Shown: in pieces, positions 1 through 64,000 of the stretch
How positions within the stretch are numbered: the stretch's first letter is position 1
Layout: every line of letters begins with the position of its first letter
Translations under genes and position numbers: made by a program
DNA from: Curtobacterium poinsettiae
GTDB taxonomy: Bacteria > Actinomycetota > Actinomycetes > Actinomycetales > Microbacteriaceae
Length of the DNA stretch: 64,000 nucleotides
Assembly: GCF_025677645.1 (NCBI RefSeq)
Contig: NZ_CP106879.1
Span: 2,356,001-2,420,000 of the forward strand
Direction of reading: 5' to 3'
The notes under the pieces: generated by a model
The model's input: the letters and a program-made list of their open reading frames with translations, nothing else
Database searches by the model: none
What the model was told of the DNA's origin: nothing

Positions 1-167
1 AGCGTGGACTTGCCCGTGCCCGAGGCGCCGGAGATGAGCGTCGCCGTGCCGGACAGCTCGACCTGCCGGTGGCCGTGGAACCCACCCCAGTTGACGACCT
101 GCATCGACTCGGCGCGCCACTGCGCGACCGTGTCGAAGAGCGCCGGGATCTCGAACGTGTCGGTCAC
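1..167 (-). CDS. jetC: Wadjet JetC (MukB/SMC-like ATPase), N-terminus only
   Basis: Only the first 55 or so codons lie in the window; the rest continues beyond base 1. The GTG start at 167 overlaps the jetB stop in a GTGA junction. After about 45 residues comes a Walker A loop, GASGTGKST, as expected for the SMC-like ATPase of a Wadjet complex. In that family the protein forms a DNA-loop-extruding ring with JetA and JetB, and the JetD nuclease cleaves trapped small circular DNA. The assignment rests on the P-loop plus the DUF3375 and DUF4194 genes just upstream. jetD should follow outside the window. Confidence 0.85.
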   Translation of the reverse strand, partial: MTDTFEIPALFDTVAQWRAESMQVVNWGGFHGHRQVELSGTATLISGASGTGKST

Positions 168-952
168 GCTTCCGTCTCGCCTTCGTCGTCGGTGTCGGTC
201 TCGGCTTCGCCGTCTGCCGGGAGGCCCGGGTGGTCCCCGTCGGTCGGCTCGCCGCCCGGGGCGGTCGCCTCGCCCTGCGCGGTGGTGGTCCGCAACCAGG
301 CGTCCAGTTCGAGCAGGCGCTCCAGGGGGAGCAGCACCTCGACGACGCTCGCCACCCGGAAGCGGTCCGGGTCGGAGGTGCGGATGAGGATGCGCGCGGT
401 CACCAGGCGCTCGACGGCCTTCGCGACACGGCCCTCGTCGCGGGTGCGGTCGGTCGCGGTCGCCGGACGGAAGCCCGCCACGTGCCCGAGGATCTCGGAG
501 CGGTCCACGACGACCTGGTCCGGGCCCGGTCGGGCGTCGGCGCGCAGTCGCATCCGCAGGTAGACGAGGACGATCGTCTCCTCGCGGGTGTACGGCAGGT
601 CGCGGAGCAGGGTCGGGAACGTGCGGCGCTGGCTCTCCGACCGGGCCTGGCGCTTCCACGCGACCTCGCGGTCACGATCGACGTGCAACTCGAGGAACAG
701 GTCGTTCAGGCGGGACCGCAGCTGGTACTCGGCGTCGAGGACCGCACGCCACTCGTCGGGGTGCGTGCGGGAGCTGACGTACGAGTGCCGCAGCAGGGCC
801 ACCAGTGCGCGGCGCTGGTGTTCGTCGAGCCGCCCCTCGTCGCCCTCGAAGAGGGCGAAGCTGGACTCGTCGCGCTCGTCGTCCTGCATCACGGATGCGG
901 GGTCGTCGTAGGGGACCGTGTCGTCGACCGGTGCCGGCGTCGTGTCGCTCAC
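164..952 (-). CDS. jetB: Wadjet JetB (DUF4194, kleisin-associated MksE-like subunit)
   Basis: A 262-residue protein starting at a GTG that overlaps the jetA stop by four bases. It has an acidic N-terminus, a central winged-helix-like body (SYVSSRTHPDEWRAVL, YTREETIVLVYLRMRLR) and a disordered Asp/Glu/Gly-rich tail. This pattern matches DUF4194, the MksE/JetB accessory subunit that bridges the kleisin and the SMC-like ATPase. The gene sits between jetA and jetC in the standard JetA-B-C order. Family assignment is by recognition of the conserved core and by context; no profile search was run. Confidence 0.85.
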   Translation of the reverse strand: MSDTTPAPVDDTVPYDDPASVMQDDERDESSFALFEGDEGRLDEHQRRALVALLRHSYVSSRTHPDEWRAVLDAEYQLRSRLNDLFLELHVDRDREVAWKRQARSESQRRTFPTLLRDLPYTREETIVLVYLRMRLRADARPGPDQVVVDRSEILGHVAGFRPATATDRTRDEGRVAKAVERLVTARILIRTSDPDRFRVASVVEVLLPLERLLELDAWLRTTTAQGEATAPGGEPTDGDHPGLPADGEAETDTDDEGETEA

Positions 953-2475
953 CGTGCCTCCTGTGCGTTCTCGTCGTGTGTGTCGCCGACCGGACGGTGC
1001 TCGTCGTCGAGCGCAGCGGTGGGCATGTGGAAGGTGATCGTGGTGCCGTCGGGGCGGACCGTGCGGTGCTCGGCGACGTGGGCGGCCGACTCGAAGTCGT
1101 CGCGCCCCGTCAGCAGGTGTGCGAGGCCGAAGAGCTCGACCGGACGGCGCTGCTCGGGCGGCAGCCCGTGGAACGCGTCGACGCTGGAGTCGGCGTCGGC
1201 GAAGCGGAGCGCCGCGCGCAGCTCGGTCAGGAGCGGCCCGCCGTGCTTGCGGAGCATCTCGACGTCGAGGTCCTCGAAGACGTCGTCGTCGGGTTCCTCG
1301 ATGGGCGGCGGCACGGACTCGGCGTCCGGGTCGTAGAAGCGCTCGCGCAGCGTGCCGACCTCTGCCGCCGCGGGCAGGAGCGGCAGCGGGATCCGGTCGC
1401 GCGCACCGCCCTGGTCCATCAGGGTGGCGAGGCCGCGGTTGATCGAGCGGAGCACCGCGTCGAGCTCGCGGTCGCGCACCACGTCGTGGGCGACGATCTG
1501 GTCGCGGAGCGTGGCGGTGAGCTGACGGCGCTGGGCGAGGACGTCCTCGATGCCCTGGCGCAGGATCGTCACGGTGTTGCGGAAGGCACGACGCTCGCCG
1601 GCGCCGAGGCCCTGCGCGAACGGGTGCGCCAGGATCGTCGCGATGTCGTCGCGGAGCCGCAGGAGCAGGGCGTCGTCGCGGAGGAGCTCGAAGGCACCCT
1701 CGAAGGCACGGCCCTCGGGCGTCGCTTCCATCAGGTTGTCGGTGCGCGCCAGGTAGTCGTCGAGGATCTCGCCGATCGGGCGGACCTCTTGCCGGAAGTC
1801 CTCGACGATCGAGCGGTGCATCGTCGCGACCGCCTCTTCCACGCGCTTGAAGTCGCTCGGCAGCTGCCGGATCAGGTCGGAGATGTTCGTGTACCCGTCG
1901 CGCATCCGGTCGTCGTCGACGGCCACGACGTCGTCGCCGTGCTCCAGGCGTTCCCGTTCGGCCTGCAGTTCGGCGATCTGGGCGTCGATCCGGCGGATCT
2001 GCACGTCGGGGTCGGGCTCGGCGCGTGCCGCCCACCGGTGCACCGCGTCGACGATCATCGCCAGCCGGCTCTCGCTGATCAGGGCGCGGTCGGCCGACAG
2101 GGCGTCGACGAGGCTCAGCGCCTCGAGGGCGTGGCTCGTCAGGGAGTACTGCTCGTCGCCGTCGGGGGAGTTCGAGCGGACGAGCCACTGCGCAGCGACC
2201 CACTCGCGGCAGAGCGCGCGACCGTTCGGTCGGGCTTCATCGTCACCCTCGTTCTGCTCGCTCGCGGGGACCCGCGCGCCCGCGGCCTGCAGACGCGCGA
2301 CGTGCTCCTCGACCTGCAGGTGCATGCGGTCGGCGGGGACGTACTGCACGTCTCGGTCGAACACCGTGCGGAAGACGGCGAGGACGGTGGCGCTGGTCGG
2401 CCGGGACATGAGCCGCAGGGTGGGACGGTCGAGGACCGCTCGGACCCGTGCGAACTCGAGGTCGACGTCGGTCAT
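949..2475 (-). CDS. jetA: Wadjet JetA (DUF3375, MksF-like kleisin)
   Basis: A 508-residue protein whose ATG at 2475 follows a good ribosome site (GAAGGGG). The N-terminus (FARVRAVLDRPTLRLMSRP) and the following winged-helix segment are typical of DUF3375, the kleisin-like subunit of Wadjet/Mks complexes. The middle is rich in charged helices (around residues 180-330), as expected for the linker and helical bundle. Length is normal for the family. It is the first gene of the jet operon, 58 bp from a strong hairpin that separates it from a tRNA gene. An in-frame extension upstream to 2670 runs through the hairpin and tRNA and is not coding. Confidence 0.88.
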   Translation of the reverse strand: MTDVDLEFARVRAVLDRPTLRLMSRPTSATVLAVFRTVFDRDVQYVPADRMHLQVEEHVARLQAAGARVPASEQNEGDDEARPNGRALCREWVAAQWLVRSNSPDGDEQYSLTSHALEALSLVDALSADRALISESRLAMIVDAVHRWAARAEPDPDVQIRRIDAQIAELQAERERLEHGDDVVAVDDDRMRDGYTNISDLIRQLPSDFKRVEEAVATMHRSIVEDFRQEVRPIGEILDDYLARTDNLMEATPEGRAFEGAFELLRDDALLLRLRDDIATILAHPFAQGLGAGERRAFRNTVTILRQGIEDVLAQRRQLTATLRDQIVAHDVVRDRELDAVLRSINRGLATLMDQGGARDRIPLPLLPAAAEVGTLRERFYDPDAESVPPPIEEPDDDVFEDLDVEMLRKHGGPLLTELRAALRFADADSSVDAFHGLPPEQRRPVELFGLAHLLTGRDDFESAAHVAEHRTVRPDGTTITFHMPTAALDDEHRPVGDTHDENAQEAR

Positions 2476-2533
2476 GCGCCCCTTCGTCCGATCGTGCTGG
2501 TGGTCCGGCCCGCGAGCGGCGGACCGGGGAGAT

Positions 2534-2569
2534 GACAAGAGCCCGACGCTGCTGCGTCGGGCTCTTGTC
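2534..2569. terminator. Strong bidirectional hairpin between tRNA-Val and jetA
   Basis: A perfect 16-bp stem (arms 2534-2549 and 2554-2569) closes a TGCT loop. On the minus strand it lies 22 bp past the end of tRNA-Val, so it probably ends that transcript and insulates the jet operon. No U tract follows, as is common in high-GC actinobacteria. Confidence 0.75.
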
Positions 2570-2590
2570 GGTGGTGTGCTTCTTGCTACG

Positions 2591-2663
2591 TGGGCGATAC
2601 CAGACTCGAACTGATGACCTCTTCGGTGTGAACGAAGCGCGCTACCAACTGCGCCAATCGCCC
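2591..2663 (-). tRNA. tRNA-Val (CAC anticodon)
   Basis: A full cloverleaf reads on the minus strand. The acceptor stem is GGGCGAT/ATCGCCC with discriminator A. The anticodon stem CTTCG/CGAAG encloses loop TTCACAC, giving anticodon CAC, and the T loop is TTCGAGT. No CCA is encoded. It shares its acceptor stem with the tRNA-Val(GAC) at 3154 on the other strand. Confidence 0.95.
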
Positions 2664-2878
2664 CCTGCACTGTTCGTGCGGATCGATACTAGCGGAAGTC
2701 CGGCGGTGCATCGAACACATCGCGCGGCCCGGGTGTGGCGCGCTGCCGCCAGGGGGTGTCGAACCGCCCCGATCCGCATGAACTCGGGGGACACGCCCGG
2801 TGAACGGGGAGGATTTTGGCGGAAGTGCCCCGGTGCGTATAGAGTTTACGTCGTCGCCGCGACAGCGGAACGACAAGT

Positions 2879-2950
2879 GCGGATGTGGCGCAGTGGTAGC
2901 GCATCACCTTGCCAAGGTGAGGGTCGCGAGTTCGAATCTCGTCATCCGCT
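2879..2950 (+). tRNA. tRNA-Gly (GCC anticodon), copy 1
   Basis: Acceptor stem GCGGATG/CATCCGC, anticodon stem TCACC/GGTGA with loop TTGCCAA, so anticodon GCC. The T arm carries TTCGAAT. It is identical to the copy at 13404. CCA is not encoded. It is the first of three plus-strand tRNA genes (Gly, Cys, Val). Confidence 0.96.
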
Positions 2951-3032
2951 CGAGTGTGGGTCTTCTCGAAGGCCCGCGACTCACCAGAGGGTATCCCACC
3001 GTTCGGGTACTCACGGAGACGTGAACCTCGAT

Positions 3033-3106
3033 GGTGGGGTGGCCGAGAGGCTAGGCAGCGGCCTGCAAAGCCGTCCACGCGGGTTCGAATCCCGTCCCCA
3101 CCTCCA
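3033..3106 (+). tRNA. tRNA-Cys (GCA anticodon)
   Basis: Acceptor stem GGTGGGG/CCCCACC, anticodon loop CTGCAAA with anticodon GCA, and T loop TTCGAAT. The 3' CCA is encoded at 3104-3106. Confidence 0.95.
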
Positions 3107-3153
3107 GATCCACCCTCCAAGACCTTCATGGACCCCGGTCCACGCAGGGACTT

Positions 3154-3228
3154 GGGCGATTGGCGCAGCGGTAGCGCGCTTCCCTGACACGGAAGAGGTC
3201 ACTGGTTCGATCCCAGTATCGCCCACCA
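3154..3228 (+). tRNA. tRNA-Val (GAC anticodon)
   Basis: Acceptor stem GGGCGAT/ATCGCCC, anticodon stem CTTCC/GGAAG, loop CTGACAC with anticodon GAC, discriminator A, and an encoded CCA at 3226-3228. It is the last tRNA of the plus-strand cluster, with a terminator hairpin immediately after. Confidence 0.96.
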
Positions 3229-3230
3229 CC

Positions 3231-3274
3231 ACGAAGCCCCCGGCAGGACCATCAGGTCCGGCCGGGGGCTTCGT
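3231..3274 (+). terminator. Terminator of the tRNA cluster
   Basis: A 14-bp stem (3231-3244 with 3261-3274) carries a second 5-bp stem near its tip (GGACC/GGTCC). It starts three bases after the encoded CCA of tRNA-Val. The remaining 3275-3485 holds no gene that I can support. Confidence 0.75.
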
Positions 3275-3485
3275 TCGTCCCCGGCTGCTGGCGTTCCCGG
3301 TCATTCCGGCCCGCGATGGTGCGTGGACGCCTGCGACGCTGCGGCCCGGGCCGCCGCGAGCGGTAGCGACGGGGCCCGGTGCCGACCTGAATGGTCCAGA
3401 TCGAGCCGACCGGCCTCACCGCAGGGCACGCGGTGTTCGCCACGAGGAGCTGGTGGACCAGAGCGCGGTCGGCCAGGGTGGTCAC

Positions 3486-4679
3486 GTGACCGCCCTGTCG
3501 ACGACCACGGCCCCTCGGCTCGCTCCGCTGTACGCAGCGGGGTTCGTGACCGCCTTCGGGGCGAACGGCATCGCGGCGGCGGTCGGCGGCGAGCACCTCG
3601 AGCTCGGCCTGACGCTCGCGTGGCTGGGGCTCTTCCTGGCGCTGTACGACGTCGCCGAACTCGTCCTCAAGCCGGTCTTCGGTGCCCTGTCCGACCGCAT
3701 CGGCCCACGACCGGTGATCGTCGGCGGACTCGTGGTGTTCGCGGCAGCTTCACTCATCGGCGTCTTCGGGACCGGTCCGTTCTGGCTCGGGCTCGCCCGT
3801 CTGCTGCAGGGTGCCGGAGCCTCCGCGTTCTCGCCGGCGTCGTCCGCCGCGGTCGCCCGCCTCGTGCCAGCGCACCGTCGCGGGACGTACTTCGGTCGGT
3901 ACGGCTCGTGGAAGGGTCTCGGTTACGCCGGGGGGCCGGTCATCGGTGCGGTCGTGGTGCAGTTCGGCAGCACGCAGTGGCTCTTCGGGATCCTCGTCGT
4001 GATGGCCCTCGTGACGGCGGTCGCAGTGTTCATCGCCGTCGAGCCGATCGTGCCACTGCCCCGGCAGCGGGCCACGCTCGCCGTCATGGTCCGAGCGGCC
4101 ACGGACCGCCAGTTCCTGATCCCGGTCGTCGTCCTGGCTGTCGGCAGCGCTGCGATCGGCGCCCTGACCGGGATGCTCCCCGCGCTCGGCACCGCGGTCG
4201 GCATCCCGCTCCTGGTGTCGACGCTCGCGGTCGCCGTCCTCGCGGTGACGTCGTCGCTCGTGCAGCCCGTCGCCGGACGTCTGCACGACGCCGGGCGTCT
4301 CGGCACCGGGGTGGCGGGTGTGGCCGGGACGGCCGCGGTGGCCGCTGCGTTCCTGGTGGTCGCCGTCGCACCATCGGCGGTGGCCGTCTTCATCGCGGCC
4401 CTGCTCGCCGGAGCCGGTGTCGCCACGCTGACACCCGTCGCGTTCGCGCACCTCGCCGGCACGACTCCGCCGGACCGCCTCGGTCGCACCATGGGCTCAG
4501 CGGAACTCGGACGTGAGACCGGGGACGCCGTCGGACCGCTCGTCGTCGGTGGTGTCGGCAGCACGATCGGGCTGCCGTTCGGGTTCGCGGCGTTCGCGGT
4601 GGTGGCACTCGTCGGGACGCTCGTGGCATCGCGGTTGCCGTCCGGAGCCGGCCCCGATCAGGACCGATCGCAGGCCTGA
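3486..4679 (+). CDS. MFS transporter
   Basis: A 397-residue, strongly hydrophobic protein of the major facilitator superfamily with about 12 predicted membrane segments. The loop between segments 2 and 3 carries the MFS signature (KPVFGALSDRIGPRPVI), and the RRGTYFGRYGS loop lies before segment 5. The GTG start at 3486 is preceded by AGGGTGG; the longer open frame upstream covers tRNAs and is not coding. The substrate cannot be told from sequence. The relative of drug/metabolite exporters is an inference. It stands alone, downstream of the tRNA cluster. Confidence 0.85.
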   Translation: MTALSTTTAPRLAPLYAAGFVTAFGANGIAAAVGGEHLELGLTLAWLGLFLALYDVAELVLKPVFGALSDRIGPRPVIVGGLVVFAAASLIGVFGTGPFWLGLARLLQGAGASAFSPASSAAVARLVPAHRRGTYFGRYGSWKGLGYAGGPVIGAVVVQFGSTQWLFGILVVMALVTAVAVFIAVEPIVPLPRQRATLAVMVRAATDRQFLIPVVVLAVGSAAIGALTGMLPALGTAVGIPLLVSTLAVAVLAVTSSLVQPVAGRLHDAGRLGTGVAGVAGTAAVAAAFLVVAVAPSAVAVFIAALLAGAGVATLTPVAFAHLAGTTPPDRLGRTMGSAELGRETGDAVGPLVVGGVGSTIGLPFGFAAFAVVALVGTLVASRLPSGAGPDQDRSQA

Positions 4680-4759
4680 GGTCATTCGCCCTGCAGCAAC
4701 GCTCGGCAGTACCGTGGGCTCAGCGACGGCCGCGACGGCTCGTCCGACGAGGGGGCACC

Positions 4760-4915
4760 ATGAGGATCCTGAGCATCCTGAGCATCCTGGCACGGGCACT
4801 GGGCTGGTTGCTCACGACCATCGCGAAGACGATGGGCGGGATGCGGGGCGCGAAGCCGTTCACCGATTCGCACGCGGCGCAGGTCCCGCCACGTCGTGAG
4901 GACTACCGCCCCTAG
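4760..4915 (+). CDS. Putative 51-residue protein with hydrophobic N-terminus
   Basis: A short frame starting at ATG with GGGGG seven bases upstream. It encodes a hydrophobic/amphipathic N-terminal helix (MRILSILSILARALGWLLTT), then a Gly/Met turn and a hydrophilic, proline-containing tail ending REDYRP. The repeated ATCCTGAGC unit at its start makes the ILS repeats. No function is recognised. Support comes from the ribosome site and the sensible protein composition; there is no homology evidence. Confidence 0.4.
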   Translation: MRILSILSILARALGWLLTTIAKTMGGMRGAKPFTDSHAAQVPPRREDYRP

Positions 4916-5071
4916 GGCCTCGCACCAGACCGCTGGTTGGATGGTTGCATGCCCAACGCTGGGTCGACCGTGGGACTGGTCATCCTCCGCCGATCGCGCA
5001 GGGCCGGGGCGCGTCAGCCGTCACCGTAGGATCGTCGAGCCGCATCCAGTGGAACGACGGGGGAGCACCTG

Positions 5072-5566
5072 ATGGAACAGCACACCGAATCACGCACGCG
5101 ACCGCGGGTCGTCACGATCGCCGTGGCGCTCTGGTGGGCGTCCGTCATCATCAGCCTCGTGGCCGCGGCGCCCGGCATCGTCGTGTCCATGCGTGAAGCC
5201 GGCGGCGCGATCATCGGTGCTTCGCTCGGGCTCCTCTTCGTCCTCGCCTGGTCCGCACTGTTCGTGTGGCTGGCGACGCGGATGGGACGAGGCTCCGGCA
5301 ACGCGCGACTCTGGCTGGCCATCATCGCCGGGCTGACCGCCTGCAGCGCGGTGGTCACGATCGTCACGGACGGCGCGGACTGGGGCCTCGTCGATGCCGT
5401 GTGCATCGTCGTCGCGGCGGTGCTCAGCTACCTGCCCAGCGCTCGACCGTTCTTCCCGCGCGAGGAACGACGCCCGCGAGCAGCGGAGCCCCGCACCGTC
5501 GGGTGGGACCCGACGACCGGTGAACGCATCGTCGAGACGCCCCCCTCAGGCGACCGCGCCCGCTGA
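5072..5566 (+). CDS. Four-segment membrane protein of unknown function
   Basis: A 164-residue protein with four clear hydrophobic helices (about residues 14-36, 46-67, 78-97 and 103-118) and a hydrophilic C-terminal tail. No catalytic motif is visible and I do not recognise the family. The start ATG follows GGGGGAGCACC. It stands between the small gene at 4760 and the BLUF-TetR gene. Confidence 0.7.
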   Translation: MEQHTESRTRPRVVTIAVALWWASVIISLVAAAPGIVVSMREAGGAIIGASLGLLFVLAWSALFVWLATRMGRGSGNARLWLAIIAGLTACSAVVTIVTDGADWGLVDAVCIVVAAVLSYLPSARPFFPREERRPRAAEPRTVGWDPTTGERIVETPPSGDRAR

Positions 5567-5590
5567 CGCGTACCCTGCGGAACAGCCGGA

Positions 5591-5602
5591 GAACGCGCGT
5601 TC
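5591..5602. promoter_or_regulatory. Short perfect dyad GAACGCGCGTTC
   Basis: A 12-bp perfect palindrome lies just after the membrane-protein gene. A second dyad (CGGCATCC-CC-GGATGCCG, 5653-5670) follows. Together with the 5704-5730 repeat they fill the 245-bp gap before the BLUF-TetR gene. Either could be an operator or part of a terminator. Confidence 0.3.
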
Positions 5603-5703
5603 CCCGTTGTGGGGGTACCGCTGGCAACGGCTGGGTGGTTCCATTCAGTGGTCGGCATCCCCGGATGCCGAGCAGCCACGGACCGTCTCGCGTCGCAGTG
5701 AAG

Positions 5704-5730
5704 GCGGTCACCCCTGGTTAGGGTGACCGC
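5704..5730. promoter_or_regulatory. Inverted repeat upstream of the BLUF-TetR gene, candidate operator
   Basis: Perfect 10-bp arms, GCGGTCACCC and GGGTGACCGC, are separated by seven bases. The repeat lies 81 bp before the ATG of the BLUF-TetR protein. TetR-family proteins often bind such dyads near their own genes, so autoregulation is plausible. No U tract follows, so a terminator for the preceding gene is possible but less convincing. Confidence 0.45.
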
Positions 5731-5811
5731 GAGGTGCCGGCGTGTCGATTCGGGTTCGACACGGCGGCGCCTCCCACCCGCCGATGGACCGCTCGACCAG
5801 GAAGCAGCACG

Positions 5812-6864
5812 ATGCGATCGCTCGTCTACACCAGCACCCAGACCCGTCCGATCACGGATTCCGAACTCGCCCAGATCCTCGCGGTCGGGCGCGAGAAGAA
5901 CACCCGGCTCGGGGTCACGGGCATGCTCGCGCACCGCGACGACAACTGCATCGGGATCATCGAGGGCGAGGACGACGTCGTCCGGCAGCGCTTCGAGCAG
6001 GTCCGGGCCGATCCGCGGCACACCAACGTCCGGGTGCTGCTCGACGAGCCGATCACCCAGCGCTCGTTCCCCGACTGGTCGATGGCCTTCCAGTCCCTCG
6101 ATCCGCTCATGCACGACGTCCCGGGGTTCAGCGACCTCTTCAGCGCCGGCCGTCCGACCGACCCGGCGTTCGGTGCGTCGCGCGCGCGTGCCCTGCTGGA
6201 CTGGTTCCGGAAGCACCCGCTGGCCCCGCTGACGAACCAGAACGCCGTGGATGAAGAGGTTCCGCGCACCCGAGCGATCAACGGTGCGATCGCGGTCATC
6301 CACGACGGAGGACTGTCCCGGTTCTCGCTCGACAGCGTCGCGTCCCGGTCGGGGATGCGACCCGCAGAGATCCTCGAGCTCTTCCCGTCCGAACCCGCGT
6401 TGCTGGCCGCCGCCGTGATGCGGTGGACCCGCGCCGTGTCGGCCCCGCTGCTGCCGCTCGCGGGCGAGAAGGGCACCGTCGCGTTCCTGCACGCGCTGCT
6501 CTCCGCACACGCTGAGGACCCGGCGCTCATGCGTCTGATCGCCGCGACGCTCGCCATCTCGACCGACCCGTCGACGGACGGCGCCGACTACTACCGGTCC
6601 GCGTACGGGCAGTTCCGGGAGACCGTGCGGACAGCACTGCGGGAGGACGTCCGTGCCGGGCGCGAGCCGGCCACGATGGACCCGATCCGCGGTGCGCAGC
6701 AGCTCCTCGCCCTCTACGACGGGCTCCGTCTGCAGGCGCTCCTCACCACGGACACCGACGTCGTCGACGCGTTCGACCGCGCCGCCGCCCGTATGCGCCG
6801 CGGGTGGTCCGAGCAGTACGAGGAGACCACCGTGTGGGACATCTCCGCGCCGGCCGTGGACTGA
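5812..6864 (+). CDS. BLUF-domain photosensor fused to a TetR-type regulator
   Basis: A 350-residue two-domain protein. Residues 1-95 form a BLUF (blue-light, FAD-binding) domain: LVYTS at the start, GVTGML, an EG turn, DPRH and FPDWSM. Compared with AppA, Tyr21, Asn45, Trp104 and Met106 are kept as Tyr6, Asn30, Trp89 and Met91. The essential Gln63 position, which falls at residue 48 by exact spacing, is glycine. Residues about 151-200 form a TetR helix-turn-helix (FSLDSVASRSGM then EILELFPSEPALLAAAV), followed by a helical ligand-type domain. The ATG at 5812 has AGGAAG upstream. The fusion suggests a flavin-linked transcription factor; with Gln missing, normal BLUF photochemistry is doubtful. 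Confidence 0.85.
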   Translation: MRSLVYTSTQTRPITDSELAQILAVGREKNTRLGVTGMLAHRDDNCIGIIEGEDDVVRQRFEQVRADPRHTNVRVLLDEPITQRSFPDWSMAFQSLDPLMHDVPGFSDLFSAGRPTDPAFGASRARALLDWFRKHPLAPLTNQNAVDEEVPRTRAINGAIAVIHDGGLSRFSLDSVASRSGMRPAEILELFPSEPALLAAAVMRWTRAVSAPLLPLAGEKGTVAFLHALLSAHAEDPALMRLIAATLAISTDPSTDGADYYRSAYGQFRETVRTALREDVRAGREPATMDPIRGAQQLLALYDGLRLQALLTTDTDVVDAFDRAAARMRRGWSEQYEETTVWDISAPAVD

Positions 6865-6868
6865 CGCT

Positions 6869-7351
6869 TCAGCGAACCAGGCGGACGGTCCGCGGGATGG
6901 GGCCGAACGCCGACTCGGCCCCGTCGGGTGCGAACCCGTTGCGCCGGGAGAAGGCGTGCGCACGCGGGTTGTCCGCAGCCACCCACAGCGACGCCGGACG
7001 ATCGGCGAGCACGGCGTCGAGGAGCGCCTGGGCGGCTCCGGTCCCGTGCGCACGGGCCAGGACGGAGAGCGTCGTCAGCTCCTCGGGGCGGACGGCATCC
7101 GGCTCCGGAGTCGACTGCGCTGCGGCGAACCCCACGAGTCCGGTGCGGTCCAGGGCGACGCGGACGCTCCCTCGGACACCAGGGCTCGCGAGCGTCGACC
7201 GCCACATGTCGACCCGGCGACCCGCGTCGAACCACGGGCTCGCGTCCGGGTCGTCGACGAACCGTCCGTAGGTCTCCCGCCACGACACCGTGTGCAGGTG
7301 GGCGATTGCATCCGCATCGGCGCGCGTCGCCGGCCGGATCAGCGTCGTGAC
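6869..7351 (-). CDS. GNAT-family N-acetyltransferase
   Basis: About 160 residues from a GTG with GAGG five bases upstream; longer starts up to 7399 are possible. It begins LIRPATRADADAIAHLH, typical of GNAT enzymes. The acetyl-CoA motif region reads LTTLSVLARAHGTGAAQALLDAV, followed by LWVAADNPRAHAFSRRNGF, the usual fifth-strand/helix motif. Such enzymes transfer acetyl from acetyl-CoA to an amine; the substrate is unknown. It converges on the BLUF-TetR gene with a four-base gap. Confidence 0.85.
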   Translation of the reverse strand, partial: VTTLIRPATRADADAIAHLHTVSWRETYGRFVDDPDASPWFDAGRRVDMWRSTLASPGVRGSVRVALDRTGLVGFAAAQSTPEPDAVRPEELTTLSVLARAHGTGAAQALLDAVLADRPASLWVAADNPRAHAFSRRNGFAPDGAESAFGPIPRTVRLVR

Positions 7352-7399
7352 GTCATCCTCGTTGCCCACACGGTCAGGGTAGCGATCGGCCGCTGGCAC

Positions 7400-7690
7400 T
7401 CAGAGCCGGAGGTCGAGGTCGAGGACCCCCGCACCGCCGAGGAACAGCGGCACGATGATCCCGAACAGGGTCAGCGTCGCCCCGATCAGGATCGCCGCGA
7501 ACGCGATCCCGTCGCCCCGGTCTCCGGTCAGTCGGACGTCGCGCCGCGCGAGGAACCCGACGACGAGCCCACCGATCGGTGCCACGAACGCGAGGGCGAT
7601 CGCCACCACCGCGAGCAGGCTCAGCGGTGCAACCGCTGTGGTCGTCGCCGGGGCCGTAGCGGGAGTGGCGGCTGGTGCGGTGTGGGTCAC
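7400..7690 (-). CDS. Small DUF4190-like membrane protein
   Basis: A 96-residue protein with an Ala/Thr/Pro-rich start and two membrane helices. The motif PIGGLVVGFLARRDVRLTGDRGDGIAFAAILIG matches the pattern of DUF4190 proteins (G-hairpin between two helices). These are common in actinobacteria and of unknown function. It lies upstream of the GNAT gene on the same strand and may be cotranscribed with it. Confidence 0.75.
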   Translation of the reverse strand: MTHTAPAATPATAPATTTAVAPLSLLAVVAIALAFVAPIGGLVVGFLARRDVRLTGDRGDGIAFAAILIGATLTLFGIIVPLFLGGAGVLDLDLRL

Positions 7691-7832
7691 GTCGGTGGTC
7701 CGTTCAGGGAGGCGAGGAAAGCCCGGTGGGCCGGGCCCGATGCCCAGCGTACGGCGAGGAGGACCGGCTGGGCAGTACCCCGTCGTGGTGGTGTTCCCCG
7801 CGGTGTCGGTCGGCGCCGCTAGCGTCCGTCAC

Positions 7833-9026
7833 ATGCGCCCGATCCGCCTCCAGGTGTCCGATGCCGATCTCGACGACCTGCACGCCCGTCTGCAGCGGGC
7901 GAGCGTTCCGGGACCCATCGGCGATGCGGCAGCCGGCAGCGCGCTGTCGATGGAGCGCCTGTCCGGCTTGCTCGAGCACTGGCGGACCGCGTTCGACTGG
8001 CGTCGCGTCGAGGACGAGCTGGCTACCGTGCCGCAGTTCCAGGCGGAGGTCGACGGGCAGCAGCTGCACTTCGCCCGGCTGACGGCGGCTGGGGACCCGA
8101 CGGTGCACATCCCGGTGATCGCGTTCCACGGCTGGCCGTACTCGTTCGTCGAGATGCTCCCGTTCGCCCGTGCGCTCTCCGGACGCATCGTCCGGCTCGC
8201 TGACGGCCGGACCGCGGGGTTCGACGTCGTCGTCCCGTCGCTGCCCGGTTTCGGCGCCTCGGCTCCGCTTGCGGGACGCCCGTTCACAGGCCCCGTGGTC
8301 GCCGAGCTGATGCACGCGCTCATGACGGAGGTGCTCGACCACGATCGGTACGTGACCTACGGGGAGGACGTCGGGTCGACGACGAGCGACTGGCTGGCCG
8401 CGCTGCACCCGGACTCGGTGATCGGGCTCTTCGCGACCCATGCCGCGTTCCCGCCGCCGTCACGCGCACAGGGCCTGACGGACGAGGAAGCCGGATGGCT
8501 GCGGCAGCACGACGCCGAGTGGGCGAGTGCGCTGGGCTACGCGAAGGTGCAGGCGACCCGGCCGGAGGTCCTGGCAGCGGCCCTGATGGACTCGCCGCTC
8601 GGCCTGGCCGCGTGGATCACCGAGAAACTGCTCGCCTGGTCCGGCGAGGGATCGTGGTGGACAGACGACGAGCTGCTGCGCACCGTCTCGCTCTACTGGT
8701 TCACCCGGAGCACGGGGTCGTCCTTCCGGCCGTACCTCGACCACCCGCGGCAGCCGGAACTCCCGATCGTCGAGGTGCCCGTCGCGGTTGCCGTGCAGAC
8801 CGGCGAGCGCGGGTTGCCCCGGTCGTACGGGGAGCGCACGTACCGCGACGTCCGGAGCTGGCACGACCTCGACCAAGGTGGCCACTTCACCGCGTGGCAG
8901 GTCCCGCGCACGCTCGCCGACGAGGTCGCCGCCTTCGCGACCGCGATCGGAGCAGCGGCGCCGGTCGGACCGGGCGCGGCGGTCGGCCCCGCTCAGGTGG
9001 GCGGTCGCAGCGCGCCCTCGACGTAA
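7833..9026 (+). CDS. Epoxide hydrolase (alpha/beta-hydrolase with EHN domain)
   Basis: A 397-residue protein. Residues 1-105 form the epoxide-hydrolase N-terminal domain, ending in the HGWP oxyanion motif (99-102). The nucleophile is Asp179 in GEDVG. A catalytic His lies in DLDQGGHFTAWQVP near the C-terminus. These enzymes add water to epoxides through an ester on the Asp. The ATG at 7833 lies seven bases after TAGCGT, so the mRNA is probably leaderless. The real substrate is unknown. Length fits the microsomal-type bacterial group. Confidence 0.88.
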   Translation: MRPIRLQVSDADLDDLHARLQRASVPGPIGDAAAGSALSMERLSGLLEHWRTAFDWRRVEDELATVPQFQAEVDGQQLHFARLTAAGDPTVHIPVIAFHGWPYSFVEMLPFARALSGRIVRLADGRTAGFDVVVPSLPGFGASAPLAGRPFTGPVVAELMHALMTEVLDHDRYVTYGEDVGSTTSDWLAALHPDSVIGLFATHAAFPPPSRAQGLTDEEAGWLRQHDAEWASALGYAKVQATRPEVLAAALMDSPLGLAAWITEKLLAWSGEGSWWTDDELLRTVSLYWFTRSTGSSFRPYLDHPRQPELPIVEVPVAVAVQTGERGLPRSYGERTYRDVRSWHDLDQGGHFTAWQVPRTLADEVAAFATAIGAAAPVGPGAAVGPAQVGGRSAPST

Positions 9027-9568
9027 CGCACGAGCGCATCCCGCCGCCGGTCGTGCTCGGCAGGGGAGTCCTCCGCCGTCGCGACCACGGTGATGGACCC
9101 CTGGGCCCAGGTCGCCGCGCTGGCGATGAGCAGTGCCCAGAGGTCGACCGGATCGAGGTCGTCTCGCACACGTCCGGCGCGCTGTTCGGCCGCGATCTCC
9201 CGCAGGTGCTGCTCGTCGTGCTCCTCGAACCCCGGGTACAGGTACCCGGCGCCGTCCTGCTCGAGGCGCTTCCACATGAGGAGTCGCACGAGCGCCGGGT
9301 CGGCCAGGTAGTCGTCGTACAACCGTGCCGCGTACCCGGGCAGGTCGGCGGCGTCGAAGGGCACGCGGTCGCCGTTGCCGAGGACGTGGGCGCGGAAGAC
9401 GGCGTCGAAGAGCGTGCTCTTGGCGCCGAAGTACGTGTAGATCATCGGCTTGCTCATGCCGGAACGCTCGGCGATGCGGTCGACCCGCGCGCCGGCGATG
9501 CCGTGCGCCGCGAACTCGGTGGTGGCCGCGTCGAGGATGCGTGCGCGGGTGTCGTCTGCGGTGCTCAC
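8993..9568 (-). CDS. TetR-family regulator, divergent from alcohol dehydrogenase
   Basis: A 191-residue TetR repressor: ILDAATTEFAAHG, then the helix-turn-helix GARVDRIAERSGMSKPMIYTYFGAKSTLF (residues about 24-54), then a helical ligand domain. The GTG start follows TAGGAT by seven bases, so transcripts are probably leaderless. Its 3' end overlaps the epoxide hydrolase gene by 34 bp. It faces the alcohol dehydrogenase across a palindrome at 9587, the likely operator for both promoters. Confidence 0.9.
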   Translation of the reverse strand: MSTADDTRARILDAATTEFAAHGIAGARVDRIAERSGMSKPMIYTYFGAKSTLFDAVFRAHVLGNGDRVPFDAADLPGYAARLYDDYLADPALVRLLMWKRLEQDGAGYLYPGFEEHDEQHLREIAAEQRAGRVRDDLDPVDLWALLIASAATWAQGSITVVATAEDSPAEHDRRRDALVRYVEGALRPPT

Positions 9569-9586
9569 ACGATCGATCCTAGGCGT

Positions 9587-9604
9587 CTACCAACTAGTAG
9601 GTAG
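9587..9604. promoter_or_regulatory. TetR operator between tetR and alcohol dehydrogenase
   Basis: An 18-bp dyad, CTACC-A-ACTAGT-A-GGTAG, has only one mismatched pair. It overlaps the -10 of the dehydrogenase (TAGTAT, 9602-9607) and lies next to the divergent tetR -10. Binding here would shut both promoters. Confidence 0.7.
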
Positions 9605-9614
9605 TATCGAGTCC

Positions 9615-10673
9615 ATGCTCACCACCGCACTCGTGTCCGACTCGCTCCACGATCCCCTCCACCCGGCCCCGCTCCTCCGACGCGACCTCCGTCCCGACGA
9701 CGTCGACGTCCGCGTGACGTTCTGCGGGGTCTGCCACAGCGACCTGCACGCCCTCGCCACGCCACCGGAGCAGGGCGGCACCTTCCCGCTCGTGCCGGGC
9801 CACGAGTTCGTCGGCGAGGTCGTCGCCGTCGGCGCGGCGGTCACCGGCTTCCGCCCCGGGGACCCCGTCGCGGTCGGCAACATCGTCGACTCGTGCGGCA
9901 CCTGCGCGATGTGCCGCCGGGGCCAGGAGAACTTCTGCGTCGAGTTCCCGACGCTGACGTACGCGGGGCGCGACCGTGTCGACGGTTCCGTCACAGCCGG
10001 TGCCTGGGCGGGTCGGTACGTCGTGCGTGACCGGTTCGTGTACCACCGTCCGGCCGCGCTGGACCCGGCGTCCGTGGCACCCCTGATGTGCGCCGGCATC
10101 ACGGTCTGGGAACCGATGCGTTCCGTCGGGGTCGGCCCGGGGACCCGCCTCGGCGTGATCGGGATCGGCGGTCTGGGGCACCTCGCGGTCCGGCTCGCGC
10201 GAGCGCTCGGCGCCGAGGTCACCGCGTTCACCACGACGCCGGCCAAGGCCGCGGACGCCGAGCGGCTCGGGGCCGACCACGTCGTGGTGTCGACCGACGC
10301 TGCGGCGATGCACGCCGCACGCGGCTCCCTCGACGTCGTGCTCGACACCGTCGCCGTGGAACACGACCTGGGCCCGTACCTCGGGGTGCTCGACCTCGAC
10401 GGCACGCTCTTCAGCCTCGGACACCTCGGCCCGGTGACGATCGCGACGACCGACCTGCTGATCGGGCGCAAGCGCCTCGCGTCGGCGGGTAGCGGCGGCC
10501 ACCACTGGACCCAGGACCTGCTCGACTTCTGCGGCGAGCACGGCATCGTCGCGGACGTCGAGGTCCTGCCCGCCGCCGCCGTCGCCACGGCCGTGGAACG
10601 CCTGGCGCGCGGTGACGTGCGCTACCGCTTCGTGCTCGACCTGCACGACCTCGACGCGCCCGAGTCGGCCTGA
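9615..10673 (+). CDS. Zinc-dependent alcohol dehydrogenase (CAD/YahK type)
   Basis: A 352-residue medium-chain dehydrogenase. Catalytic zinc ligands are visible in CGVCHSDLH and GHEFVG. The structural zinc Cys cluster lies at CGTCAMCRRGQENFC. The nucleotide-binding loop is GIGGLGHLAVRLARALGAEV. The pattern fits the cinnamyl/aryl alcohol dehydrogenase subgroup, which usually uses NADP(H) with aldehydes. The ATG at 9615 is seven bases from TAGTAT, a leaderless arrangement. The adjacent TetR and operator suggest induction by an aldehyde or related compound. Confidence 0.92.
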   Translation: MLTTALVSDSLHDPLHPAPLLRRDLRPDDVDVRVTFCGVCHSDLHALATPPEQGGTFPLVPGHEFVGEVVAVGAAVTGFRPGDPVAVGNIVDSCGTCAMCRRGQENFCVEFPTLTYAGRDRVDGSVTAGAWAGRYVVRDRFVYHRPAALDPASVAPLMCAGITVWEPMRSVGVGPGTRLGVIGIGGLGHLAVRLARALGAEVTAFTTTPAKAADAERLGADHVVVSTDAAAMHAARGSLDVVLDTVAVEHDLGPYLGVLDLDGTLFSLGHLGPVTIATTDLLIGRKRLASAGSGGHHWTQDLLDFCGEHGIVADVEVLPAAAVATAVERLARGDVRYRFVLDLHDLDAPESA

Positions 10674-10787
10674 CCCCGGAGTGGCGAGCGGAGGTCCTGC
10701 ACCTCGTCGAGGGTGATGCCGAGCCCCGCGTCGGCTCGGCGACGAGGACGAGGACCGCTCCCTGCTGCGTTCGCCGACGACGACCCG

Positions 10788-11579
10788 TCAGTACGACGTG
10801 CGACCGGTGGCCGCTTCGCCGAGCACCGCGGCCGCGCCGTGGGCGAGCAGGGTCCCGTCGGTGACGACGGCGACGCGGTCGAACCCGAGTGCGCGGAGCC
10901 GTTCGGCGCGGTCCAGGTCACCGGCGAAGGCGCCGGTGTGCTTGGCCGCGCGGCGGGCTGCGGCGACGATCGCGGGGAGTGCGGCCGGGCGGTGCTGGCC
11001 GTCGGCGAGGTCGTCGGCAGCTACGGCTCCGTCGTCGGCTGCGAGCAGTGCGTCCAGCTCGATGCCCAGTCCGATCGACAGGTCGAAGGGACCGACGAAC
11101 ACCGCCGTGACGCCCGGGATCGCCAGGATCTGCTCAGCGGCACGGAGGCCTTCGGGTGTCTCGAGCATCACCCACACCTCGGGGTCGGCAGCGGCGGCGG
11201 ACGGTGCCGCACCGCCCCAGAGTCCCGCCATCGGCCCCCAGCTCCGTCGGCCCCGCGGCGGGTAGTGCGCGGCACGGACGGCGTGCTCGGCCTGCTCGGC
11301 GGTTTCGATCATCGGGACGATCACGATGTCGGCGCCGAGGTCGAGTGCACGGCCGATCGCGGCGTCCGAGCCCTCGGCGACCCGGACGGCCACGGGGACC
11401 TGCCGTGCGACCGCGGCGAGCGCCGGCATCGTCGCCAGGAGTGTGGCGTCGTCGAAGGCGCCGTGCTGGGCGTCGAGACCGAGCCAGGCGAACCCGTTCT
11501 GCGCGATCTGGGCGGTGGTGCGGGGTTCGCCGAGCGTGCACCACACGCCGTCGGCGCGGCCGTCTCCGAGTGCGGGCAT
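10788..11579 (-). CDS. HpcH/HpaI-family aldolase
   Basis: A 263-residue class II pyruvate-type aldolase. Recognisable sites are the catalytic His in DAQHGAFDD, Arg in VAVRVAEG, metal ligand Glu in MLETPEG and metal ligand Asp in VGPFDLSIGLG. The family cleaves 2-keto-4-hydroxy acids such as 4-hydroxy-2-oxoheptanedioate. The true substrate is unknown and no other aromatic-degradation gene is nearby. The minus-strand ATG is at 11579. The 114 bp after its stop (10674-10787) hold no gene I can support. Confidence 0.88.
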   Translation of the reverse strand: MPALGDGRADGVWCTLGEPRTTAQIAQNGFAWLGLDAQHGAFDDATLLATMPALAAVARQVPVAVRVAEGSDAAIGRALDLGADIVIVPMIETAEQAEHAVRAAHYPPRGRRSWGPMAGLWGGAAPSAAAADPEVWVMLETPEGLRAAEQILAIPGVTAVFVGPFDLSIGLGIELDALLAADDGAVAADDLADGQHRPAALPAIVAAARRAAKHTGAFAGDLDRAERLRALGFDRVAVVTDGTLLAHGAAAVLGEAATGRTSY

Positions 11580-11663
11580 CGTGGTCCTCCGTCTGCTCGT
11601 GGTCCACCGGTCAGCGTACCGACGTGCCGTGGCACGGCTCGTGGCACCGGTACCGTTGCGTCC

Positions 11664-13043
11664 GTGACCGACGACCCCGATGCCGCCATCGCCCAGCACG
11701 TCCACAACGCCTGGGACGGTTCCCTGCGCCTGGTGCACATCACGATCTCGGACGAGGACGGTGACGCCTACCCCGGGCAGGACGTCGACCGCTGGGTGAT
11801 CGACGTCCGCGTCCCGATCACCGACGACGAGACCGAGGCGGTCTCCGTCGCCGAGGTCACCGCGTTCAGCAGCCGTGCGCCGGAGTCGCTCGAGGCGCTG
11901 GTGCTCGGCTACCAGGTCTCCGACGTCGCCGGGTCCTTCGCGTCCGCCGTCGCCGCGCAGGACGCGACGGGGGAGACGTTCTTCTCGCTGCAGACCCACG
12001 CCGCCGAGATGCTCGGCAAGCCCGACCTGCTCGCCGTCGACCGGCTCACGGTCCGTCCCGCGTACCGGGGGCTGCCCGGACTGCTGCCGGCGATCGTCGA
12101 CGCCGTCCGCCGCGGTCCTGCCGGTCGCACCGCGTCGTGGGTGCTCGCGGACCCGACGGCGTGGGACGTGCCGTTCGGCGAGGACGACCGGTCCGCCGGC
12201 GCGTTCGTGCAGTGGGCCGACACCGCGGTGCTCACCTCGATGAACGCCGCGCCGGACGACCTGGAACGCCTGTCGCTCGCGCCGTCGGCCGGTGGCATCG
12301 TGATGGGGTCCCGGTCGGACGAGGTGCACCTCGGCGACGCGATCGACCACGCGATGACACAGCCGGCGATCGCGGTGCCGTTCGACCTGCCGCCGAAGCT
12401 CCCCGCCAGCATCTGGGCCGCCGCGCCCGAGGACGTCCACGGCGTGCACGCGGACGAGACCACCGGGTCGATCACGGTCGAGACGCACGACGAACAGCTC
12501 GAGGTCGTCGGTTCGCCCGGTACCGCACCGCAGCTCGTGGGGATCTCGGCCTCGGCCGACGCCGCGACCCAGGAGTGGCTCCGCACCGTGCACCAGCGCT
12601 GGTGGCAGTACGAGCCGGACCTGCACGCCCGCATCCACGACGTCGTCGACGAGTACCTGTCCACCGGGCACATCGAATCGGCGTCGGACGAGCTCGCCGG
12701 GCACCTGCACGCACCCGACCTGCCGCCGTACCGGACGGAGTGGCCGGGCACCGGCACCGTCCTGCTCGAGGAACTCCGCGAGGACACCGAGCCCATCGTC
12801 TTCGACGCCGTGCTCGAGGACGGCAGCCGGCACGAGCACATCGGCGTGGTCGTCGTGCACGAGTCCGGACACGTCCGCGCGTTCCTGCACGACGAGTGGG
12901 AGCCCGGGTTCCCGGCCGCGGAGGCCGCGGTCGCGCACCTCATCAGCCTCGGTGCCGGCGAGTTCTTCGCGGACGCCCTGCACGACGAGCTGTCAGCGGG
13001 TGTCGAGCACGCGATCCTGACGGGTGACGTCCGCGGTCACTGA
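11664..13043 (+). CDS. Unknown 459-residue protein with GNAT-like segment
   Basis: The GTG start lies eight bases after TACCGT, suggesting a leaderless mRNA. Around residues 112-150 the sequence LLAVDRLTVRPAYRG, LLPAIVDAVRRG, SWVLADPTAWD resembles motif A of GNAT acetyltransferases. The C-terminal half is acidic, with SEFFADALHDEL-like helices, and matches no family I recognise. Tryptophan-rich WLRTVHQRWWQYEPDLHARIHDVVDEYL near residue 310 could be a helical motif. Composition and codon use fit a real gene. Confidence 0.7.
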   Translation: MTDDPDAAIAQHVHNAWDGSLRLVHITISDEDGDAYPGQDVDRWVIDVRVPITDDETEAVSVAEVTAFSSRAPESLEALVLGYQVSDVAGSFASAVAAQDATGETFFSLQTHAAEMLGKPDLLAVDRLTVRPAYRGLPGLLPAIVDAVRRGPAGRTASWVLADPTAWDVPFGEDDRSAGAFVQWADTAVLTSMNAAPDDLERLSLAPSAGGIVMGSRSDEVHLGDAIDHAMTQPAIAVPFDLPPKLPASIWAAAPEDVHGVHADETTGSITVETHDEQLEVVGSPGTAPQLVGISASADAATQEWLRTVHQRWWQYEPDLHARIHDVVDEYLSTGHIESASDELAGHLHAPDLPPYRTEWPGTGTVLLEELREDTEPIVFDAVLEDGSRHEHIGVVVVHESGHVRAFLHDEWEPGFPAAEAAVAHLISLGAGEFFADALHDELSAGVEHAILTGDVRGH

Positions 13044-13063
13044 CTGGGCCGCCCTGGGTCGGC

Positions 13064-13270
13064 TCAGACCGGGCGGTAGATCGCGATCGGCGGGGTGTCG
13101 TCGTCGCCCGCGTCGTGGGCGTCTCCCGTCGCGAGCCAGGTGCGGCCCTCGTGCTCGATCGTGGTCGGCAGGTCGCCGTGCACCAGGATCCGGATCGCGG
13201 GGGCGTGGCCGTCGACCAGGTCGACGCCGTGGGCCTCGGTCCCGCCGGGGTTGTCGTGCACGTAGCTCAT
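13064..13270 (-). CDS. Small hypothetical protein (68 residues)
   Basis: A short beta-rich sequence (AIRILVHGDLPTTIEHEGRTWLATGDAHD) with no membrane segment and no recognised motif. It converges on the 459-residue gene with a 20-bp gap. The ribosome site is weak. Confidence 0.5.
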   Translation of the reverse strand: MSYVHDNPGGTEAHGVDLVDGHAPAIRILVHGDLPTTIEHEGRTWLATGDAHDAGDDDTPPIAIYRPV

Positions 13271-13403
13271 GGTCCGATCGAACTCCGTCGACCTGACGGA
13301 CGGCCCGCGCCGCGCCGGACACGCCCGGAACCTTCACCGGAACCGGTGATGCCGCCCGTCATCGGGTAGAGTCATCTCCGCACGGCCAGGACGGCGTGCG
13401 AAT

Positions 13404-13475
13404 GCGGATGTGGCGCAGTGGTAGCGCATCACCTTGCCAAGGTGAGGGTCGCGAGTTCGAATCTCGTCATCCGCT
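13404..13475 (+). tRNA. tRNA-Gly (GCC anticodon), copy 2
   Basis: Identical over its whole length to the copy at 2879-2950, with anticodon GCC in loop TTGCCAA. It stands alone. Confidence 0.96.
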
Positions 13476-13518
13476 CGGGTCTGAAACGACCAAGAACACG
13501 AGAACGAAGCACCACCGG

Positions 13519-13548
13519 AACCCCCGATCGCCCACAGCGACGGGGGTT
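13519..13548 (+). terminator. Hairpin after the second tRNA-Gly
   Basis: An 8-bp stem (AACCCCCG/CGGGGGTT, arms 13519-13526 and 13541-13548) lies 44 bp after the tRNA. The rest of 13549-13763 shows nothing I can assign. Confidence 0.45.
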
Positions 13549-13763
13549 TCGTCGTACGTGGTGGGGGCCCGGCGAGCGCAGGCTTCGGGTACCCGCGCCC
13601 ACCGGGCGCGGAGGCGACCCTGCCCCCACTGGTCCGCGCCGGGTGGGTGGCCTGACGCAGTTCCGAGGATGTATCCGGAGCCGTCCGCCGGTCGGTTGGG
13701 AACCGGATCCAGTGTTGCGGGAACCCGCAAGAAACCCGCACGACGCGCCGCGGGAGCCTTGTG

Positions 13764-14033
13764 CTACTCGATGCCGTCCGGTGCCGACACCGACATCGTC
13801 CGGGCGCCGGGCAACCCCACCCACCGCCGGCCTCCGGACTCGACGACCGTGACGAGCACCGTGTCGCACCCGCGACAGCGCGCGACCGATCCCATCGCGG
13901 TGCGGTAGACGGTGGTCTGCCCGAGCACCCCGAGCGAACCGCACCCGGCGCACCGCAGGGCGACCGCGGTCGGCTCGGACCCCAGGCTGTGCGCCAGGGT
14001 CCCCGCCAGCGCGTTGCCGTCCACGACGACCAT
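13764..14033 (-). CDS. Small Cys4 zinc-ribbon protein (DUF6510-like)
   Basis: An 89-residue protein with two CxxC pairs (RCAGCGSLG and RCRGCDTVL), a zinc-ribbon layout. Its ATG overlaps the stop of the flavin reductase gene by one base (TGATG), so it is the third gene of the molybdopterin oxidoreductase operon. The DUF6510 label rests on memory of similar small proteins beside such reductases. Its role is unknown. Confidence 0.75.
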   Translation of the reverse strand: MVVVDGNALAGTLAHSLGSEPTAVALRCAGCGSLGVLGQTTVYRTAMGSVARCRGCDTVLVTVVESGGRRWVGLPGARTMSVSAPDGIE

Positions 14034-14824
14034 CAGTTGCCCCCGAACCGTTCTGCACGCACGTCGCTCGTGTCGTGCCCGAGTTCGGCGAGCCAGCGCA
14101 GCACCTGCTCGACGAACGGCGTCGATCCGCACACGTAGACCAGGGCACCCGCGTCCGGCGGGAACACGGCGGCGGCGAGCGCGTCCCGCGTCAGCCGTCC
14201 GGCCGGCACGGACGAGCCTGGAGGCGCGGTGCGGCTGTACACGTGGGACACCTCGAGCGGTGCCCGGCTCGCGAGTGCCTGGTCGAGTTCCGCACGGAAG
14301 AACACGTCGTCCGGTGTACGGACGGCCGCCAGGAGCCGGAAGGGCGCCGGGTCGTCCGCCTCGGCGTGGGCGGTCACCATCGCGACGAGCGGCACGATGC
14401 CGGAGCCGCCGGCGATGAGCTGCACCGGACGGGTGGACTCGCCCGGCCGCCAGACGAACCAACCGCCCAGGGGTCCGTGGACCTCGAGCGCGTCGCCGAC
14501 CTCGACGGCGTCGACGAGGAACGGCGAGACCTCGCCGCCGTCCACCCGGTCGACCGCGAGCACGACGTCGGTCGCGGGGCCGGCCGACGCGATGGAGTAC
14601 GAGCGCTGTGCCTGGTAGCCGTCCTCGGCGGTCAGCCGCAGGTCCAGGTGCTGCCCGGGGTCGTTGCCCGGCCAGGTTGGGACGTCGAGGACGATCCGGC
14701 GCGCGTTGGTCGTCTCGCGGCCGACGGACGCGACGGTGGCGGCGTGCCAGGCCGGCCGTCGGCGCGTGGCGGGACGAGCGACGGGGGCGATCCGTGCCTC
14801 CAGGCCGGTGTCGGGGAGCGTCAC
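14033..14824 (-). CDS. FAD-binding ferredoxin/flavodoxin reductase-type oxidoreductase
   Basis: A 263-residue protein. The FAD-binding motif RSYSIAS (about residue 78) and the NAD(P)-binding motif LIAGGSGIVPLVAM (about residue 144) are clear, with a CGSTPFVEQV motif at the end. It lacks a plant-type 2Fe-2S domain. The GTG start overlaps the upstream molybdopterin oxidoreductase gene (GTGA). It probably passes electrons between NAD(P)H and the molybdenum enzyme; that pairing is inferred from the operon. Confidence 0.88.
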   Translation of the reverse strand: MTLPDTGLEARIAPVARPATRRRPAWHAATVASVGRETTNARRIVLDVPTWPGNDPGQHLDLRLTAEDGYQAQRSYSIASAGPATDVVLAVDRVDGGEVSPFLVDAVEVGDALEVHGPLGGWFVWRPGESTRPVQLIAGGSGIVPLVAMVTAHAEADDPAPFRLLAAVRTPDDVFFRAELDQALASRAPLEVSHVYSRTAPPGSSVPAGRLTRDALAAAVFPPDAGALVYVCGSTPFVEQVLRWLAELGHDTSDVRAERFGGN

Positions 14825-15414
14825 CAGTACCGCTCTTCCTTCCACGGGTCGCCGTGCAGGTTGTAGCCCGCGTTCTCCCAGAAGCCGGGTTCGTCGTCGG
14901 ACTGCATGACGATGCCGCGCACCCACTTGGCGCTCTTCCAGAAGTACAGGTGGGGGACCAGCAGGCGGGCGGGTCCGCCGTGCTCGGGCGTCAGGGGCTC
15001 GCCGTCGGCCTCGAACGCGATCCAGGACTTGCCGTCGAGCAGCTCGTCGAGCGGCACGTTGGTCGTGTACCCGCCGTAGCTGTGCACCATGCAGTAGTCG
15101 AGATCGGTCTCGACGTCCGCGAACAGGCGGTCGAGCGGGACACCCCGCCACGGCATGTCGAGCTTGGTCCAGTGCGTGACGCAGTGGATGTCGACGGTGA
15201 CGTCCTCGACGCCGAGGGCGTGCACCTCGTCCCAGGTCCACTGGTGCAGGCCGGACTCGGTGCGGATCGAGAAGGCCCAGTCGGTCGGCTCGATGTCGGG
15301 CGTCGCGCCGGCGGACAGGACGGGCCAGTCGCGGACCAGGGTCTGACCGGGCGGGATGCGTGTGTCGTCGCGGTCGTCGCGGCGACCGCCGAACCCGCGG
15401 GTGAACGTGGCCAT
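14821..15414 (-). CDS. Sulfite oxidase/YedY-like molybdopterin oxidoreductase
   Basis: A 197-residue protein of the oxidoreductase molybdopterin-binding family. The molybdenum-coordinating Cys78 lies in DIHCVTHW. The motifs MVHSYGGYTTNVPL and GGPARLLVPHLYFWKSAKWV complete the cofactor site. The start chosen is the ATG at 15414, behind GAGGAGG. No Tat signal is present, so the enzyme probably stays in the cytoplasm. First gene of a three-gene operon with a flavin reductase and a Cys4 protein. Confidence 0.9.
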   Translation of the reverse strand: MATFTRGFGGRRDDRDDTRIPPGQTLVRDWPVLSAGATPDIEPTDWAFSIRTESGLHQWTWDEVHALGVEDVTVDIHCVTHWTKLDMPWRGVPLDRLFADVETDLDYCMVHSYGGYTTNVPLDELLDGKSWIAFEADGEPLTPEHGGPARLLVPHLYFWKSAKWVRGIVMQSDDEPGFWENAGYNLHGDPWKEERYW

Positions 15415-15587
15415 GGTCCTCCTCGGGGACGTCGGTGCGTTCCCGATCATGCCGCGATCCGGGCACGCTCGTGTAACGGGTTGGTAAACGTTCCAGGCGG
15501 GGACGGAACGGTCGTGCGCAGCGGCGGATCCGCGCGGGCTCGCCCATCGGGTCGAGCGCGGTGGCGGTCCGCGCGTCGGGAGCGGGC

Positions 15588-15629
15588 TTGGGGGATCGGC
15601 CGCGGACCTCTATCGTTCACCGGAACGAT
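15588..15629 (+). promoter_or_regulatory. Promoter and overlapping dyad of the peptide-uptake operon
   Basis: A -35-like TTGGGG (15588-15593) lies 17 bp before a -10-like TATCGT (15611-15616). A palindrome, ATCGTTC-ACCG-GAACGAT (15612-15629), overlaps the -10. AGGAGG (15633-15638) then precedes the ATG. The dyad suits the TetR encoded at the end of the operon, suggesting feedback control. Confidence 0.6.
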
Positions 15630-15649
15630 TACAGGAGGGGTCACCCCGA

Positions 15650-17251
15650 ATGCAGCCCATCGTCCCCGAACCCCGGAGCGCCCACGGTCCGAGCCGTCGA
15701 GCGCTCATCACGGGCGCCGCCGGTCTCGCCGGCCTCGGCCTGCTCACGCTCGCCGGGTGCAGCTCCGGCGCGTCCGCCGGCACCCCCACGATCCCCGAGG
15801 CCGCGGCCACCGGCGTCGCCCGTCGCGGTGGGCGCCTGCGCATCGCACGGCCCGCCGCGTCCGCCGCCGAGACCCTCGACTCCGCGAGCTCACTGTCGGC
15901 GTACGAGTACCTCGGCGCGCTGTACAACCGGCTCGTCAAGCTCGACCAGCAGGGCACCCCGGTGCCGGACCTGGCCGAGGAGTGGTCCGCCAACGCCGAC
16001 GGCACCGAGTGGACCTTCGCGCTCCGCCGCGGCGTGGTCTTCCACGACGGGTCCCGTTTCACCGCCGACGACGCCATCGCGAGCATCCGGCACATCCTCG
16101 ACGAGAAGACCGGCAGCCCGCAGGCCGGGGTGCTCGGCGAGGTCATGGACGCCGACTCGATGCGCGCCGTCGACCCGTACACGCTGCGCTTCTCGCTGAC
16201 GAAGCCGAACGCCGAGTTCCCGTCGCTGCTCACGGCCTACCAGTGCTACATCGTGCCGGCCGACGCCATCGGCGACATCGGCCGCACCGGGATCGGGACG
16301 GGGCCGTTCCGGTTGTCGTCGTTCACCCCGGCCGGTGCCGGCAGCGTCGAGGCGTTCCCGGACCACTTCGCCGGCCGCCCGGCGCTCGACGGCATCGACT
16401 TCTACTCGATCCAGGACACCACCGCGCGGGTGAACGCCCTGCTCGCCGGGCAGATCGACCTCATCTCGCAGACGAACCTGGACTTCGCCACGGCCCGGGT
16501 GGTGTCGGCGTCCGACCGCGCCACCGTCGCGAGGTCGAAGAACGCCCAGTGGTACACGATCCCGATGCTCGCCACGAGCGACGAGTTCAGCGACCCGCGG
16601 GTGCGTCAGGCGATGAAGCTCGCCTACGACCCCCGCAAGATCGTCGCCACCGCGCTGCAGGGCACCGGTTCGGCGGGCTGGGACAACCCCGTGCCGCCGC
16701 AGCTCGCCGCGTTCGTCGACGACCACCGCGAGTACGACCCGGACAAGGCCCGGGCGCTGCTCAAGCAGGCCGGGCGCGAGGACTTCCGCGCCGCGATCTA
16801 CACGTCGAGCTACGAGTCGGTGTTCACCCCGATGGCCGTCGCCTACCGCGACGCCGTCGCCGACGCGGGCATCCGTCTGACCGTGCGCAACGCGAGTTCG
16901 GACTCGTACTACACGCAGATCTGGATGCAGAAGCCGCTCATGGTGAGCTACTGGTTCACGGGGCGGCCGATCGACCAGCTGCTCAACCAGATCTTCCGCT
17001 CGGGCTCGTCGTACAACGAGAGCGCGTGGTCGAACGAGACCTTCGACGGGCTGCTCGACGACGCCCGTGCCGAGATGGACGACGCCAAGCGGCTCACCCT
17101 GTACCAGGACGCCCAGCGGCTCGTCGTCGAGGACGGTGCCGACATGACGCCGATGTTCGGCGACCGGCTCGTGGGGTTGTCCCGCGACGTCGTGAACTAC
17201 TCGGAGTACGGCTTCGAGTTCGACTACCTGCGGATCGGACTGCGCCGATGA
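15650..17251 (+). CDS. ABC transporter substrate-binding lipoprotein (family 5, peptide type)
   Basis: A 533-residue protein with a lipoprotein signal: RR-containing N-terminus, hydrophobic core and lipobox LTLAGC (Cys about residue 36). The mature part shows the family 5 pattern (NRLVKLDQQGTPVPDLAEEW, FHDGSRFTADDAIASI). Such proteins bind oligopeptides, dipeptides or nickel chelates outside the membrane. First gene of a six-gene operon with permeases, a fused ATPase, a peptidase and a TetR, which favours peptides. Confidence 0.92.
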   Translation: MQPIVPEPRSAHGPSRRALITGAAGLAGLGLLTLAGCSSGASAGTPTIPEAAATGVARRGGRLRIARPAASAAETLDSASSLSAYEYLGALYNRLVKLDQQGTPVPDLAEEWSANADGTEWTFALRRGVVFHDGSRFTADDAIASIRHILDEKTGSPQAGVLGEVMDADSMRAVDPYTLRFSLTKPNAEFPSLLTAYQCYIVPADAIGDIGRTGIGTGPFRLSSFTPAGAGSVEAFPDHFAGRPALDGIDFYSIQDTTARVNALLAGQIDLISQTNLDFATARVVSASDRATVARSKNAQWYTIPMLATSDEFSDPRVRQAMKLAYDPRKIVATALQGTGSAGWDNPVPPQLAAFVDDHREYDPDKARALLKQAGREDFRAAIYTSSYESVFTPMAVAYRDAVADAGIRLTVRNASSDSYYTQIWMQKPLMVSYWFTGRPIDQLLNQIFRSGSSYNESAWSNETFDGLLDDARAEMDDAKRLTLYQDAQRLVVEDGADMTPMFGDRLVGLSRDVVNYSEYGFEFDYLRIGLRR

Positions 17252-18276
17252 CGACCACGAACACGCCGTCGGACGTCCTCGTCCCCGTCCTCCGCCGGGT
17301 CGGCATCGCCCTGCTGACCGTGGTGCTCGCCTCGCTCTTCGTGTTCCTCGCGGTGCAGGCACTCCCCGGTGACGTCGCCCAGCAGCTGCTCGGGCAGAAC
17401 GCCACCCCCGACGCCGTCAAGCAACTGCGCGAGACCCTCGGCCTCGACCAGAACGTCTGGCTCCGCTACCTGCAGTGGCTCGGCGGCGCCGTGCACGGTG
17501 ACTTCGGCACCTCGCTCGTCAGCGGCGAACCGGTCGCCCCGACGCTGTTCACGGCCTTCCGGAACAGCATGCTCATCGCCGTACCCGCGATGCTCGTCGG
17601 CGTCACGGTGTCCCTGACGCTCGGTGTCGTCGCCGGTGTCCGCCGCGGCCGTCCGAGCGACAAGGTGATCTCGATCGTCAGCCTGGTCGTGATGAGCGTG
17701 CCGGAGTTCATGGTCGCCACCGTGCTGGTGCTGCTGTTCGCGATCGGCCTGCCGGTGTTCCCCGCCGTCGTGCTGCGGGGGAGCGACGCCACCGTGGCCG
17801 AGCTGCTGCCCACCATCTGGCTGCCGATCATCGTGCTGACCCTCGCGATGGCCGCCTACATCGTGCGGACGGCCCGCTCGTCGACCATCGACGTGATGGC
17901 GTCGGAGTTCGTCACGACGGCCGAGCTCAAGGGCCTCACGATGCGCCGGGTGGTGTGGAAGCACGCGGTCCCGAGCGCCCTGCTCCCGACGCTGAACGTC
18001 GTCGCGCTCAACGTCGCGTGGCTGCTCGGCGGTGTCGTGGTGGTCGAGAACGTCTTCAACTACCCGGGGATGGGCAAGCTCATGCTCGAGTCGGTGTTCA
18101 ACCGCGACCTGCCCACCATCGAGGCGATCGCCCTGCTGAGCGCCCTGATCTACGTCGTGTGCAACCTGGCAGCCGACCTCGTCGCGCTCGCACTCGACCC
18201 GAAGCTGCGGACCCGCCAGCGACGACCGCGCACACGCACCCGCAGCGCCCGCAGCACCAGGAAGGCCGCCGCATGA
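17248..18276 (+). CDS. ABC peptide transporter permease (DppB type)
   Basis: A 342-residue membrane protein with about six helices. The N-terminal RRVGIALLTVVLASLFVFLAVQALPGD and GLDQNVWLRYLQWLGGAVHGDFGTS are hallmark DppB/OppB features. The EFVTTAELKG...RRVVWKHAVPSALLP stretch is the EAA loop that contacts the ATPase. The start overlaps the upstream stop (ATGA). The C-terminus is unusually Arg-rich. Confidence 0.93.
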   Translation: MTTTNTPSDVLVPVLRRVGIALLTVVLASLFVFLAVQALPGDVAQQLLGQNATPDAVKQLRETLGLDQNVWLRYLQWLGGAVHGDFGTSLVSGEPVAPTLFTAFRNSMLIAVPAMLVGVTVSLTLGVVAGVRRGRPSDKVISIVSLVVMSVPEFMVATVLVLLFAIGLPVFPAVVLRGSDATVAELLPTIWLPIIVLTLAMAAYIVRTARSSTIDVMASEFVTTAELKGLTMRRVVWKHAVPSALLPTLNVVALNVAWLLGGVVVVENVFNYPGMGKLMLESVFNRDLPTIEAIALLSALIYVVCNLAADLVALALDPKLRTRQRRPRTRTRSARSTRKAAA

Positions 18277-19160
18277 CCGCCACCGCACCCCGCCGCCGCG
18301 TCGGAGGCGACGTGCTCGCCGGCGCGCTCGCACCGCTGCGCGGGTCGACGGCGCTGAGCATCGGCCTCGGCCTCATCGCCCTGCACGTGGTCCTCGCCCT
18401 GCTCGCGCCGGTCATCGCCGGGCACGACCCGGTCGCCACGAACGCCGGCGACGTGCTCGCCGGTCCGACGTGGACGCACTGGCTCGGCACCGACCAGTAC
18501 GGCCGAGACGTGCTCTCCCGCACCCTGAACGGCGGCCGGTACGCGCTGTCCGTGACCTTCCTCGCCACCACGATCGCGGTCGCGGTCGGCACCGTGCTCG
18601 GCTGCGTCACGGCCTACGCCGACAACTGGTTCGACGAGGTCGTCATGCGCGTCGTCGACGCCCTGCTCAGCGTGCCGTCGATCCTCGCGCTCCTGGTCGT
18701 CGTGACGGTCTTCGACGCCGGCCTCTGGGTCATCGTCCTCGCCGTCACGGTCGTCTACGCCCCCGCGGTGACCCGGGTCGTCCGCGGCGCCGCCCGCACC
18801 GTGATCACGCAGGACTACGTCACCGCGGCCCGCGCCCGGGGCGAGCGGCCGCTGTCGATCGTGTTCCGCGAGATCCTGCCGAACGTACTCGACGTCGTGC
18901 TCGTCGAGTACGCGATGCGGGCCTCGTGGATCGTGCTGCTCGTCGCGTCGCTGTCCTTCCTGGGCTTCGGCGCGAACCCACCGACCCCGGACTGGGGCCT
19001 GATGGTGCAGGAGAACCGCACCGCGCTCACCGTGGTGCCGCTCGGCACCCTCGCCCCGATCGTGGCGCTCGCCACGCTGGTGATCGGACTGAACCTCGCG
19101 GCCGACGGCCTGAGCAAGTCGCTCGGTGTCGACCGTGCGAAGCAGGGAGTCAGCGCATGA
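18273..19160 (+). CDS. ABC peptide transporter permease (DppC type)
   Basis: A 295-residue membrane protein. The periplasmic-side motif HWLGTDQYGRDVLSR is diagnostic of DppC/OppC permeases. The EAA loop reads DYVTAARARGERPLSIVFREILPN. The ATG overlaps the previous gene by four bases. It pairs with the DppB-type permease to form the channel. Confidence 0.94.
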   Translation: MTATAPRRRVGGDVLAGALAPLRGSTALSIGLGLIALHVVLALLAPVIAGHDPVATNAGDVLAGPTWTHWLGTDQYGRDVLSRTLNGGRYALSVTFLATTIAVAVGTVLGCVTAYADNWFDEVVMRVVDALLSVPSILALLVVVTVFDAGLWVIVLAVTVVYAPAVTRVVRGAARTVITQDYVTAARARGERPLSIVFREILPNVLDVVLVEYAMRASWIVLLVASLSFLGFGANPPTPDWGLMVQENRTALTVVPLGTLAPIVALATLVIGLNLAADGLSKSLGVDRAKQGVSA

Positions 19161-21004
19161 CCCGCACCGACACCGGCACGACGTCCGCCGCGACGACGAC
19201 CGTGCCCGACGCGATCGTCCGTGTCGACGGCCTGTCCATCTCGTACGCCGCCGGGAAGCGACGCGTCCCCGTCGTCCGGGGTGTCTCGTTCGCGATCGAG
19301 GCCGGTCGCACCCTCGGCCTGGTCGGCGAGTCCGGCAGCGGCAAGTCCACCGTCGCGCGGACACTGCTCGCACACCTACGGGCCGGCTCCGCGATCGACG
19401 GCGGGACGGTCCGCGTCGACGGCGCCGACGTCTTCGCCCTGTCGCCGGCCGGCCGCCGGGCACTCCGCGGCGGCACCGCCTCGGTCGTCGCCCAGAACGC
19501 CGGACAGGCACTCACCCCGTCGATGCGCGTCGGCGAGCAGATCCGCGAGGCCCTCCGCGCCCACGGCGAGCCCGACGGCCCCGAACGGGTCGCCGAGCTG
19601 GTCCGGCTGGTCCGGCTGCCGGACCCCGACGCGATCGTCCGCCGGTACCCGCACCAGCTGTCCGGCGGCCAGCAGCAGCGCATCGCCATCGCCATGGCCG
19701 TCGCCGCACGGCCGCGGGTGCTCGTCCTCGACGAACCGACCACCGCCCTCGACGTCGTCACCCAGGCCGCGGTCCTCGACCTGGTCGCCGACCTCGGTCG
19801 GCAGCTCGGCATGGCCGTCCTGCTCGTCAGCCACGACCTCGGGGTGGTGTCCGCCATGGCGGACGAGATCGCCGTGATGCGCGACGGCGAGGTCGTCGAG
19901 CACGCCGCCACCGCGGCGCTCTTCGCCGCGCCGCAGCACGAGTACACGCGCGCCCTGCTGGCCGCGGTGCCGGACGGCCGACGGCCTGGGCCCACGTCGC
20001 CGGTTCCGGTTCGACGGGCCAGCGGCGAGTCGGCCGTGCCGACGGGGGGAGGATCGGGGCACGTGCCCGATGACGCGACCGTCCCCGGGACGGTCGGCTC
20101 CACGGCCACCCGCACCGCGCCTCCCGGAAGTCCCGCCCGTCCCGTGGTGACCGCGGACGACCTGGTGGTCCGCTACGGCCGCGGCCTGCCGGCCGCCGTC
20201 GACGGCGTCTCGTTCTCGATCGCCGCGCACGAGACGCTCGCCGTCGTCGGTGAGTCGGGCAGCGGCAAGTCGACGCTCGCGACGGCGCTGGCCGGCCTGG
20301 TGCCGGCCGAGTCGGGGACGTTCACGTACGACGACGGCACGACCCGCGGCGACCTGCGCGAGCCGATCGCCGGACGCGCGCCCGACCTGCGGCGCGCCGT
20401 GCAGCTCGTGTTCCAGAACGCGGACACGTCGCTCAACCCGCGGCGCACCGTGGGTGCAGCCGTCGCGCGGCCGCTCCGGTTGTTCAGCGGCTCGTCCTCG
20501 CGCGAGCGCGTCGGGGCCCTGCTCACCCAGGTCGGGCTCGGCCCCGAGTTCGCCGACCGCCTGCCCGCGCAGCTGTCCGGTGGGCAGCGCCAGCGCGTCG
20601 GGATCGCGCGCGCACTCGCGGCCGAGCCGTCGCTCGTGATCGCCGACGAGATCACCACGGCGCTCGACGTGCAGGTGCAGGCGGGGATCCTCGCACTGCT
20701 GGCCGACCTGCAGCGCGAACGGGGCCTCGCGTGCCTGTTCATCAGCCACGACCTCGCCGTGGTGCGGGGTGTGGCGGACCGGGTCGCGGTGATGACCGGT
20801 GGCCGGATCGTCGAGATCGGTCCGACCGAGCGGGTGTTCACCGGCCCGAACCACCCGTACACGGCGACGCTGCTCGCGGCGACGCTCGAACCCGGCAGCA
20901 CGACCCTGCCCGAGGTCGGTGACGGGGTGCCGCGCTGGCGGCACGCCGACGGCTGGACCGACCACGGCGACGGACACCGCACCCGCAACTGGGAGGACGC
21001 ATGA
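19157..21004 (+). CDS. Fused two-domain ABC ATPase (DppD-DppF type)
   Basis: A 615-residue protein carrying two complete nucleotide-binding domains. The first has GESGSGKST near residue 57, LSGGQQQR and LVLDEPTTALD. The second has another GESGSGKST near residue 364, LSGGQRQR and VIADEITTALD, where the usual DEP is DEI. A linker rich in Pro, Gly and Thr joins them at about residues 275-330. Dpp/Opp systems often have two separate ATPases; here one gene supplies both. Starts overlap on both sides. Confidence 0.93.
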   Translation: MTRTDTGTTSAATTTVPDAIVRVDGLSISYAAGKRRVPVVRGVSFAIEAGRTLGLVGESGSGKSTVARTLLAHLRAGSAIDGGTVRVDGADVFALSPAGRRALRGGTASVVAQNAGQALTPSMRVGEQIREALRAHGEPDGPERVAELVRLVRLPDPDAIVRRYPHQLSGGQQQRIAIAMAVAARPRVLVLDEPTTALDVVTQAAVLDLVADLGRQLGMAVLLVSHDLGVVSAMADEIAVMRDGEVVEHAATAALFAAPQHEYTRALLAAVPDGRRPGPTSPVPVRRASGESAVPTGGGSGHVPDDATVPGTVGSTATRTAPPGSPARPVVTADDLVVRYGRGLPAAVDGVSFSIAAHETLAVVGESGSGKSTLATALAGLVPAESGTFTYDDGTTRGDLREPIAGRAPDLRRAVQLVFQNADTSLNPRRTVGAAVARPLRLFSGSSSRERVGALLTQVGLGPEFADRLPAQLSGGQRQRVGIARALAAEPSLVIADEITTALDVQVQAGILALLADLQRERGLACLFISHDLAVVRGVADRVAVMTGGRIVEIGPTERVFTGPNHPYTATLLAATLEPGSTTLPEVGDGVPRWRHADGWTDHGDGHRTRNWEDA

Positions 21005-23094
21005 CGACCGACGACGGCACCGCCGACGGCACCGCCGCCACCTTCACCGCCATCGGCGACCCCGGCTCGCTGCCCGCCGGCGTCACGGTCCGCGACGAGT
21101 GGATCCCGATGCCCGACGGTGTGCGGCTGCACGCGCGGATCTGGGCGCCGTCCCAGTCGCCGACGCACCCGGGTGGCCCGAGCAGTCCGACGCCGGTGCT
21201 GCTCGAGTACCTGCCGTACCGGCTCGACGACTGGACCGCGCCGCGAGACTCGGAGCGGCACCCCTGGTACGCCCAGCACGGGTACGCCTCGGTGCGGGTC
21301 GACATCCGCGGCACCGGCTCGTCCGACGGGTTCTTCGACGACGAGTACAGCGAGCAGGAGCTGCTCGACGGCGAGGCCGTGATCGCCTGGCTCGCCGAGC
21401 AGCCGTGGTCGACGGGCGCCGTCGGCATGTTCGGCATCTCGTGGGGCGGCTTCAACGCACTGCAGCTCGCAGCCCGGGCACCCGCAGCCCTCAAGGCCAT
21501 CGTGACGGTCTGCTCGACCGACGACCGGTACGACAACGACGTGCACTACGTCGGCGGCGCCGTGCTCGGCATCGACATGGCGGCCTGGGGCGCGACCATG
21601 TTCGCCTTCAACTCCCGGCCGCCCCGGCCCGAGGTCGTCGGCGACGGGTGGATCGACCGCTGGCGGGAACGCCTCGAGGCGAACCGCCCGATGACGCCGG
21701 TGTGGCTGGCGCACCAGGAGCGCGACGACTACTGGCGGCACGGCAGCGCGGCCGAGGACTACGACGGCATCCGCGCCGCGGTGCTCGCCGTCGGTGGCTG
21801 GGCGGACCCCTACCGGGACGCCGTGCTCCGGCTCGTCGACCACGTCAGCGCCCCCGTGAAGGGCATCGTCGGCCCGTGGTCGCACCAGTACCCGGACCGT
21901 GGCCTCGCGCCGGGGCCGTCGATCGGGTTCCTGCAGGAGACCCTGCGGTGGTGGGACCGCTGGCTGCTCGGGGTGGACACCGGCGTCGAGGAGGACCCCG
22001 CACTGCGGGCCTGGATCAACGAGGGCGAGACCCCCGCGCCGTACTACGCCGATCGCCGCGGTCGCTGGATCGGTGCCGAGGCGTGGCCCTCCGCCGCGAC
22101 CCACGAGCGCGTCCTGCCCCTCGCCGCACTGCGGGGCGGCGACCTCGGGCCGGTCGTCGTACGGTCGCCGCAGCACACCGGGATGGACGCCGGTCGGTTC
22201 TTCCCGTTCGGCAACGCCACCGACCTGCCGCCGGACCAGCGCGCCGAGGACGGCCGGTCGGTCACCTTCGACCTGCCGGTCGGCAAGGCGTTCGACCTGC
22301 TCGGCAACGTGCTCGTGCGGTTGTCCGTCACGAGCGACCAGCCCCGGGCCACCCTGACCGTCCGGCTCTGCGACGTCGCACCGGACGGCTCGTCGACGCT
22401 CGTCACGCGCGGGGTGCTGAACGCCGCGAAGCGCGACGGCATGGACCGCGACGACGTGCTCGTGCCCGGGACGCCCGCCGACCTGCCCGTGCGCCTGGTC
22501 TCGACCGGACACCGGTTCGCCGCCGGACACCGGCTCCGCATCGCGGTCTCCTCGTCCTACTGGCCGTGGGTGTGGCCGCACGGCGTCGAGGCCACCGTGA
22601 CGATCGACCCGACCGCCTCGAGCGTCACCCTGCCCACCTGGACCCGGTCGACCGACGACGGGGTGGTCTTCGCCGAGCCCGAACGGTCCGAGCCCCTCGT
22701 GATCGAGCGCGTCGTGCCGGCCGACCCGCTGCCGCAGCGCACGGTCACGCACGACGTCGAGACGGGGGAGTGGACGCTCGACGTCGACCCCGGGTACGGC
22801 GGCGGGCGGGTCTACCCGGACGGCCTGGTGTTCACCGAGGACGCCCGCGAGACGTACCGGATCCGCTCCGACGACCCGACCAGCGCACGGGCGAGTTCCC
22901 GCTGGGCGATCGGGCTGGCGAAGCCGGAGTGGGCCGCGCGCCTCGAGACGACGTCCGAGGTCACCGCCGACGCCGACACCTTCCACGTCGGCAACACCGT
23001 GCGCGCCTGGGCCCGCGACGGCGGACCCGACGAACCCGAGGTGCTCGTCACCGAGCGGACCTTCGTCGACGACGTCCCACGGACGTCGGCGTGA
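21001..23094 (+). CDS. CocE/NonD-type hydrolase (peptidase S15, X-Pro aminopeptidase-like)
   Basis: A 697-residue protein. The serine nucleophile is Ser147 in GISWGG, after RVDIRGTGSSDG. The central cap and C-terminal jelly-roll domain (from about residue 420, FDLPVGKAFDLLGNVLVRLSV) match the X-Pro dipeptidyl peptidase/cocaine esterase family. There is no signal peptide, so it acts inside the cell. Its position between the peptide ABC transporter and a TetR suggests it processes the imported compound, perhaps a proline-containing peptide or an ester. Confidence 0.9.
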   Translation: MTTDDGTADGTAATFTAIGDPGSLPAGVTVRDEWIPMPDGVRLHARIWAPSQSPTHPGGPSSPTPVLLEYLPYRLDDWTAPRDSERHPWYAQHGYASVRVDIRGTGSSDGFFDDEYSEQELLDGEAVIAWLAEQPWSTGAVGMFGISWGGFNALQLAARAPAALKAIVTVCSTDDRYDNDVHYVGGAVLGIDMAAWGATMFAFNSRPPRPEVVGDGWIDRWRERLEANRPMTPVWLAHQERDDYWRHGSAAEDYDGIRAAVLAVGGWADPYRDAVLRLVDHVSAPVKGIVGPWSHQYPDRGLAPGPSIGFLQETLRWWDRWLLGVDTGVEEDPALRAWINEGETPAPYYADRRGRWIGAEAWPSAATHERVLPLAALRGGDLGPVVVRSPQHTGMDAGRFFPFGNATDLPPDQRAEDGRSVTFDLPVGKAFDLLGNVLVRLSVTSDQPRATLTVRLCDVAPDGSSTLVTRGVLNAAKRDGMDRDDVLVPGTPADLPVRLVSTGHRFAAGHRLRIAVSSSYWPWVWPHGVEATVTIDPTASSVTLPTWTRSTDDGVVFAEPERSEPLVIERVVPADPLPQRTVTHDVETGEWTLDVDPGYGGGRVYPDGLVFTEDARETYRIRSDDPTSARASSRWAIGLAKPEWAARLETTSEVTADADTFHVGNTVRAWARDGGPDEPEVLVTERTFVDDVPRTSA

Positions 23095-23732
23095 CCGCGG
23101 CGAGGGTCCGGCAGCGGCCGGAGGTCCGACGCGCGATGATCGTCGAGGCCGCCCGCGCGGTGATCGTCCGGAACGGCGTCGGTGCCACCGGACTGCGCGA
23201 CATCGCGGCCGAGGCCGGCGTCTCCGTCGGCACCGTGACCTACCACTTCGGCAGCGTCGCGGAGATCCTGAACGAGGTCGTCGTGCTCGAGACGGAGCGC
23301 TTCTACGGCGCCATCGTCGCTGCCGTCGACGCCGAACCCGACGTGCTGGTGGGGCTGCGGATGCTCGTCGCCCCGCTGTTCGGTGACACCGAACAGGTCC
23401 GGCAGCACTGGCGGATCTGGTCCGACTACTGGACCGCGGTGGTCCGGCGGCCCGAGGTGGCCGCCGAGTACGCCGAACGCATCCGCGTCTGGGAGGCCTG
23501 CCTCGTGCGGGTCATCCGGCGCGGGGTGGAGGCCGGGGTGTTCGTCGACGTCGATGCCGACACCGTCGCGCTGCAACTCGCCGCGTACAGCGACGGCGTC
23601 GCGACCCAGATCGCCCAGGGCGTCCCGGGGCTGACGAACACCGTCGCCCTGTCCTGGATGTGGCGGTTCCTGTCGCACGAACTCGGTGTGCCCGCTGTGG
23701 ACATCGCCGGAACCGGTCGTTCCCCCTTGTGA
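23091..23732 (+). CDS. TetR-family regulator of the peptide-uptake operon
   Basis: A 213-residue protein starting at GTG inside a GTGA overlap. The DNA-binding part is MIVEAARAVIVRNGVGATGLRDIAAEAGVSVGTVTYHFGSVAEIL in pieces: helix-turn-helix DIAAEAGVSVGTVTYHFGS near residues 43-61. The C-terminal domain is helical. As last gene of the operon it probably regulates the promoter at 15588 through the dyad there. Confidence 0.9.
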   Translation: MTAARVRQRPEVRRAMIVEAARAVIVRNGVGATGLRDIAAEAGVSVGTVTYHFGSVAEILNEVVVLETERFYGAIVAAVDAEPDVLVGLRMLVAPLFGDTEQVRQHWRIWSDYWTAVVRRPEVAAEYAERIRVWEACLVRVIRRGVEAGVFVDVDADTVALQLAAYSDGVATQIAQGVPGLTNTVALSWMWRFLSHELGVPAVDIAGTGRSPL

Positions 23733-23751
23733 TGAGGTAAGGCTTCCCTTA
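23733..23751 (+). promoter_or_regulatory. DtxR/IdeR-type iron box
   Basis: The 19-bp sequence TGAGGTAAGGCTTCCCTTA matches the DtxR/IdeR consensus TTAGGTTAGGCTAACCTAA at 14 of 19 positions by eye. It begins right after the tetR stop codon and touches the -10 element TACCGT (23750-23755) of the SIP-domain gene. This placement fits repression when iron is plentiful. Confidence 0.7.
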
Positions 23752-23761
23752 CCGTTGCCAC

Positions 23762-24184
23762 ATGGCACGGACCCGGCGACAGCCCAGCGAACGCATCCTC
23801 ATCGCGGGCGGTGCCGAGGACCTCGTCGAGATCCACCGGATGCTCGAGGAGCTCCCGGAGAACGCCTACGGGCAGGTCTTCGTCGAGGTCGCCCTCGACG
23901 AGCAGATCCGCATCCTGCCGGCCCCGCCGCGCGTCACCGTGACCTGGCTGGTCCGGAGCGCCCGCGGCTCGGCAGTCGCCCCGCTGGTCTTCGCCGACCA
24001 CGGCGAAGCACTCGCACACGCCCTGACCGGGTGGGCAGCCGAGTGGTGCGTCACGGGCTGCGAGCCCCGCACCTCGGTGTGGATCGGCTGCGCGGACAGC
24101 CCGTGGATCGAGCGTGCACGGTCCGTGGTGCAGCTCGAGCTCACCGACGCGGGCCAGCAGGTCCAGGTCGAGTACGGCGGGTAA
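23762..24184 (+). CDS. Stand-alone SIP-domain protein (siderophore-interacting)
   Basis: A 140-residue protein resembling only the C-terminal NAD(P)-binding SIP domain: ILIAGGAEDLVEIHRMLEELPENAYGQVFVEVA, then APPRVTVTWLVR. The FAD-binding half of full ferric-siderophore reductases is absent, so it may act with another flavoprotein. The ATG lies six bases after TACCGT, a leaderless layout, under an iron box. Regulation by iron is inferred from that site. Confidence 0.85.
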   Translation: MARTRRQPSERILIAGGAEDLVEIHRMLEELPENAYGQVFVEVALDEQIRILPAPPRVTVTWLVRSARGSAVAPLVFADHGEALAHALTGWAAEWCVTGCEPRTSVWIGCADSPWIERARSVVQLELTDAGQQVQVEYGG

Positions 24185-24200
24185 GGGCAGCCTGCTCTTC

Positions 24201-24239
24201 CTTGCGGCATGCAAGAGAGGCGGGCATGGTTGTGACCAT
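24201..24239. promoter_or_regulatory. Two small dyads upstream of dps
   Basis: CTTGC-N5-GCAAG (24201-24215) and ATGGT-TGTG-ACCAT (24226-24239) sit between the SIP gene and dps. One may end the SIP transcript and the other may be an operator for dps. Neither matches a site I can name. Confidence 0.3.
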
Positions 24240-24307
24240 CGGCAGCACCGCGCCGGTCCGGACAGGGCCAGGCACGCGGGTGCAGCCACGACGGAGGAGG
24301 AAACGAC

Positions 24308-24811
24308 ATGACCACGCAGAGCAGCACCACCACACCGAGCACCACGTCCCCGTTCTCGACCACGCCGGAGCTCGCAGCCGGGGTCGCCCAGTTCCTCGCC
24401 CCCGTCGTCATCGACCTCGAGGCGCTCGTCGTCAACGGCAAGCAGGCCCACTGGCACGTCCGTGGCCGCAACTTCGTCGGCGTGCACGAGCTCCTCGACG
24501 AGATCGTCGAGCACGCGCAGGACTACGCGGACAAGGCCGCGGAGCGCATCGTCGCCCTCGGCCTGCCGGTCGACTCGCGCATCGCGACCGTCGCCGCGAA
24601 CACCACCCTGCCGCCGCTGTCGCAGGGCTTCCAGAACTCCGACGTCACCATCACCGAGGTGATCGCCCAGATCGACGCCGCGCTGCTGCAGGTCCGCCGT
24701 GCGGTCGACGGCCTCGACGAGGTCGACCTCAACAGCCAGGACGTCGCCATCGAGATCGAGCGCGCGCTGACCAAGGACCGCTGGTTCCTGCAGGCGCACC
24801 TCGCCGCCTGA
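24308..24811 (+). CDS. dps: Dps, DNA-protecting mini-ferritin
   Basis: A 167-residue ferritin-like protein with a Ser/Thr-rich N-terminal tail. The five ferroxidase ligands match E. coli Dps at identical spacing: His48 (in HWHVRG), His60, Asp64, Asp75 and Glu79 (AAER). Dps forms a 12-subunit shell that oxidises iron with peroxide and protects DNA. The start is preceded by GGAGGAGG. It sits next to the iron-box SIP gene, an iron-handling neighbourhood. Confidence 0.95.
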   Translation: MTTQSSTTTPSTTSPFSTTPELAAGVAQFLAPVVIDLEALVVNGKQAHWHVRGRNFVGVHELLDEIVEHAQDYADKAAERIVALGLPVDSRIATVAANTTLPPLSQGFQNSDVTITEVIAQIDAALLQVRRAVDGLDEVDLNSQDVAIEIERALTKDRWFLQAHLAA

Positions 24812-24832
24812 GTCGCGACCACACCTCTGACA

Positions 24833-24864
24833 GGAGGCCCGGTGCCAGCTGGCACCGGGCCTCC
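24833..24864. terminator. Terminator hairpin after dps
   Basis: A perfect 14-bp stem (24833-24846 with 24851-24864) with loop AGCT. It belongs to the GGAGGC...GGTGCC hairpin family also seen near 30855, 31009 and 31174. It lies between dps and the converging DedA gene and could serve both. Confidence 0.75.
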
Positions 24865-24927
24865 CGTCCGTCTGCGGTCACGTCTCGGGCCCGTGAGACG
24901 CCGTCGTGTCGCTGCGACGCCGCTTCG

Positions 24928-25599
24928 TCACCGAGATGCCGCCGCACCCGGCGGGGTCTCGGGATCACGACGGCGTGTTGCGGGGACGATCGCGGGGCGG
25001 GCGTCCCGCCTGCGGCTGACGGTACCGAGCACCCGGTCGACCGCGATCCCGAGCCCGGCGGCGACCACCATCGACACCAGGGCGGCGACGATCGGTTCGT
25101 GCAGCACGCTCGACGCGGCCAGGGCGATCCCGATCGACACCGCCGACCACGCCAGCCCCGCGATCGCGCTGATCGCGAGGAACCGGCGGTAGGACAGCCG
25201 GGTCGCTCCGGCGGTCATGTTGACCGCGACCCGGCCGACCGGGATGAAGCGACCGGTCAGGATGAGGCTGGCGGAGCGGCGCTGCATCTGCCGCTCGGCG
25301 AACGCGAAGGCCGCCGCGATCCGTGGTCGCTTCGACCGGGCCAGGCGAGCGAACCCGATCCGGCGCCCGATCCAGTACGCGATCGAGTCGCCGGCGATCG
25401 CTCCGAGGGCGGCGGCGACGAGCACCACGGCGAGCACGGGCTGTCCGGACGTCGCGGCGATGGCGGCGATCGCGACGAGGGCGGCCTCGCTCGGCACCGG
25501 CGGGAAGAAGCCGTCCACCAGGCACAGGGCGAAGAGGACGACGTAGACGAGCGGACTCGCGGCCAGCTCGACGACGAGCGGGGTGATCTGGTCGAACAC
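24928..25599 (-). CDS. DedA-family membrane protein
   Basis: A 223-residue protein with about five membrane segments. The DedA motifs are visible: FPPVPSEAALVAIA with its Glu, GDSIAYWIGRRIGF, and GRFIPVGRVAVNMTAG, the re-entrant Arg loop. The GTG start at 25599 has GGAG eight bases upstream. DedA proteins are linked to lipid-carrier recycling and envelope upkeep. It lies downstream of the glycosyltransferase operon and may join it. Confidence 0.88.
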   Translation of the reverse strand: MFDQITPLVVELAASPLVYVVLFALCLVDGFFPPVPSEAALVAIAAIAATSGQPVLAVVLVAAALGAIAGDSIAYWIGRRIGFARLARSKRPRIAAAFAFAERQMQRRSASLILTGRFIPVGRVAVNMTAGATRLSYRRFLAISAIAGLAWSAVSIGIALAASSVLHEPIVAALVSMVVAAGLGIAVDRVLGTVSRRRDARPAIVPATRRRDPETPPGAAASR

Positions 25600-25692
25600 G
25601 GGGTGCTCCCTCCCGGCGACGGAACTCGTCGACGGGGACGACGCTACGGATCCGGCGCGCCGCAGCCATCCCGCGGTGGTCTCGACCACCCC

Positions 25693-26577
25693 CTACCGCG
25701 GTATGACGTTCCCGCCCGCGAAGACCACGTCGGGCGCATCCACCCGGCGGTCGACGACGGTGGTCGGGGCCTCCAGGTGCACGGCACCCGAGGGCAGGAT
25801 GCCCGCACCGCCGAACCGTTCCATCACCCGCCACTGCGCGACGACGTCCTCGCCGGCGTGCTCGGGCGGCAGGGTGTCCCAGAACCGGAAGCCCCCGACC
25901 TCCTCGAGCGCACGACGGTCGTACAGCGCGCAGGCACCGACCCACGCGACGCGGTAGGGCACCCACTCGCCGGGGTGCAGGTCGAGCTCGGCGGCGACGT
26001 GCGTCGGGTTCGCGGCGTTGTGCAGCGACCAGCGGTCGAAGCCGGGGGTCCCGCGGCGCACCACCTCGGGCACGACCGGGCCGTCCCACCGCTCGAACAC
26101 CGACGTCTCGTGGGGGCGTCGGTCCTGCAGGTACGACAGGCCCTGCACCGCGCTGCCGACGAACCCGCAGCCCAGGGTGCGCAGCGCGTCGAGCATCCGC
26201 ACGATCGACCCCGGCTCGAGCCAGACGTCGTCGTCGAGGAACAGCACCGCGGCGGCCTCGGCGTGGTCGAGCAAGAACTGCCGGTGCTCTGCCAGGCCAC
26301 GCCGTTCCGGGTGGGTGAGGAGCGTGACGGGCCGGCCCTGCGCCTCCAGGACGCGGAGCATCGCGGCGACCGCCGGCGCGCTGGCGGCGTCTCCGTCCGC
26401 GGACTGGTCGCTGAGGACGACGCGCAGGTCGACGTCGGTCTGGGCGGCGAGGCCGGCGAGCGTCGTGGCGAGCTCGGCCGGCCTGCCGACGGTCGGGATG
26501 AGCACGTCGACGTCGACCGTGCTCGTGTCCGCTGGATCGGGGGCCTTCGCCCAGGACCCGGACCAGCGGGCGGTCAC
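25693..26577 (-). CDS. Glycosyltransferase family 2
   Basis: A 294-residue GT-A glycosyltransferase. The N-terminal VDVLIPTVGRPAELATTLAGLAAQ and the LFLDDDVWLEPG metal-binding DxD motif (about residue 113) are clear. A GEDV/QW segment near the C-terminus supplies the catalytic-base region. There are no membrane helices. The GTG start overlaps the stop of the upstream HldE-like gene (GTGA), tying it to the heptose pathway. Confidence 0.9.
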   Translation of the reverse strand: MTARWSGSWAKAPDPADTSTVDVDVLIPTVGRPAELATTLAGLAAQTDVDLRVVLSDQSADGDAASAPAVAAMLRVLEAQGRPVTLLTHPERRGLAEHRQFLLDHAEAAAVLFLDDDVWLEPGSIVRMLDALRTLGCGFVGSAVQGLSYLQDRRPHETSVFERWDGPVVPEVVRRGTPGFDRWSLHNAANPTHVAAELDLHPGEWVPYRVAWVGACALYDRRALEEVGGFRFWDTLPPEHAGEDVVAQWRVMERFGGAGILPSGAVHLEAPTTVVDRRVDAPDVVFAGGNVIPR

Positions 26578-28067
26578 GGTGCCGGGTCCGGTTCGGGCCG
26601 CGCAGCGGCTTCGCGGATCCGGCGCACGACGGCGCTGGTGGAGTGCTCGGGCACGTAGTCGACCATGACGACCTCGCCGCCGTAGCTGCGCACGACCTCG
26701 GTCTCGGTCAGCATCTCGGGGGAGTAGTCCCCGCCCTTGACGTAGACCTCGGGGCGCAGCCGCTCGATGAGCGGGATGGGGGTGTCCGTCGCGAACACCG
26801 TGACCAGGTCGACGCAGGCCAGCGCGGCGAGCACGCCGGCGCGGTCCTCGGCCGGGTTGATCGGCCGCTCCGGGCCCTTCAGGCGGCGCACCGAGTCGTC
26901 GTCGTTCAACGCGACGACGAGCAGGTCGCCCAGGTCACGGGCCTGCCGCAGGTACGTGGTGTGCCCGCGGTGCACGACGTCGAAGCAGCCGTTCGTGAAG
27001 ACGACGCGTCGGCCCGCCCGGCGTGCGGCCTCGACCGCGGTGGCGAGCTCGTCGTGGTCCACGACGGTCGCGGCCGGCGCGGTCACCGATTCGAGCAGGG
27101 CCGTGGCGGTGCAGACGGACGTGCCGGCCTCGCGGACGACGACGTCGGCCGCGGCCTGGGCGACCGCCACGGCGTCGCGCAGGGGCGCCTGCACGGCGAG
27201 GGCGACGGTCGCGGCGGCGCAGAACGTGTCGCCGGCGCCGGAGGCCTGCTGCTCCGAGGCGGGGGTGGCCCGCGTGCGGAACCCCTGGTCGGACCCTGGC
27301 TCGAGCAGGACCGTGCCGTCGCGGTCGAGCGTGACCACCGCGGCACGGGCACCACTGCGGGCGAGCACGTCGGCACGGGCGGCGACGACGGTGCCGACGC
27401 GGTCGGCACCCGTTCCGAGCTCCGTGTCGAGCAGCGCGGCGGTCTCCCCGGCGTTCGGCGTGACGAGGTCGGGGTGCAGCGCGGCCCAGCGGGTCAGGTC
27501 GTGGGCGTCGACCACGACGGCGCCGGGACGGTCACGGTCGAGCACGGGCACGACGTCCTCGGCGCGGACACCCAGGCCGTAGTCGCACACGACGGCGGCG
27601 TCGGCGCACCGGACGGCGCGGGCCACCGAGCGGGCGAGGCGTTCGCCGTGCTCGGCGGTCGGCGTCGCGGCGAGCTCGTCGACCCGGACCACGACGCGGT
27701 CACCGCCGACCACGCGCGACTTCGTCGTGGTGCGGGCTCCGGGGATCTCGACCAGGAAGGACGTGTCGACGCCGGCTGCCTCGAGGCGCTGGCGCAGGAC
27801 GTCACCGGCCTCGTCGTCACCGATGAGCCCCACCATGCGGACCCGGGCGCCGAGGGCCCGGGCGTTCACGGCCGTGTTGGCCGCGCCGCCCGGCACCGCG
27901 ATGGTCTCGGTGACGCGGACGACGGGGGCCGGGGCCTCACGCGAGACCCGCTCGGCCTCGCCGACCGTCCAGCGGTCGAGGATGCAGTCGCCGATGACGA
28001 CGACGAGCGGTTCGCGGTCGTCGATCGTGGCGACGAGGTCACGGACCAGCCGGACGTCGGCGGTCAT
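26574..28067 (-). CDS. hldE: HldE-like heptose-7-phosphate kinase / heptose-1-phosphate nucleotidyltransferase, paralogue 1
   Basis: A 497-residue two-domain protein. Residues 1-320 form a PfkB-type kinase: GDCILDRW, the GGAANTAVN substrate loop, and the GAGDTF catalytic motif. Residues about 355-490 form a nucleotidyltransferase: FTNGCFDVVHRGH (HxGH motif), LKGPERPINPAEDR and YVKGGDYSPE. In Gram-negatives HldE makes ADP-D-glycero-D-manno-heptose. The ATG overlaps the aldehyde dehydrogenase stop. A second, more divergent copy lies at 31994. Confidence 0.9.
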   Translation of the reverse strand: MTADVRLVRDLVATIDDREPLVVVIGDCILDRWTVGEAERVSREAPAPVVRVTETIAVPGGAANTAVNARALGARVRMVGLIGDDEAGDVLRQRLEAAGVDTSFLVEIPGARTTTKSRVVGGDRVVVRVDELAATPTAEHGERLARSVARAVRCADAAVVCDYGLGVRAEDVVPVLDRDRPGAVVVDAHDLTRWAALHPDLVTPNAGETAALLDTELGTGADRVGTVVAARADVLARSGARAAVVTLDRDGTVLLEPGSDQGFRTRATPASEQQASGAGDTFCAAATVALAVQAPLRDAVAVAQAAADVVVREAGTSVCTATALLESVTAPAATVVDHDELATAVEAARRAGRRVVFTNGCFDVVHRGHTTYLRQARDLGDLLVVALNDDDSVRRLKGPERPINPAEDRAGVLAALACVDLVTVFATDTPIPLIERLRPEVYVKGGDYSPEMLTETEVVRSYGGEVVMVDYVPEHSTSAVVRRIREAAARPEPDPAP

Positions 28068-29590
28068 CGGGTGCCTCCCACGGTGTCGGCGCTGCCGGCG
28101 GTGGCGCCGGCAGCGGCTGCGGGGCCGGTGGCGGCTGCTGCGGCGCCGGTGCTGCCGGTGGCTGCGGTGCTGCCGGCGGCTTCCGTCGACGGCTCGACGG
28201 TACGGCGCGGCGGCGCGGCCTCGAGGTGCACCACGGTCGTGGTCGTCATCTCGTCGAGCAGGTGCGGGCCGTACCCGAACCCGGCGCCCGAGGCGCCGCG
28301 GGGCTGGGCGCTGCCGCCCGGAGCGCCACCGAACACGGCGTTCACCTTGACCGTGCCGACGGGCAGCTCGGCCGCGGCACGGAGCGCGTGTGCGGTGTCG
28401 TTCGTCAGCACGGTGGCTGCGAGGCCGTAGCGGTCGGCTGCGGCGAGCCGGAGGCCCTCCGCGAAGTCCGAAACGACGCGCACCGGAGCGATCGGGCCGA
28501 AGGTCTCCTCGGTCAGCACGAGCATGTCGTCCGAGCAGTCGGCCAGGACGGTCGCCGGGTAGAACGACCCGAGCCCGCCGGGCGTGACGCCGCCGGTCCG
28601 GACGGCGGCACCGCGGGCGATCGCGTCGTCGACGTGGTGCTGCACGAGTCCGCGCAGCCGGTCGTCCACGAGCGGCCCGAACTCGGCGGCGGGTGCGGCC
28701 GTGCGACGCTCCGCCTCGGCGACGAGCGCGGCGACGAAGGGCTCGGCGACGTCCTGGTGCACGTACACCCGCTCGACGCTGGTGCAGATCTGGCCGGTGT
28801 TCGCGAAGGCGCCGAGGGCGACCTGCGCGGCGGCCCACTCCGGGTCGACGTCGGCGTCGACGATGACGGGGTCGTTGCCGCCGTTCTCGCGGACGACGTG
28901 GGCGCGGGTGGTCGCGGCCACCTCGCTCAGGCGGTCGCCGGTCGCGGTCGACCCGACGTGCGCGTAGACGTCGATCCCCTCCTGCGCCAGGAGCAGCTCG
29001 CCGGTGGTCGCGTCGCCGTCGACGCCGACGAGCACGCCGTCCGGCAGGACCTCGGCGAGCAGCGCGTTGAGTCGGGCGAAGGTCGCCGGGCAGCGTTCGC
29101 TGCCCTTGTGCACGACGGTGTTGCCGGTGACGATCGCGGCGCCGAGGATCCCGCACGCCACGGCGACCGGGTCGTTCCACGGCGTCAGGGCGAGCACCAC
29201 GCCGCGCGGGTGCGGCACCGACCAGTCGGCGGCGCCGAACTGCCCGCGCAGGGCCTCACCGCGGTGCACCGGCCCGAGCTCGGCGTACTGCACGAGCGTG
29301 CCGATGCCGGCCTCGACCCCACCGAGCGCGTCGCCGGGCACCTTGCCGGTCTCGCGGGTGTTCAGGTCGGCCAGCTCCTGTGCGTGGGCACGGAGGTGGT
29401 CGGCCGCGGCGTGCAGCAGTGCACCGCGTTCGGCCGGCGCGGTCCGGGCCCAGGCACCGGCAGCGGCACGGGCGCGGGCGACGGCGTTGCGGACGTCGTC
29501 CTCGGTCGAGCGGCGCACGGTGGACGCGATCGATCCGTTGACGGGGTCGGTCACCACGAGGTCGTCGGCGGCGGGGGGTGCGATCGTCAT
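28064..29590 (-). CDS. Aldehyde dehydrogenase family protein with low-complexity tail
   Basis: A 508-residue NAD(P)-dependent aldehyde dehydrogenase. Key sites are TPWNDPVAVACGILGAAIVTGN, the catalytic Cys in NTGQICTSVERVYV, and the general-base Glu in RENGGNDP (where ELGG is usual). The last 45 or so residues are an Ala/Gly/Thr/Ser repeat tail not typical of the family. GGAAGGA precedes the ATG. It heads the operon with the HldE-like and GT2 genes, so it may act on a sugar-derived aldehyde; this is inference. Confidence 0.9.
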   Translation of the reverse strand: MTIAPPAADDLVVTDPVNGSIASTVRRSTEDDVRNAVARARAAAGAWARTAPAERGALLHAAADHLRAHAQELADLNTRETGKVPGDALGGVEAGIGTLVQYAELGPVHRGEALRGQFGAADWSVPHPRGVVLALTPWNDPVAVACGILGAAIVTGNTVVHKGSERCPATFARLNALLAEVLPDGVLVGVDGDATTGELLLAQEGIDVYAHVGSTATGDRLSEVAATTRAHVVRENGGNDPVIVDADVDPEWAAAQVALGAFANTGQICTSVERVYVHQDVAEPFVAALVAEAERRTAAPAAEFGPLVDDRLRGLVQHHVDDAIARGAAVRTGGVTPGGLGSFYPATVLADCSDDMLVLTEETFGPIAPVRVVSDFAEGLRLAAADRYGLAATVLTNDTAHALRAAAELPVGTVKVNAVFGGAPGGSAQPRGASGAGFGYGPHLLDEMTTTTVVHLEAAPPRRTVEPSTEAAGSTAATGSTGAAAAATGPAAAAGATAGSADTVGGTR

Positions 29591-29723
29591 GGGGTCCTTC
29601 CGGAGGCGGGCGGGCCTCTCACGGTGCTCGTGCTCTGCTGTGTGCGGTCACGGCATCGCGCTTCTCGTCCATCCGGGGGCGCTGCTGGGCGTCCGGACGG
29701 GTCCGACCGGTAGACGTGGAACC

Positions 29724-30812
29724 GTGCAACAGATCGGTGTGGGCGGAGAACGGTTCGACGGTGTCAGCGAGATCGCGGTGCTCCGCGGTGGGGGACTGGG
29801 CGACCTGATGTTCGCCCTCCCGGCGGTCGAGGCGCTGGCCGCGGCCTACCCGGGAGCCCGGATCACGCTGCTCGGGGCACCGACGGCGCGGCCGGTGCTC
29901 GAGGGTCGCACCGAGGCCGTCCACGCCTTCGAGGAGCTCCCCGTCGTGCCCGGCGTCCGGGACTCCGGCGAGGGCGCGCCGACCGAGCAGGACTTCTTCG
30001 ACCGCCTGCACGGGCGCTTCGACCTCGCGGTCCAGCTGCACGGCGGTGGGCGGAACTCGAACCCCTTCCTGCTCCGGCTCGGCGCCCGCCACACCGTGGG
30101 GACCGCCACCGAGGACGCCGAGGTGCTGGAGCGCTGGGTCCGCTACGTCTACTACCAGCACGAGGTCGTCCGCGCGCTCGAGGTGGCGTCGCTCGCCGGC
30201 GCCGAACCGGTCACGCTCGACCCCCGGCTGCGCGTGTCCGAGGCCGCGCGGGCCGGGGTCCGGCAGCGTCTCGGGGTCCGGCGGCGGCTCGTCGCGATCC
30301 ACCCCGGCGCCACCGACCCGCGTCGCCGCTGGAGCCCCTCGCGCTTCGCCGAGGTCGCCCGTGCCCGGCTCGCGGCCGGGGACGACGTGGTCCTCGTCGG
30401 CGACGACTCCGACGTGCCGGCGTCGTCCGCCATCGTCGCGTCGCTGCCGCTCGAGCTGCGGGAGCGCATGCACGACCTCACCGGGTCGCTGCCCCTGCGC
30501 GAACTCCCCGACGTCCTGGCCGCCGCCGACGTCATGGTCGGCGACGACTCCGGTCCGCGGCACCTCGCCGTGGCCGTCGGCACCCCGACCGTCGGGGTGT
30601 TCTGGTTCGGCAACGTGATCAACGCCGGACCCTTCGACCGTGGTCGGCACCGGGTACACCTGGCCTTCGTGACGCGGTGCCCGGTGTGCGGCATCGACGT
30701 CACCCAGGTCGGCTGGACCGCCGAACGGTGCGAGCACGACCCGTCCTACGTGGACGAGGTCCAGCCGGAGGTCGTCCTCGCCGACGTCGAGGACCTGCTC
30801 CGTACGACCTGA
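29724..30812 (+). CDS. GT9 (heptosyltransferase-family) glycosyltransferase, copy 1
   Basis: A 362-residue GT-B protein. The signature AVLRGGGLGDLMFALPAVEALAAAYP and the C-terminal GDDSGPRHLAVAVGTPTVGVFWFG are typical of GT9 enzymes, as is AIHPGATDPRRRW. A CPVCGIDVTQ Cys pair lies near the end. GTG follows TAGACG by seven bases, so the mRNA is probably leaderless. It is divergent from the aldehyde dehydrogenase operon. Confidence 0.9.
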   Translation: MQQIGVGGERFDGVSEIAVLRGGGLGDLMFALPAVEALAAAYPGARITLLGAPTARPVLEGRTEAVHAFEELPVVPGVRDSGEGAPTEQDFFDRLHGRFDLAVQLHGGGRNSNPFLLRLGARHTVGTATEDAEVLERWVRYVYYQHEVVRALEVASLAGAEPVTLDPRLRVSEAARAGVRQRLGVRRRLVAIHPGATDPRRRWSPSRFAEVARARLAAGDDVVLVGDDSDVPASSAIVASLPLELRERMHDLTGSLPLRELPDVLAAADVMVGDDSGPRHLAVAVGTPTVGVFWFGNVINAGPFDRGRHRVHLAFVTRCPVCGIDVTQVGWTAERCEHDPSYVDEVQPEVVLADVEDLLRTT

Positions 30813-30854
30813 CGCTGCGCGCGCCGCGCGGTGGGCGCGGCCGGCCGACCGACG

Positions 30855-30979
30855 GGAGGCGCGGTGCCAGCCCGCCACGCGCCTCCCGTCCGCCCCGTGT
30901 CGCGTCACCAGCGCGCGGTGCGAGGTTTCACACTCCGTGTGACGCTCCTGCCCTCGCACGGAGTTCGGAAGCTCGCACC
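30855..30979. repeat. 125-bp intergenic direct repeat, unit 1
   Basis: This unit is nearly identical (about two differences by eye) to 31009-31133, with a period of 154 bp. It opens with a hairpin (arms GGAGGCGCG/CGCGCCTCC) that may end the GT9 transcript. It then carries GTGCGAGG...CCTCGCAC enclosing TCACAC-TCC-GTGTGA, a nested stem-loop. No reading frame is supported. Confidence 0.85.
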
Positions 30980-31008
30980 GAGCGGTGAACGCGACCGGCT
31001 GCCGGCCT

Positions 31009-31133
31009 GGAGGCGCGGTGCCAGCCCGCCACGCACCTCCCGTCCGCCCCGTGTCGCGTCACCAGCGCGCGGTGCGAGGTTTCACACTCCGTGTGACGCT
31101 CCTGCCCTCGCACGGAATTCGGAAGCTCGCACC
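31009..31133. repeat. 125-bp intergenic direct repeat, unit 2
   Basis: Second copy of the element at 30855, differing at one base in the first hairpin and one near GGA(G/A)TTC. The spacers after the two units are unrelated, so the duplicated piece is the 125-bp element itself. Confidence 0.85.
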
Positions 31134-31173
31134 AGAGCGCGGCGCGAGCCGCGCACGGCACATGCGGACACGC

Positions 31174-31207
31174 GGGAGGCGCGGTGCCAGCCGGCACCGC
31201 GCCTCCC
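31174..31207. terminator. Terminator hairpin after the SDR gene
   Basis: A perfect 15-bp stem (31174-31188 with 31193-31207) and loop AGCC, 19 bp beyond the SDR stop on the minus strand. It probably ends the long minus-strand heptose operon. Confidence 0.75.
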
Positions 31208-31226
31208 GTCCGTCAGCGGCGAGCGG

Positions 31227-31931
31227 CTACGGCCAGCTCGGCTCCGTCGCCGGCATGATCGAGAGCTCGCGGATCTCGCAGCCGGCCGGCTGCGACAGCG
31301 CGAAGACGATCGAGTTCGCGACGTACTCCGGCTCGATGAGCTGCGCGTCCGGGCCCGGCTTGTACTGCTCGGTCCGGTCGGCGAAGAAGTTGGTGCGCAT
31401 CCCGGCGGGGATGATGTTGGTCACGCCGATGCGACCGGCGGTCTCGGCGGCCAGCGCCTGCGAGAACCCGCGGACGCCGAACTTCGACGCCGAGTACGCG
31501 GTACCGTCGCCGACGCCGCGCAGGGCGAGCGACGAGGAGATCGTGACGACGCGGCCGTGCGTGGCCTCGAGGGCGGGCAGGGCGGCGCGTACGGTCGAGG
31601 CGGTGCCGATCAGGTTGACGCCGACGATCTGCTCCCACTTGCCGGACGAGATCGCGTCGATCGGGGCGGGCGTGTCGATGCCCGCGGCGGTGACGACGGC
31701 GTCGAGGCCGCCGTGCCGCTCGGCGGCGTCACGGACCGCCTGCTCGACGGCGTCGGTGTCCGAGACGTCCACGGCGACGGCGTCGACGCCCTCGGGGACG
31801 GCGTCGATCCGCAGGTCGAGGACGATCGGGGTGCCGCCGGCCTCGGTGACGGCGGCCACGACGGCGGCGCCGAGTCCGGAGGCGCCGCCGGTGACGAGGA
31901 CGCGGCCGATGGGGGTGGTGGGGACGGGCAT
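31227..31931 (-). CDS. Short-chain dehydrogenase/reductase
   Basis: A 234-residue classical SDR: cofactor loop TGGASGLG near residue 14, DVSD, TAAGI, catalytic Ser in SISSSLA form (VVTISSSL), and YSASK. A substrate-side GMRTNFF loop follows. The substrate is unknown. It lies 62 bp after the second HldE-like gene and looks like the last gene of the operon. It is not an HldD-type epimerase, which would be longer and carry a YxxxK extended-SDR layout. Confidence 0.9.
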   Translation of the reverse strand: MPVPTTPIGRVLVTGGASGLGAAVVAAVTEAGGTPIVLDLRIDAVPEGVDAVAVDVSDTDAVEQAVRDAAERHGGLDAVVTAAGIDTPAPIDAISSGKWEQIVGVNLIGTASTVRAALPALEATHGRVVTISSSLALRGVGDGTAYSASKFGVRGFSQALAAETAGRIGVTNIIPAGMRTNFFADRTEQYKPGPDAQLIEPEYVANSIVFALSQPAGCEIRELSIMPATEPSWP

Positions 31932-31993
31932 GGGTGTCCTTTGCGTAGTGGTGCGGGATGTGGTCGAGCTGGTGCGGAACGGCGAGCGGACGC

Positions 31994-33427
31994 TCAGCCG
32001 ACGCGTTCGATCGCGGCAGCGAGCCGGGTCGTCGAGCGGCCCGGGTGGAACGGCACGGTGACGACGCGGCCACCCCACTCGGCGAGGGTCGCCGTCTCGG
32101 GCAGTTCGCTCGCGGTGTAGTCGCCGCCCTTGGCCCAGACGTCCGGGCGGAAGCGGCGCAGGGCCTCGTCGGGGGTGGACTCGTCGAACACCACGACGGC
32201 GTCGACGCAGTCGAGCGCCAGGAGCAGCTCCACCCGGTCGTCCTGGGTCATGATCGGCCGGTCGGGGCCCTTCAGTGCGCGGACCGACGAGTCCGAGTTG
32301 AGGCACACGACCAGGCAGTCGCCGAGTGCACGGGCGGCCGACAGGGTGCGGGCGTGCCCGGCGTGGAGCAGGTCGAAGCAGCCTCCGGTCGCGACGACGG
32401 TGCCGCCGGCACTCCGGACGTCGTGCACCAGGCGCATGGCGTCCCGGTCGGCCCCGGGCACGGCGAGCGGCGCGGGACCGTCGTCGGCGAAGAGCGCGGT
32501 GACGCCGCCTGCGGCCAGGTACTCGGAGGCGGCGACCACGCCGGCGGAGACGGCGTCGGGGACGTCCGCGCCGGACGCCAGCGCGACGGCGACGCCCGCG
32601 GCGAGCCGGTCGCCGGCACCGCAGGGGTCACCGGCGCTGACGGACGGAGCGGGCACGAAGCGGCTGTCGCCCTGGGCATCGGCGAGCAGCGCGCCGCGGT
32701 CACCCATCGTCACGGCGACGGCACCGGCCCGCCACTGCTCGACGAGCTGGGCGGCGGCGACGGTCGCGAAGGGCACACCGTGTCCCTCGACGTCGGTGAA
32801 GCGTCGTGCCTCGGCCGCGTTCGGGGTGGCGACGGTGGTGCCGGGGACGGGGGCGGCGCCCTTGGGGTGCGGGTCCCAGACCACCGGCAGGTGCTCAGCC
32901 GCACGGGTGAGGGCGTCACGGAGTGCCGGGGCAGCGGCGACCCCGCGGCCGTAGTCGGCGACGACGATCGCGTCGACGCCGTCGAGGGCGGCGGTCATCG
33001 CGTCCGTGGCCTCGGGCACGGGCGGGGTCGCGCAGCCCTCGTCGATCCGGACGAGGGCATGGTCGACGACGCGAACCCGGGTCTTCACGGGGGTGGCGAC
33101 TCCGGACGGCCCGGCGACGACTGTGACGTCGGGGAGCAGGTCGCGGATCTCCCGGGCACGGCCGTCGTCGCTCAGGACGGTGACCAGGGTGACGTCGTGA
33201 CCGTCGCGGGCGAGCATCGTCGCGACGAGTCCGGCGCCACCGGCGCGGCGGTCGTCGGTGGCGACGTCCACCACGGGGACGGGTGCGTCCGGGCTCAGGC
33301 GCTCGCTCGTGCCGGACACGTCGACGTCGAGCAGGGTGTCCCCGACGACGGCGATGCGGAAGCGCGGGGCGCCGGCACGGCCACCGGCAGCACCGGAACG
33401 CGGAGCGCCCGCAGCAGCCCCGCTCAT
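31994..33427 (-). CDS. HldE-like kinase/nucleotidyltransferase, divergent paralogue 2
   Basis: A 477-residue protein with the same layout as the gene at 26574. The kinase half has GDTLLDVDVSGTSERLSPDAPVPVV and CGAGDRLAAG. Its substrate loop reads GGAGLVATML, without the usual Asn of GGAAN. The nucleotidyltransferase half keeps GGCFDLLHAGH, LKGPDRPIM and AKGGDYTASE. An Ala/Gly-rich N-terminal extension of about 22 residues precedes the kinase. The ATG overlaps the gmhA stop. Confidence 0.88.
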   Translation of the reverse strand: MSGAAAGAPRSGAAGGRAGAPRFRIAVVGDTLLDVDVSGTSERLSPDAPVPVVDVATDDRRAGGAGLVATMLARDGHDVTLVTVLSDDGRAREIRDLLPDVTVVAGPSGVATPVKTRVRVVDHALVRIDEGCATPPVPEATDAMTAALDGVDAIVVADYGRGVAAAPALRDALTRAAEHLPVVWDPHPKGAAPVPGTTVATPNAAEARRFTDVEGHGVPFATVAAAQLVEQWRAGAVAVTMGDRGALLADAQGDSRFVPAPSVSAGDPCGAGDRLAAGVAVALASGADVPDAVSAGVVAASEYLAAGGVTALFADDGPAPLAVPGADRDAMRLVHDVRSAGGTVVATGGCFDLLHAGHARTLSAARALGDCLVVCLNSDSSVRALKGPDRPIMTQDDRVELLLALDCVDAVVVFDESTPDEALRRFRPDVWAKGGDYTASELPETATLAEWGGRVVTVPFHPGRSTTRLAAAIERVG

Positions 33428-34047
33428 CGACGGCCCCCGCGACGCAGCGTCGGCTCCATCGCCTTGCAGAGCGCGTGCACCAGGACGAGCTGCGCCTCCT
33501 GCACGTTGGCGGACGGCCCCTCGATGCAGATCGCGTCGTCGACCAGGTCGGCGAGCGGGTTCGGTCGGGATCCGGTCAGCGCGAGGGAACGGGCACCCAC
33601 GGCACGGGCGGCCTCGGCGGCCCGCAGCAGGTTCGGGCTCTTGCCGCTCGTCGACAGCAGCACGAGGACGTCGCCAGCCCGGGCGTGCGCCGACACCTGC
33701 CGTGCGAACACCTGGTCGTAGCCGTAGTCGTTCCCGATGGCGGTCACGGCGGAGGTCTCGGCGTGCAGCGAGATGGCCGAGTACGCCGGTCGGTCGCCCT
33801 CGAAGCGGCCGGTGAGTTCGGACGTCAGGTGCTGCGCCTCGGCTGCCGACCCGCCGTTCCCCGCGGCGAGCAGCCGGCGACCGGCGACGAGCCGTCCGGC
33901 GATGTCGTCCGCCCACTCGGCGATGTGGTCCCGGTGATCGACGAGGGAGGCGATCACGGGGACCGACGCCGCGACGTGGTCGACGACGACGCGAGCGCTG
34001 TCGGTGACGGCGCGGTCCTCGAGCCCGGTCTGCTGGTCGATGGTCAT
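33424..34047 (-). CDS. gmhA: Sedoheptulose-7-phosphate isomerase (GmhA, SIS domain)
   Basis: A 207-residue SIS-domain protein. The [20 protein letters not shown] motif and [26 protein letters not shown] match GmhA closely, with [14 protein letters not shown] and the C-terminal [12 protein letters not shown]. GmhA turns sedoheptulose 7-phosphate into D-glycero-D-manno-heptose 7-phosphate, the first step of nucleotide-heptose synthesis. It overlaps both neighbours by four bases. Confidence 0.93.
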
Positions 34048-35372
34048 CGTGCGGTCCTCTCCGTCGACTGCGCGGCGCGGGTGACCCGGCCGGCGTGGGT
34101 GGTGCGCGAGCGGCCGGTGGCGGGCCCGGCGGTGCTGGCGGACGACGTCGCGCCGGCGAGCAGGCGCTCGTAGACGCGCTCGCTGTCGGCCGCGACCTTC
34201 TGCCACGTGTAGCGGGACTCGGCGCGCTGTCGACCGGCACGGCCGTACGCCTCGCGGCGCTCCGGGTCGTCGAGCAGTGCGCCGACGGCCTCGGCGACCG
34301 CGGACTCGTCGCGCGGCGGCACGTGCAGGCCGGTGGCGTCCTCGACGACGGTGTCGATGAGCCCGCCGACGCTCGACGCGACCACCGGGCGACCGCACGC
34401 CATCGCCTCGAGCGGCACGATGCCGAACGGCTCGTACCAGGGGGCGCAGACGACGACGTCGGCACTGCGGTAGACGGCCGGCATGTCGTGCTGCCCGAGC
34501 TGCCCACGGAACGTCACGTGGTCGCGCACGCCGAGCGACCGGGCCAGGGTGTCGAGCCGCTGGTACTCGGGGTCGTCCACCAGGTCGGCACCGGCGACAC
34601 CGGCCCCGCCCACGACGACGAGCTCGACGTCACGGCCCTGTTCGACCAGCGCGGCGAGTGCGGCGATCGTCGTCCCGACGCCCTTCCGCTGCACGAGTCG
34701 CGAAGCGGTGAGCACCCGGAGCGGACGGTCGCGCTGTTCGACGGGGCCGTCCGGACGGAAGAGCGACACGTCGACGCCGCACGGCACCACGGAGATGCGG
34801 TGCAGCGGGACACCGAGGGCCTTGAGCTCGAACGCCTCGTCCGAGCACGTCGCGACGACCTGGTCGACGCTCCGACCGACGGCGGGTTCGACCCACTCGC
34901 GCTCGGCCGGGCTGGTGTCCGCGGCACCCTGGTGCCGGCGCTTCACGACACCCAGGGCGTGGAAGGTCTGCACCACCGGGATCCGCACCCCACCGGTCCG
35001 GGCCTGCACCTGCGTCACCGCGTCGAGAGCGGCGTGGCCCGACATCCAGAAGTGCGCGTGCACCACGTCGGGGCGGTCGAGGAACCACTCGGCGGCGAGC
35101 ACCGACGCGAACGTCCCCATGAACGGGAACAGCTCGTCCTTCGGCACGGTACGCGCGGGACCGGCGTCGACGTGCACGACGTCCACACCGGGGCGCAGGG
35201 GCACACGGACCGGCTGCGACGCGTCGTCGCGCCGCGTGTAGACGGTCACGTGGTGGCCGCGGTCGGCCAGCGCACCGGACAGTTCGGCGACGTGGACGTT
35301 CTGCCCACCGGCGTCGACCCCGCCGAGCACGGCGAGTGGACTCGCGTGCTCGGACACCATGGCGATCTTCAT
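34044..35372 (-). CDS. GT4-family glycosyltransferase
   Basis: A 442-residue GT-B enzyme. The N-terminal [24 protein letters not shown] is typical of the GT4 group that includes MshA- and sucrose-phosphate-synthase-like enzymes. The C-terminal [21 protein letters not shown] carries the EX7E motif that binds the donor phosphate. A disordered Ser/Thr/Arg tail ends the protein. The ATG start at 35372 overlaps the upstream stop. Confidence 0.91.
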
Positions 35373-36370
35373 CGCAGGCTCCCTTCGAGCGCGGCTCCCG
35401 CCGCACGGTTCCGTCGCGCACCGCGCGCGACGGCGTCGCCGAGCAGGTCGTCCCAGTCGGCCAGGAACCGACCGAGCGCGTGCCGTGCGAGCACGGCCTC
35501 CCGCGCCACGACTCCCCGTCGACGCGCCTCGTCCGGGTCCTCCAACAACAGCCTGGAGGCCCGCACCAGCTCCTCGACGTCGCTCGCGATCGCCCCGGCT
35601 TCACCCGGGACCGTGCGGGCCGCGTCCGTCGTCGCGAGCACCAGGACCGGCATCGCCATGTGCATCGACTCGATGAGCGACAGGCCCAGCGAGGTCCAGC
35701 GGTTCGGGTGCACGTAGGCCCGCCGCTCGGCCAGCGCCGCGTGCATGGGGTCAGCCTTGACGTCGCCCTGCGCGACCACGCGGTCACCGAAGCCGAGCTC
35801 CGGCAGCCGTTCGGAGCCGATGCCCCAGACGTCGACCGGGGCGACCTCGGCGAAGCGGGGGAGCAGGTCGGTGCCGACGACACGGTTGCGCCGGACGGGT
35901 TCGTTGATGACGACGCCGAGACGTTCGAGCGCACCGGTGTAGAGCGGGCCGGGGTCGACGACGCCGTGCTCGACGACGGTGGCCCGCGTGGTGCCGCAGT
36001 CCCACATCAGGGCGTTCCAGTGCGTCACGTGCGCGATCGTCAGGTCGTCGCGGTCGCGCATCGGGTGCAGGCTGTTCGGCACGTCGACCCGCGGGGCGTT
36101 GTGCTCCACGAAGACGATCGGTACGTCGCGGCCACCGAGCAGACGGCGGGCTTCCTCGAGCTCCTCGGTGCGCTGCAGGACGACCACGTCGACCTCGGCC
36201 TCGGCGACGTCGGCCGGGTCGATCTCGATCGCGGTCTCCGGCCAGTCGCGCCCGCCACGGCCGAGTCCCCAGGCGTCGCGAGCCGGGGTGGTCGGGATGA
36301 GGTACTCGTGGGGGCCGCGGACGAAGGCGTCCATCCAGCCGCCGTGCACGTGCCACACGAGGATCCGCAT
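35369..36370 (-). CDS. GT4-like glycosyltransferase
   Basis: A 333-residue protein, short for GT4. It starts [26 protein letters not shown], has [14 protein letters not shown] and [14 protein letters not shown] in the acceptor half. [25 protein letters not shown] supplies a GT4 EX7E-like donor motif. Similar proteins sit in heptose-glycan operons, but the acceptor is unknown. It lies 87 bp after the GT9 gene upstream; that gap holds a purine-rich run without dyads. Confidence 0.82.
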
Positions 36371-36457
36371 GCAGGGCCTTCCGGTCGGTGTCGATGGGGT
36401 CGCTCCCCGCCGCTGCCGGAGCAGCAGGAGGAGGAGCAGGAGAAGCAGTGGCGCACG

Positions 36458-37537
36458 CTACGCAGCGCCTTCTGAGCCGCTCCGCAGACTTCTCCGATCA
36501 GTCCGCGAAACGCGGTCGAGGAGCCGTTCGTGGGCGTCCAGGACGTCCTCGATGCGCACTCCGGACAGGCACGGGTGGCCGGGGACCGGGCACTCGCGAG
36601 CGCGGCTGAGCCGGCACGGGGCGGCCTGGTCGCCGAGCAGTTCGACCAGCGGGGCGTACGGCGCCCACTTCACGGCGGGGACGACGGGCGAGAACAGACT
36701 CACGATGGGCGCCCCGACGGCGGCGGCGAGGTGGGCCGGACCGGTGTTCCCGACGACGACGACCTCGGCGCCGGCGAGGACGGCCGCGAGTTCGGCGGGG
36801 CTGGTGCGGCCGCCGAGGTCGATGCCGCTGTCGCCCGCCACGACCGCGGTCAGCGCGCGTTCGCCGGGGGAGCCGGTGACGACGACGGGCACGCCGCGCT
36901 CGGCGTAGGCGGCGACGAGCGCACGGTGGTGGGCCTCCGGCCACGACCGTGCCGGGACGCTGGCTCCGGGGTGGACGACCACGTAGCGGTCGAGGCCGGC
37001 CACGGGCGGGGGCAGGACGGCGTCGTGCCGTACCGCGAGCCTCCCGTCGTCGTCCGGCGGCAGCCGGAACCCGGCCGCCTCGGCGATCCGCAGCGCGCGC
37101 TCGGGCTCGGGGAGGTCCTCGGGCAGGTCCTCGCCGGGGCGCAGCCGCACGTCGAGCAGGGACCCGGGATGGTCGACCGAGGCCCCGGAGACCCGGGGGA
37201 CCCCGGCCAGGCGCAGGAGGAGCGCGAGGGGCAGGGGCGACTGGTGGAAGGACGTCAGGACGACGGCCTCGTCGGGCTGTTCCTCGGCGACCAGCGCGCG
37301 GAACTCGGCGAGCAGGGGGTCGTCGATCGGGCGTGCGGTCTCAGTGACCCACGGTGCCGCCCACACCCGCACCCGGTCGATACCGGGCAGCAGGTCGGCG
37401 GCCGGCGCCCCCTGCGGTCCGCAGAGCATCGTCACGTGCGCGGCACCGGCGGCGACGGCGCGCACCGCCGGTCCGGCGACCAGGACGTCGCCGAAGGAGT
37501 CGAGTCGGGCGACGAGGACGCGCCGACCGGCGCTCAC
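36458..37537 (-). CDS. GT9 (heptosyltransferase-family) glycosyltransferase, copy 2
   Basis: A 359-residue GT9 protein. VLVARLDSFGDVLVAGPAVRAVA at the start, VVHPGASVPARSWP in the middle and VVGNTGPAHLAAAVGAPIVSLFSP near the end are the family motifs. The GTG start overlaps the gmhB stop (GTGA). It probably transfers a heptose or related sugar to a surface glycan. Confidence 0.92.
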   Translation of the reverse strand: MSAGRRVLVARLDSFGDVLVAGPAVRAVAAGAAHVTMLCGPQGAPAADLLPGIDRVRVWAAPWVTETARPIDDPLLAEFRALVAEEQPDEAVVLTSFHQSPLPLALLLRLAGVPRVSGASVDHPGSLLDVRLRPGEDLPEDLPEPERALRIAEAAGFRLPPDDDGRLAVRHDAVLPPPVAGLDRYVVVHPGASVPARSWPEAHHRALVAAYAERGVPVVVTGSPGERALTAVVAGDSGIDLGGRTSPAELAAVLAGAEVVVVGNTGPAHLAAAVGAPIVSLFSPVVPAVKWAPYAPLVELLGDQAAPCRLSRARECPVPGHPCLSGVRIEDVLDAHERLLDRVSRTDRRSLRSGSEGAA

Positions 37538-38091
37538 GCCCGGTCCGCCACGCTGCCGACGTGCTCGAGCACCAGGGTGACGGCCTCGTCCAGGTCCGCG
37601 GCGACGGTGTCGGCCTCGTCGATCTCCTGACGGCGGGTGCGCGGGGTGGGCACGAGGATCCCCTGCGCGCCGGCGTTCCGGGCGGCCTGCACGTCGGCGC
37701 CGATGTCACCGACGACGACGATCGACTCCGGCGGGATGCCGAGCCGCTCGGCGGCGTCGAGGACCATCCCGGGCCGGGGCTTCCGGCAGGCGCAGTCGTC
37801 ACCGGCGTCGTGCGGGCAGACGCACCACACGTCGAACGGGCCGACGAGCTCGTCGACCCGGGCGTTGGTGGCGTCGACCTGTTCGCGCGTGGCCATGCCC
37901 TTCGCGATCACCGACTGGTTCGTGACGACACCGAGCCGCAACCCGGCGGCACGCGCCCGGTCGAGGGCGCGGCGGGCACCGGGGACGGGGACGACCAGGT
38001 GCGGGTCGGCGTTGTACGGGACGTCCACCACGAGGGTGTCGTCGCGGTCGAAGAGCAGACCGCGGATGACGCGGTCCGGTGCGAGGGCCAT
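37534..38091 (-). CDS. gmhB: D,D-heptose 1,7-bisphosphate 7-phosphatase (GmhB, HAD)
   Basis: A 185-residue HAD-IIIA phosphatase. The nucleophile motif is FDRDDTLV. Motif II lies at VVTNQSVIAKG. The GmhB zinc site is present as CVCPHDAGDDCACRKPRPGM (three Cys and one His), and motif IV follows at VVGDIGADVQAA. It removes the 7-phosphate before nucleotide transfer. AGGGAG precedes the ATG. First gene of the minus-strand heptose operon. Confidence 0.92.
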   Translation of the reverse strand: MALAPDRVIRGLLFDRDDTLVVDVPYNADPHLVVPVPGARRALDRARAAGLRLGVVTNQSVIAKGMATREQVDATNARVDELVGPFDVWCVCPHDAGDDCACRKPRPGMVLDAAERLGIPPESIVVVGDIGADVQAARNAGAQGILVPTPRTRRQEIDEADTVAADLDEAVTLVLEHVGSVADRA

Positions 38092-38191
38092 GCTCCCTGA
38101 TTACCGGTCGACGGCCGGGGACCGCCCCAGGAAGAGCCGCGGAGCGCGTTCTCGGCAGGACCGTCAGCGTGCCGGGTCTACCGTCGCGGCG

Positions 38192-39175
38192 GTGACCGCC
38201 CTCGAGAACCTGCCCGACCCCGACGGACGCCCGGAACTGCTCGTCCTCCGTGCCATCAAGCTCGGCGACCTGCTCGTCGCCGTCCCCGCACTGCACGCGC
38301 TCCGCCGCGCCTTCCCCGACCACCGCATCACCCTGGCCACCACGGCATGGCTGGCACCGGTCGTCGAGCTCGTCCCGGCGGTGGACGTGCACCTGGCCCA
38401 GCACGGTCTCGACCACCCGATCGCGGTGCCGGACGGTGCGGTGGACGTCGCCGTCAACCTGCACGGCGCCGGCCCGGAGTCCTCGGACCTCGTCGCCGCG
38501 CTCGGCCCGCGGCGGGTCATCGGCCACGCCGACCCGACCCACGGCTACGAAGGCCCGGAGTGGCCCGACGACGTGCACGAGCGCGACCGCTGGGCGGACC
38601 TGCTGACGTGGCACGGCATCCAGGCGGACGCGACCGAGGTGCACATCGACCGCCCCGCCGAGCCGCCGGTGGTCGCCGACGCGGCCGTCGTGCACGTGGG
38701 TGCCTTCCACGGTGCGCGGCACTGGCCGACGGACCGCTTCGCCGACGTGGTGCGCGGACTGCAGGAGCGCGGTGCCGACGTGGTCCTGACGGGAGGCTCG
38801 GACGACGTCGTGCGTGCCCGTGCCGTCGCCGACGCGGCCGGTCTGGCGCCGGAGGCGGTGCTGGCCGGCACCCTGGACCTGCAGGCCTTCGCCGCGGTGA
38901 TCGCCGCGGCGCGGCTCGTCGTCACGGTCGACACCGGCGCTGCGCACCTGGCGACCGCCTACGGGGTGCCCTCGGTGGTGCTGTTCGGCCCGGCACCGCC
39001 CGAGGCGTGGGGCCCGCCGTCGACCGGCCCGCACATCGTGCTCACCGACGCCTCGGTCCGTCGCGGCGACGTCTTCGCCGAGGACCCGGACCCGGCGATC
39101 CTGGCCGTGACCGCGGACGACGTCCTGGCCGCGGTGGACCGGCTCCGGGTGACCGCTCAGGCGGCCGGGCGGTAG
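38192..39175 (+). CDS. GT9 (heptosyltransferase-family) glycosyltransferase, copy 3
   Basis: A 327-residue GT9 protein. LVLRAIKLGDLLVAVPALHALRRAFP at the start and TVDTGAAHLATAYGVPSVVLFGP near the end are diagnostic. GTG is seven bases after TACCGT, so it is probably leaderless. It diverges from gmhB across a 100-bp gap. Third GT9 enzyme of the cluster. Confidence 0.92.
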   Translation: MTALENLPDPDGRPELLVLRAIKLGDLLVAVPALHALRRAFPDHRITLATTAWLAPVVELVPAVDVHLAQHGLDHPIAVPDGAVDVAVNLHGAGPESSDLVAALGPRRVIGHADPTHGYEGPEWPDDVHERDRWADLLTWHGIQADATEVHIDRPAEPPVVADAAVVHVGAFHGARHWPTDRFADVVRGLQERGADVVLTGGSDDVVRARAVADAAGLAPEAVLAGTLDLQAFAAVIAAARLVVTVDTGAAHLATAYGVPSVVLFGPAPPEAWGPPSTGPHIVLTDASVRRGDVFAEDPDPAILAVTADDVLAAVDRLRVTAQAAGR

Positions 39176-39225
39176 CGTCGACCGAGAGCCACCCGGACCT
39201 GCCGGATGCTCGGAGGGAGTCCTTC

Positions 39226-39582
39226 GTGTTCGAAGCCGCGAACATCCGTGACTGGATCGGTCTGCCCGTCGTCGACGAGGCCGACGACAAGGTCGGCACG
39301 CTCGAGAGCATCTACTACGACACCGCCACGTCCGAGCCGGCGTTCGGTGCCCTGACCACCGGCGTGGTCGGGTTCCAGAAGCTCGTCTTCGTGCCGCTGT
39401 TCGGCGCCACCGTCGCCCCGAAGCACCTGCGTGTGACGTTCCCGAAGAAGCTCGTCAAGGACGCCCCGTCGATCCCGACCGACGGCGAGCTCGACGCAGC
39501 GACCGAGCCCGAGCTGTTCCAGCACTACGGGCTGGAGTACCGCACCGGCAGCGGTGGCGAACGCCGACTCGGACGCCGCTGA
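39226..39582 (+). CDS. PRC-barrel domain protein
   Basis: A 118-residue protein whose body (IRDWIGLPVVDEADDKVGTLESIYYDTATSEPAF) is a PRC-barrel, a small beta domain common in actinobacteria and often linked to stress or RNA handling. GTG is preceded by GGAGGG at eight bases. The function is unknown. Confidence 0.85.
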   Translation: MFEAANIRDWIGLPVVDEADDKVGTLESIYYDTATSEPAFGALTTGVVGFQKLVFVPLFGATVAPKHLRVTFPKKLVKDAPSIPTDGELDAATEPELFQHYGLEYRTGSGGERRLGRR

Positions 39583-39650
39583 GCCCGTCACGCCCCACCG
39601 ACCCTCCCGGTCCGACCGACCGATCCGCCGCACCCGCCCGGAGGCCGCAA

Positions 39651-40724
39651 CTGCTCCGCACAGCCCGTACGACGCTGCTCGCTGCCCTGGCGACCGTCGC
39701 CGTCGTCGGGCTCGTGGTGGGGGGTGTCGCGGCTCCGGGGCCGGTGGGGGCCGCGTCGGCCGCGCCGATGTGGCCCGTCCCGCAGCCCTACCCGGTGCCG
39801 GACGACCCGACCGTATCGCTCGCCGACCTCCCGCCGGGCAGCGAGTACGTCGCCCTCGGTGACTCGTACTCGGCCGGCTACGGGCTCGGCGACCGGACCC
39901 GGCTGCCCACGAGCGCGTGCGTGCAGTCCGCCCGTGACTACCCGCACCGGCTCGCGGCGCGCTTCGGCCTCGACCTGACCGACGTCACGTGTGCGGGCGC
40001 CACCAGCGAGGACGTCACGACCGGACACCAGTTCAAGGGCGTCCCCCCGCAGATCGAGTCGCTGTCCTCGCGCACTCGGCTCGTGACCCTGACCATCGGC
40101 GGCAACGACGCGGACCTGTTCGGCACGGCCGCGTCGTGCCTGGCGATCTCGGCCGACGGCCCGGTGTTCTCCGGACGTGACGCGCCGTCGTGCAGGAGCA
40201 CGCTCGTGCAGGACGGTGAGGACCAGCTCAGCGTGAAGATCCAGTCGCGGGTCGCGCTCGGCATCGCCGACACCCTCGCAGCGGTGCAACGGGCCGCGCC
40301 GAACGCCGTCGTCGTGTTCCTCGGGTACCCGGCGATCTTCCCGGACGCCGAGCACACCCCGGCGAAGGGCTGCTTCCGATCGGCGCTCGACCTCGGCACG
40401 CTCGCCGGGTCGTTCCCCTCGGACACCTTCCCCTTCACCGACGACGACGTGGCGTACCTGCACGGCGTGCAGGAGGAGCTCGATGCGGTGTCCGCGTCCG
40501 CCGCCGACGCCGCCGGGGTGCGGTTCGTCGACGTCCTCGAACGCACCGAGGCCCACTCGGCCTGCGCCCCGGCGGACGAGCGCTACGTCGCAGGCGTCAG
40601 CCTCACCGGCTCGAGCGACCTGCGGCGCATCGATCTGCAGGCCGGCGCCCTGCACCCCAACGGCCGCGGTGTCGCGTACCTCACCGACCAGATGGCCGAC
40701 GCGATCCGGGAACTCGCCGGCTGA
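39651..40724 (+). CDS. Secreted SGNH/GDSL-type hydrolase, likely CTG start
   Basis: A 357-residue secreted esterase/lipase-like protein. SGNH block I is ALGDSYSAGYG, block III is TIGGNDAD and block V is GALHPNGRG. No ATG, GTG or TTG start gives a full signal peptide. The CTG at 39651, six bases after GGAGG (39640-39644), does: LLRTARTTLLAALATVAVVG then VVGGVAAPG and an ASA-type cleavage site. The nearest conventional start (GTG 39714) would cut most of the signal. Paired Cys residues suit an exported fold. Substrate unknown. Confidence 0.88.
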   Translation: MLRTARTTLLAALATVAVVGLVVGGVAAPGPVGAASAAPMWPVPQPYPVPDDPTVSLADLPPGSEYVALGDSYSAGYGLGDRTRLPTSACVQSARDYPHRLAARFGLDLTDVTCAGATSEDVTTGHQFKGVPPQIESLSSRTRLVTLTIGGNDADLFGTAASCLAISADGPVFSGRDAPSCRSTLVQDGEDQLSVKIQSRVALGIADTLAAVQRAAPNAVVVFLGYPAIFPDAEHTPAKGCFRSALDLGTLAGSFPSDTFPFTDDDVAYLHGVQEELDAVSASAADAAGVRFVDVLERTEAHSACAPADERYVAGVSLTGSSDLRRIDLQAGALHPNGRGVAYLTDQMADAIRELAG

Positions 40725-41550
40725 CCCGTCCGGACCCCGCGGTGTCCGCGTGGGCCGCCGGTGGGACGACGCAGACCGGTGCCGCCGTCTCACGCACCAC
40801 GTCGTGGAGCAGTGCGCCCGAGAGCACCCGCACGTGTCCCCGTCCGAGCACCACGAGCGACGCCCGCCGCGTGCGCGACGCGATGGCGTGCCCCGGGTGT
40901 CCCTCCACGAGCAGTGGCCGGACGCGTACCGCCGGGAACCGCGCGGTCAGGTCCTCGGTGACCCGCTGCAGCAGTTCGGCGTTCCGGGCGCGCCACCGCA
41001 GGGGGTCCTCGGCGAAGTCGGTGAGCCCGGTCCGGGTCAGCACGGGCATCTCCCACGCCCGGAGCAGCGTCAGTCGCCGGTGCAGCCGGACGGCTTCGGT
41101 GACGGCGATCGAGACGGCCCGTTCGTCGATCGGTTCCTCGACGGCCAACACCACGTCGCCGTCGATCGGGTGCGGGCCCTCGGGGACGACCACGGTCGGC
41201 ACGGCCGCGTGGATCGCCACGCGCGCCGGATCGCCGCCGGCGGTCGAACCCCGTCGGCTCCGGAACGTCCCGATCACCAGCAGGTCGCCGCCGTCCGACT
41301 CCTCGACCAGGGCGGTGGCGAACGGCCCGGCGTGCCGGTGCACCTCGACGGTGGCTCCGGGCAGGGCTGCGCGAGCGGCCTCGGCGAGGCGGTCGGCGAC
41401 GGGTCCGGGGCCCTCGATCGCCGGGTCGGCGCCGATGATCCGGACCCGCTCGATCCCGCTGTCCGCGCGGGCGACGATCCACCGCAGCGCCTCGTCGTGC
41501 GGCATCGCGGCGTCCGCGGCCAGCGTCACCGTCGTCCATCGTTCGTCCAT
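40681..41550 (-). CDS. Tandem universal stress protein (two UspA domains)
   Basis: A 289-residue protein. The first domain (1-125) is degenerate: DGGDLLVIGTFRSRRG replaces the usual G2xG9G(S/T) nucleotide motif. The second (about 130-265) ends with ASLVVLGRGHVRVLSGALLHDVVRETAAPVCVVP, closer to the ATP-binding type. The C-terminal tail is basic. Its last 44 bp overlap the end of the SGNH hydrolase gene on the other strand. Confidence 0.85.
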   Translation of the reverse strand: MDERWTTVTLAADAAMPHDEALRWIVARADSGIERVRIIGADPAIEGPGPVADRLAEAARAALPGATVEVHRHAGPFATALVEESDGGDLLVIGTFRSRRGSTAGGDPARVAIHAAVPTVVVPEGPHPIDGDVVLAVEEPIDERAVSIAVTEAVRLHRRLTLLRAWEMPVLTRTGLTDFAEDPLRWRARNAELLQRVTEDLTARFPAVRVRPLLVEGHPGHAIASRTRRASLVVLGRGHVRVLSGALLHDVVRETAAPVCVVPPAAHADTAGSGRVSRRVPGSRRPSGR

Positions 41551-41725
41551 CCCGATCGGCCTCCTCCATCGCAGGTCCTCCGGGGGCGTCACACGGCGCT
41601 CCGTGCGCCACACGGTACTCCCGGCGGGACGTGGGGAACCGGCGGTGGGGCCGGGCGCGTCGGGTGGTACGTGGCGCGCGTGTGGTGATCCGGGCCTCCC
41701 GGCCGGGTCTGCGTAGTCTCGGGGC

Positions 41726-42190
41726 GTGGTCGTGAGCGCCGGACTGTTGCTGCACCGGACCGGTCCGTCCGGGCCCGAGGTCTTCCTCGCGCACATGGGC
41801 GGGCCGTTCTGGCGGAACCGGGCGCGTGCCTGGTCGATCCCGAAGGGGCTGGTCGAGGCGGGCGAGGAGCCGGTCGGCGCCGCGCTGCGCGAGTTCGCCG
41901 AGGAGATCGGCGTGCCCGCCCCGGTGACCGCCGCCGACGTCACCGACCTGGGGGAGTTCCGGCAGGCGTCGGGCAAGCGCGTGCGGGTCTTCGCGGCCGA
42001 GGCGTCGGCGTTCTCGCTCGGCACCGTGCGGAGCAACACCGTGCGGCTCGAGCTGCCGCGCGGGTCGGGGCGGTTCGTCGAGGTGCCCGAGGTGGACGAC
42101 GCACGGTGGGTCGGCCTCGACCACGCGCGGGAGCTGGTGGTGGCCGGGCAGGTCGCGGCGCTCGACGCCCTGGTCGCGCTCCGTCCTTGA
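41726..42190 (+). CDS. NUDIX hydrolase
   Basis: A 154-residue protein with a complete Nudix box, GLVEAGEEPVGAALREFAEEIGV, near residues 43-65. An N-terminal SAGLLLHRTGPSGPEVFLAHMGGPFW strand pair is typical of the family. Nudix enzymes cleave nucleoside diphosphates linked to another group. GTG lies six bases from the -10-like TAGTCT (41714-41719), so the mRNA is probably leaderless. It diverges from the Usp gene. Confidence 0.9.
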   Translation: MVVSAGLLLHRTGPSGPEVFLAHMGGPFWRNRARAWSIPKGLVEAGEEPVGAALREFAEEIGVPAPVTAADVTDLGEFRQASGKRVRVFAAEASAFSLGTVRSNTVRLELPRGSGRFVEVPEVDDARWVGLDHARELVVAGQVAALDALVALRP

Positions 42191-42211
42191 CGCGCCGTTC
42201 GATTTTGTCGC

Positions 42212-42262
42212 GGGGTCACGAACTGTCGTCCGGCGGCCCTGCAAGCGACACTTCTCGGCCCC
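42212..42262. repeat. Intergenic hairpin element, family 2 copy A
   Basis: GGGGTCACGAACTGTCG at the left and CGACACTTCTCGGCCCC at the right can pair with a few mismatches around a GC-rich loop. It resembles the element at 42449. The 384-bp gap 42191-42574 holds these two plus a GCTCGTGTC/GACACGAGC dyad at 42311-42336, and no gene I can support. Confidence 0.6.
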
Positions 42263-42448
42263 TCGGGGATCGGCGCGCGGCAGGTCGTGACCGCTCGGCT
42301 GGACCGTCTTGCTCGTGTCGTGCCCCGGACACGAGCCGCGCCCGCTGGTGCGCAACCGCCGCCGCACGGACCACCTGCAGGACTGACCGAGCGGCGGGCG
42401 TGGCGGGCGGAGGCGGAGGTCGCACGACACGCCGCCCGCGTACGCCGA

Positions 42449-42501
42449 GGGGTCACGAACCGTCGCCAGACGAGCTCGCAAACGACAGTTCGTGCGACCC
42501 C
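42449..42501. repeat. Intergenic hairpin element, family 2 copy B
   Basis: GGGGTCACGAACCGTCG pairs with CGACAGTTCGTGCGACCCC across an 17-base loop with small mismatches. It matches copy A at about three quarters of positions by eye. Confidence 0.6.
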
Positions 42502-42574
42502 GGCGCCCTGCCGACGGCATGTCCTGACCACTCGGCGACCGCGCCCGTGATCCGCGCCGGCGCTCGTGCAGCCC

Positions 42575-43936
42575 CTAGCGCGTCCGCGGCCGCCGCACCG
42601 AACCCGTGGCGACGCCGATCGACCCCGTGACCGTCTGGATCGCCCGCCCGACGACCGGCACCGACGTGGTGACGACCGCGAGCGACGACGTGATGGCCTC
42701 GATGGACGAGGTCGACAGGTGCTCCTGCGTGTGCGTGTGCACCGGGAACCCACGGCGCGCCAGCACGACGACCCCGAGCGCCCCGACCAGCACCGCGGCA
42801 CCGGCGAACGGCAGGTACTGCAGCCCGACGATCCCGAGGGCCTGCCCACCGAACGCCGCCCCGCCGGCGATGCCGATGTTCGACGCCCCGTTGACCAGCG
42901 CGCCGGCGATGTCGGGGGAGACGCCCCCGGCACGGATCGCCGCGGCCATGAAGAGCGTGCCGGTCGTGCCGTTCGCGGCCATCCAGACGCCCGCGACGAC
43001 CATCGTCCCGATCAGGGAGCCGTGCACGAACGGCATCGTCGCGAAGGCCACGGCCATCACGGCGACCGAGGCGATCAGCGTCTGCCGGGGCGCACGGTCG
43101 ACGAACATGCCGGCGAGCCAGAGCCCGACGACACCGGTGCCACCGAGCACGAGCAGCGCACCGCTGACCATGCCGGCGTCGAGCCCGGCGTCGATCGCGT
43201 ACGGCCCGATGTAGGTGTAGACGACGTAGTGCCCGCCGAACAGGAGCATGTCGGCGATCACGACGGACAGCAGTCCGGTGCGCGCCCAGGCCTTCGGCGA
43301 CCCGATGTGCGGCGACGAGGCACCGCGGACGGCGGGCAGGAACAGCAGGGCGACGACCGCGAGTGCCGCCGCTGCGACACCGACGGAGAACACGGCCTGG
43401 CGCCAGCCGATGTGCTGCGCGACCCAGGTCGCAACCGGCACGCCGAGCACGAACCCGAGCGAGCTGCCCGAGTACACGAAGGCGATCGCCCGGCCGGCCA
43501 GCCGCGGCGGCACGATCCGGGTGGCGTACGCCGAGGCGACCGAGAAGAACAGCGCGTGCGCGATGCCGCCGACGACGCGTCCGGCGCAGACCACGGCGAA
43601 CGACGGCGCGAGCGCGACCATCAGGTTCGACACGGTGTAGCCGACGAGCGTGGCGACGAGCACGGTCTTGCGGGGCAGCTTCGCGGTGAACGCGGTGAGC
43701 GGCAGCGCGAGGAGCGCGACGGCCGCGGCGTACACGGTGATGACGATGCCCATGGTGGCCTCGGTCACGCCGAGGTCGGCGCTCATCGTGCCGAGCAGCC
43801 CGACGGGCATGAGCTCGGTGGTGATGGCGAAGAACGTGGCCAGTCCGAGCACGGCGATGCCGACGATGGACTGACTGGTGACGGTGATCGGCCGCGTGTG
43901 GGTCGACACGGCCGAGGTGGTGGTGTTGGTGGACAC
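42575..43936 (-). CDS. MFS transporter (AraJ/DHA1-type sugar or drug efflux)
   Basis: A 453-residue protein with 12 likely membrane segments. The N-terminal ATFFAITTELMPVGLLGTMSADLGVTEATMG is typical of AraJ/YdhP-type exporters, which move sugars or drugs out by proton antiport. A long hydrophilic C-terminal tail of about 60 residues follows the last helix. The GTG start has GGAGGAGG eight bases upstream. An LacI-type dyad lies upstream at 44127. Confidence 0.88.
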   Translation of the reverse strand: MSTNTTTSAVSTHTRPITVTSQSIVGIAVLGLATFFAITTELMPVGLLGTMSADLGVTEATMGIVITVYAAAVALLALPLTAFTAKLPRKTVLVATLVGYTVSNLMVALAPSFAVVCAGRVVGGIAHALFFSVASAYATRIVPPRLAGRAIAFVYSGSSLGFVLGVPVATWVAQHIGWRQAVFSVGVAAAALAVVALLFLPAVRGASSPHIGSPKAWARTGLLSVVIADMLLFGGHYVVYTYIGPYAIDAGLDAGMVSGALLVLGGTGVVGLWLAGMFVDRAPRQTLIASVAVMAVAFATMPFVHGSLIGTMVVAGVWMAANGTTGTLFMAAAIRAGGVSPDIAGALVNGASNIGIAGGAAFGGQALGIVGLQYLPFAGAAVLVGALGVVVLARRGFPVHTHTQEHLSTSSIEAITSSLAVVTTSVPVVGRAIQTVTGSIGVATGSVRRPRTR

Positions 43937-44126
43937 GCTGCTGACCTCCTCCGAGGCACGGTGGAGCGCGCGACGATGCCGATCGTTCTGACGGCGGTGA
44001 CCGGGAGGGTCTGCGGGGCGCGCTCGCTGGCGGATGTGGATGATGTGGGTACGACTCCACGACGAGTGCGCTCATCCAGTGTTGCACGACGGAACGGCTC
44101 TCGCGAGGGCATCCAGCAAAAACATC

Positions 44127-44136
44127 GGAGCGCTCC
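44127..44136. promoter_or_regulatory. LacI-type dyad GGAGCGCTCC upstream of the MFS gene
   Basis: A perfect 10-bp palindrome within TCGGAGCGCTCCAA resembles LacI-family operators such as the CebR box TGGGAGCGCTCCCA. It lies 191 bp upstream of the MFS start and 30 bp after the end of the next gene. No lacI gene is in the window. Confidence 0.4.
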
Positions 44137-44165
44137 AACGAAACACTCAGCTACGCCGTCGCCGC

Positions 44166-45095
44166 TCAGTACTCGTTCGTCACGCGCCCCTGGACCCCGC
44201 CGCCGCGCAGCTCGATCGTCAACGTGCCGCTCCTGGACTGCGCCGACATCGACACCGATCCGTGCAGCGCCGCCTGCCGCGGGAAGCACGCCGTCGACGA
44301 CTCGATGCGGTCCGCCGTCGCCACCAGGCAGATCGTCGACCGGTCCGTCCCGATGCCGGCCCAGACGTTCCAGGGCGTCTCGGCGGTCCCGCCGTCGAGC
44401 GCCCGGTTCGTGAAGACCAGTCGCGTCGTGTGGAGACTCACCGGGGCAGCGACCGGCCCCGGCAGCTGGTCGGCGTACGTCTGCGGGACGTCGAGCAGCT
44501 GTTCGAGCGTGATCGTCCCCGCCGTCGGCGTGACGCTCGGTGCCGCCGCGACGTCCGGTCGCGCGGTCCCGACGAGGGTCCCGGCGGCGAACGCGACGCC
44601 CACCGCCGCAGCCGCGCCGCCCGCGATCCAGGCCCGTGGCCGTTCCGTCCACAGCCACCGACGCCACCGGGTCCGTCCGGTCGGCTCGGCCTGGAGGCCC
44701 GGCTCGTCCCCGCCGCCGCCCCTCGCGTCGGAGACGTGGTCGTCCCCACCGCCGTCGGTCGCCTCCGACACGTCGGCTCCAGTCGGCACCGCCGCCGGAC
44801 CGGCGGGCGAGGACACAACCGCCGCGTCAGCGGGCGAGGACACGGGAACCGGCACCGGCACCGGGACGGGCCCTGGATCCGATCGCGTCGCGGACGGGAC
44901 CGACGTCCGGACCGGACCCGGGCCTCCCGGCAGTGGATCCCGCGCCGTCGACCCCGCACGCACGCGGGGTCGTCGTCCGCGTTCCAGGTCCTGCAGCGCG
45001 ATCCGGGCGCGCGCCGCGTCCGCCGGGCTCGATCCTGCTCCCCAGGCGACGGCCTCGAGCCGTGCCCGTTCCGCTGCCACGTCGTCGTGGGCCAT
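44166..45095 (-). CDS. Single-pass membrane protein of unknown function
   Basis: A 309-residue protein. Residues 1-45 form an Ala-rich helical segment (ARARIALQDLERGRR). A long disordered region with a PVPVPVPV run follows. One membrane helix (AWIAGGAAAAVGVAFAAGTLVG) lies near residue 160, then an outer domain with two Cys (TICLVAT, STACFPR). The layout suggests an exported sensing or anchoring domain. No family is recognised. Confidence 0.75.
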   Translation of the reverse strand: MAHDDVAAERARLEAVAWGAGSSPADAARARIALQDLERGRRPRVRAGSTARDPLPGGPGPVRTSVPSATRSDPGPVPVPVPVPVSSPADAAVVSSPAGPAAVPTGADVSEATDGGGDDHVSDARGGGGDEPGLQAEPTGRTRWRRWLWTERPRAWIAGGAAAAVGVAFAAGTLVGTARPDVAAAPSVTPTAGTITLEQLLDVPQTYADQLPGPVAAPVSLHTTRLVFTNRALDGGTAETPWNVWAGIGTDRSTICLVATADRIESSTACFPRQAALHGSVSMSAQSRSGTLTIELRGGGVQGRVTNEY

Positions 45096-45188
45096 GCGCA
45101 CTCCCGCTCTGCCGGTCGCGTGGACAGGTCCATCGTGGCACCGCCGAGCCGTGCGCGCGCACCCAGAACGAGGGAGTAGGGGTGGTGC

Positions 45189-45404
45189 ATGAGCACCGAT
45201 CCCATGCCGCAGCACGACGCCGACGCCGAGACCCTCGAACCGCTGAGCCACGACACCCAGTCCGGCGAGGCCGACTACGTCGCGACCAGCCCCGGCGGCG
45301 CCGGCACGGAACGTCACGTGCCGACCGCCGACGAGGAGCAGGGCCGCGGTACCGAGTACGACCCGGTCGACCAGGGACCGCAGCAGGAGGGCCAGGGCGG
45401 CTAG
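45189..45404 (+). CDS. Small acidic hydrophilic protein (71 residues)
   Basis: Starts at ATG behind AGGGGTGG. The sequence is Asp/Glu/Gln/Gly-rich and looks disordered (DADAETLEPLSHDTQSGEAD). Its stop TAG shares a CTAG with the stop of the converging YidC-like gene. The function is unknown. Confidence 0.6.
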   Translation: MSTDPMPQHDADAETLEPLSHDTQSGEADYVATSPGGAGTERHVPTADEEQGRGTEYDPVDQGPQQEGQGG

Positions 45405-46138
45405 CGGACCACGCGTCGCAGCACGGCGCGTTCGCCGTACGTCCAGGTCGCACTCGTCACGACGTAGAGCGCGGCGGCCAGCGGTGCGATCGCCGCGAAC
45501 ACGACCGTGACGAACGGCACGTACCGACCCACGGCGGCGGTCGCGGCGGCGCCGGGGACGCCCGGTTCCGGTGCCGGCACCGGGTTCCAGTGGGCGTTCG
45601 ACCGGCGGCTGAGCTCGACGACGACCGCCAGCACCGCCAGCAGGACCAGCACCACCCAGGCGTGCACCCACAGCGGCGTCGTCAGGGTGACGACGAGCGA
45701 GTGGCCGAGCGGGACCCCGACGAGCGTCGCCTCCAGCAGGGCGTTCGTGGTGCCGCCGATCGAGGCGTGCGTGAACAGGGCGTAGACGAGCGACACGACG
45801 GGCGCCTGCGCCAGGACGGGCAGGCAGCCGGCCAGCGGCGAGACCTTCTCGTCGGTGTACAGCTGCTGCACCGCTCGCTGCAGGCGCTGGGTGTCGCGGC
45901 CGTACCGCTTCCGCAGCGCCGCGAGCTGTGGTGCGAGGCGCCGGCGGTCCCGCTCGGCCCGCACCTGCAGCACGGACAGCGGGACGAGCACCAGGCGGAC
46001 GGCCAGGGTGAGGAGCACGACGGCGATCGCCGCGGCGAACGAGCCGGCGACGGGGGAGAGCGCCGCGGTGAGGGCGGTGACGAGGTCCGCGCCGCCGTGC
46101 AGCAGCGGGCCGATGAGGGGCAGGGTGGACAGGTCCAT
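45401..46138 (-). CDS. YidC/Oxa1-family membrane insertase, paralogue
   Basis: A 245-residue protein. RLVLVPLSVLQVRAERDRRRLAPQLAALRKRYGRD is the cytoplasmic loop with the conserved Arg after the first core helix. LYTDEKVSPLAGCLPVLAQAPVVSLVYALF is the family's core motif. About five helices are present. It is not beside rpmH/rnpA, so it is an extra YidC. A DUF6412-type gene lies just upstream on the same strand. Confidence 0.9.
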   Translation of the reverse strand: MDLSTLPLIGPLLHGGADLVTALTAALSPVAGSFAAAIAVVLLTLAVRLVLVPLSVLQVRAERDRRRLAPQLAALRKRYGRDTQRLQRAVQQLYTDEKVSPLAGCLPVLAQAPVVSLVYALFTHASIGGTTNALLEATLVGVPLGHSLVVTLTTPLWVHAWVVLVLLAVLAVVVELSRRSNAHWNPVPAPEPGVPGAAATAAVGRYVPFVTVVFAAIAPLAAALYVVTSATWTYGERAVLRRVVR

Positions 46139-46199
46139 GACGGTTCCGATCGGTGGTGGGTCAGCGGGGTGCGCGAGCGGCCCGGCCACCGGTCGGTGG

Positions 46200-46493
46200 T
46201 CAGGCCGGGGTCGCGACCCCCGGTGCCCGTGAGCGGACGTGGCCGTCGGCGTCGGGGTGGCTCCACCCGATCCGGGTGACCAGGTCGGGTACCGCCGACC
46301 GGTCCGACACGGACGCCGATCCGACCCCGAGGACGGCTGCCAGCACCGCGACGAGCAGCCGGGCGACGACGACGGCCACGGCGACCGCGGTCAGCCCGAG
46401 TGCCGCAACGGCCAGCAGAGGCAGCACCCCGGCGGCCGGGTCGCCGAGCACCAGCGCGGCGGTGGCGCGGAGCAGCAGCAGGACGGCGGTCAT
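46200..46493 (-). CDS. DUF6412-like small membrane protein
   Basis: A 97-residue protein with two hydrophobic stretches (AVLLLLRATAALVLGDPAAGVLPLLAVAALGL, then AVVVARLLVAVLAAVLG) and a polar tail. It lies 61 bp upstream of the extra YidC. The DUF6412 name rests on this size and pairing, which I recall from actinobacteria. The function is unknown. Confidence 0.7.
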   Translation of the reverse strand: MTAVLLLLRATAALVLGDPAAGVLPLLAVAALGLTAVAVAVVVARLLVAVLAAVLGVGSASVSDRSAVPDLVTRIGWSHPDADGHVRSRAPGVATPA

Positions 46494-46559
46494 GGTCCGT
46501 TCAGCGTAACGCCCGCGTGCCGTCGAGGACCGGAAGGTGCGGCGGGGGAGGATCACGGC

Positions 46560-47045
46560 ATGACCGCAGGTTCGCCGAGCACCCCAGCGACCGTCGCGCT
46601 CGAGGCGGCCGGGGTCCCGTACACGCCGCATGTGTACGAGCACCACGAGAGCGCCACCAACTTCGGAGAAGAGGCGGCCGCCGCCCTCGGGCTGCGCGAG
46701 GAGCAGGTCTTCAAGACCCTCGTCGTCTCCGTCGACGGCACCCTCGCCGTCGCGATCGTGCCGGTGGCGAACCGGCTCGACCTCAAGGCGATCGCCGCAG
46801 CCGTCGGGGGCAAGAAGGCGACGCTGGCCGATCCCGCCCTCGCCGAGAAGCGCACGGGCTACGTGGTCGGCGGGATCAGCCCGGTCGGCCAGAAGACCCG
46901 GCTCCGCACCGTGCTCGACGAGTCGGCGCTGTCGTACGCGAGCATCTTCGTGTCCGGCGGACGTCGAGGCTTCGACGTCGAGGTGGCACCGACGGACCTC
47001 GCGCGGATCACCCAGGCGGTCGCAGCACCCATCGCGCGGACCTGA
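46560..47045 (+). CDS. ybaK: YbaK/EbsC-family aminoacyl-tRNA deacylase
   Basis: A 161-residue editing-domain protein. VYEHHESATNFGEEAAAALGL, QVFKTLVV, KKATLADPALAEKRTGYVVGGISPVG are the family motifs, with the conserved Lys in FKTL and the GGISP loop. YbaK removes cysteine wrongly attached to tRNA-Pro. GGGGGAGG precedes the ATG. Confidence 0.92.
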   Translation: MTAGSPSTPATVALEAAGVPYTPHVYEHHESATNFGEEAAAALGLREEQVFKTLVVSVDGTLAVAIVPVANRLDLKAIAAAVGGKKATLADPALAEKRTGYVVGGISPVGQKTRLRTVLDESALSYASIFVSGGRRGFDVEVAPTDLARITQAVAAPIART

Positions 47046-47104
47046 GTCGGGTCGCCGCAAGTTTTTTCGGCACCCGGGAATGACCCGGGCCCTCCTGCGT
47101 TGCA

Positions 47105-47123
47105 TTGAGTCGAAGGCACTCAA
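47105..47123 (+). promoter_or_regulatory. HAIR element (HspR operator) of the ClpC-like gene
   Basis: TTGAGT-N7-ACTCAA matches the HspR-binding inverted repeat CTTGAGT-N7-ACTCAAG, lacking only the outer C on the left. It lies 18 bp before the TTG start codon, just upstream of AGGAGG. Heat-shock control by HspR is inferred. Confidence 0.8.
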
Positions 47124-47141
47124 GTTCTCCAGGAGGTCCCT

Positions 47142-49748
47142 TTGCCAGAGACGTTCGGCCCGACCGGTAGCAACGACTCGTTCGACGAGTTCCTCGCCCG
47201 CCTGCTCGCGGCACAGCGCACCGGTGACCAGCAGCGCGTCCGCGCGTTCGGTCGACCGGTCGACATCACCCGGCTGCTCAGCCGCCGGACCCACGAGCTG
47301 CTCCAGCACACCGCCGAGTACGCGGTCGCGCAGGGGCAGCGCGAGATCGACGCACTGCACATCCTGCAGGTGCTCGTCCGCACCGAACCGTTCGACGCCG
47401 TCGTGCGTTCCGCCGGGGTCGACCCTCAGCGACTCGCCGAGGAGATCGAGCAGCGCCTGCCGATGGCGCACGAGCCGCTGGCCGAGCAGACCGGACGCCC
47501 GGCACTGACCGGCACCGCCCAGCGCATCCTCGTCGAGGCGACGCAGGCAGCGCGGGGCTTCGGCAGCACCTACACCGACCCCGAGCACGTCTTCTTCGCG
47601 CTCGTGATGGACCAGGAGACCGTGACCGGCCAGCTGCTCGCCAGCGCCGGGATCACCCCGCAGGTCATGCAGGACTACGCGGCACAGGCTGCCGCCGCCG
47701 CGAGAGAGGGGCGCCCCATGCCCGGAACACCCGATGCCGTCGGTACCGACCAGGCCACCGACAGCGACACCCCGACGCTCGACCAGTTCGGCACCGACCT
47801 CACCGAGCGCGCCCGTGACGGGCACGTCGACCCGGTGATCGGCCGCGCCGACGAGATCGAGCAGACCGTCGAGATCCTGCTCCGTCGTACCAAGAACAAC
47901 CCGGTGCTGATCGGTGAGCCCGGCGTGGGCAAGACCGCGATCGTCGAGGGCCTCGCCCAGCGCATCGTCGACGGTGACGTCCCCGCCCTGCTGCAGGGCA
48001 AGCGGGTCGTCGCGCTCGACCTGCCCGGCATGCTCTCCGGCACCCGCTACCGCGGCGACTTCGAGGAGCGCCTCACCAAGGCGATGGACGAGATCGCGGC
48101 GCACGCCGACGAGCTCATCGTCTTCGTCGACGAGCTCCACACCGTCGTCGGCGCCGGTGGCGGCGGCGAGGGCGGCTCGATGGACGCCGGCAACATCCTC
48201 AAGCCCCGGCTCGCCCGCGGCGACCTGCACCTGGTCGGCGCGACGACACTCAACGAGTACCGCCGGATCGAGAAGGACGCCGCGCTCGAGCGCCGGTTCC
48301 AGCCCGTCACGGTGGGGGAGCCGACCGTCGAGGACGCCGTCGCGATCCTGACCGGCCTCGCCCCGCGCTACGAGGAGCACCACGGCGTCGCCTACACGCC
48401 CGAGGCACTCCGCGCCGCCGTCGAGCTCTCGCACCGCTACGTGACCGACCGGCACCTGCCGGACAAGGCCATCGACCTCATCGACCAGGCCGGTGCACGC
48501 CGTCGCCTCGCCCTGTCGGGCGACGTCGACGTCGAGGCACTGCGTGCCCAGGTCGCCGACCTGACGGCCCGCAAGGACCGCGCGGTCGCCGAGGAGCACT
48601 ACGAGGAAGCGTCCGACCTGCGTGACGAGATCGTCGGACTGGAGGCCCGGATCACCGCCGCCTCGTCGGCGGACGCAACCCGCCCCTCCCGTCAGGAATC
48701 CGCGGACACGTCGATCACGGAGGCCGACATCGCCGCCGTGGTGTCACGTGCCACCGGGATCCCGGTGACCCGCCTCGGCTCGGCCGACAAGACGCGGCTC
48801 GCAGCGCTCGAGTCCGAGCTGCACGACCGCGTCGTCGGCCAGGACGACGCCGTGCGGGCGATCGCCAAGGCGGTACGGCGCAGCCGGACCGGCATGGGCG
48901 ACCCGCGTCGTCCGGTGGGCAGTTTCCTGTTCCTCGGCCCGACGGGTGTCGGCAAGACCGAACTCGCGAAGGCCCTGGCGTCGTCGCTGTTCGGTGACGA
49001 GTCCGCCATGCTCCGCTTCGACATGAGCGAGTTCGGCGAACGCCACACCGTCTCCCGCCTGGTCGGTGCCCCTCCCGGGTACGTCGGCTACGACGAGGCC
49101 GGCCAGCTCACCGAGCGTGTCCGTCGCAACCCGTACTCGGTGATCCTGCTCGACGAGGTCGAGAAGGCCCACCCGGACGTCTTCAACCTGCTGCTGCAGG
49201 TCCTCGACGACGGCCGGCTCACCGACGGGCAGGGGCGGACGGTCGACTTCCGGAACACCGTGGTCATCATGACGTCGAACATCGGCTCGGAGTTCCTGGC
49301 CTCCCGCTCGGGAGCGCTCGGGTTCTCCCCGGTCGGTGCGACGGAGGGCTACGCCGAAGACGACCTGCGGGCCCGCGTGATGGGCAAGCTGCGCGAGGCG
49401 ATGCGGCCCGAGTTCATCAACCGCATCGACGAGATCGTGCTGTTCCGCAAGCTCGACCGGTCCCAGATCGCGTCGATCGTGTCGCTGCTGCTGCAGGACA
49501 CGGCGCTCCGGCTGGTCGCACAGGACATGCTCCTGTCGGTGTCCGACGCGGCGGTCGACTGGCTCGCCGAGAACGGGTACGAGCCGGAGTACGGCGCCCG
49601 CCCGCTCCGTCGGCTCATCCAGCGCGAGGTCGACGACCGCATCGCGACCCTGGTGGTCGAGGGTGGGGTCGCCGCGGGTGACAGCGTGCGGATCGACGTC
49701 GAGGGCGACTCCCTGACGGCGAGCGTCGCGGAACACGCGGCGGTCTAG
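47142..49748 (+). CDS. clpC: ClpC-like ATP-dependent protease ATPase subunit
   Basis: An 868-residue AAA+ protein. Residues 1-150 are a double Clp N-domain, more divergent than usual. The first Walker A (GEPGVGKT) is near residue 257. A UVR-type motif ([15 protein letters not shown]) near residue 480 replaces the long ClpB middle domain. The second Walker A (GPTGVGKTE) is near 598. An LGF tripeptide near residue 725 lies where ClpC binds ClpP. The TTG start follows AGGAGG. The HAIR element suggests heat-shock control, more typical of clpB, so this may do a ClpB-like or dual job. Confidence 0.88.
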
Positions 49749-49770
49749 TCCGGTCGCACACGCAGACGAG

Positions 49771-49797
49771 GGCCCGGTACCGATTCGGTACCGGGCC
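49771..49797 (+). terminator. Terminator after clpC
   Basis: A perfect 12-bp stem (49771-49782 with 49786-49797) and a three-base ATT loop, 23 bp after the clpC stop. Confidence 0.75.
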
Positions 49798-49857
49798 TTC
49801 GGCGTGCGCGGACCGCCGCGGTGCGCGCCGCCGCCGCGCACCGTGCATGCTCCGTCA

Positions 49858-49883
49858 CACGGTGCGAGGTTTCTCGCACCGTG
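49858..49883. repeat. GTGCGAGG-family hairpin
   Basis: A perfect 11-bp stem (CACGGTGCGAG, loop GTTT, CTCGCACCGTG). It shares GTGCGAGGTTTC with the 125-bp repeats at 30855 and 31009 and the hairpin at 50909. The stretch 49884-50076 holds further partial copies (for example CCTCGCACCGTG near 50018) and no supported gene. Confidence 0.65.
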
Positions 49884-50076
49884 CGCGCCTGCGATCCGGC
49901 ACCGAGCGCGCAGGCTGCCACCGGTCCGCCGGCGGCGCACGGTGCAGCCGGGAGGCCCGGCGCCGGAGCACGACGGGAACTCGGCACGCAGCCTGCTCGT
50001 CGCCACGAGAACACCAACCTCGCACCGTGATCACCCTGTTCGGGAATGCAATTCCGGATGTTTTCCGGAAAAGGGG

Positions 50077-50137
50077 TTGCGCTCCGAATTGCGGTGCCGA
50101 TAGTGTTCACTCGTCGCGAACGGTCGAACATTCGACC
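50077..50137 (+). promoter_or_regulatory. Putative promoter and dyad upstream of two tiny genes
   Basis: TTGCGC (50077-50082) lies 18 bp before TAGTGT (50101-50106), a plausible sigma-70 type promoter in a locally AT-richer stretch. A perfect dyad, GGTCGA-ACAT-TCGACC (50122-50137), follows where a repressor could block it. A TTCCGGA/TCCGGAA inverted repeat lies just upstream. Confidence 0.45.
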
Positions 50138-50177
50138 CGGACGACTCCGCCAGCTCGAGACCGAAAGGGGGCCGACC

Positions 50178-50249
50178 ATGATGATCTCCGCAACCACTCC
50201 GTTCCGTGGAATCCGAGGACGCGTCGGTACCCCGTTCCGCGTCCGCTGA
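50178..50249 (+). CDS. Possible 23-residue peptide
   Basis: ATG behind AAAGGGGGCCGACC opens a 23-codon basic peptide (FRGIRGRVGTPFRVR at its end). It lies downstream of the 50077 promoter and its dyad. It could be a leader or regulatory peptide. There is no homology support. Confidence 0.3.
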   Translation: MMISATTPFRGIRGRVGTPFRVR

Positions 50250-50576
50250 CCCGGAGCGTCCCACTCTCCTGACACCCGTGCCTCCGGGCACCGTGCGCTG
50301 AGCCGATCAGGCCCGCGCAGCACCGGTTCGTTCATCCGCTGAACGGCTCGACGGCTCGTTGACACGTGCCGCCCGATCTGCGCGGACGACGCCGGAAGAA
50401 TGTCGGTGGACAGTGTGACGCTCTCGGTGTCGTCGAGCATTCCGCGATCGTTGTCCGAACATTTCCGGACCATCCCGGAATGCATTCTCACGCAATCAAT
50501 TCCTGCTGCCCGCAACCCGGGCGGATTCGTCTGCCCGACACCCGGGCAGCTCTGCCGTGCCCTGAAGGGGAACACC

Positions 50577-50810
50577 GTGTCCACGAAGACCACCACCCGT
50601 CCACCCGATACCCGCGCGGTGCGCCGCCGGGTCTCACTCGCCGACCGCATCGCACTCCGAGTCGGGATGTCGCTCATCATCTGGAGCCGTCGCACCCGCA
50701 ATGAGCGGGCCGAGGTCGACCTCGCCACGCTGGCTCGCCTCGAGCGCGAACGCCGGCAGCGCGAGGCCGACTGGATCACCCAGGGCGCCGCCATGCGGAT
50801 GTGGCGCTGA
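50577..50810 (+). CDS. Small basic amphipathic protein (77 residues)
   Basis: GTG with GAAGGGG seven bases upstream. The sequence has a basic start, a hydrophobic core (DRIALRVGMSLIIWSRR) and a charged helix (LERERRQREADWITQG). It resembles short actinobacterial proteins I have seen with a LALRxGxxLxxW core, but I cannot name a family. Its upstream region (GTCCGAACATTTCCGGACC) resembles the one before the 23-residue peptide. Confidence 0.6.
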   Translation: MSTKTTTRPPDTRAVRRRVSLADRIALRVGMSLIIWSRRTRNERAEVDLATLARLERERRQREADWITQGAAMRMWR

Positions 50811-50908
50811 CCCGCGGCGCTGCGTCGCCGGCACTGTCGTCGGCGTCACGCCGGCGCCGGCGCCAAGCACGCACAGTGCGTCGTTCCGGAGCCCGTGCGG
50901 ACTGAACG

Positions 50909-50940
50909 GCTCGGTGCGAGGAAACGACCTCGCACCGAGC
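50909..50940. repeat. GTGCGAGG-family hairpin upstream of apt
   Basis: A perfect 13-bp stem (GCTCGGTGCGAGG, loop AAACGA, CCTCGCACCGAGC). A related imperfect pair, CCCGCACGGTGC (50968-50979) with GCACCGTGCGGG (51015-51026), follows before apt. Confidence 0.65.
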
Positions 50941-51065
50941 CGCCTTCGGCGGACCGTCCGATGGAACCCGCACGGTGCAGCGAACGGTCGACCCCGCACG
51001 AGGAGACCACCCTCGCACCGTGCGGGGCGTCCGGACGCACCCCGGGCCTCCCGTACCGTTGGTGG

Positions 51066-51608
51066 GTGACCGAAACCGCTGCTGCACTCGTCGAACGACT
51101 CACCGCCCTCGTGCCGGACTTCCCGAAGCCGGGGGTGCTCTTCCGTGACGTGACGCCGGTGTTCTCCGACGCCGTCGCGTTCGGCCGCGTGTGCGAAGCA
51201 CTCGCGGCACCGTTCGCGGTCGGGGCCGGGTTCGACGCCGTCGCCGGCATCGAGGCCCGGGGCTTCGCACTGGCCGGGGGCATCGCCGCCCAGCACCAGG
51301 TCGGCGTGCTCACCGTGCGCAAGGCAGGCAAGCTCCCCGGCGAGGTCCTCAGCGAGCAGTACGCGCTCGAGTACGGCGAGGCCGAACTCGAACTGCGCCC
51401 CGGCCAGCTGCCCGCCGGCACGCGGGTGCTCGTCGTCGACGACGTCCTGGCCACCGGCGGGACCGGCGCGGCGACCATCACCCTGCTCGAACGGGCCGGG
51501 TACCAGGCCATCGGGTTCGCCGCCCTGCTCGAGCTCGACGGCCTGAACGGTCGTGAGCGCCTCGAGCCGCGCCTGCCCGTCGCGACGCTCGGCGCCGTCC
51601 CGGCCTGA
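51066..51608 (+). CDS. apt: Adenine phosphoribosyltransferase
   Basis: A 180-residue type I PRTase. [22 protein letters not shown] and the PRPP loop [13 protein letters not shown] are conserved. It converts adenine and PRPP to AMP. GTG lies six bases after TACCGT, so the mRNA is probably leaderless. In many actinobacteria apt sits between secF and relA; here it is before thrS. Confidence 0.95.
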
Positions 51609-51730
51609 TCGCGGGCAACTGCGCGGTCGGGGCCGCATCCGTTCTCTCCACAGGCGCGTCCCGGCGTCCGCGCGCGAGCACGTCTCGCACTAGTCTTGAC
51701 GCACCATTTCGATCGAGGAGTCCCATCATC

Positions 51731-53751
<2,021 letters not shown>

Positions 53752-53752
<1 letters not shown>

Positions 53753-54321
53753 TGCCCGACGAGCAGGACCCGCTGGTCATCCGGGACGCCGCCACCGCGG
53801 CGGCCGTCCCGGATGCCTTCCAGCGTCTGTGGAACCCGCACCGGATGGCGTACATCGACGCCGGCCGCGAGGGCGAGGGCCGCGGCCACCGCGACGACTG
53901 CCCGTTCTGCGAGGCGCCGCACAAGACCGACGAGGACGCCCTCATCGTCGCGCGCGGCGAGCACGCCTACGTCCTACTCAACCTGTTCCCGTACAACAAC
54001 GGCCACCTGCTCGTCTGCCCGTACCGGCACGTCCCGCTCTACGACGAGGCGACCCCGGACGAGCTGCGCGAGATGGGCGAGCTCACGCAGACCGCGATGC
54101 GCGTGCTCCGGCAGGTGTCCCACTGCGACGGCTTCAACATCGGCATGAACCAGGGCGAGGTCGCCGGAGCGGGCATCGCCGCGCACCTGCACCAGCACAT
54201 CGTGCCGCGGTGGGCGTCCGACGCGAACTTCTTCCCGATCATCGCCCGGACGAAGTCGATGTCGCAGATGCTCGGCGAGACCCGCCGACTCGTCGCCGAG
54301 GGCTGGCCCGCACAGCACTAG
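53752..54321 (+). CDS. HIT-domain protein (Ap4A phosphorylase-like)
   Basis: A 189-residue HIT protein with the triad HLHQHIVPR near residue 146. A zinc-type CPFCEAP pair lies at about residue 46. In actinobacteria this gene regularly follows thrS. Mycobacterial homologues are diadenosine tetraphosphate phosphorylases. The ATG overlaps the thrS stop by one base. Confidence 0.9.
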
Positions 54322-54333
54322 ACTGTCGGCATC

Positions 54334-55254
54334 ATGAGCGACAGCAGCAGCACCCCGAGCACCCCCGGCACCTCGATCACCGGCTCCGACCGCGTCAAGC
54401 GCGGACTCGCGGAGATGCTCAAGGGCGGCGTCATCATGGACGTCGTCGACGCAGAGCAGGCCCGCATCGCGGAAGAGGCCGGCGCGACCGCCGTCATGGC
54501 CCTCGAGCGCGTCCCCGCCGACATCCGCGCCCAGGGCGGCGTGGCCCGCATGTCCGACCCGTCGATGATCGAGGAGATCATCGCCGCCGTGTCGATCCCG
54601 GTCATGGCGAAGGCCCGCATCGGTCACTTCGTCGAGGCCCAGGTCCTGCAGGAGCTCGGCGTCGACTACATCGACGAGTCCGAGGTCCTGTCGCCGGCCG
54701 ACTACGTCAACCACATCGACAAGTGGAAGTTCACCACCCCCTTCGTCTGCGGTGCCACCAACCTGGGCGAGGCACTCCGTCGCATCACCGAGGGCGCGGC
54801 CATGATCCGTTCCAAGGGCGAGGCCGGCACGGGTGACGTGTCCGAGGCCACGAAGCACATCCGCACGATCAGCAAGGAGATCGCGGCGCTGCGCAACCTG
54901 CGTGACGACGAGCTCTACGTCGCCGCGAAGGAGCTCCAGGCCCCGATCGACGTCGTGCAGGAGGTCGCCCGCACCGGCAAGCTCCCCGTCGTGCTCTTCA
55001 CCGCCGGTGGTGTCGCCACCCCGGCCGACGCCGCGATGATGATGCAGCTCGGTGCCGACGGCGTGTTCGTCGGGTCCGGCATCTTCAAGTCCGGCGACCC
55101 GGCCAAGCGTGCCGCGGCGATCGTCAAGGCCGTCACCTTCCACGACGACCCGAAGGTCATCGCCGAGGTGTCCCGTGGGCTGGGCGAGGCGATGGTCGGC
55201 ATCAACGTCGCCGACGTCCCCGCGCCGCACCGCCTCGCCGAGCGCGGCTGGTGA
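54334..55254 (+). CDS. pdxS: Pyridoxal 5'-phosphate synthase, PdxS subunit
   Basis: A 306-residue TIM-barrel protein, near identical in pattern to all Pdx[41 protein letters not shown], the catalytic Lys in [13 protein letters not shown] and [12 protein letters not shown]. It builds PLP from ribose 5-phosphate, glyceraldehyde 3-phosphate and ammonia from PdxT. TAGACT (54319-54324) lies nine bases before the ATG. Confidence 0.98.
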
Positions 55255-55844
55255 GTGCTCGGCCCCGGATCGGGGTCCTCGCGCTGCAGGGCGACTTCCG
55301 TGAGCACATCGCGTCGCTGACCGAGCTCGGCGCCGACGTGGTGCCGCTCCGTCGACCGGAGGAGATCGCGTCGATCGACGGCGTCGTGATCCCCGGCGGC
55401 GAGTCGAGCGTGATGGACAAGCTGTCCCGCGCGTTCGGCGTCGCCGCGCCGCTGTCCGAGGCGATCCGCGGGGGACTGCCGACGTACGGCACGTGTGCCG
55501 GCATGATCATGCTGTCGTCGCGGATCGCCGCCGGGATCCCGGGGCAGCAGACGCTCGACGTGCTCGACACCACCGTGCGGCGCAACGCGTTCGGCGCACA
55601 GAACGACTCGTTCGAGACCGACATCCCGATGCCCGACCTCGGCGATGCGCCGGTACACGCGGTCTTCATCCGCGCACCGGTGGTCGAGCAGCACGGCGAC
55701 GACGTGCACGTGCTCGGTGCCCTGCCGGACGGCCAGGTGGTGGCGGTGCAACAGGGCAACGTCATCGCGAGTGCGTTCCACCCGGAGGTCGCGGGCGAGG
55801 ACCGCTTCCACCGGCGCTTCCTGGACCTGGTGCGCAGCGCCTGA
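55251..55844 (+). CDS. pdxT: Pyridoxal 5'-phosphate synthase, PdxT glutaminase
   Basis: A 197-residue class I amidotransferase. [19 protein letters not shown], the catalytic Cys in GTCAGMIML and the His/Glu pair in FHPEV are present. It supplies ammonia to PdxS. The GTG start overlaps the pdxS stop by four bases. Confidence 0.97.
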
Positions 55845-55963
55845 GGCGTGACCATCCACCCGCCGCACCGGCGGGACGGGAGCCGCGCCGCGCCTCCAGG
55901 CCGGTGTTCGGCCCACAGGGCCGCTAAACTGAGCGGGACTTTCCGCAAGACGCAAGGAGAACC

Positions 55964-56731
55964 GTGTCCGGGCATTCCAAGTGGGCAACGACCAAGCACA
56001 AGAAGGCGGTCATCGACCAGCGCCGTGCCAAGTCGTTCGCCAAGCTGATCAAGAACATCGAGGTCGCCGCGAAGATGGGCGGTGCCGACATGTCCGGCAA
56101 CCCGACCCTGGTCGACGCCGTGCAGAAGGCGAAGAAGACCTCGGTCCCCAACGACAACATCGACCGCGCGGTCAAGCGCGGTGCAGGTCTCACGGGCGAG
56201 ACCATCGAGTACACGACGATCATGTACGAGGGCTACGGCCCCAACGGCGTCGCGATGCTCATCGAGTGCCTCACGGACAACAAGAACCGTGCCGCGGCCG
56301 AGGTCCGGACCGCGATGTCGCGCAACGGCGGCACCATGGCCGACCCGGGCAGCGTCGCCTACAACTTCTCGCGCAAGGGCGTCATCTCGGTCACGAAGAC
56401 CGACGGCCTCGACGAGGACACCGTGATGACCGCGGTGCTGGACGCCGGCGTCGAGGACGTCATCGACCAGGGCGGCGGCTTCGAGATCATCACCGAGGCG
56501 AGCGACCTGGTCGCCGCCCGCACCGCACTGCAGGACGCCGGCATCGACTACGACTCCGCCGACGCCGAGTTCGTCCCCGGCCTCAAGGTCCCGGTCGACG
56601 CCGAGACCGCCCGCAAGGTGTTCCGCCTGATCGACGCGCTCGAGGACTCGGACGACGTGCAGAACGTCTACTCGAACTTCGACATCCCCGCGGACGTCCA
56701 GGCCGAGCTCGACGAGGACGAGGGCGAGTAG
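55964..56731 (+). CDS. yebC: YebC/PmpR (TACO1-family) protein
   Basis: A 255-residue protein starting [22 protein letters not shown], the YebC signature. These proteins help ribosomes through difficult codon runs or act as regulators. GTG follows AAGGAG. A -10-like TAAACT is at 55925-55930. It heads the yebC-ruvCAB group. Confidence 0.97.
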
Positions 56732-56733
56732 CC

Positions 56734-57381
56734 GTGCTCCGTGTGCTCGGGGTGGACCCCGGGCTCACCCGGTGCGGCGTCGGCGTCGTCGAGGTCGCAC
56801 CGAACCGGCGCGCACGACTCGTCCACGTGACGGTCGTGCGCACCCCACCGGACATGCCGCTCGAGCAGCGGCTGCTCCGGATCGCCGACGGCATCGCCGC
56901 CGAGATCGACGAGCACCACCCGGATGCGGTCGCCGTCGAGCGGGTGTTCGCGCAGGCGAACGTCCGCACCGTGATGGGCACCGCGCAGGCTGCCGGCCTG
57001 GCGCTGCACGCCGCGGCCGCCCGCGGGCTGCCCGTCGGGCTGCACACCCCGTCCGAGGTCAAGGCCGCCGTCACTGGCTACGGCAACGCCGACAAGCGTC
57101 AGGTGCAGACCATGATCGCGCGAGTACTCGGGCTGGACGAGGCCCCGAAGCCGGCCGACGCCGCCGACGCGCTCGCGTTGGCCGTGTGCCATGCCTGGAG
57201 GCTCGGATCACCCGACGCCGCCGGCTCGCGTGCCACGAACCTCACCCCGGCACAGCGCGCCTGGCGGGACGCCCAGGGCGGCACCGTCGACTCGCCGCTG
57301 GCCCGTGCGGCCGCCGCCGCGGCCCGCCCGCAGCGTGGCAGGACGGCGTCGTCGGTGGGCGGCCCTAGGCTCGGAGCATGA
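56734..57381 (+). CDS. ruvC: Holliday junction endonuclease RuvC
   Basis: A 215-residue resolvase. The catalytic acids lie in [27 protein letters not shown] and [10 protein letters not shown] disordered Ala/Arg-rich tail of about 40 residues is longer than in E. coli. GTG start two bases after the yebC stop. Confidence 0.97.
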
Positions 57382-57998
57382 TCGCGAGTCTCCGGGGTAC
57401 CTGCATCGACATCGCCGGTTCGGCCGTGGTGATCGAGGTCGGGGGAGTCGGGTACGCCGTCACCGTGACCCCTGCGCACGCGCTGACGATGCGCCACGGT
57501 TCCGAGGTGTTCGTGCGGACGGCGATGATCGTGCGCGAGGACGAGCACCTGCTCTTCGGCTTCGAGTCGACCGACGCGCTGCAGGTGTTCGACCTGCTCC
57601 GCGGCGTCTCCGGCGTCGGCCCGAAGTCCGCGATGGGCGTCCTGGCCCACATGGACCCGGTACAGATCGCGAACGCCGTCGCGAACGAGGACGACGGCGC
57701 GTTCCGCAAGGTCTCCGGCATCGGCCCGAAGACCGCCAAGCTCATCATCGTCGCGCTCTCCGGCAAGCTCGTGGCCTTCGAGCAGGCCGCTGTGGTCGCT
57801 GCAGCACGTGGAACCGCAGTCCACCCCGCCGCGGTGGACGTCGTCTCGGCGCTCATCGGCCTCGGCTGGCGCGAAGACGCGGCACGGACCGCGGTCGACG
57901 ACGCCGTGGCCAACGAGCCGGGTGCCGCCGCGATGGGCACCCAGGCCCTGCTCCGCGCCGCCCTCGGCGCCCTGCGACCCGCGGCAGCCGGCCGGTGA
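57378..57998 (+). CDS. ruvA: Holliday junction helicase subunit RuvA
   Basis: A 206-residue protein: OB fold ([26 protein letters not shown]), paired helix-hairpin-helix motifs ([17 protein letters not shown] and [16 protein letters not shown]) and a RuvB-binding C-terminal domain. It overlaps ruvC and ruvB by four bases each. Confidence 0.97.
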
Positions 57999-59038
57999 GC
58001 GGCATCACGTCCGCCGGCGCCGAGTCGCAGGAGGAACTCGCCTTCGAAGGTGCGCTCCGTCCGCGCTCGCTCGACGAGTTCGTCGGGCAGCGCAAGGTCC
58101 GTGGGCAGCTCGACCTGCTCCTCAAGGCCGCGGGCATGCAGGAGCGCACGCCCGACCACATCCTGATGGCGGGTCCTCCCGGCCTCGGCAAGACCACGCT
58201 CGCGATGATCGTCGCGCACGAGACCGGGCGACCGCTGCGCATGTCGAGCGGGCCGGCGATCCAGCACGCCGGTGACCTCGCAGCCGTGCTGTCGTCGCTC
58301 GTGCCGGGCGAAGTGCTGTTCATCGACGAGATCCACCGCATGGCCCGCTCGGCAGAAGAGATGCTCTACCTGGCGATGGAGGACTTCCGCATCGACGTGA
58401 TGGTGGGGAAGGGTGCCGGTGCCACGAGCATCCCGCTCGACCTCGCACCGTTCACGCTCGTCGGTGCCACCACCCGGGCCGGCCTGCTGCCGAACCCGCT
58501 GCGCGACCGCTTCGGGTTCACCGCCCACCTCGAGTTCTACGAGAAGGACGAGCTCGAGCAGGTCCTGATCCGTGCGGCTCACCTGCTCGAACTCGACATC
58601 GACCGGACCGCCCTGCGTGAGATCGCCGGACGCTCCCGTGGCACCCCGCGCATCGCGAACCGCCTGCTCCGCCGGGTGCGCGACTACGCCCTCGTGCACC
58701 GCACCACCGACGGCATGGCCGCGGTCCGGGGTGCGCTCGACCTGTACGACGTCGACGAGCTCGGCCTCGACCGGCTCGACCGAGCCGTCGTCGAGACCAT
58801 GCTGACCCGGTTCGACGGGGGCCCGGTCGGCCTCAACACCCTCGCCGTCAGCGTCGGCGAGGAATCCGAGACGATCGAATCGGTCGTCGAACCGTTCCTC
58901 GTCCGTGTCGGCCTGGTGACCCGCACCCCCCGCGGGCGCATCGCGACACCGCGGGCCTGGCGACACCTCGGCCTCACCCCGGGGCAGGGCGACGGGGCGC
59001 AGCCGGGGCTCTTCGACGACCCGGAACCCACCGCCTGA
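57995..59038 (+). CDS. ruvB: Holliday junction helicase ATPase RuvB
   Basis: A 347-residue AAA+ motor. [18 protein letters not shown], Walker [13 protein letters not shown], Walker B FIDEIHR, sensor VGATTRAG and the Arg finger PLRDRFG are intact, with a winged-helix C-terminus. The GTG start is in a GTGA overlap with ruvA. Confidence 0.97.
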
Positions 59039-59128
59039 CCGCCGATCAGTCGGGTGACATGCCACGGACACCGGCGTGCCCTAGACTGCTACGGCCCGAA
59101 ACCGAGCAACCAGAGAAGGCAACGCATC

Positions 59129-59530
59129 ATGGGTCAAGAAGTCATCCTCATCGTCATCGTCGTGGCGTTCGCGGCCTTCATGTTCTACAACAGCCGCAAG
59201 CGCAAGAAGCAGCAGGCCGAACTCGTGGACAAGATGGTCCCGGGCGCCAAGGTCATGCTGTCCTTCGGCCTCTACGGCACGCTCCTCTCCGTGAACGAGG
59301 AGAAGGTCACCGCTGACGTCGAGATCGCGCCGGGGACCATCGTCACCGTGCACCGTCAGACCCTGTCGCGCGTCGTCGACGACAACGCGTCCGACGTCGA
59401 GACCACCACGACCACCGAGGACGAGCCGAAGCCGGTGGCCGAGCTCAACGGCGAGCCGGTCTACGGCGAGCGGGTCGACACCGACCGTGTCGACGAGACC
59501 GACGCCACGAAGCGCAAGTCCGACGACTGA
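59129..59530 (+). CDS. yajC: Preprotein translocase subunit YajC
   Basis: A 133-residue protein with one N-terminal membrane helix (VILIVIVVAFAAFMFYNSRKRKKQQ) and the conserved VMLSFGLYGTLLSVNEEKV core. The C-terminus is acidic and disordered. YajC joins SecDF in the accessory translocon. A -10-like TAGACT is at 59082-59087. Confidence 0.94.
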   Translation: MGQEVILIVIVVAFAAFMFYNSRKRKKQQAELVDKMVPGAKVMLSFGLYGTLLSVNEEKVTADVEIAPGTIVTVHRQTLSRVVDDNASDVETTTTTEDEPKPVAELNGEPVYGERVDTDRVDETDATKRKSDD

Positions 59531-59538
59531 CGCCCTCG

Positions 59539-59564
59539 GCCGCCGGGTCGTCTGACCCGGCGGC
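59539..59564 (+). terminator. Hairpin between yajC and secD
   Basis: A perfect 11-bp stem (59539-59549 with 59554-59564), loop GTCT, followed by TTCCCT. It sits 8 bp after yajC and may reduce readthrough into secDF. Confidence 0.6.
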
Positions 59565-59621
59565 TTCCCTCTGCCGTCGCACGGTGTGCCGACGGTCCTG
59601 AACAGAAAGACGAGACGACCG

Positions 59622-61373
59622 GTGGCACGATCGACACCCGTCAAGAAGGCGCTGCGCTCGCTCACCTGGTTGGTGATCCTGATGGCGATCCTCGCCGGCC
59701 TGAACACCGCCGCGTCGATCCTCGCCGGCTCTTCGAAGGACGACAGCGACAAGTGGTACCAGGGCGCGAGCTGGGTCCCCGAGCTGGCTCTGGACCTGCA
59801 GGGCGGCACGCAGCTGACGCTGGCGGCGCAGAACACCGAGGGTGACTCCGTCACCTCGCAGCAGCTGCAGCAGGCGGTGAACATCATCCGCCAGCGCATC
59901 GACGCCACCGGTGTCTCCGAGTCGGAGATCAACACGCAGGGTGCGAACAACATCGTCGTCTCGATCCCGGGCCGCCCGGACAAGGCAACGATCGACCGGA
60001 TCGAGGCGGCCGCCAAGCTGACCTTCCGCCCGGTGCTCTTCACCGAGGCCGCGACGAACTCCGCGGTCGGTGACGACGGCAAGGGCACCGCATCGCCGAC
60101 GCCGTACTCGCCGCCGGCCTCGCTCGCCGCGACGCCGAGCGCGAAGCCGACCAACGCGAGCGACCTGAACTGGGTCACGCCGAAGCTGCAGGACCTGTAC
60201 ACCAACTACAACTGCGCGGCGCCGGACGACGTCACCACGGCGCCCGACGACGAGCCCCTGGTCACCTGCGACCAGGACGGCGCGGGGAAGTACATCCTCG
60301 GCCCGGTCGAGGTCTCCGGTGCCGACATCAGCAACGCCACCTCGGGTCTCGCCACCGACTCGCAGGGCACGTCGACGGGCCAGTGGGCCGTCAACCTGAC
60401 GTTCAACGGGGAGGGCTCGAAGGACTTCCGCACCGTCACGAACCGTCTCGTCTCGCTCCAGCAGCCGCAGAACCAGTTCGCGATCGTGCTCGACGGTTCG
60501 GTCATCACCGCTCCGACGACGAACTCCGCGATCACGAACGGCAAGGCGCAGATCACCGGCTCGTTCACGGCCGAGTCGTCGAAGACCCTGGCGGACCAGC
60601 TCAAGTACGGTGCGCTGCCGATCAACTTCCAGGTGCAGTCGAACGAGAACATCTCCGCGACGCTCGGCACCGCGCAGCTCATCGGTGGGCTCGTCGCCGG
60701 CCTGATCGGGCTGATCCTGGTCATCATCTACTCGGTCATCCAGTACCGGGCACTGGCCTTCGTCACCGTGCTGTCGCTCGGGATCGCCGCGGTACTCACC
60801 TACCTGGTGATCGCGATCATGTCGTGGCGCGTCGACTACCGCCTGTCCTTGGCGGGTGTGGCGGGTCTGATCGTCGCGATCGGCATCACGGCGGACTCGT
60901 TCATCGTCTACTTCGAGCGCATCCGCGACGAACTCCGTGACGGCCGGGCCCTCGAGAGTGCGGTCGAGTCCGGCTGGAAGCGTGCCCTCCGGACGATCCT
61001 GGCGTCCGACGCGGTGAACTTCCTCGCCGCCGTCACGCTCTACGTGCTCGCGGTCGCCGACGTGAAGGGCTTCGCGTTCACGCTGCTCCTCACGACGCTC
61101 ATCGACATCGTGGTGGTCGCGCTCTTCACCCACCCGATGATGCAGCTCATCGCCCGCAGCCGGTTCTTCGGCGAGGGGCACCGGTTCAGTGGTCTCGACC
61201 CGGCAGCACTCGGTGCCGTCTACCGGGGGCGCGCGCAGTTCCGCGCACCCGTCGTGGACGGCAAGCGCCAGCGCAGTGCCGGTGAGGCACAGCGCCGACA
61301 GACGATCGCGGAGCGGAAGGCCCAGCAGGCCTCCGGCGACAACGGCTCGACGCCGGACGGGAAGGACGACTGA
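59622..61373 (+). CDS. secD: Preprotein translocase subunit SecD
   Basis: About 583 residues from the GTG at 59622, where the protein begins ARSTPVKKALRSLTWLVIL like other actinobacterial SecD; an in-frame GTG at 59586 is possible but has no ribosome site. ELALDLQGGTQLTL marks the first periplasmic domain. Six helices include LAGVAGLIVAIGITADSFIVYFERIRDE, which carries a conserved Asp of the proton path. SecDF uses the proton gradient to pull proteins outward. Confidence 0.96.
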   Translation: MARSTPVKKALRSLTWLVILMAILAGLNTAASILAGSSKDDSDKWYQGASWVPELALDLQGGTQLTLAAQNTEGDSVTSQQLQQAVNIIRQRIDATGVSESEINTQGANNIVVSIPGRPDKATIDRIEAAAKLTFRPVLFTEAATNSAVGDDGKGTASPTPYSPPASLAATPSAKPTNASDLNWVTPKLQDLYTNYNCAAPDDVTTAPDDEPLVTCDQDGAGKYILGPVEVSGADISNATSGLATDSQGTSTGQWAVNLTFNGEGSKDFRTVTNRLVSLQQPQNQFAIVLDGSVITAPTTNSAITNGKAQITGSFTAESSKTLADQLKYGALPINFQVQSNENISATLGTAQLIGGLVAGLIGLILVIIYSVIQYRALAFVTVLSLGIAAVLTYLVIAIMSWRVDYRLSLAGVAGLIVAIGITADSFIVYFERIRDELRDGRALESAVESGWKRALRTILASDAVNFLAAVTLYVLAVADVKGFAFTLLLTTLIDIVVVALFTHPMMQLIARSRFFGEGHRFSGLDPAALGAVYRGRAQFRAPVVDGKRQRSAGEAQRRQTIAERKAQQASGDNGSTPDGKDD

Positions 61374-62377
61374 TGGCCAGCTTCAGCCAGTTCGGCAGCG
61401 ACCTCTACACGGGGAAGCGGTCGTACGACATCATCGGGCGCCGCAAGACCTGGTACCTCATCGCCCTCGCGATGATCGTGATCTCGCTCGTCACCCCGTG
61501 GCTCCGAGGCGGGTACCAGCTCGGCATCGAGTTCACCGGCGGCTCGGAGTTCACCATCTCCGACGTCAAGACGCTCGACCAGAACATCGCCACCGAGACC
61601 GTCGAGGACGTCGTCCCGGAGTCGATCCCGCGCGTCTCGCAGCTCGGCACGCACGGCATCCGAGTCCAGACCGGGCAGCTCACCGACCGGCAGACGACCG
61701 AGGTGCAGGACGCCCTCGCGAAGGCCTACGACGTCCCGGAGAGCCAGGTCGCCGCGACCTTCATCGGCGCAACGTGGGGTGCCGACGTGCTCGCGCAGGC
61801 CATCCGTGGTCTCGTGATCTTCCTCGCCCTCGCCGCGGTCTTCATGACGCTGTACTTCCGCACCTGGAAGATGTCGCTGTCCGCGATGGCGGCGCTGCTG
61901 CACGACCTGCTCATCACGGCCGGCGTGTACGGCATCGTCGGGCTCGAGGTCACGCCTGCGGCGGTCATCGGGTTCCTGACGATCCTCGGGTACTCGCTCT
62001 ACGACACCGTGGTGGTCTTCGACAAGGTGCGTGAGAACACCGCGCAGGAATCGATCCGGACGTTCAAGCAGTCGGTCAACCTCGCGGTGAACCAGACCCT
62101 CGTCCGATCGATCAACACCTCGGTCGTGGCACTGCTGCCGGTCGCGGCGATCCTCTTCATCGGGTCGTACGTGCTCGGCGCCGGTACCCTGCGCGACATC
62201 TCGCTCGCGCTGTTCATCGGCATCATCGTCGGCACCTACTCGACGATCTTCATCGCGTCGCCGATGTACGCGCAGCTGCGCGAGAACGAGCCGAAGATCA
62301 AGGAGTCGGACGCCAAGAAGACCGCGGCGGCCGAGAAGCGCCAGCGTGAGGTCGACGCGGCTGAGGCGAACGTCTGA
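61373..62377 (+). CDS. secF: Preprotein translocase subunit SecF
   Basis: A 334-residue protein. FTGGSEFTI (the D1 motif), then six helices with GFLTILGYSLYDTVVVFDKVREN, the SecF signature. The charged tail is Lys/Glu-rich. The ATG overlaps the secD stop by one base. Confidence 0.97.
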   Translation: MASFSQFGSDLYTGKRSYDIIGRRKTWYLIALAMIVISLVTPWLRGGYQLGIEFTGGSEFTISDVKTLDQNIATETVEDVVPESIPRVSQLGTHGIRVQTGQLTDRQTTEVQDALAKAYDVPESQVAATFIGATWGADVLAQAIRGLVIFLALAAVFMTLYFRTWKMSLSAMAALLHDLLITAGVYGIVGLEVTPAAVIGFLTILGYSLYDTVVVFDKVRENTAQESIRTFKQSVNLAVNQTLVRSINTSVVALLPVAAILFIGSYVLGAGTLRDISLALFIGIIVGTYSTIFIASPMYAQLRENEPKIKESDAKKTAAAEKRQREVDAAEANV

Positions 62378-62724
62378 TGCCCATCGAGATCCAGGAGATC
62401 GACGTCGCCGAGGCCCAGCGCCGCATCGAGGCCGGAGCCCGCCTGTTCGACGTCCGCGAGCAGGGGGAGTGGGACGAAGTCCACGCTCCCCAGGCCACGC
62501 TCGTGCCGATGTCGGAGTTCGTGGACCGCTGGCAGGAGATCGACGGTGGCGACCAGCCGGCCATCGTCGTCTGCCACTCGGGCGGCCGTTCGTCGCGCAT
62601 CGTCGCGGCGCTCGAGCAGTCGGGGGTCCCGGCAGTCAACCTCTCCGGCGGCATGCTCGCCTGGGAGCAGGCGGGGGCACCGGTGGAACGCGACGCCCAG
62701 GGCGAACCGCGTCACGGGCACTGA
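62377..62724 (+). CDS. Rhodanese-domain protein
   Basis: A 115-residue single rhodanese domain. FDVREQGEWDEVHAPQATLVPM and the active loop VCHSGGRSSR, with the catalytic Cys, are clear. These proteins move sulfane sulfur; the acceptor is unknown. The ATG overlaps the secF stop (TGATG). It sits where apt is found in mycobacteria. Confidence 0.92.
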   Translation: MPIEIQEIDVAEAQRRIEAGARLFDVREQGEWDEVHAPQATLVPMSEFVDRWQEIDGGDQPAIVVCHSGGRSSRIVAALEQSGVPAVNLSGGMLAWEQAGAPVERDAQGEPRHGH

Positions 62725-62735
62725 CCAGGGACGCG

Positions 62736-62784
62736 TAGTCTTGTCGGATCGAGCTCGGATCGAGCTCTCGGACCGAGTCCTGGG
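62736..62784 (+). promoter_or_regulatory. Promoter and repeated leader of rsh
   Basis: A -10-like TAGTCT lies at 62736-62741. Just after it, CGGATCGAGCTC occurs twice in tandem, then a TCGGACCGA dyad, all inside the probable 5' leader. GGAGG (62783-62787) is the ribosome site. Confidence 0.45.
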
Positions 62785-62793
62785 AGGCGCATC

Positions 62794-64000
62794 ATGACGG
62801 ACACCCGCGAAGAGCCGTCCGCGCCGAGCCGCCCGGGATCCGCCCCGCGGCCGTCGAGCCCGATCGGTCCGAACACCACCGGCAACCTCGGTTCCCTCCG
62901 CTCGCTGCTGCCGCGCCTGTTCTCGCGTGCGCAGCCGGCCGGTGCCGTGGACACGTTGATCCGCACGGTCCGCTCGCACCACCCCAAGGCCGACGTGACG
63001 CTCATCGAGCGGGCGTACTCGGTCGCCGAGCGCGCGCACGACGGGCAGAAGCGCAAGTCCGGTGAGCCGTACATCACGCACCCCGTCGCGGTCGCGCAGA
63101 TCCTGGCCGACCTCGGCATCGGCACGATCACCATCGCGGCCGCGCTCCTGCACGACACCGTGGAGGACACCGACTACCAGCTCGACCAGCTGCGGGCCGA
63201 CTTCGGCGACGAGATCGCGATGCTCGTCGACGGCGTCACGAAGCTCGACAAGGTCAAGTACGGCGACAGCGCGCAGGCCGAGACCGTCCGCAAGATGGTC
63301 ATCGCCATGTCGAAGGACATCCGCGTCCTCGTCATCAAGCTCGCCGACCGCCTGCACAACGCCCGTACGTGGGGCTTCGTCGAGTCGACCTCCGCCACGC
63401 GCAAGGCGAAGGAGACGCTCGAGATCTACGCGCCGCTCGCACACCGGCTCGGCATCCAGATGATCAAGCTCGAGCTCGAGGACCTGTCGTTCGCGGTCCT
63501 GCACCCGAAGCTCTACGTCGAGATCGACAGCCTGGTCAAGGAACGCCAGCCGAAGCGCGAGCAGTTCGTCCAGAACGTCATCGGGACCCTGAAGAAGGAC
63601 CTGAAGGCCGCCAAGGTCCGTGGTGACGTCATGGGCCGGCCGAAGCAGTACTACTCGATCTACCAGAAGATGATCGTGCGGGGTCGTGAGTTCGACGAGA
63701 TCTACGACCTCGTCGGCATCCGCGTGCTCGTGCCGACCGTGCGCGACTGCTACGCCATGCTCGGATCGGTGCACGCCCGGTGGACCCCGCTGCCCGGTCG
63801 CTTCAAGGACTACATCGCGACCCCCAAGTTCAACCTGTACCAGTCGCTGCACACCACGGTGCTCGGACCGCAGGGTCGCGCGGTCGAGATCCAGATCCGC
63901 ACGCACGAGATGCACCAGCGCGCCGAGTTCGGTGTCGCCGCCCACTGGAAGTACAAACAGCGCGCTGCCGGCCGTGACGCCGGCACCTCGTCGACCACGG
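62794..64000 (+). CDS. rsh: Bifunctional (p)ppGpp synthetase/hydrolase Rsh, 5' part
   Basis: The first 402 codons; the rest lies beyond the window. An Arg/Ser/Pro-rich start of about 45 residues precedes the HD hydrolase domain, whose catalytic HDTVEDT begins at His120 and whose KLADRLHNART is intact. The synthetase domain follows, with GRPKQYYSIYQKM from about residue 281 and FNLYQSLHTTV, EIQIRTHEMHQRAEFG. Both activities look intact, so it is a Rel/Spo-type enzyme that makes and destroys the alarmone. Confidence 0.96.
   Translation, partial: MTDTREEPSAPSRPGSAPRPSSPIGPNTTGNLGSLRSLLPRLFSRAQPAGAVDTLIRTVRSHHPKADVTLIERAYSVAERAHDGQKRKSGEPYITHPVAVAQILADLGIGTITIAAALLHDTVEDTDYQLDQLRADFGDEIAMLVDGVTKLDKVKYGDSAQAETVRKMVIAMSKDIRVLVIKLADRLHNARTWGFVESTSATRKAKETLEIYAPLAHRLGIQMIKLELEDLSFAVLHPKLYVEIDSLVKERQPKREQFVQNVIGTLKKDLKAAKVRGDVMGRPKQYYSIYQKMIVRGREFDEIYDLVGIRVLVPTVRDCYAMLGSVHARWTPLPGRFKDYIATPKFNLYQSLHTTVLGPQGRAVEIQIRTHEMHQRAEFGVAAHWKYKQRAAGRDAGTSSTT

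Follow-up and report, generated by a model that had tools for sequence, protein, structure and literature searches.

A putative flavin sensor lacking the BLUF glutamine, joined to a TetR-like half, in Curtobacterium

At the locus considered here, a BLUF domain stands in front of a TetR-like half and carries glycine at the position of the glutamine through which the BLUF light switch is described to work. What could such a protein sense, and what could it do with the signal? The gene lies in a window of 64,000 nucleotides from Curtobacterium poinsettiae (the whole stretch of DNA that was analysed; coordinates below are positions in it), and at 5812-6864 of the plus strand it encodes a 350-residue protein with an N-terminal BLUF domain and a TetR-like C-terminal half. 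Judged from its sequence, the product is most likely a putative flavin sensor whose photochemistry is altered or which responds to redox state, coupled to the TetR-like half. The features on which the argument draws are as follows.

5704..5730, plus strand: leader hairpin 1, a 10-bp inverted repeat with loop CTGGTTA
5731..5773, plus strand: leader hairpin 2, with loop TTCGGGT
5799..5804, plus strand: probable ribosome-binding site AGGAAG, read by eye
5812..6864, plus strand: BLUF-TetR-like gene, open reading frame of 350 aa
5815..6087, plus strand: BLUF domain, residues 2-92
5827..5829, plus strand: Tyr6 codon (AppA Tyr21; Phe in two side clades)
5947..5949, plus strand: Cys46 codon (Phe in 119 of 121 Gln-bearing BLUF domains)
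5953..5955, plus strand: Gly48 codon, GGG, at the AppA Gln63 position
6103..6213, plus strand: BLUF cap helices, residues 98-134 (model helices 98-102 and 118-134)
6223..6258, plus strand: flexible linker, residues 138-149 (pLDDT below 50)
6262..6411, plus strand: TetR-like helix-turn-helix, residues 151-200, with an atypical recognition helix at about 182-191 (6355-6384)
6424..6807, plus strand: TetR C-terminal core (BetI type), residues about 205-332

Translation from the ATG at 5812 begins with the MRSLVYTS-type sequence common to most relatives, and an alternative start at GTG 5734 was rejected because the relatives begin at the ATG. Pfam PF04940 matches residues 2-92 with 93.1 bits against a cut-off of 25, and the protein has the BLUF fold with its cap helices. 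The C-terminal half is above the cut-off for TetR_C_6 (35.7 bits against 27) and below that for TetR_N (15.9 against 24), while within family set A1 these two profiles are matched by 50 of 50 and 21 of 50 members, respectively, at E <= 0.01. A fold model supports an all-helical TetR fold for this half, in agreement with the BLUF plus TetR-type architecture that the preliminary description of this DNA had proposed. Some source database records name such proteins AcrR-type transcriptional regulators, a naming that this family calls into question.

The same description had placed Tyr6, Asn30, Trp89 and Met91 opposite AppA Tyr21, Asn45, Trp104 and Met106, and Gly48 opposite Gln63. Alignment to AppA chain 2iyg pairs residues 5-95 with chain residues 20-110, an offset of 15 at both ends that fits all five assignments, and the alignments to BlrB (2byc) and OaPAC (5x4t) likewise set Gly48 opposite a glutamine. 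The window protein therefore has the reactive tyrosine and the Asn45 equivalent, and lacks the reactive glutamine of the Tyr-Gln pair. It had been suggested that the conservation of Gly48 be checked, and it is conserved: in the 87 of 95 stored proteins (after the third search) that show the motif around this position, window protein included, residue 48 is glycine in 84, alanine in three and glutamine in none. Four of the other eight have no N-terminal part (P0069, P0071, P0073, P0076), three have no BLUF match listed (P0077, P0078, P0095), and the last, P0079, is a BLUF-EAL protein that carries the glutamine. An earlier alignment of 76 family rows, 72 of which cover the position, gave 70 Gly, 2 Ala and no Gln, and glycine is present, and glutamine absent, in all 49 unique BLUF-TetR domains taken from genomes. 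Codon 48 is GGC in 23, GGG in 22, GGT in two and GGA in one of 48 coding sequences, thus it is the amino acid itself that has been kept. A sequencing error at residue 48 is excluded by the family-wide Gly or Ala and by the use of four glycine codons.

To place this change among other BLUF domains, we drew on a PF04940 profile search that found the domain in 72 of 299 genomes of the family and in 10 of 396 of the phylum, the own genome being in both counts, with sequence stretches fetched for listed matches not yet covered by a locus. In the resulting 173 unique BLUF domains, glutamine is found in 122 short proteins and one BLUF-cyclase (L063), glycine in 49 BLUF-TetR proteins and histidine in one broken gene; the BLUF-TetR rows were collected mainly by similarity to the window protein, and a distant Gln-bearing BLUF-TetR could have escaped. 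Apart from L063, no Gln-bearing domain among the PF04940 matches has a C-terminal part of more than 75 residues. Rows of fewer than 80 letters were removed from the tree, conservation and pattern comparisons. Glutamine is then found in 121 of 122 non-TetR BLUF domains of at least 80 letters, and, as the group of 121 is defined as Gln-bearing, the count against glutamine is the single broken row L153. This short BLUF gene (G308:C116:345382-345618) contains one stop, has His at the Gln position and lies about 2 kb from an intact BLUF gene.

Seventeen positions are at least 95% conserved in the 121 Gln-bearing domains, and 15 of them, among them Tyr6, Ser8, Asn30, Asp67, Arg69, His70, Trp89 and Met91, are unchanged in all 39 domains of the main BLUF-TetR clade. 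The only two that differ are Phe46, replaced by Cys, and Gln48, replaced by Gly, each in 39 of 39. Positions 10, 22, 44 and 92, which are 75-95% conserved in other BLUFs, are also altered in the main clade. Strand alternation suggests that residue 46 faces the flavin as residue 48 does. Two side clades have gone further: seven domains have Phe6, Val46 and Gly48, with Ser8, Arg69 and His70 replaced in all seven, and three have Phe6, Ala46 and Gly48 together with Met8, Tyr70 and Ala91 in place of Ser8, His70 and Met91. As Tyr6 is Phe in these ten domains, the family can dispense with the photochemical tyrosine and perhaps with the flavin too. This bears on a somewhat unlikely alternative, in which the BLUF half would no longer bind flavin and would serve as a folded dimerisation or interaction module, with the signal coming from a ligand of the TetR core or from a partner. 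Side clades that lack Tyr6 and parts of Asp67-Arg69-His70 but keep the protein overall would be expected on that account, and a BetI-type TetR core is of the ligand-binding kind; a mere scaffold, however, would need none of the 15 positions that the main clade has kept without exception.

In line with the expectation that no BLUF-TetR factor had been described, our literature searches of open-licence papers found no account of a natural BLUF-TetR or of BLUF families without the glutamine. Bacterial BLUF proteins have been surveyed, with 64% reported as short and 34% as joined to EAL; the survey is of interest here for its method, as its search pattern demanded both Tyr and Gln and ended in Gln (PMC4844311), thus a Gln-less family would largely be missed by design. 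Applied to the domains gathered here, that pattern finds none of the 49 BLUF-TetR domains versus 119 of 122 others; of the 87 database sequences it matches six, two of them within residues 1-100, presumably at other glutamines.

What the loss of the glutamine would mean for the photochemistry can be judged in part from engineered proteins. As described in PMC4630285, the BLUF switch works via the Gln side chain, and light signalling persists, at a significantly reduced level, in some variants that have lost Gln or Tyr, so that radicals may suffice. For other BLUFs, Gln variants are described as trapped in a pseudo-lit state, and the Q51A variant of BlsA as lit-like in the dark and insoluble on overexpression (PMC6695109). 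Could the window protein nevertheless be an ordinary blue-light receptor, with water or another residue replacing the glutamine, as proposed for Gln-less LOV receptors? It has kept Tyr6, Asn30, Trp89 and Met91, and natural LOV receptors without their glutamine are described as likely to act as photoreceptors (PMC9098866). Its own genome also encodes three Gln-bearing BLUFs besides it, suggesting that light sensing is probably in use there. We consider this explanation distinctly unlikely all the same, given a switch that acts through the glutamine and the significantly reduced signalling of variants without Gln or Tyr (PMC4630285). In the same genome, two of the short Gln-bearing BLUF genes (L003/L004, G000:C1:3434831-3436527) are convergent and about 1 kb apart, with an ordinary TetR gene between them.

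The fusion appears to have a single origin. In a maximum-likelihood tree of 166 domains, built on a short alignment with bootstrap unsettled and the root at the midpoint, all 48 BLUF-TetR rows fall on one side of one branch (support 100/99), and a short Gln-bearing BLUF from a genome of the same genus (L051) joins their clade (support 99/96). This 137-residue protein ends directly past the cap helix (...VEWFRKRPSFT), where the fusion proteins continue into the linker. The family is carried by 40 of 60 Curtobacterium genomes, the own genome included, as judged by matches from the protein start through most of both domains; these hold 56 copies, up to five per genome, one of them cut at residue 286 by a contig end, and one further genome of the 60 has a copy matched just to residue 236. 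In the draw of family genomes, with only the best candidates per genome scored, such a match at E 1e-44 was found in three of seven listed genomes of the genus and in none of 292 others. Names from outside the genus are those of a Microbacterium record (P0048) and a Frigoribacterium record (P0071, without the N-terminal part).

Both the BLUF half and the TetR core are under purifying selection. For 48 coding sequences, compared in 169 pairs that share at least 78% identity and are not independent of one another, dN/dS is about 0.13 for the BLUF domain, 0.145 for the C-terminal core and 0.18 for the whole protein. The value for the short beta-3 stretch 40-56 is 0.29, with low synonymous change, and the recognition helix, at 0.52, is the fastest-evolving of the stretches measured. 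These values largely refute a decaying family, a fusion that lost sensor and DNA contact and is now drifting, although both hallmark sites have been lost and some relatives look truncated (P0068 and P0070 have no TetR Pfam match, and L052 matches residues 1-235 only). The several copies found in single genomes and the 156 member sequences of the 90% cluster P0003 also speak against decay, which we regard as very improbable.

If the BLUF half is a flavin sensor, the obvious proposal for its output would be a one-component factor that binds DNA, as the preliminary description had it; its architecture stands, as set out above, and plain DNA binding is in doubt. In TetR proteins, the usual aromatic (Tyr) and basic (Lys or Arg) positions in and after the recognition helix contact DNA. 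In the helix comparison, for which 41 of the 49 BLUF-TetR members of set A1 could be aligned, the aromatic at the usual Tyr position is present in none of the 41, versus 26 of 30 ordinary TetRs of the own genome, the controls being the best 30 of 43 TetR_N matches, a choice that favours canonical helices. A basic residue three after the Phe is found in 10 of 29 BLUF-TetRs (the window protein has Glu) versus 28 of 28 own-genome TetRs, and the mean net charge of the helix is -1.2 in the 41 BLUF-TetRs versus +1.9 in the controls. With a helix that lacks the usual aromatic, mostly lacks the basic residue and is acidic, a reading as a light-controlled DNA-binding repressor is in doubt. The helix may still contact DNA, in a different manner and with a specificity that changes fast, or binding may have been lost. 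By eye, the paralogues of this TetR subfamily that have no BLUF domain show similar recognition helices. The family is therefore unusual at both ends, with a BLUF domain without the switch residue and a TetR-like half without the usual recognition-helix residues.

The inverted repeat at 5704-5730 had been put forward as an operator at which DNA binding might be tested, and this too is now in doubt. RNA folding of window positions 5690-5811 gives two abutting hairpins, of which the repeat forms the first, better than 200 of 200 shuffles (z -3.96), and the 7-base loops of both are conserved. In six relatives, 95.8% of leader cells pair, a value reached by 18 of 500 shuffles; two pairs, both in hairpin 1, are changed on both sides, which 130 of 500 shuffles also reach, thus the covariation is weak. 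Six of the seven departures from perfect pairing of hairpin 1 in six sequences are G.U pairs. Among the upstream regions compared, the two-hairpin leader is found upstream of the closest relatives only; in genome G011 it accompanies the gene at places where no counterpart of the upstream neighbour was found: in L203 the match starts at window position 5588, and the copy in L007 is preceded by a piece that matches 5700-5774. The stretch 5704-5773 may function as an RNA element or as a site in the DNA. With a free 9-base spacer, the arms have one other exact match in the own genome, with an unrelated spacer, along with five separate one-mismatch sites and one tandem-repeat cluster. At up to two mismatches the pattern gives 119 forward and 119 reverse matches, versus 11 and 11 for the pattern read backwards. 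We take these genome-wide arm matches as no evidence for a regulon of such sites. Rfam gave no match at its gathering threshold in window 4000-8000, nor did 5400-7000 yield a match for a sigma-70-like promoter or a T-tract terminator. Upstream of the BLUF-TetR start in L011-L034, many copies share CCCGAA-N3-GGGG and TT[GC]ACTCG, as seen by eye, and these stretches are a possible promoter or binding site.

We also considered the identities of nearby genes. Within 37 context loci, one of which (L051) holds just a short BLUF, the gene order around the window gene is common only to its closest relatives (L190-L193). At E 1e-10, no window-gene neighbour stands beside BLUF-TetR in the other context loci, except for distant ADH or epoxide-hydrolase matches in L052, L195 and L196 and a 573-aa neighbour in L203. 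A linked target gene was thus rejected, as no neighbour is conserved beyond the closest relatives. A SpoIIE-type phosphatase gene lies at most 0.7 kb from BLUF-TetR in 11 of the 37 context loci, seven of which are one side clade and not independent, and in L015; it is absent in 26 of the 37. Five of these phosphatases are confirmed by Pfam SpoIIE (81 to 107 bits against a cut-off of 25), and the other calls rest on a profile built from four of these proteins. The phosphatase of L040 scores 46.5 bits with the spore_II_E equivalog, far below that model's cut-off, so that the claim extends to the domain type only. Throughout the Phe6 clade (L038-L044) the phosphatase gene is directly upstream on the same strand, six bases separating its last codon from the aligned start of BLUF-TetR; in L038 the spacing counted to the open frame instead is -12. 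Elsewhere the gene is on the opposite strand (L048-L050), or on the same strand upstream (L015) or downstream (L046).

No phosphatase gene is near the window copy, and its own genome has four SpoIIE matches, three of them above the threshold and none within 1 Mb of it. The best of these four adjoins a BLUF-less TetR paralogue (L187, G000:C1:1115289-1115888) that is 39% identical to the TetR half of the window protein. In 20 further genomes of the genus, a phosphatase is adjacent to the BLUF-less TetR paralogue in four, in addition to the own genome, so the link to SpoIIE is no general rule.

The explanation that we prefer as a whole, and to which we assign a probability of roughly 0.45, builds on the sequence changes and their conservation, the single clade, purifying selection, the fold model, the atypical recognition helix and the phosphatase neighbours. 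A short Gln-bearing BLUF would have been fused to a TetR-like protein, once as far as the tree shows, and strand beta-3 would have been altered on the branch of the fusion, with Cys for Phe46 and Gly for Gln48. The BLUF domain of the main clade most likely still binds FAD and would exchange an electron with Tyr6, and the Gln hydrogen-bond switch presumably cannot run. A radical, protonation or redox state of the flavin, whether light-driven or metabolic, would be reported, and the signal would pass via the Trp89/Met91 stretch and the cap helices to a predicted TetR-like dimer. The output is probably other than classical operator binding, and a SpoIIE-type phosphatase may be linked to it in some copies. 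A bolder proposal, and rather a long shot, is a second photochemical or redox type of BLUF, in which Cys46 and the space of Gln48 would allow a flavin radical, protonated or thiol-reacting state, the TetR-like half being a protein switch without classical DNA contact that acts partly on SpoIIE-type phosphatases feeding stress signalling.

Whether BLUF signalling needs the glutamine or just electron and proton transfer to the flavin is a question to which engineered variants give mixed answers (PMC6695109, PMC4630285, in the parts relevant here). A natural clade in which the loss of the glutamine is fixed while selection maintains the remaining pocket opens this question to testing. The Curtobacterium family is such a natural test of the BLUF sensor, the glutamine having been lost family-wide and the rest of the sensor kept in most members.

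The protein shares with PixD/Slr1694, BlrB and AppA the fold, the Tyr, Asn, Trp and Met residues and the cap helices, but differs from them in lacking the glutamine, in having Cys for Phe two residues earlier and in its C-terminal TetR-like half. BlsA of Acinetobacter is likewise a BLUF protein and is described as a photoreceptor and regulator, although it has Gln51 and no TetR half (PMC6695109, as far as its account goes). The Gln-deficient LOV receptors are also natural flavin photosensors without an active-site glutamine, but they use flavin-cysteine adduct chemistry and, as described, comprise about 350 receptors with various replacements (PMC9098866), whereas here a single clade has Gly or Ala. 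TetR regulators of the BetI/FadR type have the TetR_C_6 domain and the all-helical fold in common with the window family, which differs in the BLUF domain in front and in a recognition helix that lacks the usual aromatic and, in most cases, the basic residue. The engineered TetR-LOV repressors pLITR and pLATR similarly join a flavin photosensor to TetR, but, as presented in PMC9614035, they are man-made and carry LOV at the C-terminus of a truncated TetR, whereas the fusion in Curtobacterium is natural and has its BLUF domain at the N-terminus.
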